From: Trichothermofontia sichuanensis B231 | GTDB taxonomy: Bacteria > Cyanobacteriota > Cyanobacteriia > B231 | Reading direction: 5' to 3' | Length of the DNA: 64,000 nt | Assembly: GCF_026240635.1 (NCBI RefSeq) | Contig: NZ_CP110848.1 | Span: forward strand, 2,234,501 to 2,298,500 | Shown here: positions 1 to 64,000 of the stretch, piece after piece | How positions within the stretch are numbered: position 1 is the first letter of the stretch | Layout of the letters: each line of letters opens with the position of its first letter | The notes under the pieces: generated by a model | Database searches by the model: none | What the model was told of the DNA's origin: nothing | The model's input: the letters and a program-made list of their open reading frames with translations, nothing else | Made by a program: the position numbers and the translations under genes

Positions 1-1554
1 CCAATCCCAGGCTTTACTAAACCAGGCACCGACGGTAATCGGGGGAGCAATTGTCACCCGATCGCGCACAGTTACATAGGTTGCCAAATCAATCCCTTGG
101 AGAGAGAGCAACTCGGTAAAGCTATGAAATAACTGGGCCGATCGGGTTTGGACAATTAACTCAGCCTGTTGGGGCGAAAACCCTAGCTGGATCAACTTGT
201 TTGGTGAAGCTGTATTCAGATTAACGCGAACAAGCTGTTGGGTTAACTGTTGCAGGCGCAGGCGTTGCGTTAAATACTCGATCGCATTGGCATCGCTGAT
301 TTGCTCTAACTGTCGGAAGCGACGCACTAGGTTCCTTAAAACAGTCTCATTTCCCTGAAGTGTGGGTACTGAGAGCAATGGACCAATTTGACCCACATTT
401 CCCAAAATTTTAGCATTATCTGACTCCAACTTGAGGCTCGAAACATTAATATAGCTGTGGGGTGAAAAGTCAGCATCACTAAAATCTATCGCATTCAATA
501 ACGTCACACCGCGCAGGTTAATCGGTTGGCTAAAACTAGCTTCACGCAGATTTAATGATTGATTAAAAGTAGCATTTGTAAAAAAGAGCGACTTTAGAAA
601 TTTGCCCTTGACCATCCCTGCGGTCGCCTGCCAGATGGATTGTGAAAAATCTGCATTGCCCTGCCACTGTCCCCGACTAAAATTAGCAGGTTGTTGAAAG
701 GTTACCTGGTTGAAACTAGCTGTGGCTTCAAACTGACTACTCTGAAAGTTTACTTCACCCTGAAATTGAACTTGACTGAATCGAGCTTGATCAAAAAATA
801 TACTATTCCGGAATCGGGCAATTTTTTGAAAACGAGCACCGATAAAGTTAGCAACTTTACTAAACCGTGTCCCTGACCAATCTGTTTCCTGTAAAAAGGT
901 AACGCCCTTTGCCTGTACCGGTCCCAGGAAGAAGATATTACTAAAAGTCGTTATTCCCTGAAATTGAGTGTCCTGCAAGCGTAATAGCCCCTGGAAAACG
1001 GTAACTTGCGTTTCATTGTCTGGAGGACTACTCAATAACGATCGTGATAATTGTTGAAGTTGACTGAGTCGCCGTTGATCATAGCGAAGTTGAGCCTGGA
1101 CAGCGGGTGAAAATAGGGGCGATCGCTCCAAGCGATCGGGTGAGAGACGCACACTGAGTTGACTGAGATCAAACGCTCCCTGCACGATCGTGTGGGATAA
1201 GTCTAGCCCGATCGTCGGACTGGTTTGGGCTAACTGCGATCGCAGCAAAGTGTAAAACTGCTCCCGAAAAATAGCATTATCTGTCCCTAGATCGATCACC
1301 AGATTCTGCAGATCGATCGCCATATACCCTTCTACCCGTACCGGCTGTTTGAGGCGCTGTTCTAGCAACTCTACGGTTAGGGGAATGCGCTCAGCAGCCA
1401 GCGGTGCGGCAAGAGCCGGCTGCCCGCCTCCCCAAACCCCACCCATCAAACTGATCAGGAGAAGGACAATGCTGAATTGAACCAACCAGTCCAGCCAGCC
1501 TCCCCTAGGGATGACTCGGACTCCCTGGCAATGGCTGACCCTGGGACTGAGCAC
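1..1554 (-). CDS. Exported pentapeptide-repeat protein with C-terminal ComEA-like helix-hairpin-helix (partial)
   Basis: An open frame runs leftward off position 1, so the C-terminus is missing; about 480-518 residues are visible. After a hydrophobic leader (VQFSIVLLLISLMGG, then an ALAA-type cleavage region) comes a globular part of about 130 residues. It is followed by roughly 150 residues of F-x-x-A/x-F pentapeptide-like coils (for example ANFIGARFQKIARF). A segment at about positions 60-229 reads VNLNTASPNKLIQLGFSPQQ and continues with AELIVQTR and the F-TELLSLQGI element. This resembles the helix-hairpin-helix of ComEA-type DNA-binding proteins. The start is uncertain: GTG at 1554 overlaps the upstream TPR gene by 50 bp and gives a basic n-region, while TTG at 1485 and ATG at 1446 are alternatives. 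It probably forms an operon with the TPR gene. Function is unknown; both domain calls are by eye. Confidence 0.6.
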   Translation of the reverse strand, partial: MLSPRVSHCQGVRVIPRGGWLDWLVQFSIVLLLISLMGGVWGGGQPALAAPLAAERIPLTVELLEQRLKQPVRVEGYMAIDLQNLVIDLGTDNAIFREQFYTLLRSQLAQTSPTIGLDLSHTIVQGAFDLSQLSVRLSPDRLERSPLFSPAVQAQLRYDQRRLSQLQQLSRSLLSSPPDNETQVTVFQGLLRLQDTQFQGITTFSNIFFLGPVQAKGVTFLQETDWSGTRFSKVANFIGARFQKIARFRNSIFFDQARFSQVQFQGEVNFQSSQFEATASFNQVTFQQPANFSRGQWQGNADFSQSIWQATAGMVKGKFLKSLFFTNATFNQSLNLREASFSQPINLRGVTLLNAIDFSDADFSPHSYINVSSLKLESDNAKILGNVGQIGPLLSVPTLQGNETVLRNLVRRFRQLEQISDANAIEYLTQRLRLQQLTQQLVRVNLNTASPNKLIQLGFSPQQAELIVQTRSAQLFHSFTELLSLQGIDLATYVTVRDRVTIAPPITVGAWFSKAWDW

Positions 1555-2845
1555 TGTGAATGGCTTGAATCTTCTGATTGAAATAGGCTTCACGAAATTT
1601 GAGTTGCTGGGCTAGGGCTAAGCCCTGTTGAAATGCCCCGATCGCCTGGGGATAGGCCCGCAGATATAGCTGAATTTGGCCAATCTGATCGTAGGTATTC
1701 ATCATGCCATAGTAATCATAGGAGCGTTGTCCCACATCCAGTAAAACCTGGTACACTTGCAGCGCCGCATCCGGTTGATTTTGGCTTTGGTAAAGCAAGG
1801 CTAATTTATTTAAAGCATCACTGGCACGGGCAAATTGCTGTTGGGCAATCGCCCGTGTATAGGCATCTTGATAGCGCAAAGCGGCTGCTTCCAGTTGAGC
1901 CAGTGCCTGATGGCTATCCGCCAGTTCCACTAACCACCCCGGAATCGGTGCCAATTGCTGTTGGGATTGGGCCGTAGCAATCAATTCCTGTAAAACTGGA
2001 ATTGCCGCCTGAAACTGGCGATCTTGCTGATAAATATAGGCAAGTTGTTGCAGAATCGCTATGGGGGTTAACTCTGGGTTGGATGGGGTTGGGGGATGGC
2101 TGCGTACCGAGGCCAGTAACTCCTGATAAGCCTTGGCAGCATTGGCATAGTCCAGCCAGTTGAGATACAGACGGGCGATCGTCAGCAGTGTAGCCTGCTC
2201 TTGGGCCACATTGCGCTGCTGACGCGATTCAGCCAAGAGCGGGTTGTAGACCCCTAACGCCAACTTTTGATCCCGAATTTGCAGATAAGCTTGGCCGATC
2301 GCCTCGAGCAGAGCAACCTTTTGGGAGAAATTTGGGGAAAGCATGGCTTGTGCCTGAATCGCCTGCAACCGTTCAGCGATCCATCGCACTTGAGTGGTCT
2401 CCGTCTCACGCCACGCAATCCCGCCAATCCGCCCCAAAGCTTGCACCTCTTCCAAGGGGCCTAGGGCACGATGCAACCGCAAAACCCGATTCCAAAGTTC
2501 AAAGGCCGCTGGTGCATTCCCCGCTGTCAATAGCGCATTAGCCTGAGCATCCATCACAGCCAGGGTGGTGAGTAACTGGGAGCGTTCCGCTGGATTCAGG
2601 GGCCGGGGGGGCTGGGGCAGGAGCGGATCGGGAGTCTCCTGGAGCAGCGGATTAGGTAAAAAGATAGCGGGCGTCGGTGCCGGTTGCGGTTTGGCGTTGC
2701 GATCGGCGGCCAAGGTCGTCGATAAACTGCCCGTTCCCAGGACAATCCCCAGCGTCAGGCTAAAGACCAATCGGCTAGGCCAGTGCCATCCCTTTGGCCA
2801 TCGCTGGGCTGGTTGTCCCCTAGCCCCCGTTGTCCGCCGCTGCAT
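1505..2845 (-). CDS. Exported TPR-repeat protein
   Basis: This encodes a protein of about 447 residues with an arginine-rich n-region and a hydrophobic segment (RLVFSLTLGIVLGTGSL) ending near TTLAA, so it is probably exported or membrane-anchored. After a proline-rich linker (QPAPTPAIFLPNP) the rest is alpha-helical tetratricopeptide-like repeats (for example ALGVYNPLLAES, AAKAYQELLA, AIGAFQQGLALAQQL), which usually mediate protein-protein contacts. I chose the ATG at 2845 because GGAGAG lies 9 bp upstream. The frame stays open to a TTG at 2914 with further ATGs at 2902 and 2884. The stop codon lies inside the likely 5' end of the pentapeptide gene, which suggests co-transcription. The specific partner is unknown. 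Confidence 0.8.
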   Translation of the reverse strand: MQRRTTGARGQPAQRWPKGWHWPSRLVFSLTLGIVLGTGSLSTTLAADRNAKPQPAPTPAIFLPNPLLQETPDPLLPQPPRPLNPAERSQLLTTLAVMDAQANALLTAGNAPAAFELWNRVLRLHRALGPLEEVQALGRIGGIAWRETETTQVRWIAERLQAIQAQAMLSPNFSQKVALLEAIGQAYLQIRDQKLALGVYNPLLAESRQQRNVAQEQATLLTIARLYLNWLDYANAAKAYQELLASVRSHPPTPSNPELTPIAILQQLAYIYQQDRQFQAAIPVLQELIATAQSQQQLAPIPGWLVELADSHQALAQLEAAALRYQDAYTRAIAQQQFARASDALNKLALLYQSQNQPDAALQVYQVLLDVGQRSYDYYGMMNTYDQIGQIQLYLRAYPQAIGAFQQGLALAQQLKFREAYFNQKIQAIHSAQSQGQPLPGSPSHP

Positions 2846-2943
2846 ACGCCACCGCTCTCCTTCCAAGCCATCGACACTGTTCATCAACTTTAGCAATAAC
2901 ATTTTTAAAGACAACCGTTCATTGCCCCACTGTCTCTAGCAGT

Positions 2944-3171
2944 TACAGCCTTTACGTTAATCATTCATAAAGTACAGTTTTACCGGGGTAGGATGGGTGC
3001 ACCCCGCGGGTGCGGCCCTCACCCTCAATCCCTCTCCCAGAGCGAGAAAGGGACTTGCAAATCTCGCTCCCCTTCGCCCCTTGTGGGAGAAAGGGTTGGG
3101 GGATGAGGGCTGCCGGTCGGATCGAGATCCAAGCCTTAACTATGTACTGAGTCAATTAGGTAAAGGCTGTA
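2944..3171. repeat. MITE-like repeat, family B copy 1
   Basis: This element of about 228 bp has imperfect inverted ends, TACAGCCTTTACGTTAATC on the left and the complement of TACAGCCTTTACCTAATTGA on the right. Between them lies a GC-rich core of two hairpins, one based on CCCTCTCCC and its complement and one on CCCCTTCGCCCC and its complement. A nearly complete second copy is at 57724-57946 and one end of a third at 35877. It fills the gap between ppk1 and the TPR gene. No transposase is encoded, so it would be non-autonomous. Confidence 0.65.
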
Positions 3172-3197
3172 GCTGGGTTACCCATCGAATGGGGATG

Positions 3198-5333
3198 TTA
3201 CATCCCATCCCGCGATCGGCGAGCCAATTCCATGAGGATGGCCTGGGCGGATTGTTCAGCACAACCGGGCTGGGGTTGGCGACGCTGATAACTGCCATCC
3301 GGTTGTAACTCCCATGCCTGACAGTTATCAGCCAGCATAATGCCGAGAATTTCTTGCAGATCCTTGGCTAGAACTGGATCAGCGATCGGGGTCACGGCCT
3401 CCACCCGCCGGTTGAGGTTGCGCGGCATCCAATCAGCACTGCCGATATAGACTTCCTCTTCACCACGATTGTGGAAATAGAAAATCCGGGAATGCTCCAG
3501 GAAGCGCCCCACAATACTGATCACACGAATACGGTCACTCACCCCCTCAACCCCTGGCCGCAGACAACAAATCCCCCGCACAATCAGGTCAATGTTCACC
3601 CCAGCCTGGGAAGCCCGGTACAACGCTTCAATAATCTGAGGGTCTACTAAGGCATTCATCTTAGCCACAATCCGGGTTGGGGAACCGGCCTGGGCGTGTT
3701 GACGTTCGCGATCGATCAGGGCAAGCATGCGATCGCGCAAATTCACCGGGGCAACCAGCAATTGCCGATAGGACTGTTGCCGTGAATAACCCGTCAGGTA
3801 ATTGAACAGATCCGTCAGATCTGCCCCCAATTCCTCCCGGCAACTCAGTAGCCCTAAATCGGTATACAGCCGCGCCGTTTTCGAGTTGTAATTCCCCGTC
3901 CCAATATGGACATAGCGCCGGATCTTGCTCCCCTCGCGCCGCACCACCATTGCAATCTTCGTGTGGGTTTTCAGACCCACCAACCCGTAAACCACATGGA
4001 CCCCGGATTGTTCCAACTTGCGTGCCCACTGGATATTGTTCTCCTCATCAAAGCGAGCCTTTAGTTCCACCAGTACCGCCACCTGTTTGCCATTTTCCGC
4101 CGCCGCAATCAGTGCTTGGACGATCGGCGAATCTCCGGACGTCCGATACAGGGTCATTTTGATCGCAAGCACCCCCGGATCATAGGCGGCCTGGGTGAGA
4201 AAACGCTGCACCGTCCCCGTAAAGGAATGGTAGGGGTGATGAACCAGCACATCCTGCTGCCGAATAATGCTAAAAATATCTTCCCGTTCTTCTCCCTGCA
4301 TAACCCCCACGTTGAGACTGGGTTCATTGGCTGGCCGCAGACGCGGGGGAATCACCGACGACCAAGGGGGGTCCTTGAGTTCTGGTAAGGGCAACCCCAT
4401 TAGGGACATCAAATCCCCCAGGTTAAGTAATCCGTGGGCTTCGTAGACATCACTGGCTTGTAGGCCCATCTCCCGCATGAGGGTTTCCCGCACAGCTTCT
4501 GGCATCGAGTCCTGGACCTCTAGCCGCACGATCGATCCCCCCAAGCGTCGCTTGCGTAACTCTTGTTCGATCGCCTGTAACAAATCCGCCGCCTCATCCT
4601 CCTGAATTTCGAGATCCGCATTGCGGGTAATCCGGAAGGGGTAGTATTCCTGAATAGCCATGCCAGGGAACAGACATTCCAGATTATGGGCAATCACCTG
4701 CTCCAACGGCACCCCCGTCCAGACCGCTACTTGGCCCTTCCGGCGCACGCGCAGCGGCTCCGGCAAACTCAGAAAACGGGGCAAGACATTGGGTACCTTG
4801 ACCCGGGCAAAGTGTTCCTCACCCGTGGTTAAATCCCGCACCAGCACAGCCAAATTCAGGCTAAGGTTGGAAATATAGGGAAACGGATGCCCTGGATCTA
4901 GGGCCAGCGGTGTCAGTACCGGGAAGATTTGCTCCTCGAAATAGCTGTGGAGATACTCCCGCTGGGCATCGCTCAGATCCCCATAGTCCAAGAGGTATAC
5001 CCCATGCCGGCAGAGTTTGGGACGCAGGGTTTGCTCAAAATAATGGTGTTGTTTGTGCAGAAGCGGTCGCAACCGTTCCCTAATCGCCGCTAACTGCTCC
5101 TCTGGGGTGCGGCCATCGGGCGATCGCTTCTGGACCTGGGCCTCCACCTGTTGCTTGAGGGCGGCAACCCGCACCATGAAGAACTCATCTAGGTTATTAC
5201 TGAAAATCGCCAGAAACTTGAGCCGCTCCACTAGGGGCGTTCGGGAACTGAGCGCCTCCTGAAGGACCCGATAGTTAAACTCTAGCCAACTTAGCTCACG
5301 ATTGAAGAAATACTGAGGATCTTGCAGGTTCAC
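3198..5333 (-). CDS. ppk1: Polyphosphate kinase 1
   Basis: The product reversibly transfers the gamma phosphate of ATP onto polyphosphate, building cytoplasmic phosphate stores. At 711 residues it is full length for the PPK1 family. The N-terminal signature FFNRELSWLEFN is present. The histidine autophosphorylated in E. coli PPK (H435) corresponds to H457 in GLKTHTK, and a second conserved histidine lies in HIGTGNYNSKTARLYTD (H476). The C-terminal phospholipase-D-like half shows FYFHNRGEEEVYIGSADWM. The start is a GTG with only a weak ribosome-binding site. It is separated from the downstream TPR gene by a MITE-like repeat, so the two are probably separate transcription units. With phoX in the same window it points to active phosphate management. 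Confidence 0.97.
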   Translation of the reverse strand: MNLQDPQYFFNRELSWLEFNYRVLQEALSSRTPLVERLKFLAIFSNNLDEFFMVRVAALKQQVEAQVQKRSPDGRTPEEQLAAIRERLRPLLHKQHHYFEQTLRPKLCRHGVYLLDYGDLSDAQREYLHSYFEEQIFPVLTPLALDPGHPFPYISNLSLNLAVLVRDLTTGEEHFARVKVPNVLPRFLSLPEPLRVRRKGQVAVWTGVPLEQVIAHNLECLFPGMAIQEYYPFRITRNADLEIQEDEAADLLQAIEQELRKRRLGGSIVRLEVQDSMPEAVRETLMREMGLQASDVYEAHGLLNLGDLMSLMGLPLPELKDPPWSSVIPPRLRPANEPSLNVGVMQGEEREDIFSIIRQQDVLVHHPYHSFTGTVQRFLTQAAYDPGVLAIKMTLYRTSGDSPIVQALIAAAENGKQVAVLVELKARFDEENNIQWARKLEQSGVHVVYGLVGLKTHTKIAMVVRREGSKIRRYVHIGTGNYNSKTARLYTDLGLLSCREELGADLTDLFNYLTGYSRQQSYRQLLVAPVNLRDRMLALIDRERQHAQAGSPTRIVAKMNALVDPQIIEALYRASQAGVNIDLIVRGICCLRPGVEGVSDRIRVISIVGRFLEHSRIFYFHNRGEEEVYIGSADWMPRNLNRRVEAVTPIADPVLAKDLQEILGIMLADNCQAWELQPDGSYQRRQPQPGCAEQSAQAILMELARRSRDGM

Positions 5334-5722
5334 CGCGTCTGTCCAGGGGTAAGGGTGAAGAGGTAAGGGAGGAAGGAGGAAGGGTCAAGAGTCACTTGGT
5401 GCCTTCGTATCCTGGGGAGTCTGATCCAGGCTAGGCCCATCCCGTTTACGCCTGCCGCCTAAGTCAACTATAGGATCTGGGCGCGATCGCGGGGTAGCCC
5501 GCTTCACTGACTTTGCCCCATGACTTGCTCCAAGTCTGAGAATCAAGTTAAATTTAGTTAAGAAATTGTCAAAGTGTCTTGCCTAAACTGAAATTTTCAG
5601 CTTCGTTTTTGCAGCGCTTAGCCGTCAGTCGGGTACAGGTAACTGGGGTCGCAGCCTTCAGCAGGCCAAGACTTAAAGGGCCTGGGTCCGGTGGCACTAT
5701 TGTGTAGAGGTTAGTAAGCAAT
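5334..5722. other. Divergent intergenic region between ppk1 and ftsH
   Basis: This gap of 389 bp lies between divergently transcribed ppk1 and ftsH and must hold both promoters. It contains one GCGATCGC octamer and an AT-rich patch around 5545-5600. I could not identify a convincing -35/-10 pair or operator. Confidence 0.5.
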
Positions 5723-7609
5723 ATGAAATTTTCCTGGAGACTGGCCATCTTATGGGCATTGCCCGTTTTAATTGTGGGGTTCTTCATCTGGCAGGGGACG
5801 TTTGCCTCGGCCAACGGCATGATGAGCCGCAATACCGCCAGTACGCGCATGACCTATGGGCGTTTCCTCGATTATCTGGCGGCGGGACGGGTCCTGAGTG
5901 TTGATCTCTACGAAGGGGGCCGCACGGCGATCGTCGAAGCAACCGATCCTGATCTGGAGGATCATATCCAACGCTTACGGGTTGATCTCCCCCTGAATGC
6001 TCCGGAGTTGATCTCCCAACTGCGTGAGTCGGATGTCCGGATCGAGACGCATCCTCCCCGTAATGATGGCGCGATCTGGGGCCTGTTGGGTAACCTAGTG
6101 TTCCCGATTCTGTTAATTGCTGGACTCTTCTTCCTGTTCCGGCGCTCCGGTAACGTCCCTGGTGGTCCCGGTCAGGCCATGAACTTTGGTAAGTCCCGTG
6201 CCCGCTTCCAGATGGAGGCAAAAACTGGGGTTCTCTTTGATGACGTAGCTGGGGTTGAAGAGGCGAAGGAAGAACTCCAGGAAGTCGTCACCTTTCTCAA
6301 GAAACCGGAACGCTTTACCGCTGTCGGTGCCCGCATTCCCAAGGGGGTGCTGTTGGTGGGGCCACCAGGAACGGGGAAAACCCTGCTGGCCAAGGCGATC
6401 GCAGGGGAAGCAGGGGTGCCCTTTTTCAGTATTTCTGGCTCCGAATTTGTGGAAATGTTTGTCGGGGTCGGGGCCTCGCGGGTTCGCGACCTGTTTAAGA
6501 AGGCGAAGGAAAACGCTCCCTGCATTATCTTTATTGATGAAATTGACGCCGTGGGTCGGCAACGGGGCGCGGGCATCGGCGGCGGCAATGATGAGCGGGA
6601 GCAAACCCTCAACCAATTGTTGACTGAAATGGATGGTTTCGAGGGCAATACCGGGATCATTATCATCGCCGCGACCAACCGCCCTGACGTGCTCGATTCG
6701 GCTCTGCTGCGCCCTGGTCGCTTTGATCGCCAGGTCACTGTAGACACTCCCGACATCAAGGGGCGCTTGGAAATCCTCAAAGTCCACGCCCGCAATAAGA
6801 AGCTCGCTCCAGAGGTTTCCCTCGAAGCGATCGCCCGTCGCAGTCCGGGCTTTACGGGTGCGGATTTGGCTAACCTGTTGAATGAGGCTGCCATTCTGAC
6901 TGCCCGTCGTCGCAAGGAGGCGATCACGATGCACGAGATTGATGATGCCATCGATCGCGTGGTAGCTGGGATGGAAGGGACGCCCTTGATTGACAGTAAG
7001 AGCAAGCGCCTAATTGCTTACCACGAAGTCGGTCACGCGATCGTCGGGACCCTGCTCAAGGATCACGATCCCGTGCAAAAGGTCACCCTGATCCCCAGGG
7101 GCCAAGCACGGGGCCTCACCTGGTTCATGCCGGGAGAAGATCAGATGTTGGTCTCCCGTGCCCAACTACTGGCCCGGATCTGCGGTGCCCTCGGTGGACG
7201 GGCAGCAGAAGAGGTGATCTTCGGCGATGCCGAGGTGACCACTGGGGCTGGCAATGACCTGCAACAGGTAACCAATATGGCCCGCCAAATGGTCACCCGC
7301 TTTGGCATGTCTGACTTGGGTCCCCTCTCCTTGGAAAGCCAATCCGGCGAAGTATTCCTGGGACGGGACTGGATGACGCGATCGGAATATTCCGAAGAGA
7401 TTGCCGCCCGGATCGATGCCCAAGTACGTTCGATCGTCGAACACTGCTACGACCAAACCCGCCAAATCATCCGAGATCACCGCGAAGTCATCGATCGCCT
7501 GGTCGACCTGTTGATCGAGAAAGAAACGATCGAAGGCGAAGAATTTCGGCGGATTGTGTCTGAGTATGCCGATGTTCCCGATAAGGAGCAACTGGTCTTC
7601 CAGTTGTAA
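5723..7609 (+). CDS. ftsH2: ATP-dependent zinc metalloprotease FtsH (FtsH2 type)
   Basis: This is a membrane-bound AAA+ protease of 628 residues. Two transmembrane segments (about 8-28 and 120-140) flank a lumenal domain. The AAA module has Walker A GPPGTGKT at 213-220, Walker B IIFIDEID, and the second region of homology [19 protein letters not shown]. The zinc protease motif HEVGH is at 434-438. The N-terminus MKFSWR, the [10 protein letters not shown] region and the tail VPDKEQL resemble Synechocystis FtsH2 (Slr0228) from memory. That protein degrades damaged D1 during photosystem II repair, usually as a hetero-hexamer with FtsH3. The assignment among the four cyanobacterial paralogues rests on recalled similarity. 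A downstream inverted repeat at 7638-7714 may end the transcript. Confidence 0.95.
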
Positions 7610-7637
7610 GCGCGGTAAGCACGACATCACTACCTAG

Positions 7638-7714
7638 AACCACCAAGCCACGAAGGGCACCAAGGGACACCAAGATCTTCGTAATCTCTTTGTGCCCTTG
7701 GTGTCTTTGTGGTT
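7638..7714. repeat. Imperfect inverted repeat after ftsH
   Basis: Arms of about 28 bp at 7638-7665 and 7686-7714 both read outward as AACCACNAAGNCAC followed by AAGGGCAC. Transcribed, this folds into a long stem directly after the ftsH stop and could end or stabilise the message. Similar AACCACAAAGACAC repeats are common between bacterial genes, from general knowledge. Confidence 0.55.
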
Positions 7715-7757
7715 AAGCAACCCCCCTGCCCCTGACCCAAACCTCCCCGAAAATCCT

Positions 7758-8138
7758 ATGGAGTTCATCCCTTTCCCCTTTCCCATTCACCTCAACGCTA
7801 CCACCATTGCTGGCGCTAGCCTCTGGTCCCTTGCCCTCTACTGGGGCTTCTCCCCCGTTAGCGACTGGGTGATGGAGCAACTTCAGCGCTGGTTTAACTT
7901 TGCCGAGCGCTTCCTCTACCTCTCTGCCGAAGAATTTGAACGCACCCGGCGCGGTCGTGAAGCGCAAAATGCCTTTAATGCCTCCTTGCTGAGTATTGTG
8001 CCCTTCCTGGCGATCGGGGGCCTCTGCAACTACGGGGTTGAAGTGGGGTTAGGGACCAGTTGGGCCATTAGTATGGGCCTGATTGCCTGTATCAGCGGTG
8101 CCGTCTACGAACTAGGCCGTCGTCATGGCCAAGGCTAG
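7758..8138 (+). CDS. Small hypothetical membrane protein
   Basis: The product is a protein of 126 residues with three or four hydrophobic segments: TTIAGASLWSLALYWGF near the N-terminus, then SLLSIVPFLAIGGLCNYGV and SWAISMGLIACISGAVY. A charged amphipathic stretch (LSAEEFERTRRGREAQ) lies between them, and the C-terminus is basic (LGRRHGQG). I chose ATG 7758 because an earlier in-frame start at 7692 lies inside the inverted repeat after ftsH. I do not recognise a named family. It is co-directional with ftsH but separated by the putative terminator repeat. Confidence 0.7.
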   Translation: MEFIPFPFPIHLNATTIAGASLWSLALYWGFSPVSDWVMEQLQRWFNFAERFLYLSAEEFERTRRGREAQNAFNASLLSIVPFLAIGGLCNYGVEVGLGTSWAISMGLIACISGAVYELGRRHGQG

Positions 8139-8693
8139 GCCCGATCCAGGATGATCCCACCCCGTTGACCCCAAAATTTAGCAATTCTTATTCTGAGCCA
8201 AACTTTTCCCCAGACTTTCCACAGGTTTTCCCCAGGGAGTGCCCAAGTTTTCCACAGGTTTTGGAAAGTTTTCCACAGGCTCCGACGCTGTGAATAGCCT
8301 TTGCCGGATCTTCTGGGGATATTGTCCCTGCCCCCCTCTTCCCCCGATTCCCAAGCCTTTACGTAAAGGAATGTAACGATAAGACGCCGCAAACCCTAGT
8401 AATCTCGTTCAGGTCATTTTGGGTGGCAGGCGATCGCAACATTTCGCAGCGTTGACAACCCCACCCCCCCATAGCGCAAAATGATGCGACCGACCTCGAT
8501 AGTCATGCCCCGCCATGCCATCGAGGAACGGTCTAACCCCCTGTCACGCTGGCTTGGGGGATGTTTTGGCTGTTCAAAATTCGGGTCAATCCGGTTGGTG
8601 GGTTCCCAGCCCAGTACCGTCTCCCTCGGAGAATCCCCGACATCCCAGACGTGACTGTCCTATCCTTCATTCATTCCCGGAAGCGAGGTTTCC
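8139..8693. other. Gene-free stretch with DnaA-box-like array
   Basis: This stretch of 555 bp has no convincing gene; its open frames are short and overlap the 9-mer array. Apart from that array at 8204-8277 I see only GC-rich spacer and one ribosome-binding-like GAGG before the next start. Confidence 0.5.
8204..8277 (+). promoter_or_regulatory. Cluster of five DnaA-box-like 9-mers in helical phase
   Basis: Five same-strand 9-mers are visible: TTTTCCCCA at 8204, CTTTCCACA at 8215, TTTTCCCCA at 8226, and TTTTCCACA at 8248 and 8269. TTTTCCACA is the DnaA box reported for cyanobacteria; the others differ by one base. Start-to-start spacings are 11, 11, 22 and 21 bp, so all lie on about the same face of the helix. 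This could be a DnaA-binding cluster (origin, titration site or regulatory site). No dnaA or dnaN lies in the window, so an origin is only a possibility. Confidence 0.5.
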
Positions 8694-8894
8694 ATGAACG
8701 CAATGGTCAGCATTCTGGCAGAGATCCCCGAATCCCTTCATGATTCCCTGAAAACCTACCTGGAGGCCCACCCGGATTGGGACCAGGATCGGGTATTTGC
8801 TGCCGCCCTGTCCCTTTTCTTATTACAAAACGGTGACTGCGATCGGCGAGCCGCTCGCGTGTATCTCGATACACTCTTCAAGCACCCGGTCTAG
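8694..8894 (+). CDS. DUF2811-type small protein
   Basis: This encodes a protein of 66 residues with the sequence pattern SILAEIPESLHDSLKTYLE, HPDWDQDRVFAAALSLFLLQ and RRAARVYLDTLF. It matches my memory of the short cyanobacterial DUF2811 family, whose function is unknown. The ATG at 8694 has GAGG 7 bp upstream; an alternative ATG is at 8703. It is predicted to be soluble and helical. It lies between the DnaA-box-like array and the psaA upstream region, and a set of GTGAACA direct repeats follows its stop codon. Confidence 0.8.
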   Translation: MNAMVSILAEIPESLHDSLKTYLEAHPDWDQDRVFAAALSLFLLQNGDCDRRAARVYLDTLFKHPV

Positions 8895-8897
8895 CCT

Positions 8898-8950
8898 GTG
8901 AGAAACCGGTGAACATTCCCTGTGAACACTCCTGTGAACACTTGTGAATA
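8898..8950 (+). repeat. Five short direct repeats GTGAACA-like
   Basis: GTGAGAA at 8898, GTGAACA at 8909, 8922 and 8934, and GTGAATA at 8944 are spaced 11, 13, 12 and 10 bp apart. They begin 3 bp after the stop of the small DUF2811-type gene. Roughly one repeat per helical turn suggests iterated protein binding, but the binder is unknown. Confidence 0.5.
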
Positions 8951-9256
8951 CTAAACATAAAAAAGGGTTGTCGGCAACGTGGGTTGTAGCTAGTCGAGCC
9001 TGGGAAACCCAACACCTACGCCTACTGGGGTCACAGGGTACTTAACCCAACCTTCTCAACGCCCCAAAGCTTGACGCCACTATAGGGGGTCCTCCCCCCT
9101 TTAAATAGGGGGGTGTCATTTCGCCGCCACCCAACATGAGCGTCAGCCACCTAGGGCTGTAGGAGTATCATCCATCTCAGTAGCCAGACAACCGAACTCC
9201 TTTGGGGGCGATCCCAGCCTGTAAGAATAATCGATCGCGATGGTGGCCACACCGAT

Positions 9257-9314
9257 GCCTTATCAAGGCCTTGATAAGGCCTTAAGTCTATGCATAGGAT
9301 AAGCCTATGCATAG
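9257..9314. promoter_or_regulatory. Perfect 24-bp palindrome and twin 10-bp palindromes upstream of psaA
   Basis: Positions 9257-9280 form a perfect palindrome with half-site GCCTTATCAAGG. It is followed by two exact copies of CTATGCATAG (9288-9297 and 9305-9314), 17 bp apart, each itself a palindrome. The block sits 430-490 bp upstream of psaA, just before an AT-rich promoter-like stretch. It could be an operator for a dimeric regulator or a structured transcript end. Confidence 0.5.
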
Positions 9315-9466
9315 AATTGAATAATCTTATATTTAAATTTTGTAAATAAATGTTTGAGAGCGTAAATATTTGGAAATTTCTTTCAGATTTATGGTTATTT
9401 GCCGCTGCTGGATGATCAAGTTTTGATTTTTGTTAACGGGTTTCCTGTGGGATTTTAACCGACCTT

Positions 9467-9472
9467 TATAAT
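9467..9472 (+). promoter_or_regulatory. Possible psaA -10 element
   Basis: A TATAAT hexamer sits at the end of the AT-rich block, 272 bp before the psaA start. No good -35 hexamer is seen at 17-18 bp upstream, so an activator-dependent promoter is one reading. A leader of about 270 nt would result. Confidence 0.35.
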
Positions 9473-9743
9473 ACGCTCTAAAGAACGCTGCCCCATGCGT
9501 CTGTGTGTCTCTGCTTGGTTCAGCCTGGGCTGAGCGCGAGGATACATAGTCCAGTCCCTGGGTAGGTGTGATGCAAGTGCCCAGTCAATCGGTTGGGCTG
9601 AGGGGTCTTAACCCAACTAGCCCGAAATTTGTATCGCAGCTTTCACGGGGATGACCGGGAAAAAGGTACAGTACTTAAGACTGTTCCTCAGACCTATGGG
9701 GCAGTAGCAGCCTCGTTCCTTGTCTAGCGAGAGGAGAATCTCC

Positions 9744-12038
9744 ATGGCAATTAGTCCGCCGGAGCGCGAGGCAAAGGTAAGGGTTGTGGTTGACAAGGAC
9801 CCGGTACCGACGTCCTTTGAGACGTGGGGTAAGCCTGGCCACTTTGATCGCACCCTTGCGAAGGGACCCAAAACCACCACTTGGATTTGGAACCTTCATG
9901 CCAACGCTCACGATTTTGATAGTCATACCAGTGACCTTGAAGATATATCTCGCAAAATCTTCAGTGCGCACTTTGGTCACCTAGCTGTTGTCTTCATCTG
10001 GCTTAGCGGCGCATATTTTCACGGCGCTCGTTTTTCTAATTACGAAGCTTGGCTAACGAACCCGACCGGGATCAAGCCCAGCGCTCAAGTGGTGTGGCCG
10101 ATCGTCGGCCAGGAAATTCTCAACGGTGACGTTGGGGGTGGCTTCCACGGTATTCAAATCACCTCTGGTCTGTTCCAACTCTGGCGGGCCAATGGGATCA
10201 CCAACTCCTTCGAGTTGTACTGCACCGCGATCGGTGCTTTGGTGATGGCTGGCCTGATGTTGTTTGCCGGCTGGTTCCACTACCACAAGGCAGCTCCCAA
10301 GCTGGAGTGGTTCCAAAATGTCGAGTCCATGATGAACCACCACTTGGCAGGTTTACTGGGCCTCGGTTGCTTGGGTTACGCCGGTCAACAGATCCACGTT
10401 TCTCTGCCGATCAACGCTTGCCTGGATGCCATTGACGCGGGCAGTCCGCTAACGGTAGGCGGCAAGGTGATTAAGACGGTTGCGGATATTCCTCTACCGC
10501 ACGAGTGGATTTTGAATCCCAGCCTCATGGCTGATCTTTATCCCAGCTTCACCAAAGGGCTAACTCCCTTCTTTACCCTGAACTGGGCTGAATACGCCGA
10601 CTTTCTAACCTTCAAGGGTGGTCTCAATCCAGTCACGGGCGGTCTGTGGCTATCGGATACGGCACACCATCACTTGGCTCTGGCCGTGCTGTTTATTGTG
10701 GCGGGTCACTTCTACCGCACCAACTGGGGGATCGGTCACAGCTTCAAAGAAGTTCTCGAAGCCCATAAGGGTCCCTTCACGGGTGAAGGCCATAAGGGGA
10801 TGTACGAGATCTTCACGACCTCCTGGCATTGTCAACTGTCGTGGAACCTGGCCTGGATGGGTTCGCTCTCGATCCTGGTTGCCCACCACATGTACTCGAT
10901 GCCGCCCTATCCCTACATTGCGACGGATTATCCGACCCAGTTGTCGCTGTTCACCCACCACGTGTGGATTGGCGGCTTCCTGATCGTTGGTGCCGCCGCC
11001 CACGCGGCCATCTTCATGGTGCGCGACTATGTGCCTTCGCAGCACGTGGACAACCTGCTCGATCGCGTGATTCGTCACCGCGATGCGATCATCTCCCACC
11101 TGAACTGGGTGTGTATTTTCCTGGGCTTCCACAGCTTTGGTCTGTACGTCCACAACGACACCATGCGGGCCTTTGGGCGTCCCCAGGATATGTTCTCGGA
11201 TACTGGGATTCAATTGCAGCCGATTTTTGCCCAATGGGTTCAGAGCTTGCACGCGCTGGCTCCGGGTAACACGGCTCCCAATGCGGGTGAAATTGTTAGC
11301 CATGCCTTCGGCGGCGGCTTGGTTGCTGTCGGTGGCAAGGTAGCGATGATGCCGATTACTCTGGGTACGGCAGATTTCCTGGTTCACCACATTCATGCCT
11401 TCACGATTCACGTGACGGTACTGATTCTGCTCAAGGGCGTTCTCTTTGCCCGTAACTCGCGTCTGATCCCTGATAAGGCCAACCTCGGCTTCCGGTTCCC
11501 CTGTGACGGTCCGGGTCGTGGCGGCACCTGCCAAGTTTCGGGTTGGGATCACGTCTTCCTCGGTCTGTTCTGGATGTACAACTCCCTGTCGATCGTGATT
11601 TTCCACTTCAGTTGGAAGATGCAGTCGGACGTGTGGGGTACGGTTTCTCCAGATGGCACGGTTTCTCACATTACGTCGGGTAATTTTGCCCAAGGCGCCA
11701 TTACTATCAATGGTTGGTTGCGCGACTTCCTGTGGGCACAAGCTTCGCAGGTGATCACCTCCTACGGTTCTGCCCTTTCGGCTTACGGTCTGATGTTCCT
11801 GGCCGGTCACTTTGTCTGGGCCTTTAGCTTGATGTTCCTGTTCAGTGGCCGTGGCTACTGGCAAGAGTTGATCGAGTCGATTGTTTGGGCGCACAATAAG
11901 CTGAAAGTAGCCCCGGCGATCCAGCCTCGTGCCTTGAGCATCATCCAGGGGCGTGCAGTTGGTGTTGCCCACTACTTGTTAGGGGGAATTGTGACCACCT
12001 GGGCGTTCTTCCTAGCGCGAATTATCTCAATTGGCTAA
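9744..12038 (+). CDS. psaA: Photosystem I P700 apoprotein A1
   Basis: This is the core subunit of photosystem I in the thylakoid membrane. With PsaB it binds P700, the A0 and A1 cofactors and the shared FX cluster. The 764 residues are in the usual range for PsaA, with about 11 membrane helices rich in histidines for chlorophyll (for example [15 protein letters not shown] and [12 protein letters not shown]). The FX ligand loop [12 protein letters not shown] places cysteines at 587 and 596. The start is ATG 9744 with GAGGAG at 9731-9736; its GGAG can pair with CTCC at 9740-9743 in a tiny hairpin over the ribosome-binding site. An upstream in-frame TTG at 9720 is less likely. It is followed after 142 bp by psaB. 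Confidence 0.99.
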
Positions 12039-12039
12039 G

Positions 12040-12137
12040 GTGGACTAGCTAGTGGTTAGGTGGCAGTTGCTGATAGCTCACTATTCCCGGAGGTTGGGAA
12101 GGTGTCGGGTGTAACCGTCGCTTAGCTACTAGTCCAC
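12040..12137 (+). promoter_or_regulatory. Inverted repeat between psaA and psaB
   Basis: GTGGACTAG at 12040-12048 pairs with CTAGTCCAC at 12129-12137, and flanking bases extend the match imperfectly. In the psaAB transcript this closes a stem over most of the spacer. It could protect or process the message between the two cistrons. There is no T-tract, so it does not look like a full terminator. Confidence 0.4.
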
Positions 12138-12180
12138 TACAGTCAATCTCGAACTCGTTGTTCATCATTCACGAAGGTTT

Positions 12181-14409
12181 ATGGCAACCAAATTTCCGAA
12201 ATTTAGCCAAGACCTTGCTCAGGACCCGACGACACGTCGGATATGGTATGGGATTGCTACGGCCCATGACTTTGAGAGTCATGACGGCATGACCGAAGAA
12301 AATCTGTATCAAAAGATTTTTGCTTCCCACTTCGGTCACTTGGCAATCATCTTCCTATGGACCTCTGGCAGTCTTTTCCACGTCGCCTGGCAAGGTAACT
12401 TTGAGCAGTGGATCAAAGATCCGCTCAATGTTCGCCCGATTGCCCACGCAATCTGGGATCCGCAATTTGGTCAAGGAGCGGTTGACGCCTTTACGCAGGG
12501 AGGGGCTTCTTACCCGGTTGATATCTCCTACTCTGGGGTTTATCAGTGGTGGTACACGATCGGGATGCGTAGCAACGGCGATCTGTACTCTGGGGCTATC
12601 TTCCTGCTGATCCTGGCTGCTGTCTTCCTGTTTGCGGGCTGGCTCCACCTGCAACCGAAGTTTCGTCCCAGCCTTTCCTGGTTCAAGAATGCCGAATCCC
12701 GTCTCAACCACCATTTGGCGGGTTTGTTTGGGGTTAGCTCTTTGGCTTGGACGGGTCATTTGGTGCACGTCGCTATCCCGGAGGCGCGGGGTCAGCACGT
12801 GGGTTGGGATAACTTCCTGTCTGTTGCGCCCCACCCGGCGGGTCTCGTGCCCTTCTTCACCGGCAATTGGGGGGTATATGCCCAAAACCCGGATACGGCT
12901 AATCATGTATTTGGTTCCTCGCAAGGGGCCGGTACCGCAATTCTGACTTTCTTGGGTGGCTTCCATCCGCAAACCCAGGCCCTCTGGTTGACGGATATTG
13001 CCCACCACCACTTGGCGATCGCAGTGATCTTCATCATTGCGGGCCACATGTACCGGACCAACTTTGGGATCGGTCACAGCATCAAGGTGATCCAAGAGGC
13101 CCACAATCCGCCCAAGGGTACACCCTTCGGTGGCATGCTCGGTGAAGGCCACAAGGGGATCTACGATACCTACAACAACTCTCTGCATTTCCAACTGGGT
13201 TGGCACTTGGCTTGCCTGGGCGTGATCACCTCCCTGGTGGCCCAGCACATGTACTCCATGCCACCCTATGCTTTCCTGGCGCAGGATTTCACCACCCAGG
13301 CAGCGCTCTATACCCATCACCAGTACATCGCTGGTTTCTTGATGGTGGGTGCCTTTGCCCACGGTGCGATCTTCCTCGTCCGTGACTATGATCCCGAAGC
13401 TAACAAGAACAACGTGTTGGCTCGGATGCTGGAACACAAGGAAGCTCTGATTTCTCACTTGAGCTGGGCTTCGCTCTTCCTCGGCTTCCATACGCTGGGG
13501 CTGTATGTTCACAACGATGTGGTGGTTGCCTTTGGCACCCCCGAAAAGCAAATCCTGATCGAGCCGGTCTTTGCCCAATGGATTCAGGCTTGCCACGGGA
13601 AACTGCTCTATGGTTTCGATGTGCTGCTGTCCAACCCGGATAGCATTGCCAGCACGGCTTGGCCTAACTATGGTGATGTTTGGCTTCCCGGTTGGCTGGA
13701 TGCGATCAACAGCAATAGCAACTCGCTGTTCCTGACGATCGGTCCTGGTGACTTCCTGGTCCACCATGCGATCGCCCTCGGTTTGCACACCACCACCCTG
13801 ATCTTGGTCAAGGGGGCGCTGGATGCCCGGGGTTCTAAGCTGATGCCCGACAAGAAAGACTTCGGCTACTCCTTCCCTTGCGATGGTCCTGGCCGGGGCG
13901 GCACCTGCGACATCTCGGCGTGGGATGCCTTCTATCTCGCCATGTTCTGGATGCTCAACACCATTGCCTGGTTGACCTTCTACTGGCACTGGAAGCATCT
14001 GGCGGTCTGGCAAGGTAATGTGGCGCAGTTCAACGAAAGCTCGACCTATCTGATGGGTTGGTTCCGGGATTACCTCTGGCTCAACTCTTCGCAGTTGATC
14101 AATGGGTATAACCCCTACGGCACCAATAACCTGTCGGTGTGGGCTTGGATGTTCTTGCTGGGTCACTTGGTTTGGGCGACGGGCTTCATGTTCCTGATCT
14201 CTTGGCGGGGTTACTGGCAAGAGTTGATCGAAACGCTGGTGTGGGCGCATGAGCGCACGCCGCTGGCGAATCTGGTCCGCTGGAAGGACAAGCCGGTGGC
14301 CCTGTCGATCGTGCAAGCGCGTTTAGTTGGCTTGGCCCACTTTACGGCTGGCTTTGTGGTTACCTATGCCGCTTTCCTGATTGCTTCGACGGCAGGTAAG
14401 TTCGGTTAA
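12181..14409 (+). CDS. psaB: Photosystem I P700 apoprotein A2
   Basis: This is the second core subunit of photosystem I, the partner of PsaA in the P700 heterodimer. The 742 residues match the family length. The N-terminus [20 protein letters not shown] is typical. The FX loop [12 protein letters not shown] gives cysteines 567 and 576, which ligate the 4Fe-4S FX cluster together with PsaA C587 and C596. Multiple histidine-rich membrane helices are visible ([20 protein letters not shown]). The ribosome-binding site is GAAGG about 4 bp before the ATG. A strong terminator follows at 14462, so psaAB probably ends here. Confidence 0.99.
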
Positions 14410-14461
14410 ACCACTGGAGTGACACGATTGAGCTAGCTGCCTAAGGCGGTAAGGCTCAACG

Positions 14462-14497
14462 GGAGGAGTGGGGTTTTTACCCTGCTCCTTCTTTTTT
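14462..14497 (+). terminator. Intrinsic terminator of psaAB
   Basis: A 12-bp stem (GGAGGAGTGGGG with CCCTGCTCCTTC, two G-U pairs allowed) with a loop of about 6 nt is followed by TTTTTT at 14492-14497. It lies 50 bp after the psaB stop. Confidence 0.85.
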
Positions 14498-14512
14498 GGG
14501 GGATAGTAATTT

Positions 14513-14577
14513 GCAAGGAAAGGCTTACGGGCTAGCAGGGCATCGAGTAAAACGTTTGTGTCAAAAAGGACTCGCAT
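14513..14577 (-). pseudogene. Truncated PIN-domain (VapC-type) toxin
   Basis: Only the first 22 residues of a PIN nuclease remain, starting MRVLFDTNVLLDALLARKPF, including the first catalytic aspartate (D6). The frame then runs into sequence unlike a PIN domain (NYYPPKKKEQGKN), through the psaB terminator and into the psaB tail. A normal VapC has about 130 residues, so the toxin is dead. The ATG follows the antitoxin stop directly, as in intact TA operons. A deletion probably joined the toxin 5' end to the region downstream of psaB. Confidence 0.75.
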
Positions 14578-14826
14578 TTATAACAATTGGCGATCGCGTC
14601 GTTCGACTAGCATGGCTTTGACTTCGGCATCAGTGGGAGGTGGGGCATCAATTTTGGCGATGCCGATGAGGCTTTGGGCTACACCTTGCGGTTTGGGGTG
14701 GGAGGTGAGCGATCGCTGCGGGAGGCTTTGGGCGTGTCGCAGTGAGTTGATGAGGACCGAAATCAGTTCCAGGCGATCGCGATCTGAGAGTTGTAGGGCT
14801 TGATCTTGAACATCGCGGAGATTCAT
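14578..14826 (-). CDS. VapB-type antitoxin (orphaned)
   Basis: This 82-residue protein begins MNLRDVQDQALQLSDRDRLE and ends with a DAPPPTDAEVKAMLVERR motif. I know this pattern from cyanobacterial type II antitoxins encoded before PIN toxins. The N-terminal helical part would bind DNA or dimerise, and the C-terminal part would cover the toxin. The toxin that follows is reduced to its first 22 codons, so this antitoxin appears orphaned. It may still repress its own promoter or neutralise another VapC. The reading frame is intact. Confidence 0.75.
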   Translation of the reverse strand: MNLRDVQDQALQLSDRDRLELISVLINSLRHAQSLPQRSLTSHPKPQGVAQSLIGIAKIDAPPPTDAEVKAMLVERRDRQLL

Positions 14827-15210
14827 AGTGGTGTTTGGGTTTAGCCCTAACGGTGTTTCCTAGGCTAACATTTTCCTATTCCTGTGACCTTTGTGATAGC
14901 AAGAACCTGGTGAGTGTGAATGTTGCTATTGACACTAAGATACTAAGACACTACAGCGTTTCCCAAGTCTCTGAAGGACAGAAGTACCTGATGCACAATT
15001 GGCTCAAGCCAATTGCCTGACCCTCACTGAGGCGACACAGGCTGTAAGACACTAAACTCATTGGCAAGCAGGGAAGTCTCCTGATCGGGCCTAGTCTGTT
15101 TATGAAGCAACGTCCCTGAATGACCCAGCCGTCTATGAAGGTATGGTCAAACTTGGCGTTTTAGCGGTGATCGGATTTGCTTTCCCTGGCGGGCAGGGGA
15201 AAATTGAATA
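14827..15210. other. Divergent intergenic region with a near-perfect palindrome
   Basis: These 384 bp separate the antitoxin and the cyclase gene. An inverted repeat at 14996-15015 has arms CAATTGGCT and AGCCAATTG around a 2-bp centre, a possible operator. AGGGGA at 15195-15200 is the likely ribosome-binding site for the cyclase GTG start. Nothing else is recognised. Confidence 0.45.
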
Positions 15211-17106
15211 GTGGCTTCTTGGGTATCAGGGTTGGAGGAAGCGGGGCGATCGATGCGGCAATATTTGAAAACGGCTCACCCTCTGTTGATTGGGGGGATT
15301 GTCGGGTTATTCGCGATCGCTCTGTGGCGGCTGGGTATCTGGCAACCCCTGGAGTATCTGGCCTATAACCAAACTGTTGTTCTGCGACAGCGCCTCTTCC
15401 GTCCGGTCTGGAGCCAAGAGGTTGTGGTCATTGCGATCGATGAAGCCAGTTTGCAGCAATATGGGCAGTTTCCCTGGCCTCGGCGGCGTTACACTGACCT
15501 TTTGCAGAAATTGGCTGTGTCCCAGCCAGCGGCGATTGGCTTTGACATTTTATTTGCGGAACCGACAGCGGATGATGCGGCCTTTGCGGAGGCGATCGCC
15601 TATAGCGGCAACGTGGTTTTAGCCGTCGGGGGTGATTTTGAGGGTAATCCGATCGCGATCGTGCCTGAATTAGCCCAAGTCGCCCATCAGGGTCATATTT
15701 ATAACCGGGCCGATGCAGATGCCATTACCCGTCAGTTTGCCCTGTACCTGGGTACCTATCCCTCGCTAGGAATCGCCTTGCTCCAGGTTTATCAACAAAG
15801 TCTTCAGAACACTGTAACCCTGGCCCACCCCGATGGGAATCTATCCCCAACAGACCTACCCGTAATTCCCCTGCCCCTAGCAACGAGCAACGATCGCTGG
15901 CTATGGGTAAACTGGATCGGGCCAACATCAGGCATCACCACCTACTCCTTTGCGGCTGTGGTCTCAGGCCGAGTGTCACCCAGGGCCTTCAGTAACAAGA
16001 TTGTCCTCGTCGGCCCCACAGCAACGGGGATAGACTCCCTCTATACGCCCTTTCACCACAGTCCACCGACGTCCGGGGTCTATCTCCATGCAGCGGTGAT
16101 TGATAATCTCCTACAGCAACGTGAACTGCGGCGGGTAGAGGGATTCGGTGTTGACCTGGGCTTGCTTGCGATCGCGCTCCTGTTGGCCTGGGGGTGTCGT
16201 CAACAAACCCCGCGTTGGCGTTTAGGCCTTGTATTGGCAGCGATCTCAGGCATCTGGTTAGGGACGTTTCTCCTATTTGCTGGTGCTAATTTTTGGCTGC
16301 CGATGGCGGCACCGATCGGGACGATTACATTGACCTGGATTGGGTTGCAACTGTGGGAACAATATGAACGACAGTGGCTATTTTCGATCTTTTCCAAATA
16401 CATTTCACCAGAAATGACCGACCTGATCTGGGAACGACGGTCTGAACTCTTTCAATCGGGACAGGTGCAAGCCCAGGAAATGGTGGTGACGGTGCTTTTC
16501 CTAGACATTCGGGGCTTTACCTCGATCGCGGAAAACATTGCCCCGCGCCTACTCCTGGATTGGTTGAATGCCTATTTAGAAATGATGACTGATTGCATCA
16601 TGGATCATGGCGGCATGGTGGATAAATATATTGGGGATGCGGTGATGGCAGTGTTTGGCGTACCGTTTCCCCATACGCAGGCGGTGGAAATTCAACGAGA
16701 TGCGCGACAGGCGATCGAAGCTGCCATTACTATTCATGAACGCTTGAAACCCCTCAATCAGAAATTTGAAAAACAAGGCAAACCACAGATCAAAGTGGGC
16801 ATTGGTATTCACACGGGATTAGTGGTTGCGGGTAGTTTAGGGGGAGGACGGCGTCTGAATTATTCGGTATTAGGTGACACAGTGAATATCGCAGCTCGTT
16901 TAGAAGCCATGAACAAGGAAGTTACAGTGGGCAATCCTTACAACATTTTAGTGACAGGTGAAACCTTAACTTGCGTTTATGATTATTATATTGCCCGACC
17001 AGTAAATAATTTCCAATTACGGGGACGAGAGCAACGCACCTTGGTGTTTGCTATCTTGGGACGACGCCATCTTAACCAGAGCCAAGGGGCTAAACCCCAA
17101 ACCTGA
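15211..17106 (+). CDS. CHASE2-domain adenylate cyclase
   Basis: This predicted membrane receptor makes cAMP. A first membrane segment (about 24-44) is followed by an extracytoplasmic CHASE2 sensor (about 50-300, with VVVIAIDEASLQQYG). Three membrane segments follow (about 310-378). A class III cyclase domain (about 420-625) shows metal-binding aspartates D432 in LFLDIRGFTS and D476 in KYIGDAVMAVFG, and K472, the residue that favours ATP over GTP. The total of 631 residues fits the family. The GTG start at 15211 has AGGGGA about 10 bp upstream; ATG 15253 is an alternative. The ligand of the CHASE2 sensor cannot be read from sequence. The gene downstream is co-directional, 45 bp away. Confidence 0.93.
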   Translation: MASWVSGLEEAGRSMRQYLKTAHPLLIGGIVGLFAIALWRLGIWQPLEYLAYNQTVVLRQRLFRPVWSQEVVVIAIDEASLQQYGQFPWPRRRYTDLLQKLAVSQPAAIGFDILFAEPTADDAAFAEAIAYSGNVVLAVGGDFEGNPIAIVPELAQVAHQGHIYNRADADAITRQFALYLGTYPSLGIALLQVYQQSLQNTVTLAHPDGNLSPTDLPVIPLPLATSNDRWLWVNWIGPTSGITTYSFAAVVSGRVSPRAFSNKIVLVGPTATGIDSLYTPFHHSPPTSGVYLHAAVIDNLLQQRELRRVEGFGVDLGLLAIALLLAWGCRQQTPRWRLGLVLAAISGIWLGTFLLFAGANFWLPMAAPIGTITLTWIGLQLWEQYERQWLFSIFSKYISPEMTDLIWERRSELFQSGQVQAQEMVVTVLFLDIRGFTSIAENIAPRLLLDWLNAYLEMMTDCIMDHGGMVDKYIGDAVMAVFGVPFPHTQAVEIQRDARQAIEAAITIHERLKPLNQKFEKQGKPQIKVGIGIHTGLVVAGSLGGGRRLNYSVLGDTVNIAARLEAMNKEVTVGNPYNILVTGETLTCVYDYYIARPVNNFQLRGREQRTLVFAILGRRHLNQSQGAKPQT

Positions 17107-17151
17107 ACCAATAACGATACCGCCTGGAGACGGGATGTTTGTGGAGACAAT

Positions 17152-18009
17152 ATGTTCCTAAAAGTTTCCGTTGTTATCTTATGCATCCTTTTAGCCACCT
17201 TGATTGGCCTTAATCTTTGCGGCTTTTCCTATTGGCAATTAGCCACTCAAACATTGCGGAATCGCTTGCAAGCAACCCATGTTGCTGTTCAGCCGCAGAG
17301 AGTTAACTTTGAAGAACTTGATGGATTGCCTGCTCCGGTACAGCGGTACTTTCGTAAATCGCTCCAAAATGGGCAACCAATGGTTGTTAGCGTAAAGATG
17401 CGACATCGCGGTACATTTAATCTGAGCCAAACAGTAGAGAAATGGCACCCTTTCACGTCCGAGCAACGGGTAGTCACTCAGCGTCCAGGGTTTGCGTGGA
17501 ACGCTGATATTCGGCTGCTGCTGGGGGTTCCCATTATGGTACACGATGCCTATATAGCTGGTGAAGGCATCCTTCATGCTGCGTTATTTGGTTTATTTTC
17601 GCTTGTGAATATACGCGGTACAGGTAAGATTGCCGAAGGTCAACTCATGCGTTTTCTCGCTGAATCAGCCTGGTACCCCACAGCGTTATTACCCAGCCAG
17701 GGAATACATTGGCAAGCCGTTAGCGATCGCTCTGCTCAAGGGACAATGACTGATGGTACCATTTGCCTGACTATGCTGTTTACGTTTAATGATCAAGACC
17801 TGATTGAGAGGGTAGAGGTAGAATCACGAGGTCGCACGGTGGATGGCAAAATTATTCCGACACCCTGGTACGGGTACTTCTGGAATTATACAGAGCGCAG
17901 TGGAATGCAAGTTCCACTGAATGGCGAGGTAGCATGGTTATTGCCCGACGGTGCTAAGCCTTATTGGCGAGGTAGAATTATAGAGATTATTTATGAATTT
18001 ACACCGTGA
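17152..18009 (+). CDS. DUF6544-type (formerly DUF6920) protein
   Basis: This encodes a protein of 285 residues with one N-terminal membrane segment (VVILCILLATLIGLNLCGF). A conserved soluble part shows LPAPVQRYFR, then MRHRGTFNLS and GQLMRFLAESAWYPTALLPS. I recall these features from the DUF6544/DUF6920 family of unknown function. Its codon choice and AT content look a little different from its neighbours, which might mean it was acquired. It follows the cyclase by 45 bp and could be co-transcribed, but no functional link is known. Confidence 0.7.
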   Translation: MFLKVSVVILCILLATLIGLNLCGFSYWQLATQTLRNRLQATHVAVQPQRVNFEELDGLPAPVQRYFRKSLQNGQPMVVSVKMRHRGTFNLSQTVEKWHPFTSEQRVVTQRPGFAWNADIRLLLGVPIMVHDAYIAGEGILHAALFGLFSLVNIRGTGKIAEGQLMRFLAESAWYPTALLPSQGIHWQAVSDRSAQGTMTDGTICLTMLFTFNDQDLIERVEVESRGRTVDGKIIPTPWYGYFWNYTERSGMQVPLNGEVAWLLPDGAKPYWRGRIIEIIYEFTP

Positions 18010-18352
18010 GTAAAGCAGTAAGAGATTTGCTGAACTACTGAGGTAGTATTACCAACTTGATGCTTAATGGCAATGTTCATGCGTACCTCATTGAGAGGAG
18101 ATGTAGTATTACCCTCTTTTGTTATTCTGGAAAATTTTACTCTGAAAAAATAAAAACTGTCAAAAGCTAGAAGTTGTTAAACACTTAGCAATTAGCGAAA
18201 ACCTGCTGTGCAGATGAGGTAAACGAGGGGAGTGTTGGAGAAACGATTGGATTATCGTCCTTAAACGAAGTCAAAGCTGTATCGCTTGGGTTCTAGTTGA
18301 GAGTGAGTCATGCGTCCACCTCTGCCTTTAACCCCGTACCGTCATCTCATCT
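18010..18352. other. Convergent gap without recognised features
   Basis: This AT-rich gap of 343 bp lies between a plus-strand gene and minus-strand trpD. The string GTAGTATTACC occurs twice (near 18042 and 18102). No gene, terminator or MITE-like repeat is seen. Confidence 0.4.
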
Positions 18353-19408
18353 TTATGCTTGCAGGAATCGGATCAAAGCCTGCACCTTATCCCAGGCAGC
18401 CCCACTCTTGAGAATCTCGCGGGCGAGGTCAAGCCCCTGACTGTGAGCTTCCAGGGGAATACGATCGCCCACCTGCAAAGCGAGGGATGCATTCAACGCC
18501 ACGACATCTTGCTGTGCCTGGGTGCCCCCCCCCTGGAGCACTGCCTGGAGAATCGCCGCATTGGTTTGGACATCATCCCCCCGCAGGGCATGGGTGGGGG
18601 CAGGCGTTAAATTCAGCAATTGGGGGTCGAGCGTGGCCGTATGCACTTGGCCGTTGGACAGGATCGCCAGATCGGTTGGCGCCGCTAGCCCTGCCTCATC
18701 TAGGTTTTCCTGCCCATGCAGGACGATCGCGTGGGGTAAGTTGAGTTGGGCGAGGGCCTGGGCGATCGTCCCTACCAAGGCCGATGCCGGAACGCCCAAT
18801 ACCTGGCCCGTCAAGGGCAGCGGGTTTACCAGGGGACCCAGCAAATTGAAAATTGTTCGTACCTTGAGGGTACGACGCAGGGGAGCCACTGCCTTCATCG
18901 CTGGATGCCAACCCGGTGCAAATAAAAAGGTGATCCCTACCTCATTGAGAGCGGCGCGAATCTTCTCCGGTGGGGCATTTAGATTCACCCCCAGCGCTTC
19001 CAGCACGTCGGCTGATCCCACTTTCCCAGAGGCCGATCGATTCCCATGCTTAGCAACGGTAATGCCCGCTGCCGCCGCAACAAAAGCCACAGCCGTGGAA
19101 ATATTAAATGTTGAAGCCCCATCACCCCCAGTCCCACAGGTATCAATCAGCGGGGAGGGAAGGGGGAGATCCGTCTCAACCGTGCGGGATTGGGCCTGGA
19201 GCACTTGTGCCATCCCTGCCAGTTCATCCCCAGAAACCCCCTTTGCCTGGAGAGCCGCCAGGATTGCGCCTGATAGCACCTCTGGGATGGCTTCATCTAG
19301 CCAACCTTTCATTAACTCAGATGCCTGCTGAGGTGAGAGGGATTGATGATCGAGAAGTTGCTGAAGCAGGGCAGGCCAGAGGTTAGGGTCAGTAGCGGGA
19401 GAACTCAT
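18353..19408 (-). CDS. trpD: Anthranilate phosphoribosyltransferase
   Basis: The product transfers phosphoribosyl from PRPP to anthranilate, the second step of tryptophan synthesis, in the cytoplasm. At 351 residues it is full length for TrpD. The PRPP-binding loop [14 protein letters not shown] is at 92-105, followed by [21 protein letters not shown], the anthranilate-binding region. The LGPLVNP motif is also present. The gene stands alone here and is not next to other trp genes, as is usual in cyanobacteria. The gap to the M50 protease gene upstream is about 100 bp. Confidence 0.97.
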
Positions 19409-19511
19409 GGTTAGGGAACAGGGAACAGGAAATCACCGAGGGTTAGGGAAGATCTGAGAACCAGATCGTGCTAAACCTTGGTAAAACTGTATAGGGTTAT
19501 GGGGTACGAAA

Positions 19512-20729
19512 TCAGTTGGTTTTTGAGGTCATGCGGGCAATGACTTGCAGTTGCATTCCAGGGGGATAGGTGCTGTCTTCTTTGATCCGGCGGATGTCGG
19601 CCTCAGCGATCGGGACGCGCAGTTTTTGGGCGATCGCCCGTACAATATCGCCGCGATCGAGCACGCCTGCAACTGCCCCAGCCGGGGACAGGACCGTAAT
19701 GCGGGGCAGTTGCACACTTTCCATTTTGTTGATGACATCGGCGAGGCAGGTTTTTTCCTCTACGCTGGGTAGGGTGGTCAGGGGTTGGGCAATGTCATGT
19801 AGGGTTCGGTATTCCCATTGACTACGCTCAATTTTGCGCAGGTCTGCGATCGACACTAATCCCCGATACCGACCATCAGAGGCAGCGAAATAAGTGGGGA
19901 CGTGGGTTTCTTCGAGAAGATAATTATCGGCGAACTGGCGCAGGGTCAAGTTGGCGTCGATCACGCGGTACTCGCGGGTCATGACATCACTGGCCGTAAG
20001 GTCTAGCAGCACTTCCTGGAGGTTAGTCAGGCGGCTGTAGGCGTCCGCATTACGCACGCCGAACCAACCCAAAAGCATCAACCACACCCCCCCCATCCCT
20101 GGCCTTGAGAGGAAAGCCAATAAACCCAAGATAATAGCACTCCACCCCAGGAATTGCCCCGATCGGGCAGCCCAGCGTACCCCCGCAAAGCGATTGCCCG
20201 TCACCTTCCACACGGCAGTCTTCAGAACTTGCCCGCCATCTAATGGGAGACCGGGAATCAGGTTGAAGAGCGCCAGAACAAGATTAACCGAGGCCAGATT
20301 CTGGGTTAAGGCTTGCAGGGGACCTGCCCAGGAACCAGTTAGCTGGGATAGGATAGAAAATCCAATAAATAACCCAAAGCTGACGGCAGGCCCCGCGATC
20401 GCTACTTGAAACGCTTGTCCCGGTGTATTGGATTCCTTCTCAATCGAGGCAATTCCTCCGAATAGGAATAGGGTAATGGAGTTGACCTTAATCCCTTGGG
20501 AGATCGCCACGATGCTATGCCCCAGTTCGTGCAGCAAAACTGAGGTGAATAATAACAGGGCCATTGCCAGCCCTGCCCCATAGGCGCTCGCCGGTCCCCA
20601 TTCGGGATAATCGGATAACCAATGGTTACCCTCAATCAGGGCCACGAAGGCAACAATCAGAAACCAGGAAGGGTCGAGGTAAAGGGGAATTCCGAAGAGG
20701 GAACCAATGCGCCAGCCTGCTTGCATCAT
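19512..20729 (-). CDS. Site-2 protease (M50 family) with CBS pair
   Basis: This predicted intramembrane zinc metalloprotease has 405 residues. The zinc motif HELGH is at 67-71, and the third ligand lies in NLIPGLPLDGG. About six membrane segments fill the first 220 residues. A tandem CBS pair (about 245-390, with TASDVMTREYRVI and GVLDRGDIVRAIA) forms a cytoplasmic sensor that in other proteins binds adenine nucleotides. The family carries out regulated intramembrane proteolysis, for example of anti-sigma factors; the substrate here is unknown. The first two codons are both ATG. Confidence 0.92.
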   Translation of the reverse strand: MMQAGWRIGSLFGIPLYLDPSWFLIVAFVALIEGNHWLSDYPEWGPASAYGAGLAMALLLFTSVLLHELGHSIVAISQGIKVNSITLFLFGGIASIEKESNTPGQAFQVAIAGPAVSFGLFIGFSILSQLTGSWAGPLQALTQNLASVNLVLALFNLIPGLPLDGGQVLKTAVWKVTGNRFAGVRWAARSGQFLGWSAIILGLLAFLSRPGMGGVWLMLLGWFGVRNADAYSRLTNLQEVLLDLTASDVMTREYRVIDANLTLRQFADNYLLEETHVPTYFAASDGRYRGLVSIADLRKIERSQWEYRTLHDIAQPLTTLPSVEEKTCLADVINKMESVQLPRITVLSPAGAVAGVLDRGDIVRAIAQKLRVPIAEADIRRIKEDSTYPPGMQLQVIARMTSKTN

Positions 20730-20814
20730 ACGCTAGGGAAGGTGTAGCAATCGGAGGCTTGCCTCCTGTCTTAATGCTACAGTGCTTTCCGAGTAAGTGC
20801 CGATTGATTCAGCG

Positions 20815-22953
20815 CTAGCTATGGCACAGCTTATGGGCAACCGCCTGGGGATCGGGACGCTGAATCTGGCTATACGCCTGGCAGACGAATTCAAAAAATT
20901 CCCGCACTTTGGCATTAAAGGGAGCTTTACGAAACCGTTGACTACGCTCGTAGGCGGCCCGCTGCATCGTTTGCAGTCGCTCAGGATCGGTTACTAATTC
21001 CAGGGTTTGGGCCTGCATTTGCGCGATCGAGTTAAAGCGCATCCCCGATATGCCCTGCTCCACAATTTCCTGTTGCCCACCACCATCAGTGACGATCGGA
21101 ACACAGAAGCTTTGCATCGCCTCCACCGTCGCCATCCCGAAGTGTTCATAGAGTTGGGGGTTGATTTCCCCCAGACCGCAGGCGTGCCAGAAAAGGCTGG
21201 ACTTGGCGTAGATCTGCTGTAGCTCCGGACGCGGCACATTGGTCTTAACCACGATCGGTGCGTCACTCTGCTTGATCAGCGCCTTCACCTTCTCCAGATA
21301 GGGATTCCCTGGCGTACTGCCCCCCACTACCCAGAACTGCCAACCCGCTAGTTCACTGGGGTGCTTGCGGACCAAATCCTGGAACGCCTGGATCATCTCC
21401 AGTTGCTTCTTGTTGCCGCCCGGTTCCAGCCGACCGACTGAGAGAATAATTTTTTCCTTAGTGGGGGGATTGTCCGGTGTGGCAGTCCCCATTTCCACGG
21501 GCGGATAGAGCAGGAAGGTGGGTTCGAGTTCCCAACGTTTGCGCAGCCACTTGCTGGTGAATTCACTGTTGGTCAGGATGAAGGTGTAGTCATCGACGGC
21601 GAAGTAGGGACCGCGCTGGGTGTCGGGGAAGTGGCAGAAGAAGACCGACAGGGGCGAGAGGGGTTTCACCTTCTCCAGCATATTGGCGTTGCCGAAAATA
21701 TCGTAGTTGCGACTTTCAGCGGCGATCACATCAAAGGGATTTTCGGGTAAATCGTTGACCAAGCTGGAATCGATATGCTGTGCCCCCCGCTGCTCATAGA
21801 AGGGGATTGGCACCACCTTCACCTGGCAGCGGGACAGATCGAGGCCATACCATTCCTCTAGCTGGGCGATCGTGACGGGTTTATTGGCAATAAAGGTAAT
21901 ATCAAACAGATCCTGGATGGCGGCGGCTGCCGTGGCGACATAGTTTTGGCCGCCGCCGATGAAGTGGAGGCCGTGGTCATAGATGCCCAGGCGGGGTTTG
22001 CGGTAACCCAGCAACACCTCCAGGCGTTGCCAGAGGTGATCGGTGCTGTCAACGCCATAGAGGATGATCAAGAGTTCCTGGAGCTTGGGGAGCACCTGGT
22101 TGAGGGTGGCCGTATCCTGATGCTCGAACAGTTTTTTTAGCATGGCGGGTACGGTTTCGTGCAGGAGGTCGTACTGGTGCTCCGTGAAAAAGACTGAAGT
22201 GGCGATCGCCTGGGCGAGGGCCTGGGGTTCATGCTTGGCGAGGTAGAGAAACCGGTTGCGGTTGCAGAAATACTCCGCCAGGGTATTGCCCTGACTGGAG
22301 CCGCGGAATTGGTGATGGGCGATCGCCGTGGGCAGATAGTACAAACGCCAGCCGCGATCGCGGCAACGACGGGCGTAGTCAATATCCTCCATATACATGA
22401 CGAAATCTTCGTCGATCGGTCCCACCTGCTCCAAACAGGCCCGCCGAAAGAGCACTGCTGCCCAACAGAGGGCCGTCACCTCCCCCGGCGTGTTGTACTG
22501 ACCCTGATCGACCTCACCAAAGCCGCGATCGGCCCAGTAGAAATTCGGTTGTTCCTCCACCCCGACGCTATTAATCCGCCCATCGGGAAACAGGAGCTTG
22601 CCGCTGATCGCCCCCACCGTGGGGTGTTGTTCCAGGCCCTCTACGAGCAGGCGCAACCAGGTGCGATCAACCGTGGCATCGTTATTGAGAAAGCCAATGT
22701 AATCCCCCTGGGCAGCCTGAATCCCTAAATTGAGTGCCTTCGTGAAGCTATTCACCGGGTTGCGGATCACCTGCACCTGGGGGAACGTGGCAGCCAGCAG
22801 GGACAGGGACTCATCCTGGGAGCCGTTATCGACTAGAATCAACTCTAGCGAAGCGGCGGGATAGTCCAGGGCGTGCACAGAGGCAAACAGGTCCTTGAGG
22901 TAATGGACGCCATTGTAGTTGACCACAATCAAGGAGCAGCTAGGTAGATTCAT
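20815..22953 (-). CDS. Bifunctional glycosyltransferase (GT2 + GT4)
   Basis: The product has 712 residues. The N-terminal GT-A domain (about 5-260) shows SLIVVNYNGVHYLKDLF, the nucleotide-binding ILVDNGSQDES and FLNNDATVD, in the position of the DXD motif. After a helical linker comes a GT-B domain (about 330-690) with IILSVGRLEPGGNKKQLEMI and the acceptor/nucleotide motif NPQLYEHFGMATVEAMQ. The protein probably builds extracellular or lipid-linked polysaccharide from inside the cell. ATG 22953 was preferred over TTG 22983. It is divergent from a second large glycosyltransferase gene, suggesting one glycan cluster. Sugar specificity cannot be predicted. Confidence 0.92.
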   Translation of the reverse strand: MNLPSCSLIVVNYNGVHYLKDLFASVHALDYPAASLELILVDNGSQDESLSLLAATFPQVQVIRNPVNSFTKALNLGIQAAQGDYIGFLNNDATVDRTWLRLLVEGLEQHPTVGAISGKLLFPDGRINSVGVEEQPNFYWADRGFGEVDQGQYNTPGEVTALCWAAVLFRRACLEQVGPIDEDFVMYMEDIDYARRCRDRGWRLYYLPTAIAHHQFRGSSQGNTLAEYFCNRNRFLYLAKHEPQALAQAIATSVFFTEHQYDLLHETVPAMLKKLFEHQDTATLNQVLPKLQELLIILYGVDSTDHLWQRLEVLLGYRKPRLGIYDHGLHFIGGGQNYVATAAAAIQDLFDITFIANKPVTIAQLEEWYGLDLSRCQVKVVPIPFYEQRGAQHIDSSLVNDLPENPFDVIAAESRNYDIFGNANMLEKVKPLSPLSVFFCHFPDTQRGPYFAVDDYTFILTNSEFTSKWLRKRWELEPTFLLYPPVEMGTATPDNPPTKEKIILSVGRLEPGGNKKQLEMIQAFQDLVRKHPSELAGWQFWVVGGSTPGNPYLEKVKALIKQSDAPIVVKTNVPRPELQQIYAKSSLFWHACGLGEINPQLYEHFGMATVEAMQSFCVPIVTDGGGQQEIVEQGISGMRFNSIAQMQAQTLELVTDPERLQTMQRAAYERSQRFRKAPFNAKVREFFEFVCQAYSQIQRPDPQAVAHKLCHS

Positions 22954-23294
22954 TGGCAATTCGCGACGATCAACTCTGCACAACTATCGTTTGCAAGGGG
23001 AGCGTGAATGGTGAGGGGGAGTCGTGTCAGGCGGGAGCGTCCCCCTTTTGCTACCCTCACCCTAAATCCCTCTCCCAGAGCGGGAGAGGGACTTGACCAA
23101 TCCGGCTCCCCTTCGCCCCTTGTGGGAGAAGGGGGTGGGGAATGAGGGCTGCCTTATTGCCCAACTGGGATGCTCCCTATCAGGACTATGGCTCGTCACT
23201 AGACATCGGGGCACCGGGAAACTGCGCTTGGATTTAACACCCTCGGTAGGCTAGACTCTCCTTTCTAAGCATAGGTGAAAATTGGGAACTTATT
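22954..23294. repeat. Divergent gap with GC-rich double-hairpin repeat
   Basis: These 341 bp separate the two glycosyltransferase genes. Positions about 23046-23150 hold the GC-rich core repeat: CCCTCACCC at one end, TGAGGG at the other, and two inner hairpins (CCCTCTCCC/GGGAGAGGG and CCCCTTCGCCCC/GGGAGAAGGGGG). Here it lacks both types of MITE end. The remaining sequence must hold two promoters. Confidence 0.55.
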
Positions 23295-26200
23295 GTGACA
23301 ACAGCGGCAACTACATTACCACGGGTGAGCATTTGCATTCCAACCTATAACGGTGAGGAATTTTTAGCCCAAGCTTTAGAGAGTGCCCTGGCCCAAACCT
23401 ATCCCAACCTAGAGATTTTGGTCTCGGATGATGATTCCACTGATCGCACCCTGGCGATCGCGCAAGCCTTCGAGTCGCGTGCTGCGGTTGATTTCCGGAT
23501 TTTGCCCCATGCCCGTTTGGGATTAGTTGAAAATTGGAATTTCTGTATTGAAAAAGCCAGCGGGAAATATATCAAATTCCTCTTTCAGGACGATACTTTA
23601 GCTCCCACCTGTGTTGAGGAAATGGTCACCCTAGCGGAGCAGGATACCGCGATCGGGCTGGTTTTTGCCAAGCGTCAGGTATTACTGGCCGAATCGGCGC
23701 AGGATGACCCCCATTGTTTATTTGTCTATCACGGCTGTCAGGATGTTCATAGGGCTTGGACCCAGTTAACACAAGTGCAACCGGGGGATGCCTTACTGGC
23801 TGATCCCCATTTACTGGAGGAACCCATTAATAAAATTGGGGAGCCAACAGCGGTTTTAATTCGCAAGGCGGTGTTTACTGAAGTTGGGCTTTTTGATCCG
23901 GATCTGAAGCACCTCATTGATGTAGATATGTGGCTGCGCATTATGAGCCGCTATCACATTGGCTTTATCGATCGCACCCTGGCCACGTTCCGTCTGCATC
24001 CCAATCAACAGACCAATCGTAATTTTGAAGCCGGGGCAACGGTGGTTGAGGGATATCGCCTGTGTGCCAAGATTATTTACCATCCCGATTATCGCTTTGC
24101 CAGCCCTGAGTTTAAACAGCGGGTCAGTGAGATCTTGAACGATCGCATTGCCACGCCTCTAGAAGAAATTGCCAAGGGTAAAGCCTATGTTCAGCATTTG
24201 GAAGCCGTACTCCAGCAAACTCAGACTGAACTGGCAAACACCCAAACGGAATTAACGCAAACCCGTACCTATTTTGAAGGCTATACGCAACATTTAACCA
24301 AACGTTGGCAAACCACCCAGGCGGCCTTGGCACAGACCCAGATTAAGCTCGATCGTGCCCAAGCGGAAGCCCAGCGTGCCCAGGATCTCCTAACCCAAAA
24401 TCGCAACCTGTTAGCGGCCATGTTGACCAGTAAGTTTTGGCAACTGCGTCAGACTTGGTTCCAACTCAAATTACGGTTAGGACGGGCGATCGAAGCCACT
24501 GATTTTTCCAGTTTCCTCGGCCTAGCGGTGCCGCCTCCCCAACTTGAGCCTCCGGCGAACCAACCTTTAGAGGTCCTCAAACAGGAACTCACCCAGGCGT
24601 GTCAACGGGATTTACAGACCTTTCTCGCGACCCTTTCGATTTTAGAATTTCCCCAGGTTGAACATCCAGAAGTCAGCGTGATTCTGGTGCTTTATAACCG
24701 AGCGGAACTGACCTTAGCCTGCTTGCGATCGCTACTGGCCAGCAATTTCAAATCCTTGGAAATTATCCTGGTGGACAATGCCTCCACGGATGCAACGCCC
24801 CAGTTACTTCGGCAAATTCAGGGCGTTAAAATGATTCGCAATCGTCAAAACCTGCACTATCTTCGGGCCTGTAATCAAGCAGGAGAACTGGCGACGGGGC
24901 GCTATCTTTTATTTCTGAATAATGATGCCCGGTTATTCCCCGATAGCCTGAACCATGCCTGGAATTTAATGGAACAGGCAGCCACGATCGGGGCGGTTGG
25001 GGGCAAGATTATTCTCCCCGATGGGACACTCCAGGAAGCCGGGAGTATCATCTGGCGAGATGGTTCTTGTTTAGGCTATGGCCGTGGCGATCATCCCAAT
25101 GCGCCCTCCTATCAATTCCGACGCCCGGTGGACTATTGCTCGGCAGCGTTTCTGCTCACCCGCCGGGATTTATTTAAACAGATGGGTGGCTTTGATCCGG
25201 CCTATGCCCCGGCCTATTATGAGGAAACGGATTATTGTGTGCGATTGTGGGAACAGGGAAAATCAGTCATCTATGATCCCCAAGTGGTAATTCAACACTA
25301 TGAATTTGCCAGTTCCGATTCCCCGCATAGCGCGATCGCACTTCAGGCAGAACATCAAGCGATTTTTGTGCAAAAGCACGCGGCCTGGTTAGCCCAACAG
25401 TATGACCCTTGTCCGGAGAATATCGTGCTGGCCCGAATTGCCCGGACTCAGCAACGGCGGATTTTGTTTATTGACGATCGCGTTCCCCATCGTTACCTCG
25501 GATCAGGCTTTACCCGCGCCAATTGTATCCTGAATCTGATGGTGAAGTTAGGCTATTTCGTCACGGTTTTTCCGATGAATTTTGCTGTGGACAATTGGCA
25601 AACCCTCTATAGTGATGTACCCCTAGAAGTCGAAGTGATTGATGGTTCTGGGGAGGATCATCTAGAAGCTCTTTTACAAGAACGATCGCACTTTTATGAT
25701 CTGATCTTTGTCAGCCGTCCCCACAATATGAAGACCTTAAAAACGGTCCTAGCAAAAATCAATCTATCCCTTGATCAAATTCCCATTATTTACGACGCTG
25801 AAGCTCTGTATTGTTTGCGGGATGTGGCCCAGCAACAGTTAAGTGGGATGGCCTTGAGGCCAGAAGCGATCGCGCAACAGATTGCCGCTGAAGTCGCCCT
25901 GACCGAGGGGAGTCAATGTGTGATTGCAGTTTCTGAAGCCGAACGGCAACAGTTTCTCACCTATGGCTGTACCTCGGTTTACACTCTGGGTCATGCCCTG
26001 GAAACCCAGCCAACCCCGAATCTGTTTGGCGATCGTACCCAACTCCTCTTTGTCGGGGCCATCCATGCCGCTGATTCACCGAATGCCGATTCCGTCGTCT
26101 GGCTTAGTCAGGCAATTTTCCCGCTCATTCAAAAACAGCTTGCTTCAACCGCAGAATTGATCATTGCAGGCACAAATTATATGGAAGCCATTAACTACGA

Positions 26201-26594
26201 AATTTGGCGAGATGGTAATCCTGCGATTAAGGTACTGGGGACGGTACCCGACCTCAAGTCCCTTTATAACCAGGCTCGTCTTTTTGTCGCCCCCACCCGG
26301 TATGGAGCCGGGATTCCCCACAAGGTCCATGAGGCAGCGGCTAGGGGCGTTCCGGTGGTGGCCACTTCCCTGATTGCCCAACAATTGGGCTGGGAGCCAG
26401 AAGTTGATTTACTCGTCGCCGATGATACTGAAGGATTTGCGGCAGCCTGTGTGCGCCTTTATCAGGATGAGGCCCTCTGGACTCGCCTACGAGACAATGC
26501 CCTCCAACGGGTGCAGGCGGAATGTGATCCTATGCAATTTGCAGCTACGTTGCAAAAAATTTTGGTTCAAAGTCAGTCCAAGGGATCACCCTAA
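23295..26594 (+). CDS. Giant triple-domain glycosyltransferase (GT2 - coiled coil - GT2 - GT4)
   Basis: The product is 1099 residues long. A first GT2 domain (about 8-240) opens with VSICIPTYNGEEFLAQALE. A coiled coil of about 90 residues follows, rich in Q, T, E and L (QTQTELANTQTELTQTRT). A second GT2 domain (about 455-690) has SVILVLYNRAELTLACLRSL and FLNNDARLF. A C-terminal GT4-like domain (about 720-1090) has LFVAPTRYGAGIPHKVHEAA. Such multi-domain enzymes assemble O-antigen-like or exopolysaccharide chains. GTG at 23295 is the apparent start, without a clear ribosome-binding site. It is divergent to a GT2/GT4 gene. Confidence 0.9.
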   Translation: MTTAATTLPRVSICIPTYNGEEFLAQALESALAQTYPNLEILVSDDDSTDRTLAIAQAFESRAAVDFRILPHARLGLVENWNFCIEKASGKYIKFLFQDDTLAPTCVEEMVTLAEQDTAIGLVFAKRQVLLAESAQDDPHCLFVYHGCQDVHRAWTQLTQVQPGDALLADPHLLEEPINKIGEPTAVLIRKAVFTEVGLFDPDLKHLIDVDMWLRIMSRYHIGFIDRTLATFRLHPNQQTNRNFEAGATVVEGYRLCAKIIYHPDYRFASPEFKQRVSEILNDRIATPLEEIAKGKAYVQHLEAVLQQTQTELANTQTELTQTRTYFEGYTQHLTKRWQTTQAALAQTQIKLDRAQAEAQRAQDLLTQNRNLLAAMLTSKFWQLRQTWFQLKLRLGRAIEATDFSSFLGLAVPPPQLEPPANQPLEVLKQELTQACQRDLQTFLATLSILEFPQVEHPEVSVILVLYNRAELTLACLRSLLASNFKSLEIILVDNASTDATPQLLRQIQGVKMIRNRQNLHYLRACNQAGELATGRYLLFLNNDARLFPDSLNHAWNLMEQAATIGAVGGKIILPDGTLQEAGSIIWRDGSCLGYGRGDHPNAPSYQFRRPVDYCSAAFLLTRRDLFKQMGGFDPAYAPAYYEETDYCVRLWEQGKSVIYDPQVVIQHYEFASSDSPHSAIALQAEHQAIFVQKHAAWLAQQYDPCPENIVLARIARTQQRRILFIDDRVPHRYLGSGFTRANCILNLMVKLGYFVTVFPMNFAVDNWQTLYSDVPLEVEVIDGSGEDHLEALLQERSHFYDLIFVSRPHNMKTLKTVLAKINLSLDQIPIIYDAEALYCLRDVAQQQLSGMALRPEAIAQQIAAEVALTEGSQCVIAVSEAERQQFLTYGCTSVYTLGHALETQPTPNLFGDRTQLLFVGAIHAADSPNADSVVWLSQAIFPLIQKQLASTAELIIAGTNYMEAINYEIWRDGNPAIKVLGTVPDLKSLYNQARLFVAPTRYGAGIPHKVHEAAARGVPVVATSLIAQQLGWEPEVDLLVADDTEGFAAACVRLYQDEALWTRLRDNALQRVQAECDPMQFAATLQKILVQSQSKGSP

Positions 26595-26612
26595 CCTCCC
26601 CTGGTTGACTTT

Positions 26613-26672
26613 TCCCCTCATCCCTAAATCCCTTCTCCCACCAGGGGCGAAGGGACTTTAACCCCAACCCCT
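26613..26672. repeat. Partial GC-rich hairpin repeat after the giant glycosyltransferase gene
   Basis: A reduced copy of the common core reads CCCCTCATCCC, then CCCTTCTCCC pairing loosely with GGGGCGAAGGG. It lies 20 bp after the glycosyltransferase stop and may serve as a bidirectional transcript end. Confidence 0.45.
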
Positions 26673-26729
26673 GGTTTGAATTGCTCTAGATCAGCTTTAT
26701 AAAGTTCTTGAAGACGTTGCGCCGGTTAA

Positions 26730-27089
26730 TCACGATCGCAATTCGCTGGTTTCAATCAAAAGCCTTACAAGTAATGCTTCTAGTTCATGAAATGGGTTGT
26801 CAAGCTTCAGTTTACCTAAACCTAGTTTGATGGCGATCTCCCAAAGACTGGCGACGCTGAGATAGAGGGTATGGCTAGAATCTTCTAAAATTGCTGCGGC
26901 ACTTGGGCTGAGTTTTTCGGTTCTTCTGGGATTTTGGGGTAAGCAGTATCAGCAGCTACAAATAAACGATCGCAAATGCTGAGTTTATGGTGGGGGCGCG
27001 TAGCGCCCCCACCATAAACTCAGAAGAGCCAGTTTTTCATTCGCCTGAATATACCAAAGGAACGCATGAGTATCTATCAAAATATTCAT
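26730..27089 (-). pseudogene. VapC-type PIN toxin disrupted by a palindromic element
   Basis: Reading leftward from ATG 27089, the start MNILIDTHAFLWYIQANEKL is a typical VapC N-terminus. The frame is then broken by the palindromic element at 26979-27023 and ends there. VapC-like sequence resumes in another frame as KLSPSAAAILEDSSHTLYL and SVASLWEIAIKLGLGKL, running to a premature stop at 26730. The C-terminal third is not recognisable. The toxin is therefore inactive. The partner antitoxin just upstream also carries a frameshift. Confidence 0.75.
26979..27023. repeat. Perfect palindromic element, family C copy 1
   Basis: Two perfectly complementary 21-nt arms (26979-26999 and 27003-27023) flank the 3-nt loop GTA. 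The outer arm begins CTGAGTTTATGGTGG. A second, slightly diverged copy is at 55675-55717. This copy interrupts the vapC reading frame, so it behaves as an insertion. Confidence 0.75.
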
Positions 27090-27328
27090 TTACATATACT
27101 CAAAAAAATCGTCTAGCGGAGCATCAAAATCTTCAGCAATCCATACTTTTCCTTGCCAAACCCCAACCCACCTCGTTTATTTGCTGGTGTTTCGAGGCTT
27201 GTCTCAATCGGATTTTCACTCTGTTGAGCGATTTTGCTAACCAAAAACTCTGTGTACAGAAACACTGCCTGTTGCATGGCTTCAGGCAACTTTTTAAGGT
27301 TATTTAGAATCGATGTTTCGAGGGTCAT
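27090..27328 (-). pseudogene. DUF2281/VapB-type antitoxin with frameshift
   Basis: The ORF starts MTLETSILNNLKKLPEAMQQ and reads on to KRGGLGFGKEK, as in DUF2281 antitoxins. The expected tail (WIAEDFDAPLDDFFEYM) is encoded directly after but in another frame, so one base appears to be missing near 27135. In the shifted frame the stop (27090-27092) directly precedes the vapC ATG, the normal TA layout. As read, the broken frame stops at 27113 with an unrelated tail (YGLLKILMLR). A sequencing error would give the same pattern. Confidence 0.7.
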
Positions 27329-27403
27329 GCATTTTTCACCTCCAGATTTTCTGGTGATTGCCGGTTTTGTCGATGCGTTTATGTTTGATCGCACCAACAC
27401 TGA

Positions 27404-28924
27404 TTAGCTTTGTGACAGGGGGGCATCGGCTGGTGTTGCATTCGGTTGGGGTAAGGCCGCGATCGCTTGTCGGGCAAAATCCTGAATCAGGGTACTCCGC
27501 TGAGTCGTTTGGGCTATGGTCTGAACAATTTGCTGGAGACGATCCCCCATATTCCCTGTGTCTGGCGTGGCCGTCTCCACCTGGGCAAAATATTCCACTA
27601 AACTCAGACCGGCGACACGGGTAAGATAGGCCGCACTCACCCCCTGGATCGCTGCCCCCACCACAAAGGTGAGCGAGGTCCCCTTCAGGACATTACCCAG
27701 TAACTGGGTTGACACCTCTACCAAGCCTAACTTCAGCATTTGGCTGGCCAGGGTGGTCGCCAGGGTTTGGGCCTGTTGCCAGGAAAGCGGACATTGGTAA
27801 ATAGCCCCCAAATCCAACACCATCTGGGCATTGATTGCCGTTGTGGCTAGCAAATCCAGGGTTGGCACCGGGTTTAGGGAAGTTGCGGCAGCGGCCACCC
27901 ATTGATATTGCTCAATCACCGGTAGAGCACGCTGGCGACGGAGTTCATTGCGGGTGGCGCGGGCTTCCTGCTGTAATTGCTGGGCCAGTCGTTGGGTGGT
28001 GGCCAGGATCAGGGCCGGTTGTTCCGTTGCCACCAGCGTCGTAAGGCGATCGGTCAGGGCACTCACATCGGCAGGACGGGCTTCTAGCCACTCCCGCATC
28101 GAGCCATCGGATTGCTGTTGCCGGACCTTGAGCGGCGTCGGCGCCGGAGCGATCGCCACTAGATCTGCTGAATCGATCGTGCCCTGGAGCTGCTGGCGAA
28201 CCCGTTGCAGCACCAGCGGCCACTCATCCGGCAAATACTGATCCGGTTTATTCAGGGCCACCACCGTCCGTAGATTAACCTGTTGCAGTTGGTGCAGGGT
28301 ATGGCGCTCCGACTCCGTGAGGTCCCCCGTAATCAGGAAAATCACCACATCTTGGGCTGCCAACTGGGGCCAACAGGTTGCCGATGCGATCGCTTGTTCC
28401 GTCGTGAGCGGTAGACCCGCTATTTCCTGCCAGGTCATCCGGGGATCTTCCCAGGGAATCGTGTGCCCCTGCAGGTAGTTGAGCAGTGTGGTTTTGCCAA
28501 CCGAGGGGCCACCCACGATCGCCCCCCGTAGGATGGCGCGCTCCATCTCTGGGCGAAGTGCTTGCCAGCGGGTTTGTAACGCCTGTGCTTGCGCAGCGAC
28601 CCTGACCCGTAAAGGACCCTCTGGCGTCGTGGCTAATGTCTGATTCAGTTGCTCAAGGGCAGTAGCGGCTTGGGCGATCGCAGCTTCAACAGCAGTGCGA
28701 TCGAGCGGGCGGGGGGGCAAGGTCATTGCAAGGGACCTGGATCGCGGTTTCATGACCAGAATGCCCCCTGCCAGGGCCAATAATCCTAGGAAACTGATCG
28801 TCCCAACTTCGGCCAACACATGTTGAAGACTATCTATCAACCACAGGAACACCGACAGCGCCAGCCCCCCGATCAGGAGTGGACGCTTGTAGATAGGGGG
28901 TTTGGTATCTATGTCAGTGGTCAT
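27404..28924 (-). CDS. YcjF/DUF697-like membrane GTPase
   Basis: The product has 506 residues. Two membrane segments at the N-terminus (about 15-55) precede a helical linker and a P-loop GTPase domain. The P-loop is GGPSVGKTT; G3 is degenerate (VVIFLITGDLTESE) and G4 is NKPD. The C-terminal part (about 340-460) is hydrophobic and helical, like the DUF697 region. The ATG at 28924 has GGGAGGAGG 6 bp upstream; the longer frame to 28945 is therefore unlikely. The cellular role of these cyanobacterial GTPases is not established. Confidence 0.85.
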   Translation of the reverse strand: MTTDIDTKPPIYKRPLLIGGLALSVFLWLIDSLQHVLAEVGTISFLGLLALAGGILVMKPRSRSLAMTLPPRPLDRTAVEAAIAQAATALEQLNQTLATTPEGPLRVRVAAQAQALQTRWQALRPEMERAILRGAIVGGPSVGKTTLLNYLQGHTIPWEDPRMTWQEIAGLPLTTEQAIASATCWPQLAAQDVVIFLITGDLTESERHTLHQLQQVNLRTVVALNKPDQYLPDEWPLVLQRVRQQLQGTIDSADLVAIAPAPTPLKVRQQQSDGSMREWLEARPADVSALTDRLTTLVATEQPALILATTQRLAQQLQQEARATRNELRRQRALPVIEQYQWVAAAATSLNPVPTLDLLATTAINAQMVLDLGAIYQCPLSWQQAQTLATTLASQMLKLGLVEVSTQLLGNVLKGTSLTFVVGAAIQGVSAAYLTRVAGLSLVEYFAQVETATPDTGNMGDRLQQIVQTIAQTTQRSTLIQDFARQAIAALPQPNATPADAPLSQS

Positions 28925-28945
28925 TGGCTCCTCCTCCCAGGTCAA

Positions 28946-29230
28946 TCACGCTTCCGCTACCTCTGTGTCAATTTTATGGGCAAGGGGAGAGGGCTGTAAC
29001 CTCTGTGACAAAACTTGGACAAAACGGGCGGCGATCACGCCAGGGAAGCAGCGGTAGATAGTGATAATCGTGCCGTGAGGTCCCTTGATCTGCCGGTTGG
29101 CAACACTGGCTGCAAGACAAGCAGTCCCCACATTTAGCCGATATTTGAAGGTGAGATAGCCCTTTGGCCCGTCTATTGCCCCCCTGTCGCAGCAATTGGG
29201 GCAATCAATCGCACTTATCTGCGATCGCAA
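28946..29230 (-). CDS. Possible small protein, unrecognised
   Basis: A 94-codon frame ends just before the ribosome-binding site of the GTPase gene. The product has a CPNCC motif near the N-terminus and two further cysteines (TACLAAS, YRCFPG), no membrane segment, and no family I recognise. Start codon choice is unclear and it may be a chance ORF. If false, the 400 bp between the GTPase and fasciclin genes are simply non-coding. Confidence 0.25.
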   Translation of the reverse strand: MRSQISAIDCPNCCDRGAIDGPKGYLTFKYRLNVGTACLAASVANRQIKGPHGTIITIYRCFPGVIAARFVQVLSQRLQPSPLAHKIDTEVAEA

Positions 29231-29327
29231 TCCCCTGACGCTAGCTGGGGTCTACGCTTTTCCGCTAACGTAACTAAAGAACCTGCCCAGCACCTCCACC
29301 CTAATCTTTCTCAATCTCTCTAGCACC

Positions 29328-29729
29328 ATGCCCGATATCGTTGACATTGCTGTTAGTGCCGATGGCTTCAAAACCCTGGTTACCGCTGTCCAGGCGGCTG
29401 GACTGGTGGAAACCCTCAAAAGCCCTGGCCCCTTCACTGTCTTTGCCCCCAACGATGACGCCTTCGCCAAACTCCCGCCCGGTACCATCCAGACGCTAGT
29501 GCAAAATATCCCCCAACTGACCCGGATTTTGACCTACCATGTGGTTCCTGGCCGTTGGACTCAGGCAGATCTGGCGAATGTCAAGGTGCTGACATCAGTG
29601 GAAGGCTCCCCTATCCCGATCTATACCGCGGATGCGTTTGAAGTGAAAAATGCCACGGTGCTGGTAGCGGATATTGAGGCTGACAATGGTATTATCCATG
29701 TCCTCGATCGCGTTATTCTCATGGGCTAG
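29328..29729 (+). CDS. Fasciclin (FAS1) domain protein
   Basis: A single FAS1 domain of 133 residues makes up the whole protein. Both conserved boxes are visible: H1 as [17 protein letters not shown] and H2 as [13 protein letters not shown], with YHVVPG between them. FAS1 domains mediate adhesion or matrix contacts. This version has no signal peptide, as in the many short cyanobacterial FAS1 proteins, so it may be cytoplasmic. It stands alone between the GTPase and the ribonuclease genes. Confidence 0.93.
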
Positions 29730-29921
29730 TACCGCTGGCGACGCTCCAACGAACTGCCCGACACGGGATTCAGCACAGTTGCGGATAAGCAGGTACATTA
29801 ATTGAATAAGTGTCAATTGAAGGTCAATTGAAGTGTCACCCACCGCCCAGTGGGGCAGGCCAGCGTGGCAGGCCAACCTCCGATTCCCCTGGGGATCGCT
29901 TCCCGAATCGTACTGTTTCCC

Positions 29922-31961
29922 ATGCAAAAAGGTACTCTGATTGAATTCTGGCTACATGGTCATCGCCATCTGGCAGTGGTCGATCGTCCCAAAGACAATA
30001 AACACTGGATTGTGGTTGATCACCTTAACCAGGCTCACACTATCAATCCCCGTCAAATCACCTACACGATCGGTCCTGGCTATACAACGGCTGAAATCCC
30101 GGCCTTTCAGGCGGCGGTTGCCACTCAGCTTGACCCCGATAGCCTGGAAGTGGCGTGGGAAATTCTGGTGGAAGAAGGGCGTTCTGTTGACCCGGCGGCC
30201 ATGTCTACCCTACTGTTCGCTGATACCGAGCCAGTGAACTGCTACGCGGCCCATTGCCTCCTGTCCGAGGACAAGCTGTATTTCAAACAGAAAGGCGATG
30301 TTTACGAACCTCGCTCTGTCAGCCAAGTGGCTGATCTCAAACATCAGGCAACTATCGCCCAGCAACGGCAGCAGGAGTGGGAAACGCTCCTCAGCCGCCT
30401 CCAGCAAGCCCTAGCGCAACCGGGTAGTGTTGATTGGCAGGCCAGCGATCGCCCCCGCCTGGAAGCTCTCGAACGCTATGCCACCTTTAAGGAAGAAGCT
30501 AACCCACGGGATGCCACCCAGGCTCAGGAAGTGCTTGCAGCGCTGCAACGTCCAGAGACACCGGAAGCCGCTTTTGATCTATTGGTGGCCCTGGGTCTCT
30601 GGCAACCCCATGAAAATCTCTTCCTGCGGCGCAGTCAAATTCCTGTCCAGTTCCCTCCTACGGTACTCGCTATGGCCACCTCTCGTCTTGACGCCCCGCC
30701 GGCGGATGCCGATCGCGATCGCGTTGATCTGACCCATCTCAAGGTCTACACGATCGATGACATCAGCACGCTAGAAATTGACGATGGCCTGAGTTGGGAA
30801 GTCTTACCGGATGGCCGGGAACAGTTGTGGATCCATATTGCTGACCCGACCCGCTGGGTATCGCCGGGGGATGAGCTGGATCTCGAAGCCCGCCGCCGGA
30901 GTACCACGCTCTACCTCCCCACGGGCATGATTCCCATGTTTCCGCCGGAGATTGCCACCGGCCCCATGAGCTTGAATCAGGGGCAGGTTTGCTGTGCCCT
31001 CAGTTTTGGGGTGATCCTGACGCCGGCAGGCGCTGTGGATGCCTATACCATCGTCCCCAGTCGGATTAGGCCCACCTATCGCCTGACCTACGAAGATGTG
31101 GATGAGATGCTGGAATTGGGGGTGCAGGCGGAGCCAGAAATTGCTGCGATCGCCCGGTGGGGAATGGTGCGATCGCAGTGGCGACAGTCCCAGGGGGCTA
31201 TTGCCATTCACATGCCGGAGGCATCGATCAAGGTCCAGGATGATGAAGTCACGATTCAGCTTCTAGATAATTCCCTGGCCCGCCAACTGGTGGCGGAAAT
31301 GATGATTCTGGCGGGGGAAGTGGCTGCCCGCTATGGCCAAGCTCATAACTTGCCGCTGCCCTTCCGGAACCAGCCCCAACCCGAACTGCCGCCGGAAACA
31401 GAGTTACTGCAACTGCCGCCGGGTCCCGTGCGCTATAGTGCGATTCGCCGCTGTATGCCCCGCAGTGAGGTGAGTCTGTCGCCTGCGCGCCACGCAAGCC
31501 TTGGCCTCGATACCTATGCCCAGGTTACTTCCCCTATTCGTCGCTACAGTGACCTGTTGGCCCATTTCCAGATTAAGGCCCACCTGCGGGGGGAAACCCC
31601 GCCTTTCTCGGCAGAACAGTTGCAGGAGGTGCTGATGAGCGTCAGCGCCGCCGCCCAGGAAGCCGTCTGGGTGGAGCGGCAAACCAATCGTTACTGGGGG
31701 TTAGAATTCCTCCGGCGTCATGCTACGGATCTTTGGCAGGGGTTAGTCCTGCGTTGGTTACGAGAACATGAAAGTTTGGCCTTGGTGCTGCTCGAAGAGT
31801 TGGGGCTAGAGTTAGCCATGCGCTTCGATCGTCCGGTGGCGCTTGGGGAACAATTAACTCTGCGGGTGGCCTATGTCGATCCCCGCAATGATGTGATTCA
31901 CCTGCGGGAAGTCGATACCCCAACAGTAACTGACTTGCCTAAGGTGGAACAGTTGGCCTAG
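29922..31961 (+). CDS. RNB-domain exoribonuclease (RNase II/R family)
   Basis: This predicted 3'-5' processive exoribonuclease has 679 residues. The catalytic RNB domain (about 260-590) begins with the acidic cluster YTIDDISTLEIDDGLSW, whose aspartates hold the metal ions. Motifs SPIRRYSDLLAHFQ and VWVERQTNRYW follow. The C-terminus is a short beta-rich part resembling an S1 domain (LTLRVAYVDPRNDVIHLREV). ATG 29922 was chosen because MQKGTLIEFWLHG starts the conserved N-terminus; the frame is open to 29850. The role would be RNA turnover. It is convergent with folC. Confidence 0.92.
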   Translation: MQKGTLIEFWLHGHRHLAVVDRPKDNKHWIVVDHLNQAHTINPRQITYTIGPGYTTAEIPAFQAAVATQLDPDSLEVAWEILVEEGRSVDPAAMSTLLFADTEPVNCYAAHCLLSEDKLYFKQKGDVYEPRSVSQVADLKHQATIAQQRQQEWETLLSRLQQALAQPGSVDWQASDRPRLEALERYATFKEEANPRDATQAQEVLAALQRPETPEAAFDLLVALGLWQPHENLFLRRSQIPVQFPPTVLAMATSRLDAPPADADRDRVDLTHLKVYTIDDISTLEIDDGLSWEVLPDGREQLWIHIADPTRWVSPGDELDLEARRRSTTLYLPTGMIPMFPPEIATGPMSLNQGQVCCALSFGVILTPAGAVDAYTIVPSRIRPTYRLTYEDVDEMLELGVQAEPEIAAIARWGMVRSQWRQSQGAIAIHMPEASIKVQDDEVTIQLLDNSLARQLVAEMMILAGEVAARYGQAHNLPLPFRNQPQPELPPETELLQLPPGPVRYSAIRRCMPRSEVSLSPARHASLGLDTYAQVTSPIRRYSDLLAHFQIKAHLRGETPPFSAEQLQEVLMSVSAAAQEAVWVERQTNRYWGLEFLRRHATDLWQGLVLRWLREHESLALVLLEELGLELAMRFDRPVALGEQLTLRVAYVDPRNDVIHLREVDTPTVTDLPKVEQLA

Positions 31962-32021
31962 GGGACATGCCACCTTTGCAACCCTCACCCTCAATCCCTC
32001 TCCCAGCAAGTCAATTGTGGG

Positions 32022-32128
32022 GATAGTCATTGCAATTTAGGCTGAGACAGCACCCTCATCCCCAGTCCCTCTCCCAGAGCGGGAGAAGGAAGTGAAAGAC
32101 TGTATCGTTCTTATTTGGATTGACTACA
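32022..32128. repeat. MITE-like repeat, family A copy 1 (subtype II)
   Basis: This element of 107 bp begins ATAGTCATTGCAATTTAGGC and ends with the complement of TGTAGTCAATCCAAATAAG. A hairpin core (CCCTCTCCC with GGGAGAAGG) sits inside. It lies in the convergent gap between the ribonuclease gene and folC. A fragment of another core copy lies at 31979-32010, and CAGTCAATTAAT is tandemly repeated right after it. Confidence 0.65.
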
Positions 32129-32159
32129 ATCAGTCAATTAATCAGTCAATTAATCCCAG

Positions 32160-33620
32160 TCAATCACGCTCCTGTTGGGTAAAGGTTCGGAGGTATTGTC
32201 CAACTAGGTAGAGCGAACCACACAGAACCAGAGGTGCAGAGTGAGCGCCAGGGGCTGCAACGGCATGCTCAGCCAAAAACTGCCGTCTGGCTTGGCTCGC
32301 CATTGCTAGGGCTGTCGACAGATCAGGACAGGTGCGGCAATCCCGCAGATTAGGGCAGAGGGAGCGTGCCAGGGTGGCAAGTGCTTCTGGATCGGCACTG
32401 TGGTGTCCAGGGATAGGCACTAAGTAGAGGGCATCTGCCGATCCTTCAGAGGCGGGGCTACGCGGATGCAACAGGGCGGACAGGATGGCATCGTGTTCCT
32501 TTGTCGCCAGCATCCCGATGATCCAGAAACGGGGCAGGGAAGTGAGACCCTTATCCAAGAGGCGATCGAGGTAGGTCCGTAGGACGATCGCCGCTGCGGC
32601 ATTATGGGCACCATCCACCAGTAAGGGTTGGCCCTGCCAGGTCGTCCATTGGATGCGTCCTGGCCAGTGGGTATGCGCCATTCCTGTTTGGATGGCTGCA
32701 TCCGTAATCCGCCAGCCCTGGTGCCGCAATTGTTGAATTGTCGCGATCGCGATCGCTGAATTAATCAATTGAAACTCACCCGCCAACGGCAACGGATACT
32801 CAAGTCCACCCGCCCGCGCCCAACCCATTCCCCCCGACCCATGACCCAGAACATCAGCCGGCCTAGCTCGCGCCCCGTGCCCCGCGCCCCGCTCTCCTAA
32901 AAACTCAGCCGCCTGTACCCATACCACAGGACACCCCAGTGTCCTGGCCTTCGCCTGCACCACCGTCATTGCTTCATCTGGGAGGGGGCCAATGACTGCC
33001 GGACAGCCAGCCTTGAGAATCCCTGCCTTTTCCCGGGCAATGTCTGCCAGGGTTGGTCCCAAGACTTGCCAGTGCTCCCGGCTCAGGGACGTAATCACAC
33101 TGACAAGTGGGCGATCGCAGACATTCGTCGCATCCAGACGTCCGCCCAGCCCGACTTCAATTACGGCAATATCGACCTGTTGCTGGGCAAAGTATATCCA
33201 GGCTGCTGTCGTCAGTACCTCAAACAGGGTGGGCAGGTTAGCCGCCACGGCTGGATTATGGCTACGGGCTAGGTGGGGTTGTAGACGCTGGCTGATTGCC
33301 GTCAGGATTAGGGTTAAATCGGTCACCGCGATCGGGGTGTCATTCAGGCAGATCCGCTCTGTCCAACTGATGAGGTGAGGGGAGGTATAACGCCCGGTGC
33401 GATAGCCGGCGGCGGTCAGGATCGAAGAGAGATAGGCACAGACAGAGCCTTTACCATTGGTGCCGGCCACATGCACGATTGGGACCCGGTGATGGGGATT
33501 TCCCCACTGGGCCAAAAGGTGCTCAACCCGCTCTAGATCCAGGCGTACACCAAAGCGCTGAAAGGGACTGAGCAGGGCCGTGATGGGATCAGAAGCGGGC
33601 GGAGGAGCAGGGGGAACCAT
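32160..33620 (-). CDS. folC: Folylpolyglutamate synthase / dihydrofolate synthase
   Basis: The product adds glutamate to dihydropteroate and to folates, using ATP, in the cytoplasm. The protein of 486 residues is somewhat long for FolC. The P-loop HVAGTNGKGSVCAYLSSIL is near residue 45. TGRYTSPHL follows, then VIEVGLGGRLDATNV with the family acidic motif, and the C-terminal ligase domain starts near WPGRIQ, with LVDGAHN. A low-complexity insert (about 260-285, GERGAGHGARARPAD) explains the extra length. ATG 33620 was chosen; TTG 33683 would add 21 residues. Confidence 0.95.
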   Translation of the reverse strand: MVPPAPPPASDPITALLSPFQRFGVRLDLERVEHLLAQWGNPHHRVPIVHVAGTNGKGSVCAYLSSILTAAGYRTGRYTSPHLISWTERICLNDTPIAVTDLTLILTAISQRLQPHLARSHNPAVAANLPTLFEVLTTAAWIYFAQQQVDIAVIEVGLGGRLDATNVCDRPLVSVITSLSREHWQVLGPTLADIAREKAGILKAGCPAVIGPLPDEAMTVVQAKARTLGCPVVWVQAAEFLGERGAGHGARARPADVLGHGSGGMGWARAGGLEYPLPLAGEFQLINSAIAIATIQQLRHQGWRITDAAIQTGMAHTHWPGRIQWTTWQGQPLLVDGAHNAAAAIVLRTYLDRLLDKGLTSLPRFWIIGMLATKEHDAILSALLHPRSPASEGSADALYLVPIPGHHSADPEALATLARSLCPNLRDCRTCPDLSTALAMASQARRQFLAEHAVAAPGAHSAPLVLCGSLYLVGQYLRTFTQQERD

Positions 33621-33745
33621 CGGGTTGCGGGTTATCGGGGTAGATAAGGATCCGAAGGGCTGGTTATACAAGTTGGCAATCAATCATAGCCTGCCAGAGA
33701 AAGGGTTAGGGAATGCAGGGTGTTCGTTTCCTGGGTGGGCATGGT

Positions 33746-34735
33746 TTAGCTTCCCGTTTTGGGCGGGGCTAAGCGCAGGGCAAAGAGGACTCCCGTACTA
33801 TCTAGCCAGGCTAAGGCTGCACCCAGGGTTTCGGCCAGAACACTGATCAAGCGGTAAAGGGCAACTGTACTGATGAGAATACCGGGTGAATAATACTGGC
33901 CTAGCAGGGCAATCGCAGTCGCCTCAAAGATCCCTAATCCCCCAGGCGCACCGGGGACGAGCAAGCCCAATAACCAGGCAAAGCTAAAGGCGCTAATGAC
34001 GATCGGCCATTGCTGCCCGGCGATCGGGGCAAGGGCGAGTAGCGTCAGACAAAACCCCAGTCCCCGCAAGCTCAGAAAGCCCAATTCGCCCAGTAAGGGG
34101 GCCAGGGGATAGCGGTGAACCACGAGGGGGTTGGTCGGGACCATTGAACTCCCCAAGGCTCTGGCCTTGAGTTGGGCGGCCCACTGCAAAACCGGGCTTA
34201 GACAACGGGGATGGATCATCAACAGCACCCCGCTCAAACTCAGAAGTTGCCAGCCCCAATGCCCTTGTTGCCGACCCAGAAGCGCGATCAGCAGGGCTGC
34301 CGCTGCCATTAACAGGGGTTCTAGCACCACACTCAGCAGAGCAATGCCCGTACCCACCCCCGCCCCCATAACAGCCCGAATGCGACCATAAAAGTGCCAA
34401 ACATTCCCCGGTAGGTATTTCGCCAGATTGGTGCGTAGGTAAACCTGAATCAGCCAGGTAGGATGCAAGGTCCCCTCAGTTGCATGGCTATCGGCCCGCA
34501 GGCATTTCAGCAACCACGTCCAAACCCAGGCAGCCCAAAGATGGGATAGCAGTGTGATCCCCAGGGCGATCACTAAAATGGCTAGGGCTGCCCCATCCAG
34601 ACGAATGGCCACAACCTCCTGCCAGTGTTTTTTCAGCGTCGCTCCCAGGAAGAAGAGCGTTCCCCCCAGGATGACCCAACGCAGAGAAGCTTTCAGGGAT
34701 TGTTTGGCTTTTAGGGATTTTTTTAAAGACTGCAT
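33746..34735 (-). CDS. Lysylphosphatidylglycerol synthase TM-domain (UPF0104/YbhN-like) membrane protein
   Basis: The protein of about 329 residues has eight or so hydrophobic segments. Conserved patterns are LRTNLAKYLPGNVWHFYGR and WLLGLLVPGAPGGLGIFEA. These are the hallmarks of the flippase-like membrane domain also found in MprF and AglD. It probably moves a lipid or lipid-linked sugar, but the substrate cannot be read. ATG 34735 is the chosen start; GTG 34750 is an in-frame alternative. The nearby glycosyltransferases may be connected, though 7 kb away. Confidence 0.85.
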   Translation of the reverse strand: MQSLKKSLKAKQSLKASLRWVILGGTLFFLGATLKKHWQEVVAIRLDGAALAILVIALGITLLSHLWAAWVWTWLLKCLRADSHATEGTLHPTWLIQVYLRTNLAKYLPGNVWHFYGRIRAVMGAGVGTGIALLSVVLEPLLMAAAALLIALLGRQQGHWGWQLLSLSGVLLMIHPRCLSPVLQWAAQLKARALGSSMVPTNPLVVHRYPLAPLLGELGFLSLRGLGFCLTLLALAPIAGQQWPIVISAFSFAWLLGLLVPGAPGGLGIFEATAIALLGQYYSPGILISTVALYRLISVLAETLGAALAWLDSTGVLFALRLAPPKTGS

Positions 34736-34927
34736 AACCCAGCTTGCCACTGTGCATCCATGCCAAAAGTTCGTGATATCTTAAGGTTACGGTGAACTAT
34801 TGTAAAGAAAATTAGGATTTCATAAAGAACGCTGACGCTGCTAGGACGGTCTGGCTAGCAGCAGCCCGGCTCTAACTTGTGTTATTGACGTTTACTGTTG
34901 TCGTTGTTTTATTGCGGCTACTCCACT

Positions 34928-35731
34928 ATGCAACACCGTTTTCCTCAACGTCTGGCTCAGATTGTGTTGGCGATCGCTGCCGTTGTTATCCCTTGGTTTT
35001 TGGCGGCTCCAGCCTATGCCTACGATAATCCAGATTTGTTGCCTGACCATCCGACCCCCGTTATCGATCTGGCCCAAACCCTGACCAGTGTGCAGGAAGA
35101 TGCGTTGATTGAGGAGTTAAATCGCTTTGAGGTAGATACGGGTTGGAAGTTGCGGGTGTTGACCCAATACGATCGCACCCCAGGGCTGGCGATTCGGGAC
35201 TTTTGGGGCCTAGATGGTAAGAGCATTTTATTAGTCGCCGATGCCCGTGGGGGTAATCTGCTGAATTTTAATGTGGGATTTGACGTGTATAAATACTTGC
35301 CCAGAACGTTCTGGGTCGAGTTACAAACGCGCTACGGTAATCAGTATTTTGTGCGGGAGAATGGTGAGGATCAGTCAATTCTAGAGTCACTCCATGCGAT
35401 TAAGGGGTGTCTAGAGCGTGGCGGCTGCCGGGTGGTACCCGGTCTTCCCAAGGAGCAGTGGGTGTTGACGCTGGTGACTTCTGTTGTGGGGGGGGTGATT
35501 TTTGGGTTTGCGGCCCATCCCCGTAAGCCGGGCCAAGTGTTTGCATGGCAATGGGCTTTAATTTTCTCCCCCCTCTGGGGCATTCTGTTTGTGGCGTTTG
35601 GAGTCGGTCCCGTGGTGAGCCGCACATCGGAATGGCTGCCCCTGTTCCGGAATGTGATTGGGTTTATGATCGGCGCCTTGGTAGCCTATTTGACGCCTGT
35701 CTTTAGTTCGCCCTCAACCTCAGAAACTTAA
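34928..35731 (+). CDS. TPM-domain membrane protein (Psb32/TLP18.3-like)
   Basis: The 267-residue protein has a cleavable signal peptide ending near APAYAYDNP. A TPM domain (about 40-170) shows PVIDLAQTLTSVQEDALIEE and WKLRVLTQYDRTPGL. Three hydrophobic segments (about 185-255) anchor it in the membrane. The TPM family includes Psb32 of cyanobacteria and TLP18.3 of plants, which act in photosystem II repair. I infer a thylakoid lumenal or periplasmic domain, but not that it is the true Psb32. ATG 34928 gives a proper signal peptide; an earlier TTG at 34898 is unlikely. Confidence 0.85.
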   Translation: MQHRFPQRLAQIVLAIAAVVIPWFLAAPAYAYDNPDLLPDHPTPVIDLAQTLTSVQEDALIEELNRFEVDTGWKLRVLTQYDRTPGLAIRDFWGLDGKSILLVADARGGNLLNFNVGFDVYKYLPRTFWVELQTRYGNQYFVRENGEDQSILESLHAIKGCLERGGCRVVPGLPKEQWVLTLVTSVVGGVIFGFAAHPRKPGQVFAWQWALIFSPLWGILFVAFGVGPVVSRTSEWLPLFRNVIGFMIGALVAYLTPVFSSPSTSET

Positions 35732-36289
35732 GATACACCCTAGGCCTCATTCCCATTTGGGGAGAGGGATTGTGGGTCAGGGTCGCCAACAAGGGATACC
35801 TGCTGCCTAACCTACACGTTCTTGGGGATTTGTGGTATCTACTGAGACTGGGCGATGCAGAGGCGATCGGTTAATATAGCCTTTACCTAATTTACTCAAT
35901 ACACAATTAAGGTTTGAATCTGGATCTGGGCGGCAGCCCTCATCCCCCAACCCCTTCTCCTCACTTGGGAGAAGGGGAGCCGGATTTTCAAGTCCCTCTC
36001 CCAGAGCCGGAGAAGGGCTGCGAGTCAGGGTTTGGGGTTAAAGTCCCTTCGCCCCTGGTGGGAGCAGGGATTTAGGCGTGAGGATAGAGAAGTGAGCAGT
36101 GAGGGCAACTGAGCGGTTATCTCTGTTCTCTTTTCTTTCTCCTCGTGAAAGGGGAAAAGATTTACCGGTCAACCAGCAGCAGAGGGTTTTTCTGCCTGCT
36201 GACCTCACTCCTCTGTTCTCTCTCCTCACTCCTCCCGTTAGGGGAAAAGATGGGTCAGTCAACTAGGGGGGTTGGCTTAGCTGATCTCT
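35732..36289. repeat. Convergent gap packed with repeats
   Basis: These 558 bp between the TPM gene and treY hold no gene. At 35877 one end of a family B repeat begins (TATAGCCTTTACCTAATTTA). It is followed by the GC-rich core (about 35937-36085) with two hairpins, but the far end is missing. At 36151-36212 lies a sequence of about 60 bp that recurs at 53817-53880 (GGTCAACC, then CTGCTGACCTCACT). A small extra hairpin is at 35748-35785. Confidence 0.6.
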
Positions 36290-39196
36290 CTACCCTGCCC
36301 CTGGATCAGCCTCTGGCTTCTTCTCCGCCTCTGGTAACGCTTCACACACCAGTAACGCCACCGGGAAATCACTCAAAGCCTCGCGCAACCAAAGGGTTGC
36401 CTCACACGCAACCACTTGGCCAGTAATCAGATTGCGCCAGCTTGAGGCCAACCCCAACGGCAGACAAATCCGGGTTTCCTGCCAAACATGCTCACCCAGC
36501 GGATAGTCTCCCACCTTCAGTAATGAAGTCAGCAAACGGGGCACGATCGTGATCGCGATCGTCTGATCCCAACGGCGGGCAAAGGCAATCACGTGATCCT
36601 TCAGACTGCCCAGAATTTTTAACTTCTCATACTCACCCCGCTGGAAGACCTCCTGATAGGTATGCCGCGCCTTGAGAACTTGATGTATCAAAAAGAGCTT
36701 AATCCGGCCATCAGCAGGTGTGGCTAGTAAATCAGTGATCAGGGCTTGCCGTTTCTCCGAGTTACTCCCACGGGCATCATCGCCTCGCTGGCACAGATCC
36801 TGCAACCAGGCCAGGCGCTTTTCAAAATTGACCGGACGACGGTTATCCGGATCAACCAGATTCAGTTCCCACAATTCTGTGCCTTGGTAGAAATCCGGTA
36901 CCCCTGGCACCGTCAATTTAAGCAAGACTTGGGATAAGGAATTTAAGATCCCAAAGTGTTGAAGCTTGGGTAAAAACTCGCGAAAAGCCGTGACAAATGG
37001 GGTCTCTTCATTGTCTGCTAATTGTTTGAGAATCTGCTGTGCAAATTGGGTAACTCCAGCCTCGTAGCTACTATCCGGTTTTAACCAAGCTGTGTATACC
37101 TTTGCTTCCCGAATCGCTTTGATCAGGTAATCCTGGATGCGCTGGGTATAGGCCCCATAGTCCACTGGCTCAAACGGAAAAGTTCCCAATAGGGTTTGAT
37201 AGAGGAAATACTCATCATTGCGATCGGGCACATCTCGCCCATCAATTTCCGTTTTGTAGCCTGCATTTGCTGTCTGGAAAATCTGGAGATATCGCTCCCA
37301 CTCTTCGGGAATCTCCGACAATACATTAAGACGAGCACGCACGTCTTCCCCCCGCTTTGTATCATGGGTGGAAGTTGCCGACATGGCATGGGGCCAATAT
37401 TCAGCCCGATATTGGTTAAACGCATGGAAAGCATCAGGTGATACCCCAAACTGACTCGGATCTGAGCCTACCTCATTCAGTGATAACAGACGATTGTAAA
37501 TATACAGCACCGTATCCTCAACCCCCTTAGCCATCAGGGGACCGGTAAATTGCTGTAGACGCATGAGGAAGTGTAACCACGCCTGTTGATCATCTTCTGA
37601 TAGGGAATCATCAAACTTACAGGACAGAAACTTTTCCAAAAAACTGAGTTCATTTAAAAAGTTGGGAATATTTGCTTTTGCTCTAGCCAGGACTTGCCGA
37701 ATAATTTCCTGATCAGCCAAGCTGGCCCCATCCCCATTGATATAGGTTCGATAAACTGGGAAAACTGCCAAAATTTCAACTAAAGCTGCCTTCAGGCCAT
37801 AGATCGTAAAGTCACTGGCATAGCGATAGCGATTGGATAACTCCTTGAGAAGATAGGCCAGGTTATCAATATCCCCTGCCATGTGCTTATCAATGATCAG
37901 ACGCTTCTTCTGATCGATCAGATCCTCAACAAATCTTGCCTTTTGGGCGATCGAACCTTCGCAAACCTCCGAACTGCCAATAAACCGATAGTAACTGTTC
38001 GTGAGCACTTCCTCTGAGGCTTGTTGACAGAAGAGGCCATTCACCTGGTTCAGGAAATCATAGCCCGTGGTTCCCTGTACCGGCCAATTGATTGGCAAGT
38101 TCTCATGGCTCTCCAGAATTTTCTCAACAACGATATAGGCATCCTCGGCCTGCTCGCGCAGGCGATTGAGATATTGCGTCGGATCATAGAGGCCATCAAT
38201 GTGATCAATGCGCAGTCCCGTAATCTGCCTTTTCTTCACCAGCCGCAGGGTCAGGGTATGAATCTTCCGGAAAACTTTCTCATGTTCAATTCGTAACGCA
38301 ATTAGATCATTAACGGTAAAGAAACGGCGATAGTTGAGTTCTTCATTCCCCACCTTCCAGTAGGACAGCCGGAAATACTGATCGGCGATGAGACTATCCA
38401 GGAGATTAAAACTTTCGGGCTTACCCCTTTGGCCATTGAAGATGGCGATATTCTCTTGAATGAAATTCCGAATCACTTCACTCTCATTCCAAACCTCCCA
38501 GAGCATTCGTTTAATAAAGGCGATTTGCTCATAGCGTTCTTCTCCTTCCTCTAGAGAGGGCATATAGCGCAGGGCATACAGGACACCCAGCAGCTTAACA
38601 AAGTTTGGATCATTACGGCTGAGTTGCCGCCGCAGGCGATCGAGGTCATGGGTTAGCACCTGCGTATAGGTTTCAATTTTGAGTGGAAACTTTTGGTGAT
38701 AGTAGTTGATCGAAAAGCCATGAAAATCATATTGAAGCTCTAACTCCCCACTTTCCAGACAATCGCCATAAAATTTTCCAAGGAATGGTGCCAGGAGTCG
38801 CCCCTTCATGCCCGCATAGGGATGTTCCCAGTGAATATCAAAAAAGTCCCGATATTGGGATTCTGGCCCATTTTCCAGAACATCCACGAGCATCAGGTTT
38901 TGACTGCTAAAGGCCATGTGATTAGGCACAATATCTTGCAGCCAGCCTAGGCCATAGGCCTGGACCGTTGCCATCAAAGCCTCAAACTCTTCAGGCGTGC
39001 CTAACTCTGGGTTGAGTTCATCGGGATCAACCACGTCATAGCCATGTTTACTCCCACTGCGGGCTTTGAGGATGGGCGAGGCATAAATATCAGAAATCCC
39101 TAATTCAGCTAGATAGGGAATAATGGCTTGGGCATCTTTGAAGGTAAAATCCAGGTTGAATTGGAGGCGATAGGTGGCAATGGGAATCCTTAGCAT
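36290..39196 (-). CDS. treY: Maltooligosyl trehalose synthase
   Basis: The product converts the reducing-end alpha-1,4 bond of maltooligosaccharides to an alpha,alpha-1,1 bond, the first step of the TreY-TreZ pathway to trehalose. At 968 residues it is full length. The N-terminus IPIATYRLQFNLDFTFKDA and the GISDIYASPILKARSGSKHG motif are diagnostic. The GH13 nucleophile and acid lie in GLRIDHIDGLYDP and AYIVVEKILE. Further family motifs are STHDTKRGEDVRARLNVLSE and VPDFYQGTE. The gene lies 133 bp downstream of treZ on the same strand, so the two probably form an operon. Confidence 0.98.
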   Translation of the reverse strand: MLRIPIATYRLQFNLDFTFKDAQAIIPYLAELGISDIYASPILKARSGSKHGYDVVDPDELNPELGTPEEFEALMATVQAYGLGWLQDIVPNHMAFSSQNLMLVDVLENGPESQYRDFFDIHWEHPYAGMKGRLLAPFLGKFYGDCLESGELELQYDFHGFSINYYHQKFPLKIETYTQVLTHDLDRLRRQLSRNDPNFVKLLGVLYALRYMPSLEEGEERYEQIAFIKRMLWEVWNESEVIRNFIQENIAIFNGQRGKPESFNLLDSLIADQYFRLSYWKVGNEELNYRRFFTVNDLIALRIEHEKVFRKIHTLTLRLVKKRQITGLRIDHIDGLYDPTQYLNRLREQAEDAYIVVEKILESHENLPINWPVQGTTGYDFLNQVNGLFCQQASEEVLTNSYYRFIGSSEVCEGSIAQKARFVEDLIDQKKRLIIDKHMAGDIDNLAYLLKELSNRYRYASDFTIYGLKAALVEILAVFPVYRTYINGDGASLADQEIIRQVLARAKANIPNFLNELSFLEKFLSCKFDDSLSEDDQQAWLHFLMRLQQFTGPLMAKGVEDTVLYIYNRLLSLNEVGSDPSQFGVSPDAFHAFNQYRAEYWPHAMSATSTHDTKRGEDVRARLNVLSEIPEEWERYLQIFQTANAGYKTEIDGRDVPDRNDEYFLYQTLLGTFPFEPVDYGAYTQRIQDYLIKAIREAKVYTAWLKPDSSYEAGVTQFAQQILKQLADNEETPFVTAFREFLPKLQHFGILNSLSQVLLKLTVPGVPDFYQGTELWELNLVDPDNRRPVNFEKRLAWLQDLCQRGDDARGSNSEKRQALITDLLATPADGRIKLFLIHQVLKARHTYQEVFQRGEYEKLKILGSLKDHVIAFARRWDQTIAITIVPRLLTSLLKVGDYPLGEHVWQETRICLPLGLASSWRNLITGQVVACEATLWLREALSDFPVALLVCEALPEAEKKPEADPGAG

Positions 39197-39329
39197 GATG
39201 GTTACTAACCAGAAACGTCAAAGAAGCTTAAGAGGGGATCGTTGCTAACAGCTTGTCTAGGGATTAACTGAGGTGTTCAGAGTAGCGACTCTGGCTTTCA
39301 GCATGAAGGCATGGCTGGGCGTCTGGGAT

Positions 39330-41165
39330 CTATGCTTGATACATCACCACACTGCGGGGGGATAGCGTGACGATCGTGTTTTCCTGAAGGGTAGTGGGTG
39401 CGATCGCGCCGGGACCCGCCCACTGGCTATCTGCCGAGTCGAGGCAACGCTGCCAGATACCCGGTGGCCAGGGAGGGGCAATGGTCAGTGCGACGGCGGC
39501 AAAGTTCATGAGAATCAACACTTCCTGGGTTTCAACCCAGCGATGTAACCAGAGTCCAGGTTGCTCCGGCACAGTTACGACCTGCTGGGAGCGGGTGTCC
39601 AGGGTTGCCAGGGCTGGGAAAGTTCGTCGGTATTGGATGAGTTGTCGATAGAACGATCGCAAGCGACCCTGGTTCCCCTGCGGCGATCGCGCCCAGTCTA
39701 ACTTAGATAGTGCGAAGACCTCTAGCCCCTGGGGATCAGGCACCTCCCCTAGCCAATGAAACGCTTTAAATTCTTCGGCGCGACCGCGACGGACCGCCTC
39801 AATCAAATTTGCGTCTCCATGACTAACAAAATAGAGAAAAGGAGCCGTTTCTCCATACTCCTCACCCATAAATAGCATCGGCACAAAGGGGGATAATAAC
39901 ACGGCCCCCGCCGCCAGCTTCAGTCCCTCAAAGTCTACCAACAGCGACAGGCGTTCACCAGCGAGACGGTTACCAACCTGATCGTGATTTTGGCAACACA
40001 CGACAAACTGTTCTGCCCGACAATCACTGGGAGCATTCCCATGTCGCCGCCGCCGATGGACGGAATATTCCCCGGCATAGACATAACCCCGCCGATAGGC
40101 TTGGGCCAGGTGTTCAATCCCGCCAAAATCAGCATAGTAACCCGATCGCTCTCCCGTCAGCAAGGTATGAAGGGCATGGTGAAAATCATCACACCACTGG
40201 GCATCATGCCCCCACCCACCCAGGGATTTAGGCCGAATGACACGGGCATCGTTCAGATCACTTTCGGCAATTAAATAACGCTGATAGGTAGCATCAGAGA
40301 GAGTAGCGACGCGATCGGCTAACTCCTGTAAAAAGGGCTGGGCACTGAAGTCATAAATAGCATGAACAGCATCCAGACGCAGGGCATCGATATGAAAATC
40401 CTGTAGCCAATACTGGGCATTTCCTAGAAAATATGCTCGGACCTCATCGCTATCGGCATCGTCAAAATTGATCGCACTGCCCCAGGGGGTTTTGTATTTC
40501 TCGGTGAAATAAGGTCCATAGTCCCACAGATAATTTCCCTCCGGTCCCAGGTGGTTATAGACCACATCCAGGATGACGGCGATCCCCGCCTGATGGCAAG
40601 CGTTAACCAGGGTTTTTAGCCCGGTCGGCCCCCCGTAGGAATGCTGCACGGCATAGGGATACACCCCGTCATAGCCCCAATTGCGATCGCCAGGATATTG
40701 GGCTACCGGCATGAGTTCGATCGCGTTAATCCCCAAGTCGAGTAAATCTGGCAGGCGATCAAGAATGGCGGTAAAGGTTCCCTCTGGGGTAAAGGTGCCG
40801 ACATGCAATTCATAAATCACCATCTGGGCTAGAGGAATGCCTCGCCAGTCTGCATCCTGCCACGTGAAGGCATCGGGATCAACGATGCAGGAAGGGCCAT
40901 GCACCCCCTGCGGTTGCCAATGGGAAGCCGGATCAGGGCGCTCAAGATGGTGATCGAGTTGGTAACGGTATAGGGTGCCGGGTTGGGCGCGAGTGGTGAT
41001 CTGCCAGTAACCGCGATCGCCGCGATTTAGGGGGATAAGGCGATCGTGAGACAACGATGACCCATCATTGGCATCGAGCAGATGGACAGCTACCGCTTCG
41101 CGCTGCGGTGCCCATACCGTAAATTGACACTGGCCATTGCCGAGATAATAACTCCCCAATCTCAT
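39330..41165 (-). CDS. treZ: Malto-oligosyltrehalose trehalohydrolase
   Basis: The product releases trehalose from maltooligosyl-trehalose, completing the pathway with TreY. The 611-residue protein has an N-terminal beta-sandwich (FTVWAPQREAVAVHLLD). The GH13 barrel shows ELMPVAQYPGDRNWGYDGV, the catalytic aspartate in DALRLDAVHAIYD and the acid in RYLIAESDLND, then QNHDQVGNR. ATG 41165 begins the conserved domain; the frame is open to 41291. As the first gene of the treZ-treY pair it carries the promoter for trehalose synthesis, usually made under osmotic or drying stress. Confidence 0.97.
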   Translation of the reverse strand: MRLGSYYLGNGQCQFTVWAPQREAVAVHLLDANDGSSLSHDRLIPLNRGDRGYWQITTRAQPGTLYRYQLDHHLERPDPASHWQPQGVHGPSCIVDPDAFTWQDADWRGIPLAQMVIYELHVGTFTPEGTFTAILDRLPDLLDLGINAIELMPVAQYPGDRNWGYDGVYPYAVQHSYGGPTGLKTLVNACHQAGIAVILDVVYNHLGPEGNYLWDYGPYFTEKYKTPWGSAINFDDADSDEVRAYFLGNAQYWLQDFHIDALRLDAVHAIYDFSAQPFLQELADRVATLSDATYQRYLIAESDLNDARVIRPKSLGGWGHDAQWCDDFHHALHTLLTGERSGYYADFGGIEHLAQAYRRGYVYAGEYSVHRRRRHGNAPSDCRAEQFVVCCQNHDQVGNRLAGERLSLLVDFEGLKLAAGAVLLSPFVPMLFMGEEYGETAPFLYFVSHGDANLIEAVRRGRAEEFKAFHWLGEVPDPQGLEVFALSKLDWARSPQGNQGRLRSFYRQLIQYRRTFPALATLDTRSQQVVTVPEQPGLWLHRWVETQEVLILMNFAAVALTIAPPWPPGIWQRCLDSADSQWAGPGAIAPTTLQENTIVTLSPRSVVMYQA

Positions 41166-41376
41166 GAGTTCTGCTGTGATTGACAACAACTCTCCTTGGT
41201 CCGATACCCCACCGCTACAGAAACAAAACAAATATACTATATTCAGAACCAAAGGCACAGCACGTGGGCTAATCCCGTGTGCCATCCCCACAGGCAGTCA
41301 GGGTATTCGGATAGGGCAGCATCGCCTTGACCATAGCAGTTTCTCTGGCAGAATGCCAAATTCCCAGTGCAAATTT

Positions 41377-42300
41377 TTAATCACCGGTCACAAAAACTGT
41401 CATGTACCAACCCTGCCCTTCGTTTTTGAAGAAAGCTCGATAGCCAACTGCAGAAAAGGCGTAGCGACTTGAAACAAATCCCCGTTTTCCACTGGGCATA
41501 ATGATCGGTCGCCAGCCCTCATAGGTTTCCAGTAACTGAAGTTGCCTTTCCGAAAGCTGGTTAAACCCTTGCGGATCGGACTTCACCACTTCATAGGACA
41601 ATGTACCAATCACAACACTATTCGGGTTAGGTGCCATACGAACATTAACTACATCTCCTACGATGAACACATCGATAAAGGGATCATAGGGACTGCTGTC
41701 GATCTGCTGAATTTCAATCGCAGAAGGGCAGGCCCACTCTTGGGGGTTTCCATAAACATCGGTTGGGCTATCCAGCCTGGGACCGCAGGGAGCATTTACA
41801 ACCCGTTCGAGACGTTTCCAAAACAAGCTACTGGGGCTATCAATACCCAAATCATCCAATCTCATGGGAGGACCAAAACTCAAACGGATATTAGGATCAG
41901 CGATTGCCCTTAAGTACTCCGTATGGCGTTCCTTAATTGCTCGTTTAAGGCTTTCTCGAAACTCATAGAAAGAGCTACCAGGACGGGGAATGTCGGCTAG
42001 GCCAAAAGGTCTGCGAGGATAGGGTTTGGTTATAGGAGGCGTAGTCTGGGAGTTGGCAGTCGTAGATTTTTCCCTGGAACCTGTCGTTGCAGATGCTGTC
42101 TTGGAATCTGTTGTTATAGCTGTGATATTTCGAGTAGCAGTTTTGCCAGTTACAGGGGTTATGGTAACGGAATTCATTGTAACTGCGGTAGATAGAGATT
42201 GAGATAGGGGAGTGGTTGCTTGACAGAATATCGAGATCAGTCCGGTACTCGCAAGCGTAGCTAGCCAAAAACAACGACGAAGGTTAGAGTAAAAGCTCAT
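41377..42300 (-). CDS. Exported protein with SH3-like domain
   Basis: This encodes a protein of 307 residues. A hydrophobic leader (FWLATLASTGLISIFCQA) is followed by a long Ser/Thr-rich linker (about 35-95). A conserved region contains RPFGLADIPRPGSSFYEFRE. A bacterial SH3-like fold (about 215-290) shows VGDVVNVRMAPNPNSVVIGTL and GKRGFVSSRYAF. SH3b domains often bind cell-wall or other peptides. The start MSFYSN at 42300 fits the leader better than GTG or other starts upstream. Codon choice is more AT-rich than its neighbours. Role unknown. Confidence 0.7.
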   Translation of the reverse strand: MSFYSNLRRCFWLATLASTGLISIFCQATTPLSQSLSTAVTMNSVTITPVTGKTATRNITAITTDSKTASATTGSREKSTTANSQTTPPITKPYPRRPFGLADIPRPGSSFYEFRESLKRAIKERHTEYLRAIADPNIRLSFGPPMRLDDLGIDSPSSLFWKRLERVVNAPCGPRLDSPTDVYGNPQEWACPSAIEIQQIDSSPYDPFIDVFIVGDVVNVRMAPNPNSVVIGTLSYEVVKSDPQGFNQLSERQLQLLETYEGWRPIIMPSGKRGFVSSRYAFSAVGYRAFFKNEGQGWYMTVFVTGD

Positions 42301-42544
42301 GGTTCCTCTCAAAAAGTCTACAAGATACATACAAATTAGACTGTCATCAATAATTTTTAGGAGTATATTTTCCTCATGAAAATGAACAGTTATACTGAGA
42401 AAAAATACAATGCCCTGAAAATTATCAACGAGTTTAAAGCGATTGACAGTCTTTTCTAAAATAGTGAGGTAAAAACTACTCTAAAGAGATATTTTTCATC
42501 ATCTGTTCATCTCGCTAACTTCAAACACTCTGTAGTAGGAAAAA

Positions 42545-42805
42545 TTAACCAATTGGGGAAATTGATTTGAGGAAGGTCAGCAAAGGTTGTAGAAACTTGT
42601 TCCCTAAAAGCACTGCCAAGATTCCACAGAGCAAAATCAGTCCTGCCATAAGTGCAATATACAAAGGTTGAATTTCCAGAGCTGAGAACGAGAGATAGGT
42701 TAGAGGAATTAGGGTTAGCAATATTCCAGAGGCAATGCCCAGTAAGAATTGTTGAAACAAGTCGGTTAAAGTACGCCGTTTGGCATTATTTTCTTCAGAA
42801 GTCAT
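42545..42805 (-). CDS. Small membrane protein with two hydrophobic segments
   Basis: The product has 86 residues with segments FLLGIASGILLTLIPLTYLS and YIALMAGLILLCGILAVLLG separated by a short turn. The N-terminus is charged (MTSEENNAKRRT). I chose ATG 42805; the frame is open to 42844, which would overlap the hydrolase gene. It follows the RTX-hydrolase gene by 19 bp on the same strand and is probably in the same transcript. No family recognised. Confidence 0.6.
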   Translation of the reverse strand: MTSEENNAKRRTLTDLFQQFLLGIASGILLTLIPLTYLSFSALEIQPLYIALMAGLILLCGILAVLLGNKFLQPLLTFLKSISPIG

Positions 42806-42825
42806 AGAGATATAAGTGATATTTC

Positions 42826-44610
42826 CTAGGGCGCGGCTACACAACGAATTGCTTTAAATGCTTCTGTATAGAGGATTTCATTATTCGCCTGATCGGTGCG
42901 ATCAAAGCCATTTTTGAGCGCGGTAACAATCGTACCGTCATTTAAGTAGAAAATTTGAGAATTAGATAGTAGACCACCATTGTGTCCAACAATTGTACCA
43001 ACTCCGGTCTGAGTATATGTGAAGATGCCCAGACCGTAGCGCAGCTCTTGATTAGGGATGCCGTCTTCTCGCATCTGCTGAAACAGGGCAGGTGGCAGTA
43101 ACTCACCTTCTTTTAAGGCTTGCATAAAGCGAGACATATCTGCTGTAGTTGAAACAATGCCTGATGCACCTGCCCCAAGCAGCGTAGGATTTACCTGCGT
43201 GTCTAACTCGATAGGAGTTCCTTCCAAACTAATGTAATTTGGTGCGTAGCCACCCGTTACGTTTTCCTGCGGTGCGTAGAAGGTATTCTGCATACCTAGC
43301 GGTTGTAGAATGCGCTGACGGATTTGTTGAGCAAGTGAGTTTCCAGTTGCCTTTTCAATAATGAGTCCTAGTAACACATAATTAGTATTGCTATAAGCAT
43401 ATTGACCAGGAGTCTCATCAGAATTTTTGCCATAAGCGTAGGTTAAAACCTGCTCAGCCGTCCAGCGTTTTGTTTGCAATTCGGGATCGACAAAGACGGC
43501 AGAGACAAAGGCATCTAAATAGTCAACAATACCACTTGTGTGGTTGAGCAGTTGGCGAATGGTGGCCCGATTGCCGTTGTCAAGTCGTTGAGCCACATTG
43601 GGCAGCCACTTACTCAAGGAGTCGTCCAGGCTGAGTTTGCCTTCTTGCACTAGCTGTAGCACCGTCACCGCTACAAACGGCTTAGTGGCACTGGCGATTT
43701 CGAGGCGATCGTCTGGACGCATCTGTTGCCCGGTTTCTGCGTCTGAAAACCCACTTGCCCCATGCCAAAAGGAGCCGTCGGGTGTAACAACCGAGAGAGT
43801 CGATCCCTTAAACAGTGGATTTTGCTGTACTTGATTCAGGATTGTTTGTAGATCGCTGACCAGTGACGCTGCCCCAAAGTCTAGTTGATCTGCTGTAACT
43901 TGTGCAGCGGTGATGCCCAGCAGTTGCACAAGTTCCCGTCCGGCATAGGATAACACAACGCCTGCTGGGGTGTTTCGTAGAGTTAGCTGGTCAAACGTAG
44001 CACCCAATTCTAGAAATCGCAGGCGATCGCGTCCAATTTCAAAATCAGTCACTTGAGTTACGCCCAATCTGCCGTTGCCAATCCAGAACTGATCCGCGCC
44101 CAATCCTCCGGTTAAGTGATCTCCCCCATCTCGGTCGATTAAGCGATCGTTGCCCTTGCCACCATTGAGTTGGTCACGCCCACTACCCCCATCCAGGTGA
44201 TCTTGCCCACTTCGGCCCCAAAGCTTGTCTGTTCCGGCTTGTCCGTTCAAACTGTCGTCCCCAGCACCGCCCACCAAACGATCGTTGCCAGTGCCACCAA
44301 TTAGCTGATCGTTGCCATTATTTCCGCATAGCATGTCATCCCCCTGCGCTCCGTAGAAGTAGTCATTACCGCCACCACCACTATATACATCCGGCTGAGG
44401 CGTACCCCAAAACGTTAGATCTCTCCATAATGTTGGATTGCTTGTAGAACAATCAGATAGCGGAGCCATCGAAGTTAGTTGATCGACAGAACCCCATGAG
44501 CCAGGCGACGCTAATGATAGCAAAGAATTTGACTCAAGCTCCAATGAAAAATAAGGTACATCAGTAGATAAGAAGTCATAATTTTGCGGTACAAAGTCAG
44601 TTGTCAGCAT
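42826..44610 (-). CDS. Serine hydrolase (beta-lactamase fold) with N-terminal RTX calcium-binding repeats
   Basis: The 594-residue protein has eleven RTX nonapeptides (about 78-176, for example GGTGNDRLV and GGAGDDSLN), which bind calcium outside the cell. A serine-hydrolase domain of the class C beta-lactamase/DD-peptidase type (about 255-590) follows. Its SxxK motif is S307-A-T-K310 and its YxN motif Y406-S-N408; HNGG near 545 takes the place of the third motif. There is no Sec signal peptide, so type I secretion is plausible, although RTX repeats usually sit near the C-terminus. The substrate (peptidoglycan peptide, ester or lactam) is unknown. A small membrane-protein gene follows 19 bp downstream. 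Confidence 0.9.
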   Translation of the reverse strand: MLTTDFVPQNYDFLSTDVPYFSLELESNSLLSLASPGSWGSVDQLTSMAPLSDCSTSNPTLWRDLTFWGTPQPDVYSGGGGNDYFYGAQGDDMLCGNNGNDQLIGGTGNDRLVGGAGDDSLNGQAGTDKLWGRSGQDHLDGGSGRDQLNGGKGNDRLIDRDGGDHLTGGLGADQFWIGNGRLGVTQVTDFEIGRDRLRFLELGATFDQLTLRNTPAGVVLSYAGRELVQLLGITAAQVTADQLDFGAASLVSDLQTILNQVQQNPLFKGSTLSVVTPDGSFWHGASGFSDAETGQQMRPDDRLEIASATKPFVAVTVLQLVQEGKLSLDDSLSKWLPNVAQRLDNGNRATIRQLLNHTSGIVDYLDAFVSAVFVDPELQTKRWTAEQVLTYAYGKNSDETPGQYAYSNTNYVLLGLIIEKATGNSLAQQIRQRILQPLGMQNTFYAPQENVTGGYAPNYISLEGTPIELDTQVNPTLLGAGASGIVSTTADMSRFMQALKEGELLPPALFQQMREDGIPNQELRYGLGIFTYTQTGVGTIVGHNGGLLSNSQIFYLNDGTIVTALKNGFDRTDQANNEILYTEAFKAIRCVAAP

Positions 44611-44826
44611 AACGATAAATAAATTGATTCACAAGCACTGCTCAACTTTAGAGGATATGCAGCTAGGGCAGAATCACCTGATAAGGCTGTCCGCTTAGAG
44701 GGTATTACAACTGCCCGATCGGACAATTGCTCAAACGACAAACGTATGCTCAAATCGCAACAGAGGGAAATGCAGTTTTTAGCAATCACCCATTAGATCT
44801 GGTGCAATGATTAGGAAATATTGGAT

Positions 44827-46200
44827 ATGCAATCGCTTACAGCAACGGTGTGGCAGTGGTTCAACCAGCAGACTCAACGCTGGCAAGCACGCCCATCCTC
44901 AGACTATCGCCGCTACCGTCAGCAGTTCTTGCGCGATCGCGTTCGACTGTTGGGGCTGGTGATGCTGGGGTGTGGGCTGCTCATCGCCCTGCATCACTAC
45001 GTCCTTGGCTTTATCGACCCAACCCAGTTTGATGCAGAAATGTCGCAAGCATCGGGCGATGCTACTTTGGGAAGTCGATTGAGGGCGGCAACAGTTCCAA
45101 CCTTGTTGCTGGCAGTTGGGGTACCTGCGATCAGCTTGGGGGTGTTGCAAACACGATGGGGATATCGTCATCCTGCGCTAATTTTTCTGGGGATTTCCTT
45201 TTCGATCACGCTGCCAACCCAGATCATTGGGACACTCTATGGTCTTGCCATTGTCCCGGAATGGACATGGATCTTTTTAGGACAGGCAGTACTGGTGCCA
45301 ACCCACTGGCGACTGCACGTTCTATCACAATGTGTACCAATTGCCTATTACTTAATAGGGTTTCCGATGGCAGGACTGACGCAGTTTTCAGGTGAGTCAA
45401 TTTATGACATCACAAACTTAACCCAGTTAACAATCGTCTGTTTAATTTGCGATGTTGGGTTATTTACCTACGAGCAGATGCAAAAGCGAGAGCAAGAGTC
45501 GCATAAGCAGCTAGAAGTGTTGCTGCACTCGGTCTCCCACGATCTACAAACTCCACTGTTGGGCACCTCTCTCTGGCTTAAAAGTATTTTGGATAACTCA
45601 GAGGATTCCAACAACCCAGTATCAATTCCGCGCAATGTTCTCGAACGGTTGCAGGAAAGCAACGATCGTCAGCTTACCCTGATTCGTTCGCTATTAGAGG
45701 CTTACCAGACAGAGCAACAAGCACAGCAGCTAAACTGCCAACCACTTCAAATGAGTACTTTGATCAGGGAGGTTTTGACGGACTTACAACCGTTGCTGAA
45801 CGATCGTCAGGTAAACGTTCATCAGCCTACTTGGGATAAAGTCCCAACCGTTTATGCCGACGCAATGCAGCTTTGGCGAGTTTTCTGTAATCTGATCACC
45901 AATGCTTTAAAGCACAACCCACCTAAAATTGACATTACTCTCACCGCCGAAACGATTAAGCTGCATCACCGATCTTACCTCCGCTGCACAGTGCAAGACA
46001 CGGGAACAGGGATTGAGCCAAACCTGAGCCGACGACTATTTCAACGCTATGTGCGAGGTGATCGCGCCCACTATCAACCAGGGCTGGGGCTGGGCTTATA
46101 CGTTTGCCGTCGCATTATTCAGGCTCATGGCGGCCAAATTGGTGTGATCAGCACAGTGGGTCAGGGAACAACTTTTTGGTTTACGTTGCCTCTACAGTAA
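44827..46200 (+). CDS. Membrane sensor histidine kinase
   Basis: The 457-residue protein has an N-terminal membrane part with five or six hydrophobic segments (about 35-210), a short coiled coil, and a HisKA domain with LLHSVSHDLQTPLLG, whose histidine is the phosphorylation site. The ATPase domain follows, with N-box NLITNALKHNPP, G1 DTGTGIEPN and G2 GLGLGLYVCRRIIQAHGG. ATG 44827 is the start; a TTG two codons earlier is possible. Its last 9 bp overlap the end of a convergently transcribed response regulator, the likely but unproven partner. The sensed signal is unknown. Confidence 0.93.
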   Translation: MQSLTATVWQWFNQQTQRWQARPSSDYRRYRQQFLRDRVRLLGLVMLGCGLLIALHHYVLGFIDPTQFDAEMSQASGDATLGSRLRAATVPTLLLAVGVPAISLGVLQTRWGYRHPALIFLGISFSITLPTQIIGTLYGLAIVPEWTWIFLGQAVLVPTHWRLHVLSQCVPIAYYLIGFPMAGLTQFSGESIYDITNLTQLTIVCLICDVGLFTYEQMQKREQESHKQLEVLLHSVSHDLQTPLLGTSLWLKSILDNSEDSNNPVSIPRNVLERLQESNDRQLTLIRSLLEAYQTEQQAQQLNCQPLQMSTLIREVLTDLQPLLNDRQVNVHQPTWDKVPTVYADAMQLWRVFCNLITNALKHNPPKIDITLTAETIKLHHRSYLRCTVQDTGTGIEPNLSRRLFQRYVRGDRAHYQPGLGLGLYVCRRIIQAHGGQIGVISTVGQGTTFWFTLPLQ

Positions 46201-46830
46201 CCCTGCTCGCAAGGCCGCTACCGCAACACCAACCCGATCGTCTACCGCTAGCTTATTCATAATACTGCGAATATGTGCCTTCACTGTACTTGCACTGATA
46301 TAAAGTATTTGAGCAATTTCTGGATTGCTATAGCCCTCTACTAAAAGCTGCAACACTTCAAATTCTCTGGCAGATAAGGTCGCAGAAGGTTGAGATGAGA
46401 CAGGAGACTTCAGATTTTTGACAACGCAATGCGCAATCTGTGGGTCAAGATAAATACCCCCATCCTGAATACAGGAAATTGCCATTAGTAGTTTGTCTAA
46501 GCTAGTTCCCTTAATACAATAGGCATCTGCACCACTAGATAAAGCAGCGATCGTTTCCTGTTCGGTTTTATGGGAGGTGAAAATCATAATGCGAAGGCCA
46601 GGTTTCTTCGCTTTTATTTGTTGAGTTGCAGCGATGCCATCCAGGTGAGGTAAGCCAATATCCATTAACACAACATCAGGCTGGAATTGCAACGCTAAAG
46701 CAACGGCTGTTTCTCCATCGAAACACTGATCTACAATCTGAATCTGAGGGTGCTTTGCAAAGGCATACTCCAGCCCTAAGCGCATAACAGGGTCATCTTC
46801 AACGATTAGTATTTTAATCAATTGTCTCAT
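46192..46830 (-). CDS. NarL/FixJ-family response regulator
   Basis: The 212-residue protein has a receiver domain with acidic pocket ILIVEDDP, phosphoacceptor aspartate in VVLMDIGLPHLDG, a conserved T/S in IMIFTSHK and the lysine in YCIKGTSLD. A LuxR-type helix-turn-helix follows (about 145-212) with LSAREFEVLQLLVEGYSNPE and STVKAHIRSIMNKL. It is expected to bind DNA as a phosphorylated dimer. ATG 46830 is the start. It is encoded tail to tail with the histidine kinase, overlapping by 9 bp. Partnership is inferred from position only. Confidence 0.94.
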   Translation of the reverse strand: MRQLIKILIVEDDPVMRLGLEYAFAKHPQIQIVDQCFDGETAVALALQFQPDVVLMDIGLPHLDGIAATQQIKAKKPGLRIMIFTSHKTEQETIAALSSGADAYCIKGTSLDKLLMAISCIQDGGIYLDPQIAHCVVKNLKSPVSSQPSATLSAREFEVLQLLVEGYSNPEIAQILYISASTVKAHIRSIMNKLAVDDRVGVAVAALRAGLL

Positions 46831-46863
46831 CAAGATTAGGATACAGAAACGATTAAATCCAGA

Positions 46864-47943
46864 TCACTCAATAATTTGGGCGAGTGCGGCTTTTAGCACC
46901 TCACTTCCGGCTCCCGGTAGGTGGGAATGTTCTGTCAGATAGCGCTTCCAGGCACGGCTACCCGGTTGTCCGGCGAACAGTTGTAGGAGATGCCGCGTAA
47001 TGCTGCTCAGCTTTAAACCGTTCGCAACCCAGATATCCGTATAGGGTAGCATCGCCTTGACAATTGCCTCTCGGCTGGGCGGAACGGCGGTGGCATCTCC
47101 AAATAGCTCACGATCGGCGATCGCAAATTGGTAGGGGTGATCGTAGGCAGCACGACCGATCATAACCGCATCGACGATCTGCAGGTGGTGTTGGGCCTGG
47201 GTTAGGGTGGTGATCCCGCCATTGATTTCAATCAACAGGTGGGGAAAGGCTTGTTTGAGTCGGTAAACCTCGTCATACCGCAGGGGGGGCACCTCACGAT
47301 TCTCTTTGGGGCTGAGGCCCTGCAACCAGGCTTTGCGGGCGTGGATGGTAAACCGCTGACAACCGGCAGCGGCTACCGTGGTCACAAATTGCACGAGGTC
47401 CTCATAGCGATCGCGATCGTCCACCCCAAGACGATGTTTAACCGTCACCGGGAGCGACGTGGCTGCCCGCATGGCTGCTACACACTCGGCCACCCGTTCC
47501 GGCTGGAGCATCAGACAGGCCCCAAAATGCCCTGACTGCACCCGACTGCTAGGACACCCCACATTTAAATTGATTTCATCGTAGCCAAAGTCTTCGGCAA
47601 TGCGAGCACAAGCGGCAAGGTCTTGGGGCCGATCGCCCCCAACCTGTAGAACCAGGGGTTTTTCCTCAGGACTCAAGCCTAATAGATGATCACGATCGCC
47701 GTGCAAAATGGCCTGACTGGTTACCATTTCGGTATACAACAGCGTGCGGCGGGTGATTTGGCGCATGAAGTAACGAAAATGGCGATCGGTACGCTCCATC
47801 ATGGGCGCAATACTTAAGGGAATAGCCAAGGAAGGATGCTTCTGACCAGGAGAATCTGTGGGGGCGACCTCATCGCGCCAGTGGGATTCCCCTCTGGTGA
47901 TGACGGGGCTTGCAGCGGGCTGTACCGAGAGATGATTAAACAC
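46864..47943 (-). CDS. dusA: tRNA-dihydrouridine(20/20a) synthase DusA
   Basis: The product reduces uridine to dihydrouridine in the D-loop of tRNA using FMN and NADPH. The family start IPLSIAPMMERTDRHFRYFM is seen near residue 40. The catalytic cysteine lies in QSGHFGACLM, after NLNVGCPS. FMN contacts include FTIHARKAWLQGLSPKENRE and EINGGITT. The frame is open to 48120, but GTG 47943 has AGAAGG 6 bp upstream and gives about 359 residues, close to the family norm. The MITE-like element at 48215-48321 lies upstream. Confidence 0.93.
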   Translation of the reverse strand: MFNHLSVQPAASPVITRGESHWRDEVAPTDSPGQKHPSLAIPLSIAPMMERTDRHFRYFMRQITRRTLLYTEMVTSQAILHGDRDHLLGLSPEEKPLVLQVGGDRPQDLAACARIAEDFGYDEINLNVGCPSSRVQSGHFGACLMLQPERVAECVAAMRAATSLPVTVKHRLGVDDRDRYEDLVQFVTTVAAAGCQRFTIHARKAWLQGLSPKENREVPPLRYDEVYRLKQAFPHLLIEINGGITTLTQAQHHLQIVDAVMIGRAAYDHPYQFAIADRELFGDATAVPPSREAIVKAMLPYTDIWVANGLKLSSITRHLLQLFAGQPGSRAWKRYLTEHSHLPGAGSEVLKAALAQIIE

Positions 47944-48214
47944 GGCTACCTTCTTAGCGGGTAACCTGACCCTTCGTGGTGAGGTTGGGTGATTATCGGT
48001 GATTAGCTGACGCTCACCGTTGGGGCAAGGGATGGGCTGTTCTCCAGTCAATGCTCCTATTCTACCGGCCCTCCTACGTGTAGGGTGGGAGCACGACGCA
48101 CTCCCACCGTCAAGCACCATTCTACCTTGCTCAAATCTACCTTGCTCAAAGTTGAGAGTCTCTGTGCTTTGGCCAGAGGATGAACAAGTCGCTTGCGGAA
48201 TCTTACCGCTGCTA

Positions 48215-48321
48215 TATAGTTATTTATTTCAGATTAGAAAGAGATGCCTAAGCCCCTCTCCCAGAGCGGGAGAGGGGTTAGGGGTGAGGGCGCTGTTTCA
48301 GCCTAAATGGCAATGACTATA
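48215..48321. repeat. MITE-like repeat, family A copy 2 (subtype I)
   Basis: The 107-bp element is inverted relative to copies 3 and 5. Its right end is the complement of TATAGTCATTGCCATTTAGG. Its left end, TATAGTTATTTATTTCAGAT, is shared with copy 3. The core hairpin is CCCTCTCCC/GGGAGAGGG around AGAGC. It lies between phoX and dusA, both on the minus strand. Confidence 0.7.
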
Positions 48322-48362
48322 TTACCCTCTCAGCACGCCAACCTAATTTTTTCGTCCCGACT

Positions 48363-50609
48363 CTATGCGATCTCGCTGCCATCCAGCCGGCGTACCGCCA
48401 CGATCGCGGGTTTCGGCGGATCATTAGCGGCTTTACCGGGCCAGTTGGAGCCGATCGGAACTTGCCGGGATTGGAGCAATTCCTCACCCGCTAGGGTTCG
48501 CAAGGCAAAGGGGCGGGTTTCCGCGGCCAGATCACGGCGGGTACCATTGAGTTCCCCTGGGTGCTGGATGGCCAGGAAGAGGGTTTTCTGATCGCGGGTG
48601 AACCAGGGACCACAAATTTCGCACTCCATTGGCCCATAACCGAATAGGTAGGCATTGCCAGCCTGAGGCCCCTGGGTGGGAATCATCCAGACCGAGTTAT
48701 TCCCGAACAGGCCCCGCAGGTTCGACTGGCTAATCGGTTTGCCTTCCTTATCCAACCGGCCCGCTGGCACCGCCCGATTATGCTTATCTGTGGACATATC
48801 CGTGACCATCCACAGATTGGCCTTGGCGTCAAACAGCAAGTTATCGGGATTGGAGAAGCCAGCACCCCCTTCTGCCGGTTCACCGCCCATTGCCAGCATG
48901 GCCCACCGAAACGTCATTGCTGCCGGATTATTTCCATCCTCCATCAACTTCATCAGCCAGCCATGCTCATAGGCTTTGCCGTCGGGTCCCCGGAAAATGC
49001 GTAAATCGGGGCTGCCATCACTGCTACTGGGCGATCCAGAGGTGAAGGCAATAAACAGCGTCCCATCAGGACGGAGGTCGGTATCTTCGGGACGGGCGGT
49101 GCAGGTGGCCCCGGCGGCGTTAGCAGCAAAATGGGCATCGATCAAAATTGCCCCTTGTTTTTCACTGGCTGTGCCGGTGTAGAGATCCCCTAGGGTGCGG
49201 AACTGCTGCCGGAAGGCGATCGCCTCCTCATCCTTAGTAGCACGGAAGAACCCCCCGTCCGGGCGCTGGGGCAGGGGAATCATCCCGCCCGCATGGATAC
49301 TGGGTAAATCGGGATTGACGGGTGTATCGGGTTTGAGCGCAATCCAGCGACCAGTCCCGTCGGGGTTAAACTTAGCAGCATAGAGCATCCCCTGGCTAAA
49401 GAGGCGGGAATTACCCTTATCCTGGGGATTCCGCACCGTCTCAGCACTGACAAACTTATAAAGATGTCCCCCCCGACGATCGCACCCGGAATAACAAGCC
49501 AGCGGTTTCCCCGCCTCGGCCCGTACCGCGATCGCTTCATGGCGGAACCGTCCCAACCAAGTATGTTTGGTGCCGTAGTCATTGGGATTGGCCGGATCAA
49601 TTTCCACCAACCAACCGTACTTATTACCCGCTAGCCCAAAGACATTGCCCAGCCCCAGCAAATCTTCTTCAGTGATATTGAAGGGCTTGGTACTGGGAGC
49701 AAATGAACTGCCATCGGCATGGACCGGTTCTGGGACAAAGTCCTGATAATTTTCCTCAGCACTAAACATCGTGCCCCAGGGGGTTGTCCCGCCCGCACAG
49801 TTATTGCAGGTGCCAATGATGCGATCACCCAGGCGATCGTCATACCCCTGTTTGTTTGCTTTTGTAAATATCGCCACCGCTGGCCCAGTTGTCTTGAGAT
49901 ACCGCCCGTCCTTCAGACCTGAAATCCCCGTCACCCGGCGATCATTCGGTCCCGGACTGCGTACCCACCGTCCATCCGCCGTGCGCCGTAGGGTCATCAC
50001 CCCAATCCCCATGTCCGTCATCGCGGCTTCACAGACGGCCCGCACCATTTGTTTGGTGGGATCCGTGTCAGCTAACGCAAATGCATCCAGCCCGCGATCG
50101 CCGCCGAGTGTTTTGAGTGCCGCCTTTAAGTCCTCAAAGGGTAGCGCTTGGCCAATGACCCTTGCATAAGTTTCCATCCAGGGGATCGGGCTAATGTATT
50201 CAAAGTTAATCGTCAAAAGCCCCTGGTTTGGTCCCGTCTCTAGTAAGGCCAGAAAATCATTGTTATAACCAACCCGCGAGTCGCCCAAGCGATCGCCCCA
50301 AGCCGCGACCACATCATAGGTAAATCCTTCCGGCAAAACCACATCATCCTGAACCTGGAAGGTTCGATAGGCAGCCAGATCACCAGCCCTCTCTCCGTCT
50401 CCGTCTGTGGGCAGGGGCATCACCCCCCGAATGGGTCGGAAAGGCAAGTGAGCTGAGGTAGCTGCCTCGGCCTTGCCGCCATCCAAGCTGAACGAAGTGT
50501 TGGGTAGCAGGGTCCGCAGCGGAGTGGCGGATTTTTCGGCAAGCGTTAGCGCAGTAGCCCCAGCCGATGCGCCCAAGAAGGCGAGAAAATGTCTACGTTT
50601 GAGGGTCAT
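48363..50609 (-). CDS. phoX: PhoX-family alkaline phosphatase
   Basis: This predicted Tat-exported, calcium- and iron-dependent phosphatase (DUF839 family) frees phosphate from organic phosphates outside the cytoplasm. At 748 residues it is long but within the family range. The N-terminus LKRRHFLAFLGASAGATAL carries the twin-arginine motif. Family motifs include VGYNNDFLALL, LLTINFEYISP, GTCNNCAGGTTPWGTMFSAE and WLVEIDPANP. The last quarter, with NPDNLLFDAKANLWMVTDM, is typical of the propeller. Such genes are normally induced by phosphate limitation; I did not see a clear Pho box upstream. Confidence 0.94.
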   Translation of the reverse strand: MTLKRRHFLAFLGASAGATALTLAEKSATPLRTLLPNTSFSLDGGKAEAATSAHLPFRPIRGVMPLPTDGDGERAGDLAAYRTFQVQDDVVLPEGFTYDVVAAWGDRLGDSRVGYNNDFLALLETGPNQGLLTINFEYISPIPWMETYARVIGQALPFEDLKAALKTLGGDRGLDAFALADTDPTKQMVRAVCEAAMTDMGIGVMTLRRTADGRWVRSPGPNDRRVTGISGLKDGRYLKTTGPAVAIFTKANKQGYDDRLGDRIIGTCNNCAGGTTPWGTMFSAEENYQDFVPEPVHADGSSFAPSTKPFNITEEDLLGLGNVFGLAGNKYGWLVEIDPANPNDYGTKHTWLGRFRHEAIAVRAEAGKPLACYSGCDRRGGHLYKFVSAETVRNPQDKGNSRLFSQGMLYAAKFNPDGTGRWIALKPDTPVNPDLPSIHAGGMIPLPQRPDGGFFRATKDEEAIAFRQQFRTLGDLYTGTASEKQGAILIDAHFAANAAGATCTARPEDTDLRPDGTLFIAFTSGSPSSSDGSPDLRIFRGPDGKAYEHGWLMKLMEDGNNPAAMTFRWAMLAMGGEPAEGGAGFSNPDNLLFDAKANLWMVTDMSTDKHNRAVPAGRLDKEGKPISQSNLRGLFGNNSVWMIPTQGPQAGNAYLFGYGPMECEICGPWFTRDQKTLFLAIQHPGELNGTRRDLAAETRPFALRTLAGEELLQSRQVPIGSNWPGKAANDPPKPAIVAVRRLDGSEIA

Positions 50610-50786
50610 AACCAGTGATCAATCGAGCGATAGGTCAGTATTCAAATCTTCCTGACCTACGCTACTCCGCAACCGTTAATGTCAGGTAATCCAGAGGTTA
50701 ACGGAACAATTTTGGGGCAAATCCGGTTTTCCTTCACCTCAGTTTTTCACCTCAGTTTTCCTAGCCTGGCAGCCCTCGCGTTACGC

Positions 50787-53192
50787 TTAGGTAGGTTCTT
50801 CCGCATCACTCAAGTCACCAGCAAAGGGATCAATGTCAAATGCCGCCGGGGGATCCTCGCCTTCTAGGGCATCGGGGACCTCCAAGAGGTTGGCAAAATC
50901 TTCGGAGGCCGATTCATCAAATAAGGCAGCCAGAGGATCGTAGTTATCAGGAGCCGGTGCCGACTCGGCTTCAGACATTGCTGTTGGGATAAAGTCCTCA
51001 ATCTCAGCCTCAGCCATCGCTGTATCTGAGAATAGGCCCGAAAGATCAGCCGCGGCGGCTGGTACGTCGGCTGGTTCTGAGATCGCTCGCTTTTCTGCGA
51101 TTTCCGCTGACACTTCCGCTCCTGTCCAGTCCTCGACATCCCCAGCGGGGGCGACAGTGGGCATTTCGGTTTCATCGGGGAATAGGGTGGCATCAAACTC
51201 TGCAAAAGTGGCATCTGCACCTAGATCGCGATCACCAGAAGGGCTGGCCGCCGCTGGCGGGGCGATCGGCGTTGTGGCTGGGGTCTCTTCCTTGAAAGGA
51301 TCCAGGAAAGCATCCGCCGCTGGACTTGCCAGGTCGATCGCGCCGAGATCTTCGCCCGATTGCTCGGATTCATCCGCAAACAAACTCGGATCAAATTCCT
51401 CAAGCAGTTCAGAGGTTGCCAGGGGCGAGGTGGGCATCTCTACTTCTGCAAGCCAGTCCGGAGTGGCCGCCGCCTCAACCGCTTCCCAGGGATCTGGTTG
51501 GGCTTGTGTATCGGCAAAAGCTGACAACTCATCCCAATCCGGTTCAGCCGATTCCGGGGGAGGGGGAGCAGTCGGGATCGGCTCCAACTCACTCGGCTCA
51601 GGCGATAAAGCAGCTTCATCCGCCTGTAGCAGGGCATCCACTAACGCATCGGTGGCCAGTTCAGGACTGGTTTCTGGACGACTGATTGTGGTCTCAAAGC
51701 CAGCCCCGGCGGTTGCGGCCATATCTGACATTAAACGCCAATCGGTTTCTGGTTCGATCGGGGCTTGGGGTGCCAGTTCCGCTTCCCATGCAGATTCCAG
51801 CCCCGCTTCCAGTTCTGCTTCCACCTCTGATTCAGGGGTAACCGCTGGTTCTGACTCTAACCCCAGATCAAGGCTTACTTCAGGACTGACTTCGGGGGAC
51901 ACTTCGGCAATTCCTTCGGGGACCGCCAGCGCCTCTGATTCTAGCCCCAGACTGCCCGTTTCTAGGCCCGTTTCTAGGCCCGTTTCTAGGCCCGTCTCCA
52001 AACTGGTTTCCAGTGGTTCACCTTCAGGTTCGGTTCCAGGTTCGACGATCGCGGGTTCGGTTTCCAGCCTGAATGCGGTCTCAGGTTCAGCGGCGAGTTG
52101 GGATTCTGGCTCAACAATCCCTAGCTCTTGCAGCCAGCTATCGTCTACCAGATCAGCCGTTTCAGCGAAGAAGTCTTGATCGGGAATCATGTCGGCGGCA
52201 GGCGGTTCCATCCCTACTTGCCAGGGTTCTGCAACCGTTTCTGGGGCTGGGGGTTCCGGTGTCGGTGGGGAAGGTTCCTCCGCCTGAATAACAGTTTCCT
52301 CAGAAAATTCTAATTCTGGAGCCACGGGGGATGGCGGGGCTGCTGCTTCCTGAGAAGATTCCTGGACAAAGGTTTCCTCATCAAACCCCAGATCTGCCCC
52401 AGCACTGGCTAACTCACGGGCTGCTGCTTCCACTGCTTCTGGGCTGACGGCTAAGTCTTGGGGTTCGCCGAAGAGTTCATCCATTGCGATCGCTGCCGCC
52501 GCTTCGGTTTCCTCCGTAGGCGGAGTGGGTAGAGACAGATCTGCTACGTCCAGTTCTGGCTCTTGGCTTTGAATGAAAGTTTCTTCCTCAACGCTGTCTA
52601 CGATCGGTTCCGCTTCGATCGTGGTCGCCTCTTCGGCATCGAGCAGCGGTGGGGCAGCGATCGGCGGCACAGTTTCAACCGGTGGCGGGGCGATCGCTGC
52701 GGCTTCTAAAGCCACCCCAAGCTCAGGCTCTGTTGCCGGCGTCTCAGGCATGACGGGGGGTTCGGACAACGGTCCCCGCTCTGCGAGCGTCGCTGGGGCG
52801 GGAGACACGCTCGACACCGGTGTTGTCGGCCATTGACCAGATTTACCAAACGCCTCCAGCCAGGTACTCAGGAACATTTGCAGGTTGGCCAAATTATCTT
52901 GAATGACCTGACATCCCTCCCGCACCTGATCACTGTGGAGGGTCCCCAGGGCTGCGTAGGTCTCATGGGAGAAGATATCGCTGCTTACATCAGTTGTAAC
53001 AGTACCGGCCAGCACATCAATACGAGTTTGAATCTGTGGCCCTGCTGTGCCATTATTGGCGGTTGCAGAGGCGTGATCAGGGGTTAGCCGGGTGGTGATC
53101 GTCAATTCGATCGCCTCAGTGAAGGCAAGTTGGAGCGCCTCAGCGACATTACCTGCCCGAATGAGTTGTTTGAAGTCGTCGCTTGCTGCCAT
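50787..53192 (-). CDS. Large acidic low-complexity protein
   Basis: This 801-residue protein has a compact N-terminal domain of about 135 residues (MAASDDFKQLIRAGNVAEAL and SDQVREGCQVIQDNLANLQM). A tail of about 650 residues rich in E, A, P and S is probably disordered and highly acidic. Short repeats are clear in the tail: LETG three times and EVSP twice. The DNA underneath has a 12-bp tandem repeat at 51955-52002. No signal peptide or membrane segment is seen. I recall similar N-terminal domains in cyanobacterial proteins of unknown function but cannot name the family. The gene is divergent from the VWA/PP2C pair. Confidence 0.75.
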   Translation of the reverse strand: MAASDDFKQLIRAGNVAEALQLAFTEAIELTITTRLTPDHASATANNGTAGPQIQTRIDVLAGTVTTDVSSDIFSHETYAALGTLHSDQVREGCQVIQDNLANLQMFLSTWLEAFGKSGQWPTTPVSSVSPAPATLAERGPLSEPPVMPETPATEPELGVALEAAAIAPPPVETVPPIAAPPLLDAEEATTIEAEPIVDSVEEETFIQSQEPELDVADLSLPTPPTEETEAAAAIAMDELFGEPQDLAVSPEAVEAAARELASAGADLGFDEETFVQESSQEAAAPPSPVAPELEFSEETVIQAEEPSPPTPEPPAPETVAEPWQVGMEPPAADMIPDQDFFAETADLVDDSWLQELGIVEPESQLAAEPETAFRLETEPAIVEPGTEPEGEPLETSLETGLETGLETGLETGSLGLESEALAVPEGIAEVSPEVSPEVSLDLGLESEPAVTPESEVEAELEAGLESAWEAELAPQAPIEPETDWRLMSDMAATAGAGFETTISRPETSPELATDALVDALLQADEAALSPEPSELEPIPTAPPPPESAEPDWDELSAFADTQAQPDPWEAVEAAATPDWLAEVEMPTSPLATSELLEEFDPSLFADESEQSGEDLGAIDLASPAADAFLDPFKEETPATTPIAPPAAASPSGDRDLGADATFAEFDATLFPDETEMPTVAPAGDVEDWTGAEVSAEIAEKRAISEPADVPAAAADLSGLFSDTAMAEAEIEDFIPTAMSEAESAPAPDNYDPLAALFDESASEDFANLLEVPDALEGEDPPAAFDIDPFAGDLSDAEEPT
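51955..52002. repeat. 12-bp tandem repeats inside the acidic protein gene
   Basis: Three exact copies of CCCGTTTCTAGG and a fourth diverged copy lie in frame, encoding repeated LETG on the minus strand. Slippage would change the length by multiples of four residues without a frameshift. Confidence 0.8.
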
Positions 53193-53987
53193 GAGGTGTC
53201 ACCCAAATCGTTGTGCAATAGCGTTATGTTGCCAGTGAGGTTAGCAAACTTACTGAAAAACGCCCCCTGTTGCGATATCCATCAGTTGGGTAGTCGCAAC
53301 GACTAAGCCCTAACCGAAATACTCGCCATTGACGATCGCAGTACGATGCCACAAGCGCATCGCCAAGCCCCTAGATTGTGCCCCCTAAGATAACAGAGTT
53401 TTTTCAGCGGTTCGCCCTAGGTTAGAAATTTTTCATGCAGGCTCCCCCTACAGCCTTACAGCCTTAGCAGACCCGGGGTCATCCCAGTAGGGTTATCCTA
53501 GCTCTATCCTCAGTTTTGCCAGCATTTAAGCGATTGCGCAACGGGAAATAAATTCCCCGACTAGCCTCAGGATTGGGGGACCCATTGTAAACATTTAAGT
53601 AGGTTGGCTGTCATCAAACCTAAAGAGCCTCATTCCCTTGATTGGCTGACCAAACTCGGACTGTCCTCACCCCCACCCCTCGCCCAGAGCAGACGAGGCG
53701 CTCATCGAAGCAGGGATTGCGGTTCAAGTCCCTTCTCTTTTGTCAGGGAAGGGATTGAGGGATGAGGGGTAAAGCAAAGTCCCTTCGCCCTTAGTGGGAG
53801 AAGGGATTGAGGGATGAGGGGCAAAGATTTATTAGTCAACCCGGCGCAGAGGGCCTTGCTTCCTGCTGACCTCACTGCTCACGTAGCCCACAGCGCATGA
53901 AGGCAGTGGGGAGGGAAGGGGGCGCGATCGTTTGCGGGAAATGGCGTAATAAAATGGCAGCAGTAGAATTTTCCGTGGGGGAAGGGG
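53193..53987. repeat. Long divergent gap with GC-rich repeats
   Basis: These 795 bp carry no supported gene. Positions about 53668-53820 hold two or three diverged core-repeat units (CCCTTCTC and CCCTTCGCCC hairpins, each ending GGGATGAGGGG). The segment 53817-53880 matches 36151-36212. Upstream, 53193-53660 shows nothing that I recognise; it must include the promoter of the acidic protein gene. Confidence 0.5.
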
Positions 53988-54644
53988 ATGCCCGTCGGAT
54001 TACCGGAGTTTGTTGACAACCCAGAAAACCGCTGTCCTGTGATTCTGCTCTTGGACACCTCCAGTTCCATGTCCGGGGAACCGATTCAGGCATTGACGCA
54101 GGGTTTGCAAGTATTTCGGGACGAGGTGCAACGGGATACGAAGGCAGCCTTGAGTGTGGAGGTGGCGATCGTGCGTTTTGGCCCTGTCCAACTTTTGCAG
54201 GATTTTGTGACGATCGAACACTTTAATCCGCCCACTTTGGTAGCTGAGGGTTATACCCCGATGGGGGAGGCGATTAACTTTGCTCTAGATCTGCTGGAAG
54301 GCCGTAAAGAAATCTACAAGGCCAATGGCATTCAGTATTATCGCCCCTGGTTATTTCTGATTACCGACGGTGCCCCGACAGACAGTTGGCAGGCGGCGGC
54401 GGCCCGCATCCGGGAAGGGGAGGCCAATCGCAAGTTTTGCTTCTTTGCCGTGGCGGTGGAAGGGGCTGATATGGAAACGCTGCGCCAGATTGCCCCCCCG
54501 GAACGCCCGCCGATCTTACTCACTGGGTTACAGTTTCAACCCTTGTTTGTCTGGCTCAGTACCTCCATGAAGCGAGTATCGAGTGCGAAGGTGGGGGAAG
54601 CCGTTGCCTTACCCCCGGTCGGTTGGGGTCAAATTACCACCTAG
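53988..54644 (+). CDS. VWA-domain protein (TerY-like)
   Basis: This 218-residue protein is almost wholly a von Willebrand A domain. The metal-site motif is DTSSSMSGEP (about 23-32), with the threonine in GYTPMGEAIN and the aspartate in LITDGAPTDSW completing the site. This is the TerY type. The gene is followed after 9 bp by a PP2C-type phosphatase, the usual TerY-P pairing known from bacterial genomes. In those loci a helix-hairpin-helix protein kinase normally completes the set. The ribosome-binding site GGGGAAGGGG lies just before the ATG. Cytoplasmic. Confidence 0.9.
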   Translation: MPVGLPEFVDNPENRCPVILLLDTSSSMSGEPIQALTQGLQVFRDEVQRDTKAALSVEVAIVRFGPVQLLQDFVTIEHFNPPTLVAEGYTPMGEAINFALDLLEGRKEIYKANGIQYYRPWLFLITDGAPTDSWQAAAARIREGEANRKFCFFAVAVEGADMETLRQIAPPERPPILLTGLQFQPLFVWLSTSMKRVSSAKVGEAVALPPVGWGQITT

Positions 54645-54653
54645 GAGTCACGT

Positions 54654-55445
54654 GTGAGTTGGACCACCATTGCCCGATCGGCGATCGGGACCCGTCACCA
54701 AGACCAGCAGCTCCCCTGCCAGGATGCGGCGGCGGTACGGGTCCTGGGCGAGGTGGCGATCGGGGCCGTGGCGGATGGCGCCGGCAGTGCAGCCCTAGCG
54801 GATGTGGGGGCCAAGTTGGCAGTGGACACGGCGGTTCACTCCCTGAGCCGCACGGAAATCTGGTGGCAACGGCGGCAATTGTCCTGGTCAGCCCTACCGG
54901 AATTTCCCTCGACGGATCTTCTGCATCGGCTCTTTAGTAAAGCGGCCCAGCGGGCACTGCGGACCCTGGCGCGACAGGCTCAAGTTAATGACTGTGCTTT
55001 AGACGACTTGGCTTGTACCCTCTTAATGTTTCTTGCAACCCCGCGCTGGCTGGCCGCGATGCAAATTGGGGATGGGTTTATTGTCGTGCGCAGCCCGGAA
55101 CAGAGCTATCATCTGCTGTTCCAACCGGATAAGGGAGAATTCGCGAATCAAACGAGTTTTTTAACGTCACCCGGTGCGATCGCCACGATGCAGGTGCGCC
55201 TGTGGGCCGATACACCGCTCTTCATTTGTGCGGCAACCGATGGCATAGAGCGCGTCGCCATTCGCTTTCAGGATTGGACCGCCTTCGCACCCTTTTTCCA
55301 GCCCTTCGAGGCTTATCTTGAGGAAGCCCTTACTCCCGAACCGGATGACACTTATCTGGTCAACTTTTTGACTTCCGATCGCCTCAATGCCCGAACCGAT
55401 GACGATAAAACCCTCCTCCTCTGCCGCTATCAAACTAAGGCTTAG
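54654..55445 (+). CDS. PP2C-type protein phosphatase (TerY-P-associated)
   Basis: The 263-residue protein has the PP2C pattern RHQDQQLPCQDAA, then VAIGAVADGAGSA with the metal-binding aspartate, and ATDGIERV near the C-terminus. It should dephosphorylate Ser/Thr residues. The start is GTG 54654 with AGGAG upstream, 9 bp after the VWA gene. The kinase that normally belongs to this phospho-switch is not in the next 8 kb; the following gap contains two mobile-type repeats. Confidence 0.88.
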   Translation: MSWTTIARSAIGTRHQDQQLPCQDAAAVRVLGEVAIGAVADGAGSAALADVGAKLAVDTAVHSLSRTEIWWQRRQLSWSALPEFPSTDLLHRLFSKAAQRALRTLARQAQVNDCALDDLACTLLMFLATPRWLAAMQIGDGFIVVRSPEQSYHLLFQPDKGEFANQTSFLTSPGAIATMQVRLWADTPLFICAATDGIERVAIRFQDWTAFAPFFQPFEAYLEEALTPEPDDTYLVNFLTSDRLNARTDDDKTLLLCRYQTKA

Positions 55446-55535
55446 GCATTCACTTTTTGGTTTTCCAGAGCTTATGGGTCTCTAGAATTCATTCCACACA
55501 AAAGTATAAAGGTAGGCTCTCCTGAGATTGGGGTG

Positions 55536-55638
55536 TATAGTCATTGCCATTTAGGCTGAAACAGCCTCCTCACCCCCAACCCCTCTCCCCCTGTGGGAGA
55601 GGGGCTTAGGCATCTCTTTCTAATCTGAAATCACTATA
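55536..55638. repeat. MITE-like repeat, family A copy 3 (subtype I)
   Basis: The 103-bp element has TATAGTCATTGCCATTTAGG at the left and the complement of TATAGTGATTTCAGATTAG at the right. The core hairpin is CCCTCTCCC/GGGAGAGGG. It lies in the direction opposite to copy 2 and shares its second end. Confidence 0.7.
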
Positions 55639-55674
55639 ACAGTACGAAAAGCTATAAATTAAGGAACTAAGATG

Positions 55675-55717
55675 CTGAGTTTATAGTGGGGCGCGTAGTG
55701 TCCCACCATAAACTCAG
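55675..55717. repeat. Palindromic element, family C copy 2
   Basis: This copy of the palindrome at 26979-27023 has a few unmatched bases in the arms and the same GTA loop. Flanks match too: GATG or AATG before and AAGARCC after, which suggests the element is about 50 bp. Confidence 0.65.
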
Positions 55718-55831
55718 AAGAACCCAAAGGTACTAAGGTACTAAGAATAGAAGGTTAAATTGTAATAACACCGGTTAGGACTGGGAAGGTAATGTGGTAC
55801 TGTTCCCAAAAGTCCTTTTGGCACTCCTCCT

Positions 55832-57721
55832 ATGACTATCGCTTCATCACCCGTCCCGAATTTAACAGCGGTGCGGGCTGCGGCTGGATTTCTCGCAGAC
55901 GAAACTGCACCAACGATCGAGGCGGGTTTTGAGTTCTTATTTACGCGATCGCTGGAGTTTCGCCAGGAGACCATTTATTTTATTATCGTCGATCGCTTTC
56001 ATGACGGTAATCCCGATAATAACGCGGGACCGAATCCCCAACTGTTTGATCCAACTCGGCAACACTGGGGTAAATACTGGGGTGGGGATCTCCAAGGCAT
56101 TGTTGATAAACTCGACTATCTTAAGGCCCTTGGCGTTACGGCCATTTGGGTTTCTCCTTTGTTTGAGCAAGTCGAGGATTTACAATTCGATCGGGCGGCA
56201 ATGCATGGTTATTGGACGAAGGATTTCAAGCGCATTAACCCCCGTTTTCTAGGCCGTGATGAAGATAACTCTCTATTCAGTTGTACAGTTTTCGATACCC
56301 TGATCACTGAGATGCACAAGCGGGGGATGAAGCTGATCCTGGACATTGTGTGTAATCACAGCAGCCCCGATGTCAACGGCCATAAAGGGGAATTGTATGA
56401 CAATGGCCAATTAATTGCCGATTTTTACAACGATGTGAATCACTGGTACCACCACAATCCCGAGATTACGGACTGGAACAATCCAGAGCAGATTTTGTAC
56501 TATGAACTGTCGGGATTAGCAACCTTTAATGAAAGTAATCCTGACTATCGAAATTATATTAAAACAGCGATTAAGCAATGGCTAGATCGTGGCGTTGATG
56601 CTCTACGGGTTGATACGGTCAAACACATGCCCCTCTGGTTCTGGCAGGAATTTATGGCTGACATTCAAACCCATAAACCTTCAGTCTTCGCCTTTGGGGA
56701 GTGGGGGTTTTCCAAACCCCAGGATCGTCAATCAACCCACTTTGCCAATCGGTCTGGGATGTCGATTCTGGACTTTGGCTTGTGTGATGCGATTCGGGAA
56801 GTCTTGGCCTGGGATGCGCCGGGTGGTTTTGAACGGGTTCAGGCTATCTTTGACCAGGATCATGTCTATGATACGGCGAGCGAACTGGTGACCTTTGTCG
56901 ATAACCACGACATGCCGCGATTTTTGAGTCTCAATCCTGATGGCGATCGCCTACGCCTTGCCGTTGGTTTAATCATGACCTGTCGCGGTATCCCCTGCAT
57001 TTATTACGGTACTGAACAATATCTATATGACAATACCCACGGCGGCAATGATCCCTATAACCGCCCGATGATGACCCGTTGGGATACTGATACCCCCCTG
57101 TTTAAGGACATCCAACAATTCTCAAAACTACGCCGTTTAAATCCCGCCGTCTCCCTGGGAAGCCAGCAGCAGAAGTACGTTAGTGCGGATGTATTTTGCT
57201 ACGTGCGTCGCTATCGAGATTCCCGTTGTTTCGTGGCCATGAATAAAGGTAACCCCATCACGATCAATATCCCCCAGACAGACCTTCAGGATGGCGAGTA
57301 TTTCTGCATGGTCACCAAGCGGCGCTTTGAAGTGCAACAAGGGGCCTTACGCGGCTTGAGTCTGGGACACCATGAAATGATCGTCTTGAGTAACATTGGC
57401 GATCGCGTCAAAGGGACGACGATCGTCCGTGCCCAACTTAATGGCGTGTCCACCCAAATGGGGGAAAGCATTGTGGTCGTGGGGGACTGTCCGGAACTTG
57501 GCAATTGGGACATTGCCAAAGCGTACCCTTTGGAATATATCAACCCCAATACCTGGTTTGGCGAAATCCCGTTTACAGCGAGTGCGGGGAAAGCCATTAC
57601 CTACAAATATGCGATTCAAAGAGAAGGTCAAGCCCCCGTCTATGAAGACTTAGTCTGTCGACGCTGGATTCTAGCTGCAAGCGGCACGGTTAAGTGGAAA
57701 GATAGTTGGTCCAGGGTCTGA
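55832..57721 (+). CDS. Alpha-amylase family glycosidase with C-terminal CBM20
   Basis: The 629-residue protein has a GH13 barrel with ETIYFIIVDRFHDGNPDNN and DIVCNHSS. The catalytic nucleophile lies in GVDALRVDTVKHMP, the acid in VFAFGEWGF, and FVDNHDM supplies the third acidic residue. After a beta-rich domain C, residues about 525-629 form a starch-binding CBM20 (VVVGDCPELGNWDIAKAYPL). This layout resembles cyclodextrin glucanotransferases and related amylases. No signal peptide is seen, so it would act on internal glycogen. Start ATG 55832. It ends in a convergent gap with ccsA. Confidence 0.93.
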   Translation: MTIASSPVPNLTAVRAAAGFLADETAPTIEAGFEFLFTRSLEFRQETIYFIIVDRFHDGNPDNNAGPNPQLFDPTRQHWGKYWGGDLQGIVDKLDYLKALGVTAIWVSPLFEQVEDLQFDRAAMHGYWTKDFKRINPRFLGRDEDNSLFSCTVFDTLITEMHKRGMKLILDIVCNHSSPDVNGHKGELYDNGQLIADFYNDVNHWYHHNPEITDWNNPEQILYYELSGLATFNESNPDYRNYIKTAIKQWLDRGVDALRVDTVKHMPLWFWQEFMADIQTHKPSVFAFGEWGFSKPQDRQSTHFANRSGMSILDFGLCDAIREVLAWDAPGGFERVQAIFDQDHVYDTASELVTFVDNHDMPRFLSLNPDGDRLRLAVGLIMTCRGIPCIYYGTEQYLYDNTHGGNDPYNRPMMTRWDTDTPLFKDIQQFSKLRRLNPAVSLGSQQQKYVSADVFCYVRRYRDSRCFVAMNKGNPITINIPQTDLQDGEYFCMVTKRRFEVQQGALRGLSLGHHEMIVLSNIGDRVKGTTIVRAQLNGVSTQMGESIVVVGDCPELGNWDIAKAYPLEYINPNTWFGEIPFTASAGKAITYKYAIQREGQAPVYEDLVCRRWILAASGTVKWKDSWSRV

Positions 57722-57723
57722 GG

Positions 57724-57968
57724 TACAGCTTTTACCTCAATCATAAAGTACAGATTTACTTGGGTAGGATGGGGGTAGTCCACAGGTGTGGCCTTCACCC
57801 TTAATCCCTCGCCGGCTCTGGGAGAGGGATTGAGGGTGAGGGTTGCCTTCTCCCCACTTGGGAGAAGGGGTTGGGGGATGAGGGCCGCCGGTAGGATCCA
57901 GATCCAAACCTTAATGGTGTACTGAGTAAATTAGGTAAAGGCTGTAAGTAAATTAGGTAAAGGCTGTA
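57724..57968. repeat. MITE-like repeat, family B copy 3, with duplicated right end
   Basis: The left end is TACAGCTTTTACCTCAATC; the right end is the complement of TACAGCCTTTACCTAATTTA at 57946. The last 22 bp (57925-57946) are exactly repeated at 57947-57968. The core carries two hairpins as in copy 1. Confidence 0.65.
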
Positions 57969-57976
57969 ACTTGTAA

Positions 57977-58099
57977 TATGGTCAATCCAAATAAGAACGA
58001 TACAGTTTTGCACTCCCCTCTCCCGCTCTGGGAGAGGGGCTGGGGGTGAGGGTGCTGTTTCAGCCTAAATGGCAATGACTATAAATGGCAATGACCATA
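57977..58099. repeat. MITE-like repeat, family A copy 4 (subtype II), with duplicated end
   Basis: The element proper is 57977-58083 (107 bp), from TATGGTCAATCCAAATAAG to the complement of TATAGTCATTGCCATTTAGG. The last 16 bp are repeated with one change at 58084-58099. The core is a CCCTCTCCC/GGGAGAGGG hairpin. Confidence 0.7.
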
Positions 58100-58161
58100 A
58101 TACCTGCAAGGGCAAGACAAAAAAGTGGTACCTTGCCCAAAAGGTCTTTTAGACATTGCCT

Positions 58162-59181
58162 CTAAAAGAACCAGCCGTAGGAATGTAGCCCCTTACCCAG
58201 CAGGTTCACGCCCAGATAACACACCCAGACGACTCCAAAGCCGGTTGCGGCTAAGAGCGCTGGTCGCCGCCCCTGCCAGCCACGGGTAATCCGGGCATGG
58301 AGATAGGCTGCAAACACTAACCACGTAATCAGCGCCCAAGTTTCCTTCGGGTCCCAACTCCAGTACGACCCCCAGGCTTCATTTGCCCAAACAGCCCCGG
58401 CAATAATCCCGATCGTCAAGAGCGGGAACCCTAACCCAATCATGCGATAGCTAATGTTATCCAGGGTATCTGCCAGCGTGAGCCGTTGCGGCGAAAGGCA
58501 GATCGTGCTCGGTTGAGCCGTTGGCGTGACCCGTTCTAGGATGGCTGTGCCACCGGTCGTTGCCATCACAACAGGATCAGAAGTTTCAGCCGCAACCTGA
58601 CCTTCGCGCTTGCGGCGTTGGATCGCCCGTTGATCCCGGAAGGATCCTGTCCCTACCGAACTGCCCCGCAGTTCAACCGCCTGCCCACGGGTCACAATGA
58701 GGAAAGCGATCGCCAGCAGTGACCCCACCATCAAAGCCGCATAACTGAGCAGCATCACACTCACATGCATCATCAGCCAATTGGACTTAAGGGCCGGAAC
58801 CAAGGGTTCCGCCACCTGCATCCCAGGGGGTAAACTCAGGGTCGCAAAGGCCGTAATCCCCATCGCCACGGGAGCTGTAAAGACCCCCACCAGGCGGCTC
58901 TGGCTCATGCGCTCTGCCACTAGGTGCATGGCTGTTATTCCCCAGGCGATGAAGAAGAGGGACTCATACAGATTACTCAGGGGAAAATAGCCTGCCGCTA
59001 GCCAGCGAGCACCCAGCAGGGCGGCAATACAGAGGTTTGCCGAGGCCATCCCTGCCGTACCTAACCCCGTCAGTAGCGTCAAGTTGGGAAAAGCAGCCCC
59101 AACCCAATAGAGCAGGAGCGTGACCAACAGAATGGCAAAAGCCGCATTATCTAAAAGACCCTGAAGGGCAACCAAATCCAT
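58162..59181 (-). CDS. ccsA: Cytochrome c biogenesis protein CcsA (heme-handling, system II)
   Basis: The product, with Ccs1, delivers heme to apocytochromes c at the thylakoid or plasma membrane. It has 339 residues and about eight membrane helices. The tryptophan-rich heme motif [20 protein letters not shown] is complete, and the conserved histidine regions ([22 protein letters not shown]) are present. A hydrophilic insert (about 185-245, [11 protein letters not shown]) between helices is variable in this family. Some annotations use the name ccsB for this type. ATG 59181 begins the first helix region; the frame is open to 59274. ccs1 is not in the window. Confidence 0.95.
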
Positions 59182-59430
59182 GCGATCGTCTCTCCGATGT
59201 GGATGCAGAACAAGCTTCTGGCAACGATATGACCAGACTTTCTCTACTGTAAGCCCTTCTGATCGTGACGACACGCCAACTCCTTATTGGACGATCGTTT
59301 GGGGAGACGCCCCTCTGAGTGCTGCTAGGCTGCCACAACTCATCCAGGCTATCCTTCGCTAGGATAAACAACCGGCAGCAATAAGGCTTAGCATCGACCG
59401 GGCGCGATCAGTGGCTGACACCTCTCCCCC

Positions 59431-60237
59431 CTAGTCTGGTAACGGGTCCCCCCATGCCTCTGCTTGCTGACGTTCGGCCAGGATCAGCCGATCGCGCAAC
59501 GCTGCCCAATCGGTTGCAGACACAGGGCTATCCTGTTGCAACTGCCCCGACTGAAGATAGAGCACCCGCGTGCAAAAGCGCTCCACCAGTTCCAGTTGAT
59601 GGTTGACCATCAGGAGGGTCAGTTGCTGCGCCGTTGCCAGATCGCGTAGCAGGGAAAGGATAAAGTCGGCCCGCCCCGCATCCAGGGCTGCTGTGGGTTC
59701 ATCCAGCAGCAGCACCATCTTGAGGGGGTGCGGCTCCAGGGGTAAAGCAATCAGGGCACGGGCGATCGCCACCTGCTGCCGTTGCCCCACCGAAAGATTG
59801 AGTTCCGTGCGATCGAGCCAATCGGCGGGCAGATGCAAACGCTCTTGCCAGACCTTCACTTGGTGTTGAATCGTGGTGCGACTATACCCCCGTAGCTGCA
59901 AGGGATAGGCCAGGGCCTCAGCCACCGTCATCCCCAACAATTTCGACTCCTGAAGCACGAGATTGACTTGGCGGCGCAGGTGCAAAACCGGTATTTGGCG
60001 AATATCGCTCCCATCTAAAAGAATCTGACCCGCCGTCGGGTCGCTCAGACGGTTCAGCAGCCGTAGCAAACTCGTTTTACCCGCACCGGAGGGACCCAAG
60101 ATCGCCACAAACTCACCCGGCTCCACCCGCAAGCTAATATCCTGGAGTACAGCCACTCCCTGGCCGGGCTTACCCGCCGCCTGGGGCAGGTGTTGACTCA
60201 CATGGCTGAGTTGCAAACGGGGAACAGAAGCAGGCAT
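59431..60237 (-). CDS. ABC transporter ATP-binding protein (FetA/YbbL-like)
   Basis: The 268-residue ATPase has Walker A GPSGAGKTS, a Q-loop in VNLVLQESKLLG, signature LSVGQRQQVAIARAL, Walker B VLLLDEPTAALD and the switch histidine in LLMVNHQLEL. Its short Q-loop region (LQESKLLGMTVAEALAYPL) resembles FetA, the ATPase of the FetAB iron exporter type. The matching permease is not adjacent; ccsA is the next gene in its direction. The start could be ATG 60237 or ATG 60246. Substrate is unknown. Confidence 0.85.
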   Translation of the reverse strand: MPASVPRLQLSHVSQHLPQAAGKPGQGVAVLQDISLRVEPGEFVAILGPSGAGKTSLLRLLNRLSDPTAGQILLDGSDIRQIPVLHLRRQVNLVLQESKLLGMTVAEALAYPLQLRGYSRTTIQHQVKVWQERLHLPADWLDRTELNLSVGQRQQVAIARALIALPLEPHPLKMVLLLDEPTAALDAGRADFILSLLRDLATAQQLTLLMVNHQLELVERFCTRVLYLQSGQLQQDSPVSATDWAALRDRLILAERQQAEAWGDPLPD

Positions 60238-60357
60238 TATGACCATTTTCAACAAAATTCTGGGACGTTGGGAGCGAGGCAGCAGATAACAGCTTAAACT
60301 GAGTCATGCACTGCGTATTCTAAAAGCCGTCACCTTTGGCAAGGGTCAAGGAAAACT

Positions 60358-60744
60358 ATGGCCGATATCCAAGTTATCCTCGTAGAAGCTGATGAACCTA
60401 CCCGCATCGCCCTACGCACTGCTTTGCGATCGCAACCCGGTATTGAAGTCGCCAGTGAAGCTACCAACGGCGAGACGGGACTGGTATTGCTCGAATCGAT
60501 CGATGTCGATGTCGCGATCGTAGCCGCCAGCCTACCCGACATGTCTCTAACGGAATTTATCGGCAAAATGCGAGCCGTACAAGCCGAGTCGTATGTCCAA
60601 CCGTCAAAATTACTGATCCTATTACCCCCAGGGCAGGAAGCCATTGGTCCTGATCTCTTGGCCGCCGGCGTTGACGGGGTTTGCCGCAAAGATGCCCCCA
60701 TCACCGAGTTAGCCGATCGCGTTCGTCAAATTCATGCCGGTTAA
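60358..60744 (+). CDS. Degenerate response regulator receiver (pseudo-receiver)
   Basis: The 128-residue stand-alone receiver domain begins IQVILVEADEPTRIALRTAL and has the conserved lysine in VCRKDAP. At the place of the phosphoacceptor, usual form DVVLMDIGLP, it reads VDVAIVAASLPD, with alanine replacing the aspartate. The T/S step is also lost (LLILLPPGQ). It therefore cannot be phosphorylated in the normal way and may act as a protein-interaction module, as seen for other pseudo-receivers. No output domain and no kinase is adjacent. Confidence 0.85.
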   Translation: MADIQVILVEADEPTRIALRTALRSQPGIEVASEATNGETGLVLLESIDVDVAIVAASLPDMSLTEFIGKMRAVQAESYVQPSKLLILLPPGQEAIGPDLLAAGVDGVCRKDAPITELADRVRQIHAG

Positions 60745-61277
60745 TCTCTTTATGCTCGTTAATCTTTTATACCCGTTAATATCTATGCCCATTTCTAGGC
60801 CCATTCAGCAGCCCTCACCCAGTCACTTGGCTGCCCAGCGCGATCGCTGGAAAAACAGGAGCGCATCACAAGTCCTCTTGCAACTGCTGGCAACTAAAAA
60901 AAATTAGTCGTGTTTTAGTCGTGTTTGGGATTCCCACTTCCCCCATGACGCATTAATACCTTCACCACACTAAAGGCATAGCGATGCCTAACCCTCATGA
61001 TGCAGGTGTTTGCTTCATCCACCCCACCTGCATACACAGTCAAAAGGGGGTTCCTGTCTTTAGCCATATCCACCGCTTTTTAACCGCTTTGAGGGTCCAA
61101 CTTGAGGGTCCAACTCCGCGTTTTCCCTAGTGCCACGTTGCCCGGCTACCACAAAAGCCATCCTGCAAAGGCAGGGTCTTCGACCCAGGAGTTTCCGACG
61201 AATTAGGTGAGGATTGCTATACGATAAACACTATGCCTGCGTAGGTTTGTAGCAACATTGGCAATTTGAAGGTGTTT
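60745..61277. other. Non-coding stretch upstream of psb27
   Basis: This stretch of 533 bp has no recognised gene. Weak structure: an inverted repeat ATGCAGGT/ACCTGCAT (61000-61007, 61026-61033), a small hairpin AGGCAT/ATGCCT near 60974-60989, and a tandem GAGGGTCCAACTT near 61091-61113. AAGG just before 61278 is the psb27 ribosome-binding site. Confidence 0.45.
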
Positions 61278-61673
61278 ATGAAACGTTATTTGTCGTATCT
61301 GTTAGCGCTTGTCCTGGTTGTCGTCATGGGCATCACAGGCTGTAGCAACAACTCCCTGCTCACGGGTAACTATCGTCAAGATACCCTGACCTTAGTGGAA
61401 AGCTTGCGGACAGCAATTAACCTGCCCGATGACGCCCCCGACAAAGCAGCGGCGCAGGCCAAGACCCGGCAACTGATTAATGACTATGCAGCCCGCTATC
61501 GTCGTGATGCGTCACTGGAAAAGTTGCCCTCCTTCACCACCATGCGGACAGCACTCAATGGGTTAGCAAGTCACTATGCCGCCTATCCCAATCGCCCTAT
61601 TCCCCAGAAACTTAAGAATCGTCTTGAACAGGAATTTACCCAAATTGAGGGAGCACTTAATCGCGGTGCCTAA
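61278..61673 (+). CDS. psb27: Photosystem II assembly lipoprotein Psb27
   Basis: Psb27 binds the lumenal side of CP43 in photosystem II assembly and repair intermediates and delays manganese-cluster docking. The 131-residue precursor has a lipoprotein signal peptide with hydrophobic run YLLALVLVVVMG and lipobox GITGC (C22). The mature four-helix protein includes YRQDTLTLVESLRTAINLP and LKNRLEQEFTQIEGALNRG, as in the family. ATG 61278 has AAGG at good spacing; a TTG at 61266 in the same frame is unlikely. It is a single gene with no linked photosystem genes. Confidence 0.96.
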   Translation: MKRYLSYLLALVLVVVMGITGCSNNSLLTGNYRQDTLTLVESLRTAINLPDDAPDKAAAQAKTRQLINDYAARYRRDASLEKLPSFTTMRTALNGLASHYAAYPNRPIPQKLKNRLEQEFTQIEGALNRGA

Positions 61674-62240
61674 GCCCTAGCATTCGCCAGTTATGAGGGT
61701 GGGGAGCGCCTGGTGAGCAGTTGCGCCCAGGCAGGTAATACAGGGGGGGTAGGTACAGACTACCCCTTGGAAGCGTTGAGATGCCTACCCCACAGTGAGT
61801 CGGTGCGCTGCTGCGGGCCTGTCACTGCATGGGCTGTCACGCTGGCTCTTGACCAATTTTTCCCCCTAGTCCCTCGATCTCGCCGCCTCTTGGGGGCGAA
61901 GGGACCTCAACCCCAACCCCTGGCTCGATGAGCACCTCGCCCGTTTTGGGCGAGAGTTAGGGGGAGGGCAGTGCGAGCTTGGTCAGTCAATCAGGGCTGC
62001 CACCATAACCACCATAAAATTAAAATTTTCTGTAGAAGTTGCGGTAGCAGAGAGTCTTCTGTAGAAGGTTCTTCTGCCCTATGGCTATTCCCCTAGCTAC
62101 TTGTGTGAGAGCCGAGGAGATCTGAAGATATAGTCATTGCCATTTAGGCTGAAACAGCCCCCTCACCCCCCACCCCTCTCTCAGAGCGGGAGACGGGAGT
62201 TAAAAATTGTATCGTTCTTATTTGGATTGACCATAAAGTG
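61674..62240. repeat. Repeat-rich gap between psb27 and the substrate-binding protein gene
   Basis: These 567 bp include a diverged core repeat at about 61858-61976 (CCCTCGATCTCGCC, GGGGCGAAGGGACC, then CTCGCCC/GGGCGAG) and the MITE-like element at 62129-62235. A short open frame at 61713-61931 has no protein-like features. No clear promoter for the following gene is seen outside the MITE. Confidence 0.5.
62129..62235. repeat. MITE-like repeat, family A copy 5 (subtype II)
   Basis: This 107-bp element runs from TATAGTCATTGCCATTTAGG to the complement of TATGGTCAATCCAAATAAG. Its right end is only 5 bp before the ATG at 62241 of the substrate-binding protein. It therefore replaces the native 5' leader and any ribosome-binding site. 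Confidence 0.7.
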
Positions 62241-63308
62241 ATGGCCAGGTTACTGAATCGCCGCCAGCTACTGCAATATGGCTCCTTAGTCCTATCTAGT
62301 AATCTGTTGTGGGCATGTAATCGGACCGGGCCGCCGGCGTCGCCCTCCACCGGAGCACCAACCCGCACCAGTTCTTCGAGTGCTTTAGAGAAGGTAACGT
62401 TTGGCACCAATTGGTACGCGCAAGCAGAACATGGCGGATTCTATCAGGCTGTGGCGACGGGAATTTATGCTGACTACGGTTTAGAGGTCACCATCCGCAT
62501 GGGCGGTCCCCAAGTCAATGGCACCCAATTGTTGATGGGTAAAGCCGTTGACTTTTTTATGAACAACAGCACCGATGCCATCCTGGCCATTCAGGAAGGC
62601 ATCCCCAAGGTAACGGTAGCCGCTATTTTCCAGAAATCTCCGCAGGTATTGATTGCCCACCCCAACACGGGTGTCAACACTCTCGCTGACCTCAAGGGGC
62701 GACCAATCTTTGTATCTAAAGGGGCTGCCGTTAGCTACTGGCCTTTCCTCCGGCAGAAATTTGGGTTTACCAATGATCAGCAGCGCCCCTACAATTTCAA
62801 CGTTGCCCCCTTCCTGGCGGATAAACAATCGGCGCAACAGGGTTACCTTACCTCAGAACCCCTGACAGTGGAACAAGAAGGGGGGTTTAAACCCGTAGTC
62901 TTCTTGCTAGCAGACTATGGGTATACGCCCTACGACACCACGATCGAAACGCGTCGGGAAGTTATGGAGAAAACCCCGGATCTGGTCCAGCGTTTCGTCG
63001 ATGCCTCGATTAAGGGCTGGTATAGCTACCTAGAGGGTGATCCCACCCCCGCGAACCAGTTAATCAAGCAGGAAAATCCCCAAATGACTGATGAGTTGCT
63101 GGCCTACGGGATAGCCAAGATGAAGGAATATGGCATCGTGGTCTCTGGCGAAGCAACCACCCAGGGAATTGGTGCAATGGTTAACGATCGCTGGCGGGAA
63201 CTATTTGAGATGATGCAGGCGCAAGGGGTGTTTAAACCCGATACCCCCTACCAGGATGCCTATACATTACAATTTGTTAACAAGGGGGTTGAGTTTTACC
63301 GCCAATGA
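62241..63308 (+). CDS. NitT/TauT-type ABC transporter substrate-binding lipoprotein
   Basis: This 355-residue periplasmic binding protein belongs to the NMT1/THI5-like type. The signal region NRRQLLQYGSLVLSSNLLWA has a twin-arginine-like pair and ends at a lipobox cysteine (LWAC). Domain motifs include FGTNWYAQAEHGGFYQAVAT, ADLKGRPIFVSKG and GYLTSEP. Relatives bind sulfonates, nitrate, pyrimidine precursors or similar small ligands; the ligand here is unknown. The ATPase of the same transporter begins 28 bp downstream. The start could be GTG 62238 or ATG 62241. A MITE-like element abuts the start, and no ribosome-binding site is visible. Confidence 0.9.
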   Translation: MARLLNRRQLLQYGSLVLSSNLLWACNRTGPPASPSTGAPTRTSSSSALEKVTFGTNWYAQAEHGGFYQAVATGIYADYGLEVTIRMGGPQVNGTQLLMGKAVDFFMNNSTDAILAIQEGIPKVTVAAIFQKSPQVLIAHPNTGVNTLADLKGRPIFVSKGAAVSYWPFLRQKFGFTNDQQRPYNFNVAPFLADKQSAQQGYLTSEPLTVEQEGGFKPVVFLLADYGYTPYDTTIETRREVMEKTPDLVQRFVDASIKGWYSYLEGDPTPANQLIKQENPQMTDELLAYGIAKMKEYGIVVSGEATTQGIGAMVNDRWRELFEMMQAQGVFKPDTPYQDAYTLQFVNKGVEFYRQ

Positions 63309-63335
63309 TCGCCAGTTACCGCGAAACACCCATCC

Positions 63336-64000
63336 ATGAACGATCGTGTTGCCTTTAGCCTCAACCACGTCAGCAAGATTTTTGCGAATGGCACCGTAGC
63401 CCTGCAAGATATGCACTTGACGGTACAGGCATCCCAATTTATCAGTCTAGTGGGACCGTCAGGATGTGGTAAAAGTACGGTTTTGCGCCTCGTAGCGGGC
63501 TTGAGTGGGTTATCGGCGGGGCAAATTGAGTGGGGGGATGATCTCGCCAGGGCGGCTGCCGGCCCTCGAACCCCAGATGCCCAGAAGCTCGCTTTTGTCT
63601 TCCAGGAAGCGGCGCTCATGCCGTGGGCAACGGTGTTAGATAATGTTTGTCTGCCCTTAAAACTGAAGGGGATGTCACGACGTGTTGCCCAGATTGCGGC
63701 CCAGGAAGCGCTACATTTGGTGGGGCTAGCGGGTTGGGAGCGCCACTATCCCCGCGAGCTATCGGGGGGGATGAAGATGCGCGTGTCGATCGCCCGCGCC
63801 CTAGTAACCCAGCCGAGACTGTTGCTGATGGATGAACCCTTTGGGGCATTGGATGAAATCACCCGGAGCAAGCTGAATAATGATCTCCTAGAGTTGTGGC
63901 AGCAGCAGCGCTGGACGGTCCTGTTTGTGACCCACAATATTTACGAAGCGGTCTATCTGTCCCAGCGGGTGATTGTGATGGCCCCCCGACCGGGCCGAGT
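63336..64000 (+). CDS. ABC transporter ATP-binding protein, SsuB/TauB-like (partial)
   Basis: The right window edge cuts the gene after about 221 residues; the usual length is 250-270. Walker A is GPSGCGKST, the Q-loop lies in FVFQEAALMPWATV, the signature is LSGGMKMRVSIARAL, Walker B is LLLMDEPFGALD and the H-loop FVTHNIYEAV. This is the NitT/TauT subfamily ATPase. It follows the binding protein by 27 bp, and the permease probably lies beyond the edge. The ATG at 63336 is supported by the conserved start of the domain (FSLNHVSKIF). Confidence 0.92.
   Translation, partial: MNDRVAFSLNHVSKIFANGTVALQDMHLTVQASQFISLVGPSGCGKSTVLRLVAGLSGLSAGQIEWGDDLARAAAGPRTPDAQKLAFVFQEAALMPWATVLDNVCLPLKLKGMSRRVAQIAAQEALHLVGLAGWERHYPRELSGGMKMRVSIARALVTQPRLLLMDEPFGALDEITRSKLNNDLLELWQQQRWTVLFVTHNIYEAVYLSQRVIVMAPRPGR

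Follow-up and report, generated by a model that had tools for sequence, protein, structure and literature searches.

A helically phased DnaA-box array associated with the DUF2811 gene in cyanobacteria: a putative DnaA-responsive promoter region

Introduction

What does a DnaA-box array do on a cyanobacterial chromosome when it lies more than a megabase away from dnaN? Most cyanobacteria are polyploid, and replication in S. elongatus is DnaA-dependent; in Synechocystis PCC 6803 dnaA is dispensable. Here we consider an array from Trichothermofontia sichuanensis B231, found within a 64,000-nucleotide stretch of DNA (the window) that spans positions 2234501-2298500 of the single 4.437-Mb contig. 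A preliminary description of this locus, made from sequence, offered three readings: an origin in an unusual place, a DnaA-titrating locus or a DnaA-regulated promoter. Our results best support the last of these, with DUF2811 rather than the neighbouring ftsH as the target, and speak against an origin.

Organization of the array

The array and the features next to it are as follows (coordinates are those of the window).

8177..8194, plus strand: AT-rich conserved element TTTAGCAATTCTTATTCT (TTTGYAATTCTTATCATT in relatives), directly 5' of box 1
8204..8212, plus strand: DnaA box 1, TTTTCCCCA; its non-consensus base is conserved as C, or as T in Nostocales
8215..8223, plus strand: DnaA box 2, CTTTCCACA; mostly NATTCCACA in relatives
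8226..8234, plus strand: DnaA box 3, TTTTCCCCA; mostly NTTTCCACA in relatives
8248..8256, plus strand: DnaA box 4, TTTTCCACA
8269..8277, plus strand: DnaA box 5, TTTTCCACA; in relatives GG comes next, then a conserved ACG (here at 8285-8287)
8314..8322, minus strand: weak inverted box ATATCCCCA; the conserved form, some 44 bp beyond box 5, is an inverted box or TGGGGATTT
8694..8894, plus strand: DUF2811 gene (PF10929), 66 aa, the next gene downstream of the array (Pfam E-value 1.6e-30)

The five DnaA-box-like 9-mers initially described at 8204-8277 were found again in the window sequence at the same positions, on the same strand and with the same 11/11/22/21 spacing; two of the five are exact and three are one base away. 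At 10.5 bp per turn, boxes 2-5 lie 1.05, 2.1, 4.2 and 6.2 turns from box 1, in agreement with the proposal that all share one face of the helix. The array is far outside chance expectation. The window holds 27 sites with at most one mismatch (17 expected), five of them inside the 74 bp of the array, and three random genomes of matched size and dinucleotide make-up had at most two same-strand sites per 74 bp. Counting exact TTTTCCACA sites genome-wide, as the preliminary description had proposed, gave 47 occurrences versus 23 for the reversed control word. Of 39 genomes, 28 contain paired boxes separated by 10-13 bp; none contains the reversed control pattern.

The array follows DUF2811 across cyanobacteria

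The 66-aa product scores 105.6 bits against PF10929, for which the gathering cut-off is 26.6, and thus belongs to the DUF2811 family. We surveyed 39 genomes from 27 families, requiring at least two sites within one mismatch, or TTATCCACA. Of the 27 sampled families, 25 have boxes upstream of DUF2811 that share the strand of the gene and keep a common register. In families f8, f13 and part of f31 the arrays are weak, although both dnaA and DUF2811 are present. Among 80 named loci, which include Nostoc, Anabaena, Fischerella, Acaryochloris, Thermosynechococcus, Leptolyngbya and Okeania, at least two boxes were found in 79 and at least three in 76, the sole locus with fewer than two being truncated by a contig end. 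Box density averages 3.9 in the 800 bp 5' of DUF2811, compared with 0.2-0.3 in adjoining 800-bp stretches. The shared grammar is TTTTCC(C/T)CA -11- NATTCCACA -11- NTTTCCACA -22- TTTTCCACA -21- TTTTCCACAGG, then ACG and, some 44 bp on, the weak inverted box; the AT-rich element TTTGYAATTCTTATCATT 5' of the array is near-invariant in most families. Family f16 has TTATCCACA as its boxes, which is still a DnaA box, at unchanged spacing; dnaN, beside which the oriC boxes of this family might be compared, was not found in the approximately 1.24 Mb of f16 sequence examined.

Flanking genes vary among loci, and the ftsH, the 126-aa gene and psaA of the window accompany the array in none of the 80. Because array and DUF2811 occur together without ftsH elsewhere, we rejected ftsH as the target in favour of DUF2811. 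The association also extends to additional copies of the gene: DUF2811 paralogs in the small-genome family f2 are preceded by boxes, as are five of six examined copies on large Acaryochloris and Nostoc plasmids, and in the Nostoc plasmid copies the promoter described below lies at unchanged spacing from the array. Judged from this comparison, the array is best described as a cis-element belonging to DUF2811, the gene that follows it, conserved boxes being tied to one downstream gene as expected for a DnaA-regulated promoter. DUF2811 had first been mentioned merely as a neighbour; its cross-species tie to the array and its co-loss with dnaA (see below) make it the likely target.

In the dnaA-plus genome G237 and in genera g42 and g125 of f31, either the DUF2811 match or the array is weak. 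These species may replicate independently of DnaA.

A putative promoter at constrained distance from the array

Between the array and DUF2811 the following elements can be predicted.

8360..8377, minus strand: GTTACATTCCTTTACGTA, an HLR1-like site that departs from the RpaB motif at one position and lies 92 bp 5' of the -35 element
8452..8457, plus strand: predicted -35 element TTGACA, within the conserved block ATTTCGCAGCRTTGACAACCCCACCCCC
8477..8482, plus strand: putative -10 element CAAAAT (CACAAT/GACAAT in relatives), spacer 19

Together, the latter two would constitute a putative sigma-70-type promoter, which is conserved and has a long spacer of 17-19 bp. Its distance from the array is constrained, as expected of a DnaA-regulated promoter: from the last box to the -35 element it is 180-185 bp in 48 of 69 loci, and further groups lie at 152, 162, 172-175 and 191-196 bp. 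Off-mode distances are mostly one to three helical turns away, in steps of roughly one turn, several of these classes being single clades, so that independent shifts are few. A similar distance series, mostly 266-272 and also 248-250, 257-259 and 276-281, was obtained for the AATTCTTAT element 5' of the array. The distance from promoter to ATG is variable (63-445 in the 69 loci). A match to HLR1, the RpaB motif as quoted in PMC11633204, lies on the minus strand at exactly -92 from the -35 element with at most two mismatches in nine of 19 tested loci, three of them perfect; the remaining loci have weaker matches or none.

Rfam was used to look for a conserved RNA in the interval from array to gene and returned sub-threshold miRNA-like matches only, on an inverted repeat at 7630-7720. 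This imperfect repeat (CACCAAG...CTTTGTGCCCTTGGTGTC; 7640-7717) is situated between ftsH and the next ORF.

Co-loss of DUF2811 and dnaA

Cyanobacteria that have lost dnaA, free-living as well as symbiotic, have been described before (PMC7198777). We scored both genes in 389 cyanobacterial genomes with a completeness of 97% or more; 21 yielded no dnaA and 17 no DUF2811. The dnaA-minus set comprises 20 listed genomes and G389, taken as the 21st, which has no row among the matches. DUF2811 is absent from 15 of these 21 genomes, is a pseudogene with stops in two and is intact in four; among the 368 dnaA-plus genomes it is present in 366, and both genomes that lack it are fragmented drafts (380 and 460 contigs). 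Absence or pseudogenization thus affects 17 of 21 dnaA-minus versus two of 368 dnaA-plus genomes (Fisher p <=2e-20, with genomes counted as independent and kinship uncorrected). In a guaA tree, i.e. a single-gene tree, dnaA presence changes at least 7-8 times, and in genera g76 and g130 DUF2811 has been lost in dnaA-minus members and kept in dnaA-plus members.

Some dnaA-minus members have small genomes and may have lost many genes besides DUF2811. The one control family run was DUF3067, which, like DUF2811, does not occur in the non-cyanobacterial control genomes; 20 of the 21 dnaA-minus genomes have kept it. In the four dnaA-minus genomes with an intact DUF2811 the array is lost or decayed and the promoter is kept; most of their dnaA-plus sisters have kept the array. 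Retention of the promoter where dnaA is gone suggests that it can work without DnaA. The joint decay of gene and sites in most lineages devoid of DnaA points to an undescribed replication-control circuit.

The DUF2811 protein

Two AlphaFold runs gave three helices at low confidence (pLDDT 66-67), and our impression is of a possible ribbon-helix-helix pattern. Foldseek and sequence searches for relatives of DUF2811 gave no PDB or other Pfam match, and a search of phages found no DUF2811. Literature searches, with subscription papers mostly outside their coverage, retrieved neither a paper on 'DUF2811' nor a description of non-oriC DnaA-box arrays in cyanobacteria; likewise, no published account of a link between dnaA and DUF2811 was found in the literature searched.

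Alternative explanations

According to one alternative, the locus resembles datA/DARS, i.e. the array sequesters DnaA or alters its nucleotide state, and the proximity of DUF2811 is incidental. The phased head-to-tail boxes, together with the inverted box downstream, would suit an ordered DnaA oligomer, and phased arrays also occur away from promoters, where genes converge (downstream of guaA, and in the rlpA-ndhB interval). However, the array stays with DUF2811 where the neighbouring genes change, where the gene is duplicated and in plasmid copies, its distance to the predicted promoter is kept, and DUF2811 itself is lost with dnaA, so that we regard this explanation as unlikely. Titration, as initially suggested for this locus, may occur as a side effect; it leaves unexplained both the constant company of DUF2811 and the distance to the promoter.

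The other phased arrays are of two kinds. Directly 3' of guaA and antisense to it, three exact boxes spaced by about 21/20 bp were detected in 10 of 30 genomes tested. This array is absent at guaA in the B231 genome and in the dnaA-minus genomes examined, and was rejected as a universal second locus, given its presence in only 10 of 30 genomes and not in that of B231. A second phased array on the B231 chromosome, at 2444045-2444095, consists of three exact TTTTCCACA spaced by 21/21 bp. An rlpA-like gene and ndhB converge on it, so that its position is not that of a promoter and it is a candidate titration site.

Alternatively, the boxes could be bound by another regulator with a DnaA-box-like motif, and the AT-rich element and the HLR1-like site do suggest that further factors act here. 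Yet the 9-mer is identical both to the oriC boxes of this genome and to boxes footprinted with cyanobacterial DnaA (PMC4674748), the array decays where dnaA is gone, and the sequence found in f16 also qualifies as a DnaA box; a different binder is accordingly very improbable.

Finally, the array might be a chromosomal origin. In the B231 genome dnaA is at 1.057 Mb and dnaN at approximately 3.416 Mb, and an oriC-like region adjoins the latter at 3417042-3417238, 1.17 Mb from the array. It contains ten box-like sites on both strands, six of them exact, and a DnaA-trio, TAGTAGTAGTAG-GGCC-TGTGGAAAT. The array is not adjacent to dnaN, and TAG/CTA repeats, looked for nearby as a sign of a trio or unwinding element, were not found. 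It shares TTTTCCACA boxes with the cyanobacterial oriC beside dnaN (PMC4674748) but differs from it in lacking dnaN and the DnaA-trio and in having boxes mainly on one strand. The preliminary description had named a stronger box cluster beside dnaN elsewhere and a GC-skew minimum there as observations that would count against an origin in the window; the cluster was found, and the minimum was not seen, the skew being flat across 41 sampled genome pieces and thus giving no origin position either way. Because this cluster with its trio exists elsewhere, we rejected the array as oriC. A second origin could be invoked given the clustering of true-looking boxes beside an AT-rich conserved element and the initiation from several sites in some cyanobacteria (PMC7198777), but with dnaN, two-strand boxes and a trio elsewhere, no trio here, and like arrays preceding DUF2811 on plasmids and each paralog in f2, we give this idea next to no credence.

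Comparison with known systems and a proposed mechanism

In Bacillus subtilis, DnaA activates sda, which encodes a small checkpoint protein, by way of a cluster of boxes (PMC4447404, PMC8203912). The sda promoter is the closest parallel to the present array, as in both cases a box cluster precedes a gene whose product is very small and DnaA acts, here presumably, as a transcription factor away from oriC. By analogy, the array looks as if it works like a DnaA-regulated promoter of the sda type. B. subtilis belongs to a different phylum, however, and no sequence relation was found; in addition, the boxes of the cyanobacterial array adhere strictly to the 11/11/22/21 grammar, some 183 bp separate them from the -35 element downstream, and an HLR1-like site is present as well. 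In the Escherichia coli nrdAB and dnaA promoters (PMC8203912), as putatively here, DnaA boxes are found at a sigma-70 promoter under DnaA control, but the number, spacing and distance of boxes differ, and the target here is the function-unassigned DUF2811. With datA/DARS of E. coli and the DnaA-box clusters of B. subtilis the array shares its non-origin character, differing from them in being tied to one gene and one promoter.

Taken together, the comparative sequence data make it probable that DnaA regulates DUF2811, that DUF2811 acts in the DnaA pathway, and that the array provides the sites for DnaA within a compound promoter region. Given the conserved sequence and the known box specificity of cyanobacterial DnaA (PMC4674748), DnaA most likely binds the array cooperatively and tunes the predicted DUF2811 promoter. 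DnaA molecules, aligned head to tail along one helical face, would form a cooperative assembly and, probably in concert with RpaB at the HLR1 site, act on the putative sigma-70-type promoter some 183 bp further on, from a fixed distance and rotational phase. Active DnaA would thereby lead to production of the small DUF2811 protein, which may in turn act in the DnaA-oriC pathway. Its acting back on this pathway is suggested by the co-loss with dnaA, and its role would most simply be that of a feedback regulator or checkpoint factor.

Replication initiation is reported to depend on photosynthetic electron flow in S. elongatus (PMC6478999), a species that carries DUF2811. A more tentative proposal, which we consider possible but somewhat doubtful, is that DUF2811 controls DnaA-dependent initiation and that its promoter reads both DnaA and, through RpaB at HLR1, light/redox state, linking photosynthetic electron flow to replication initiation. 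The control of DnaA in cyanobacteria is largely open, and the array, together with a small gene that tends to be lost along with dnaA, offers a specific candidate for a regulator dedicated to this task; light input may enter the control of DUF2811 by way of the HLR1-like site.
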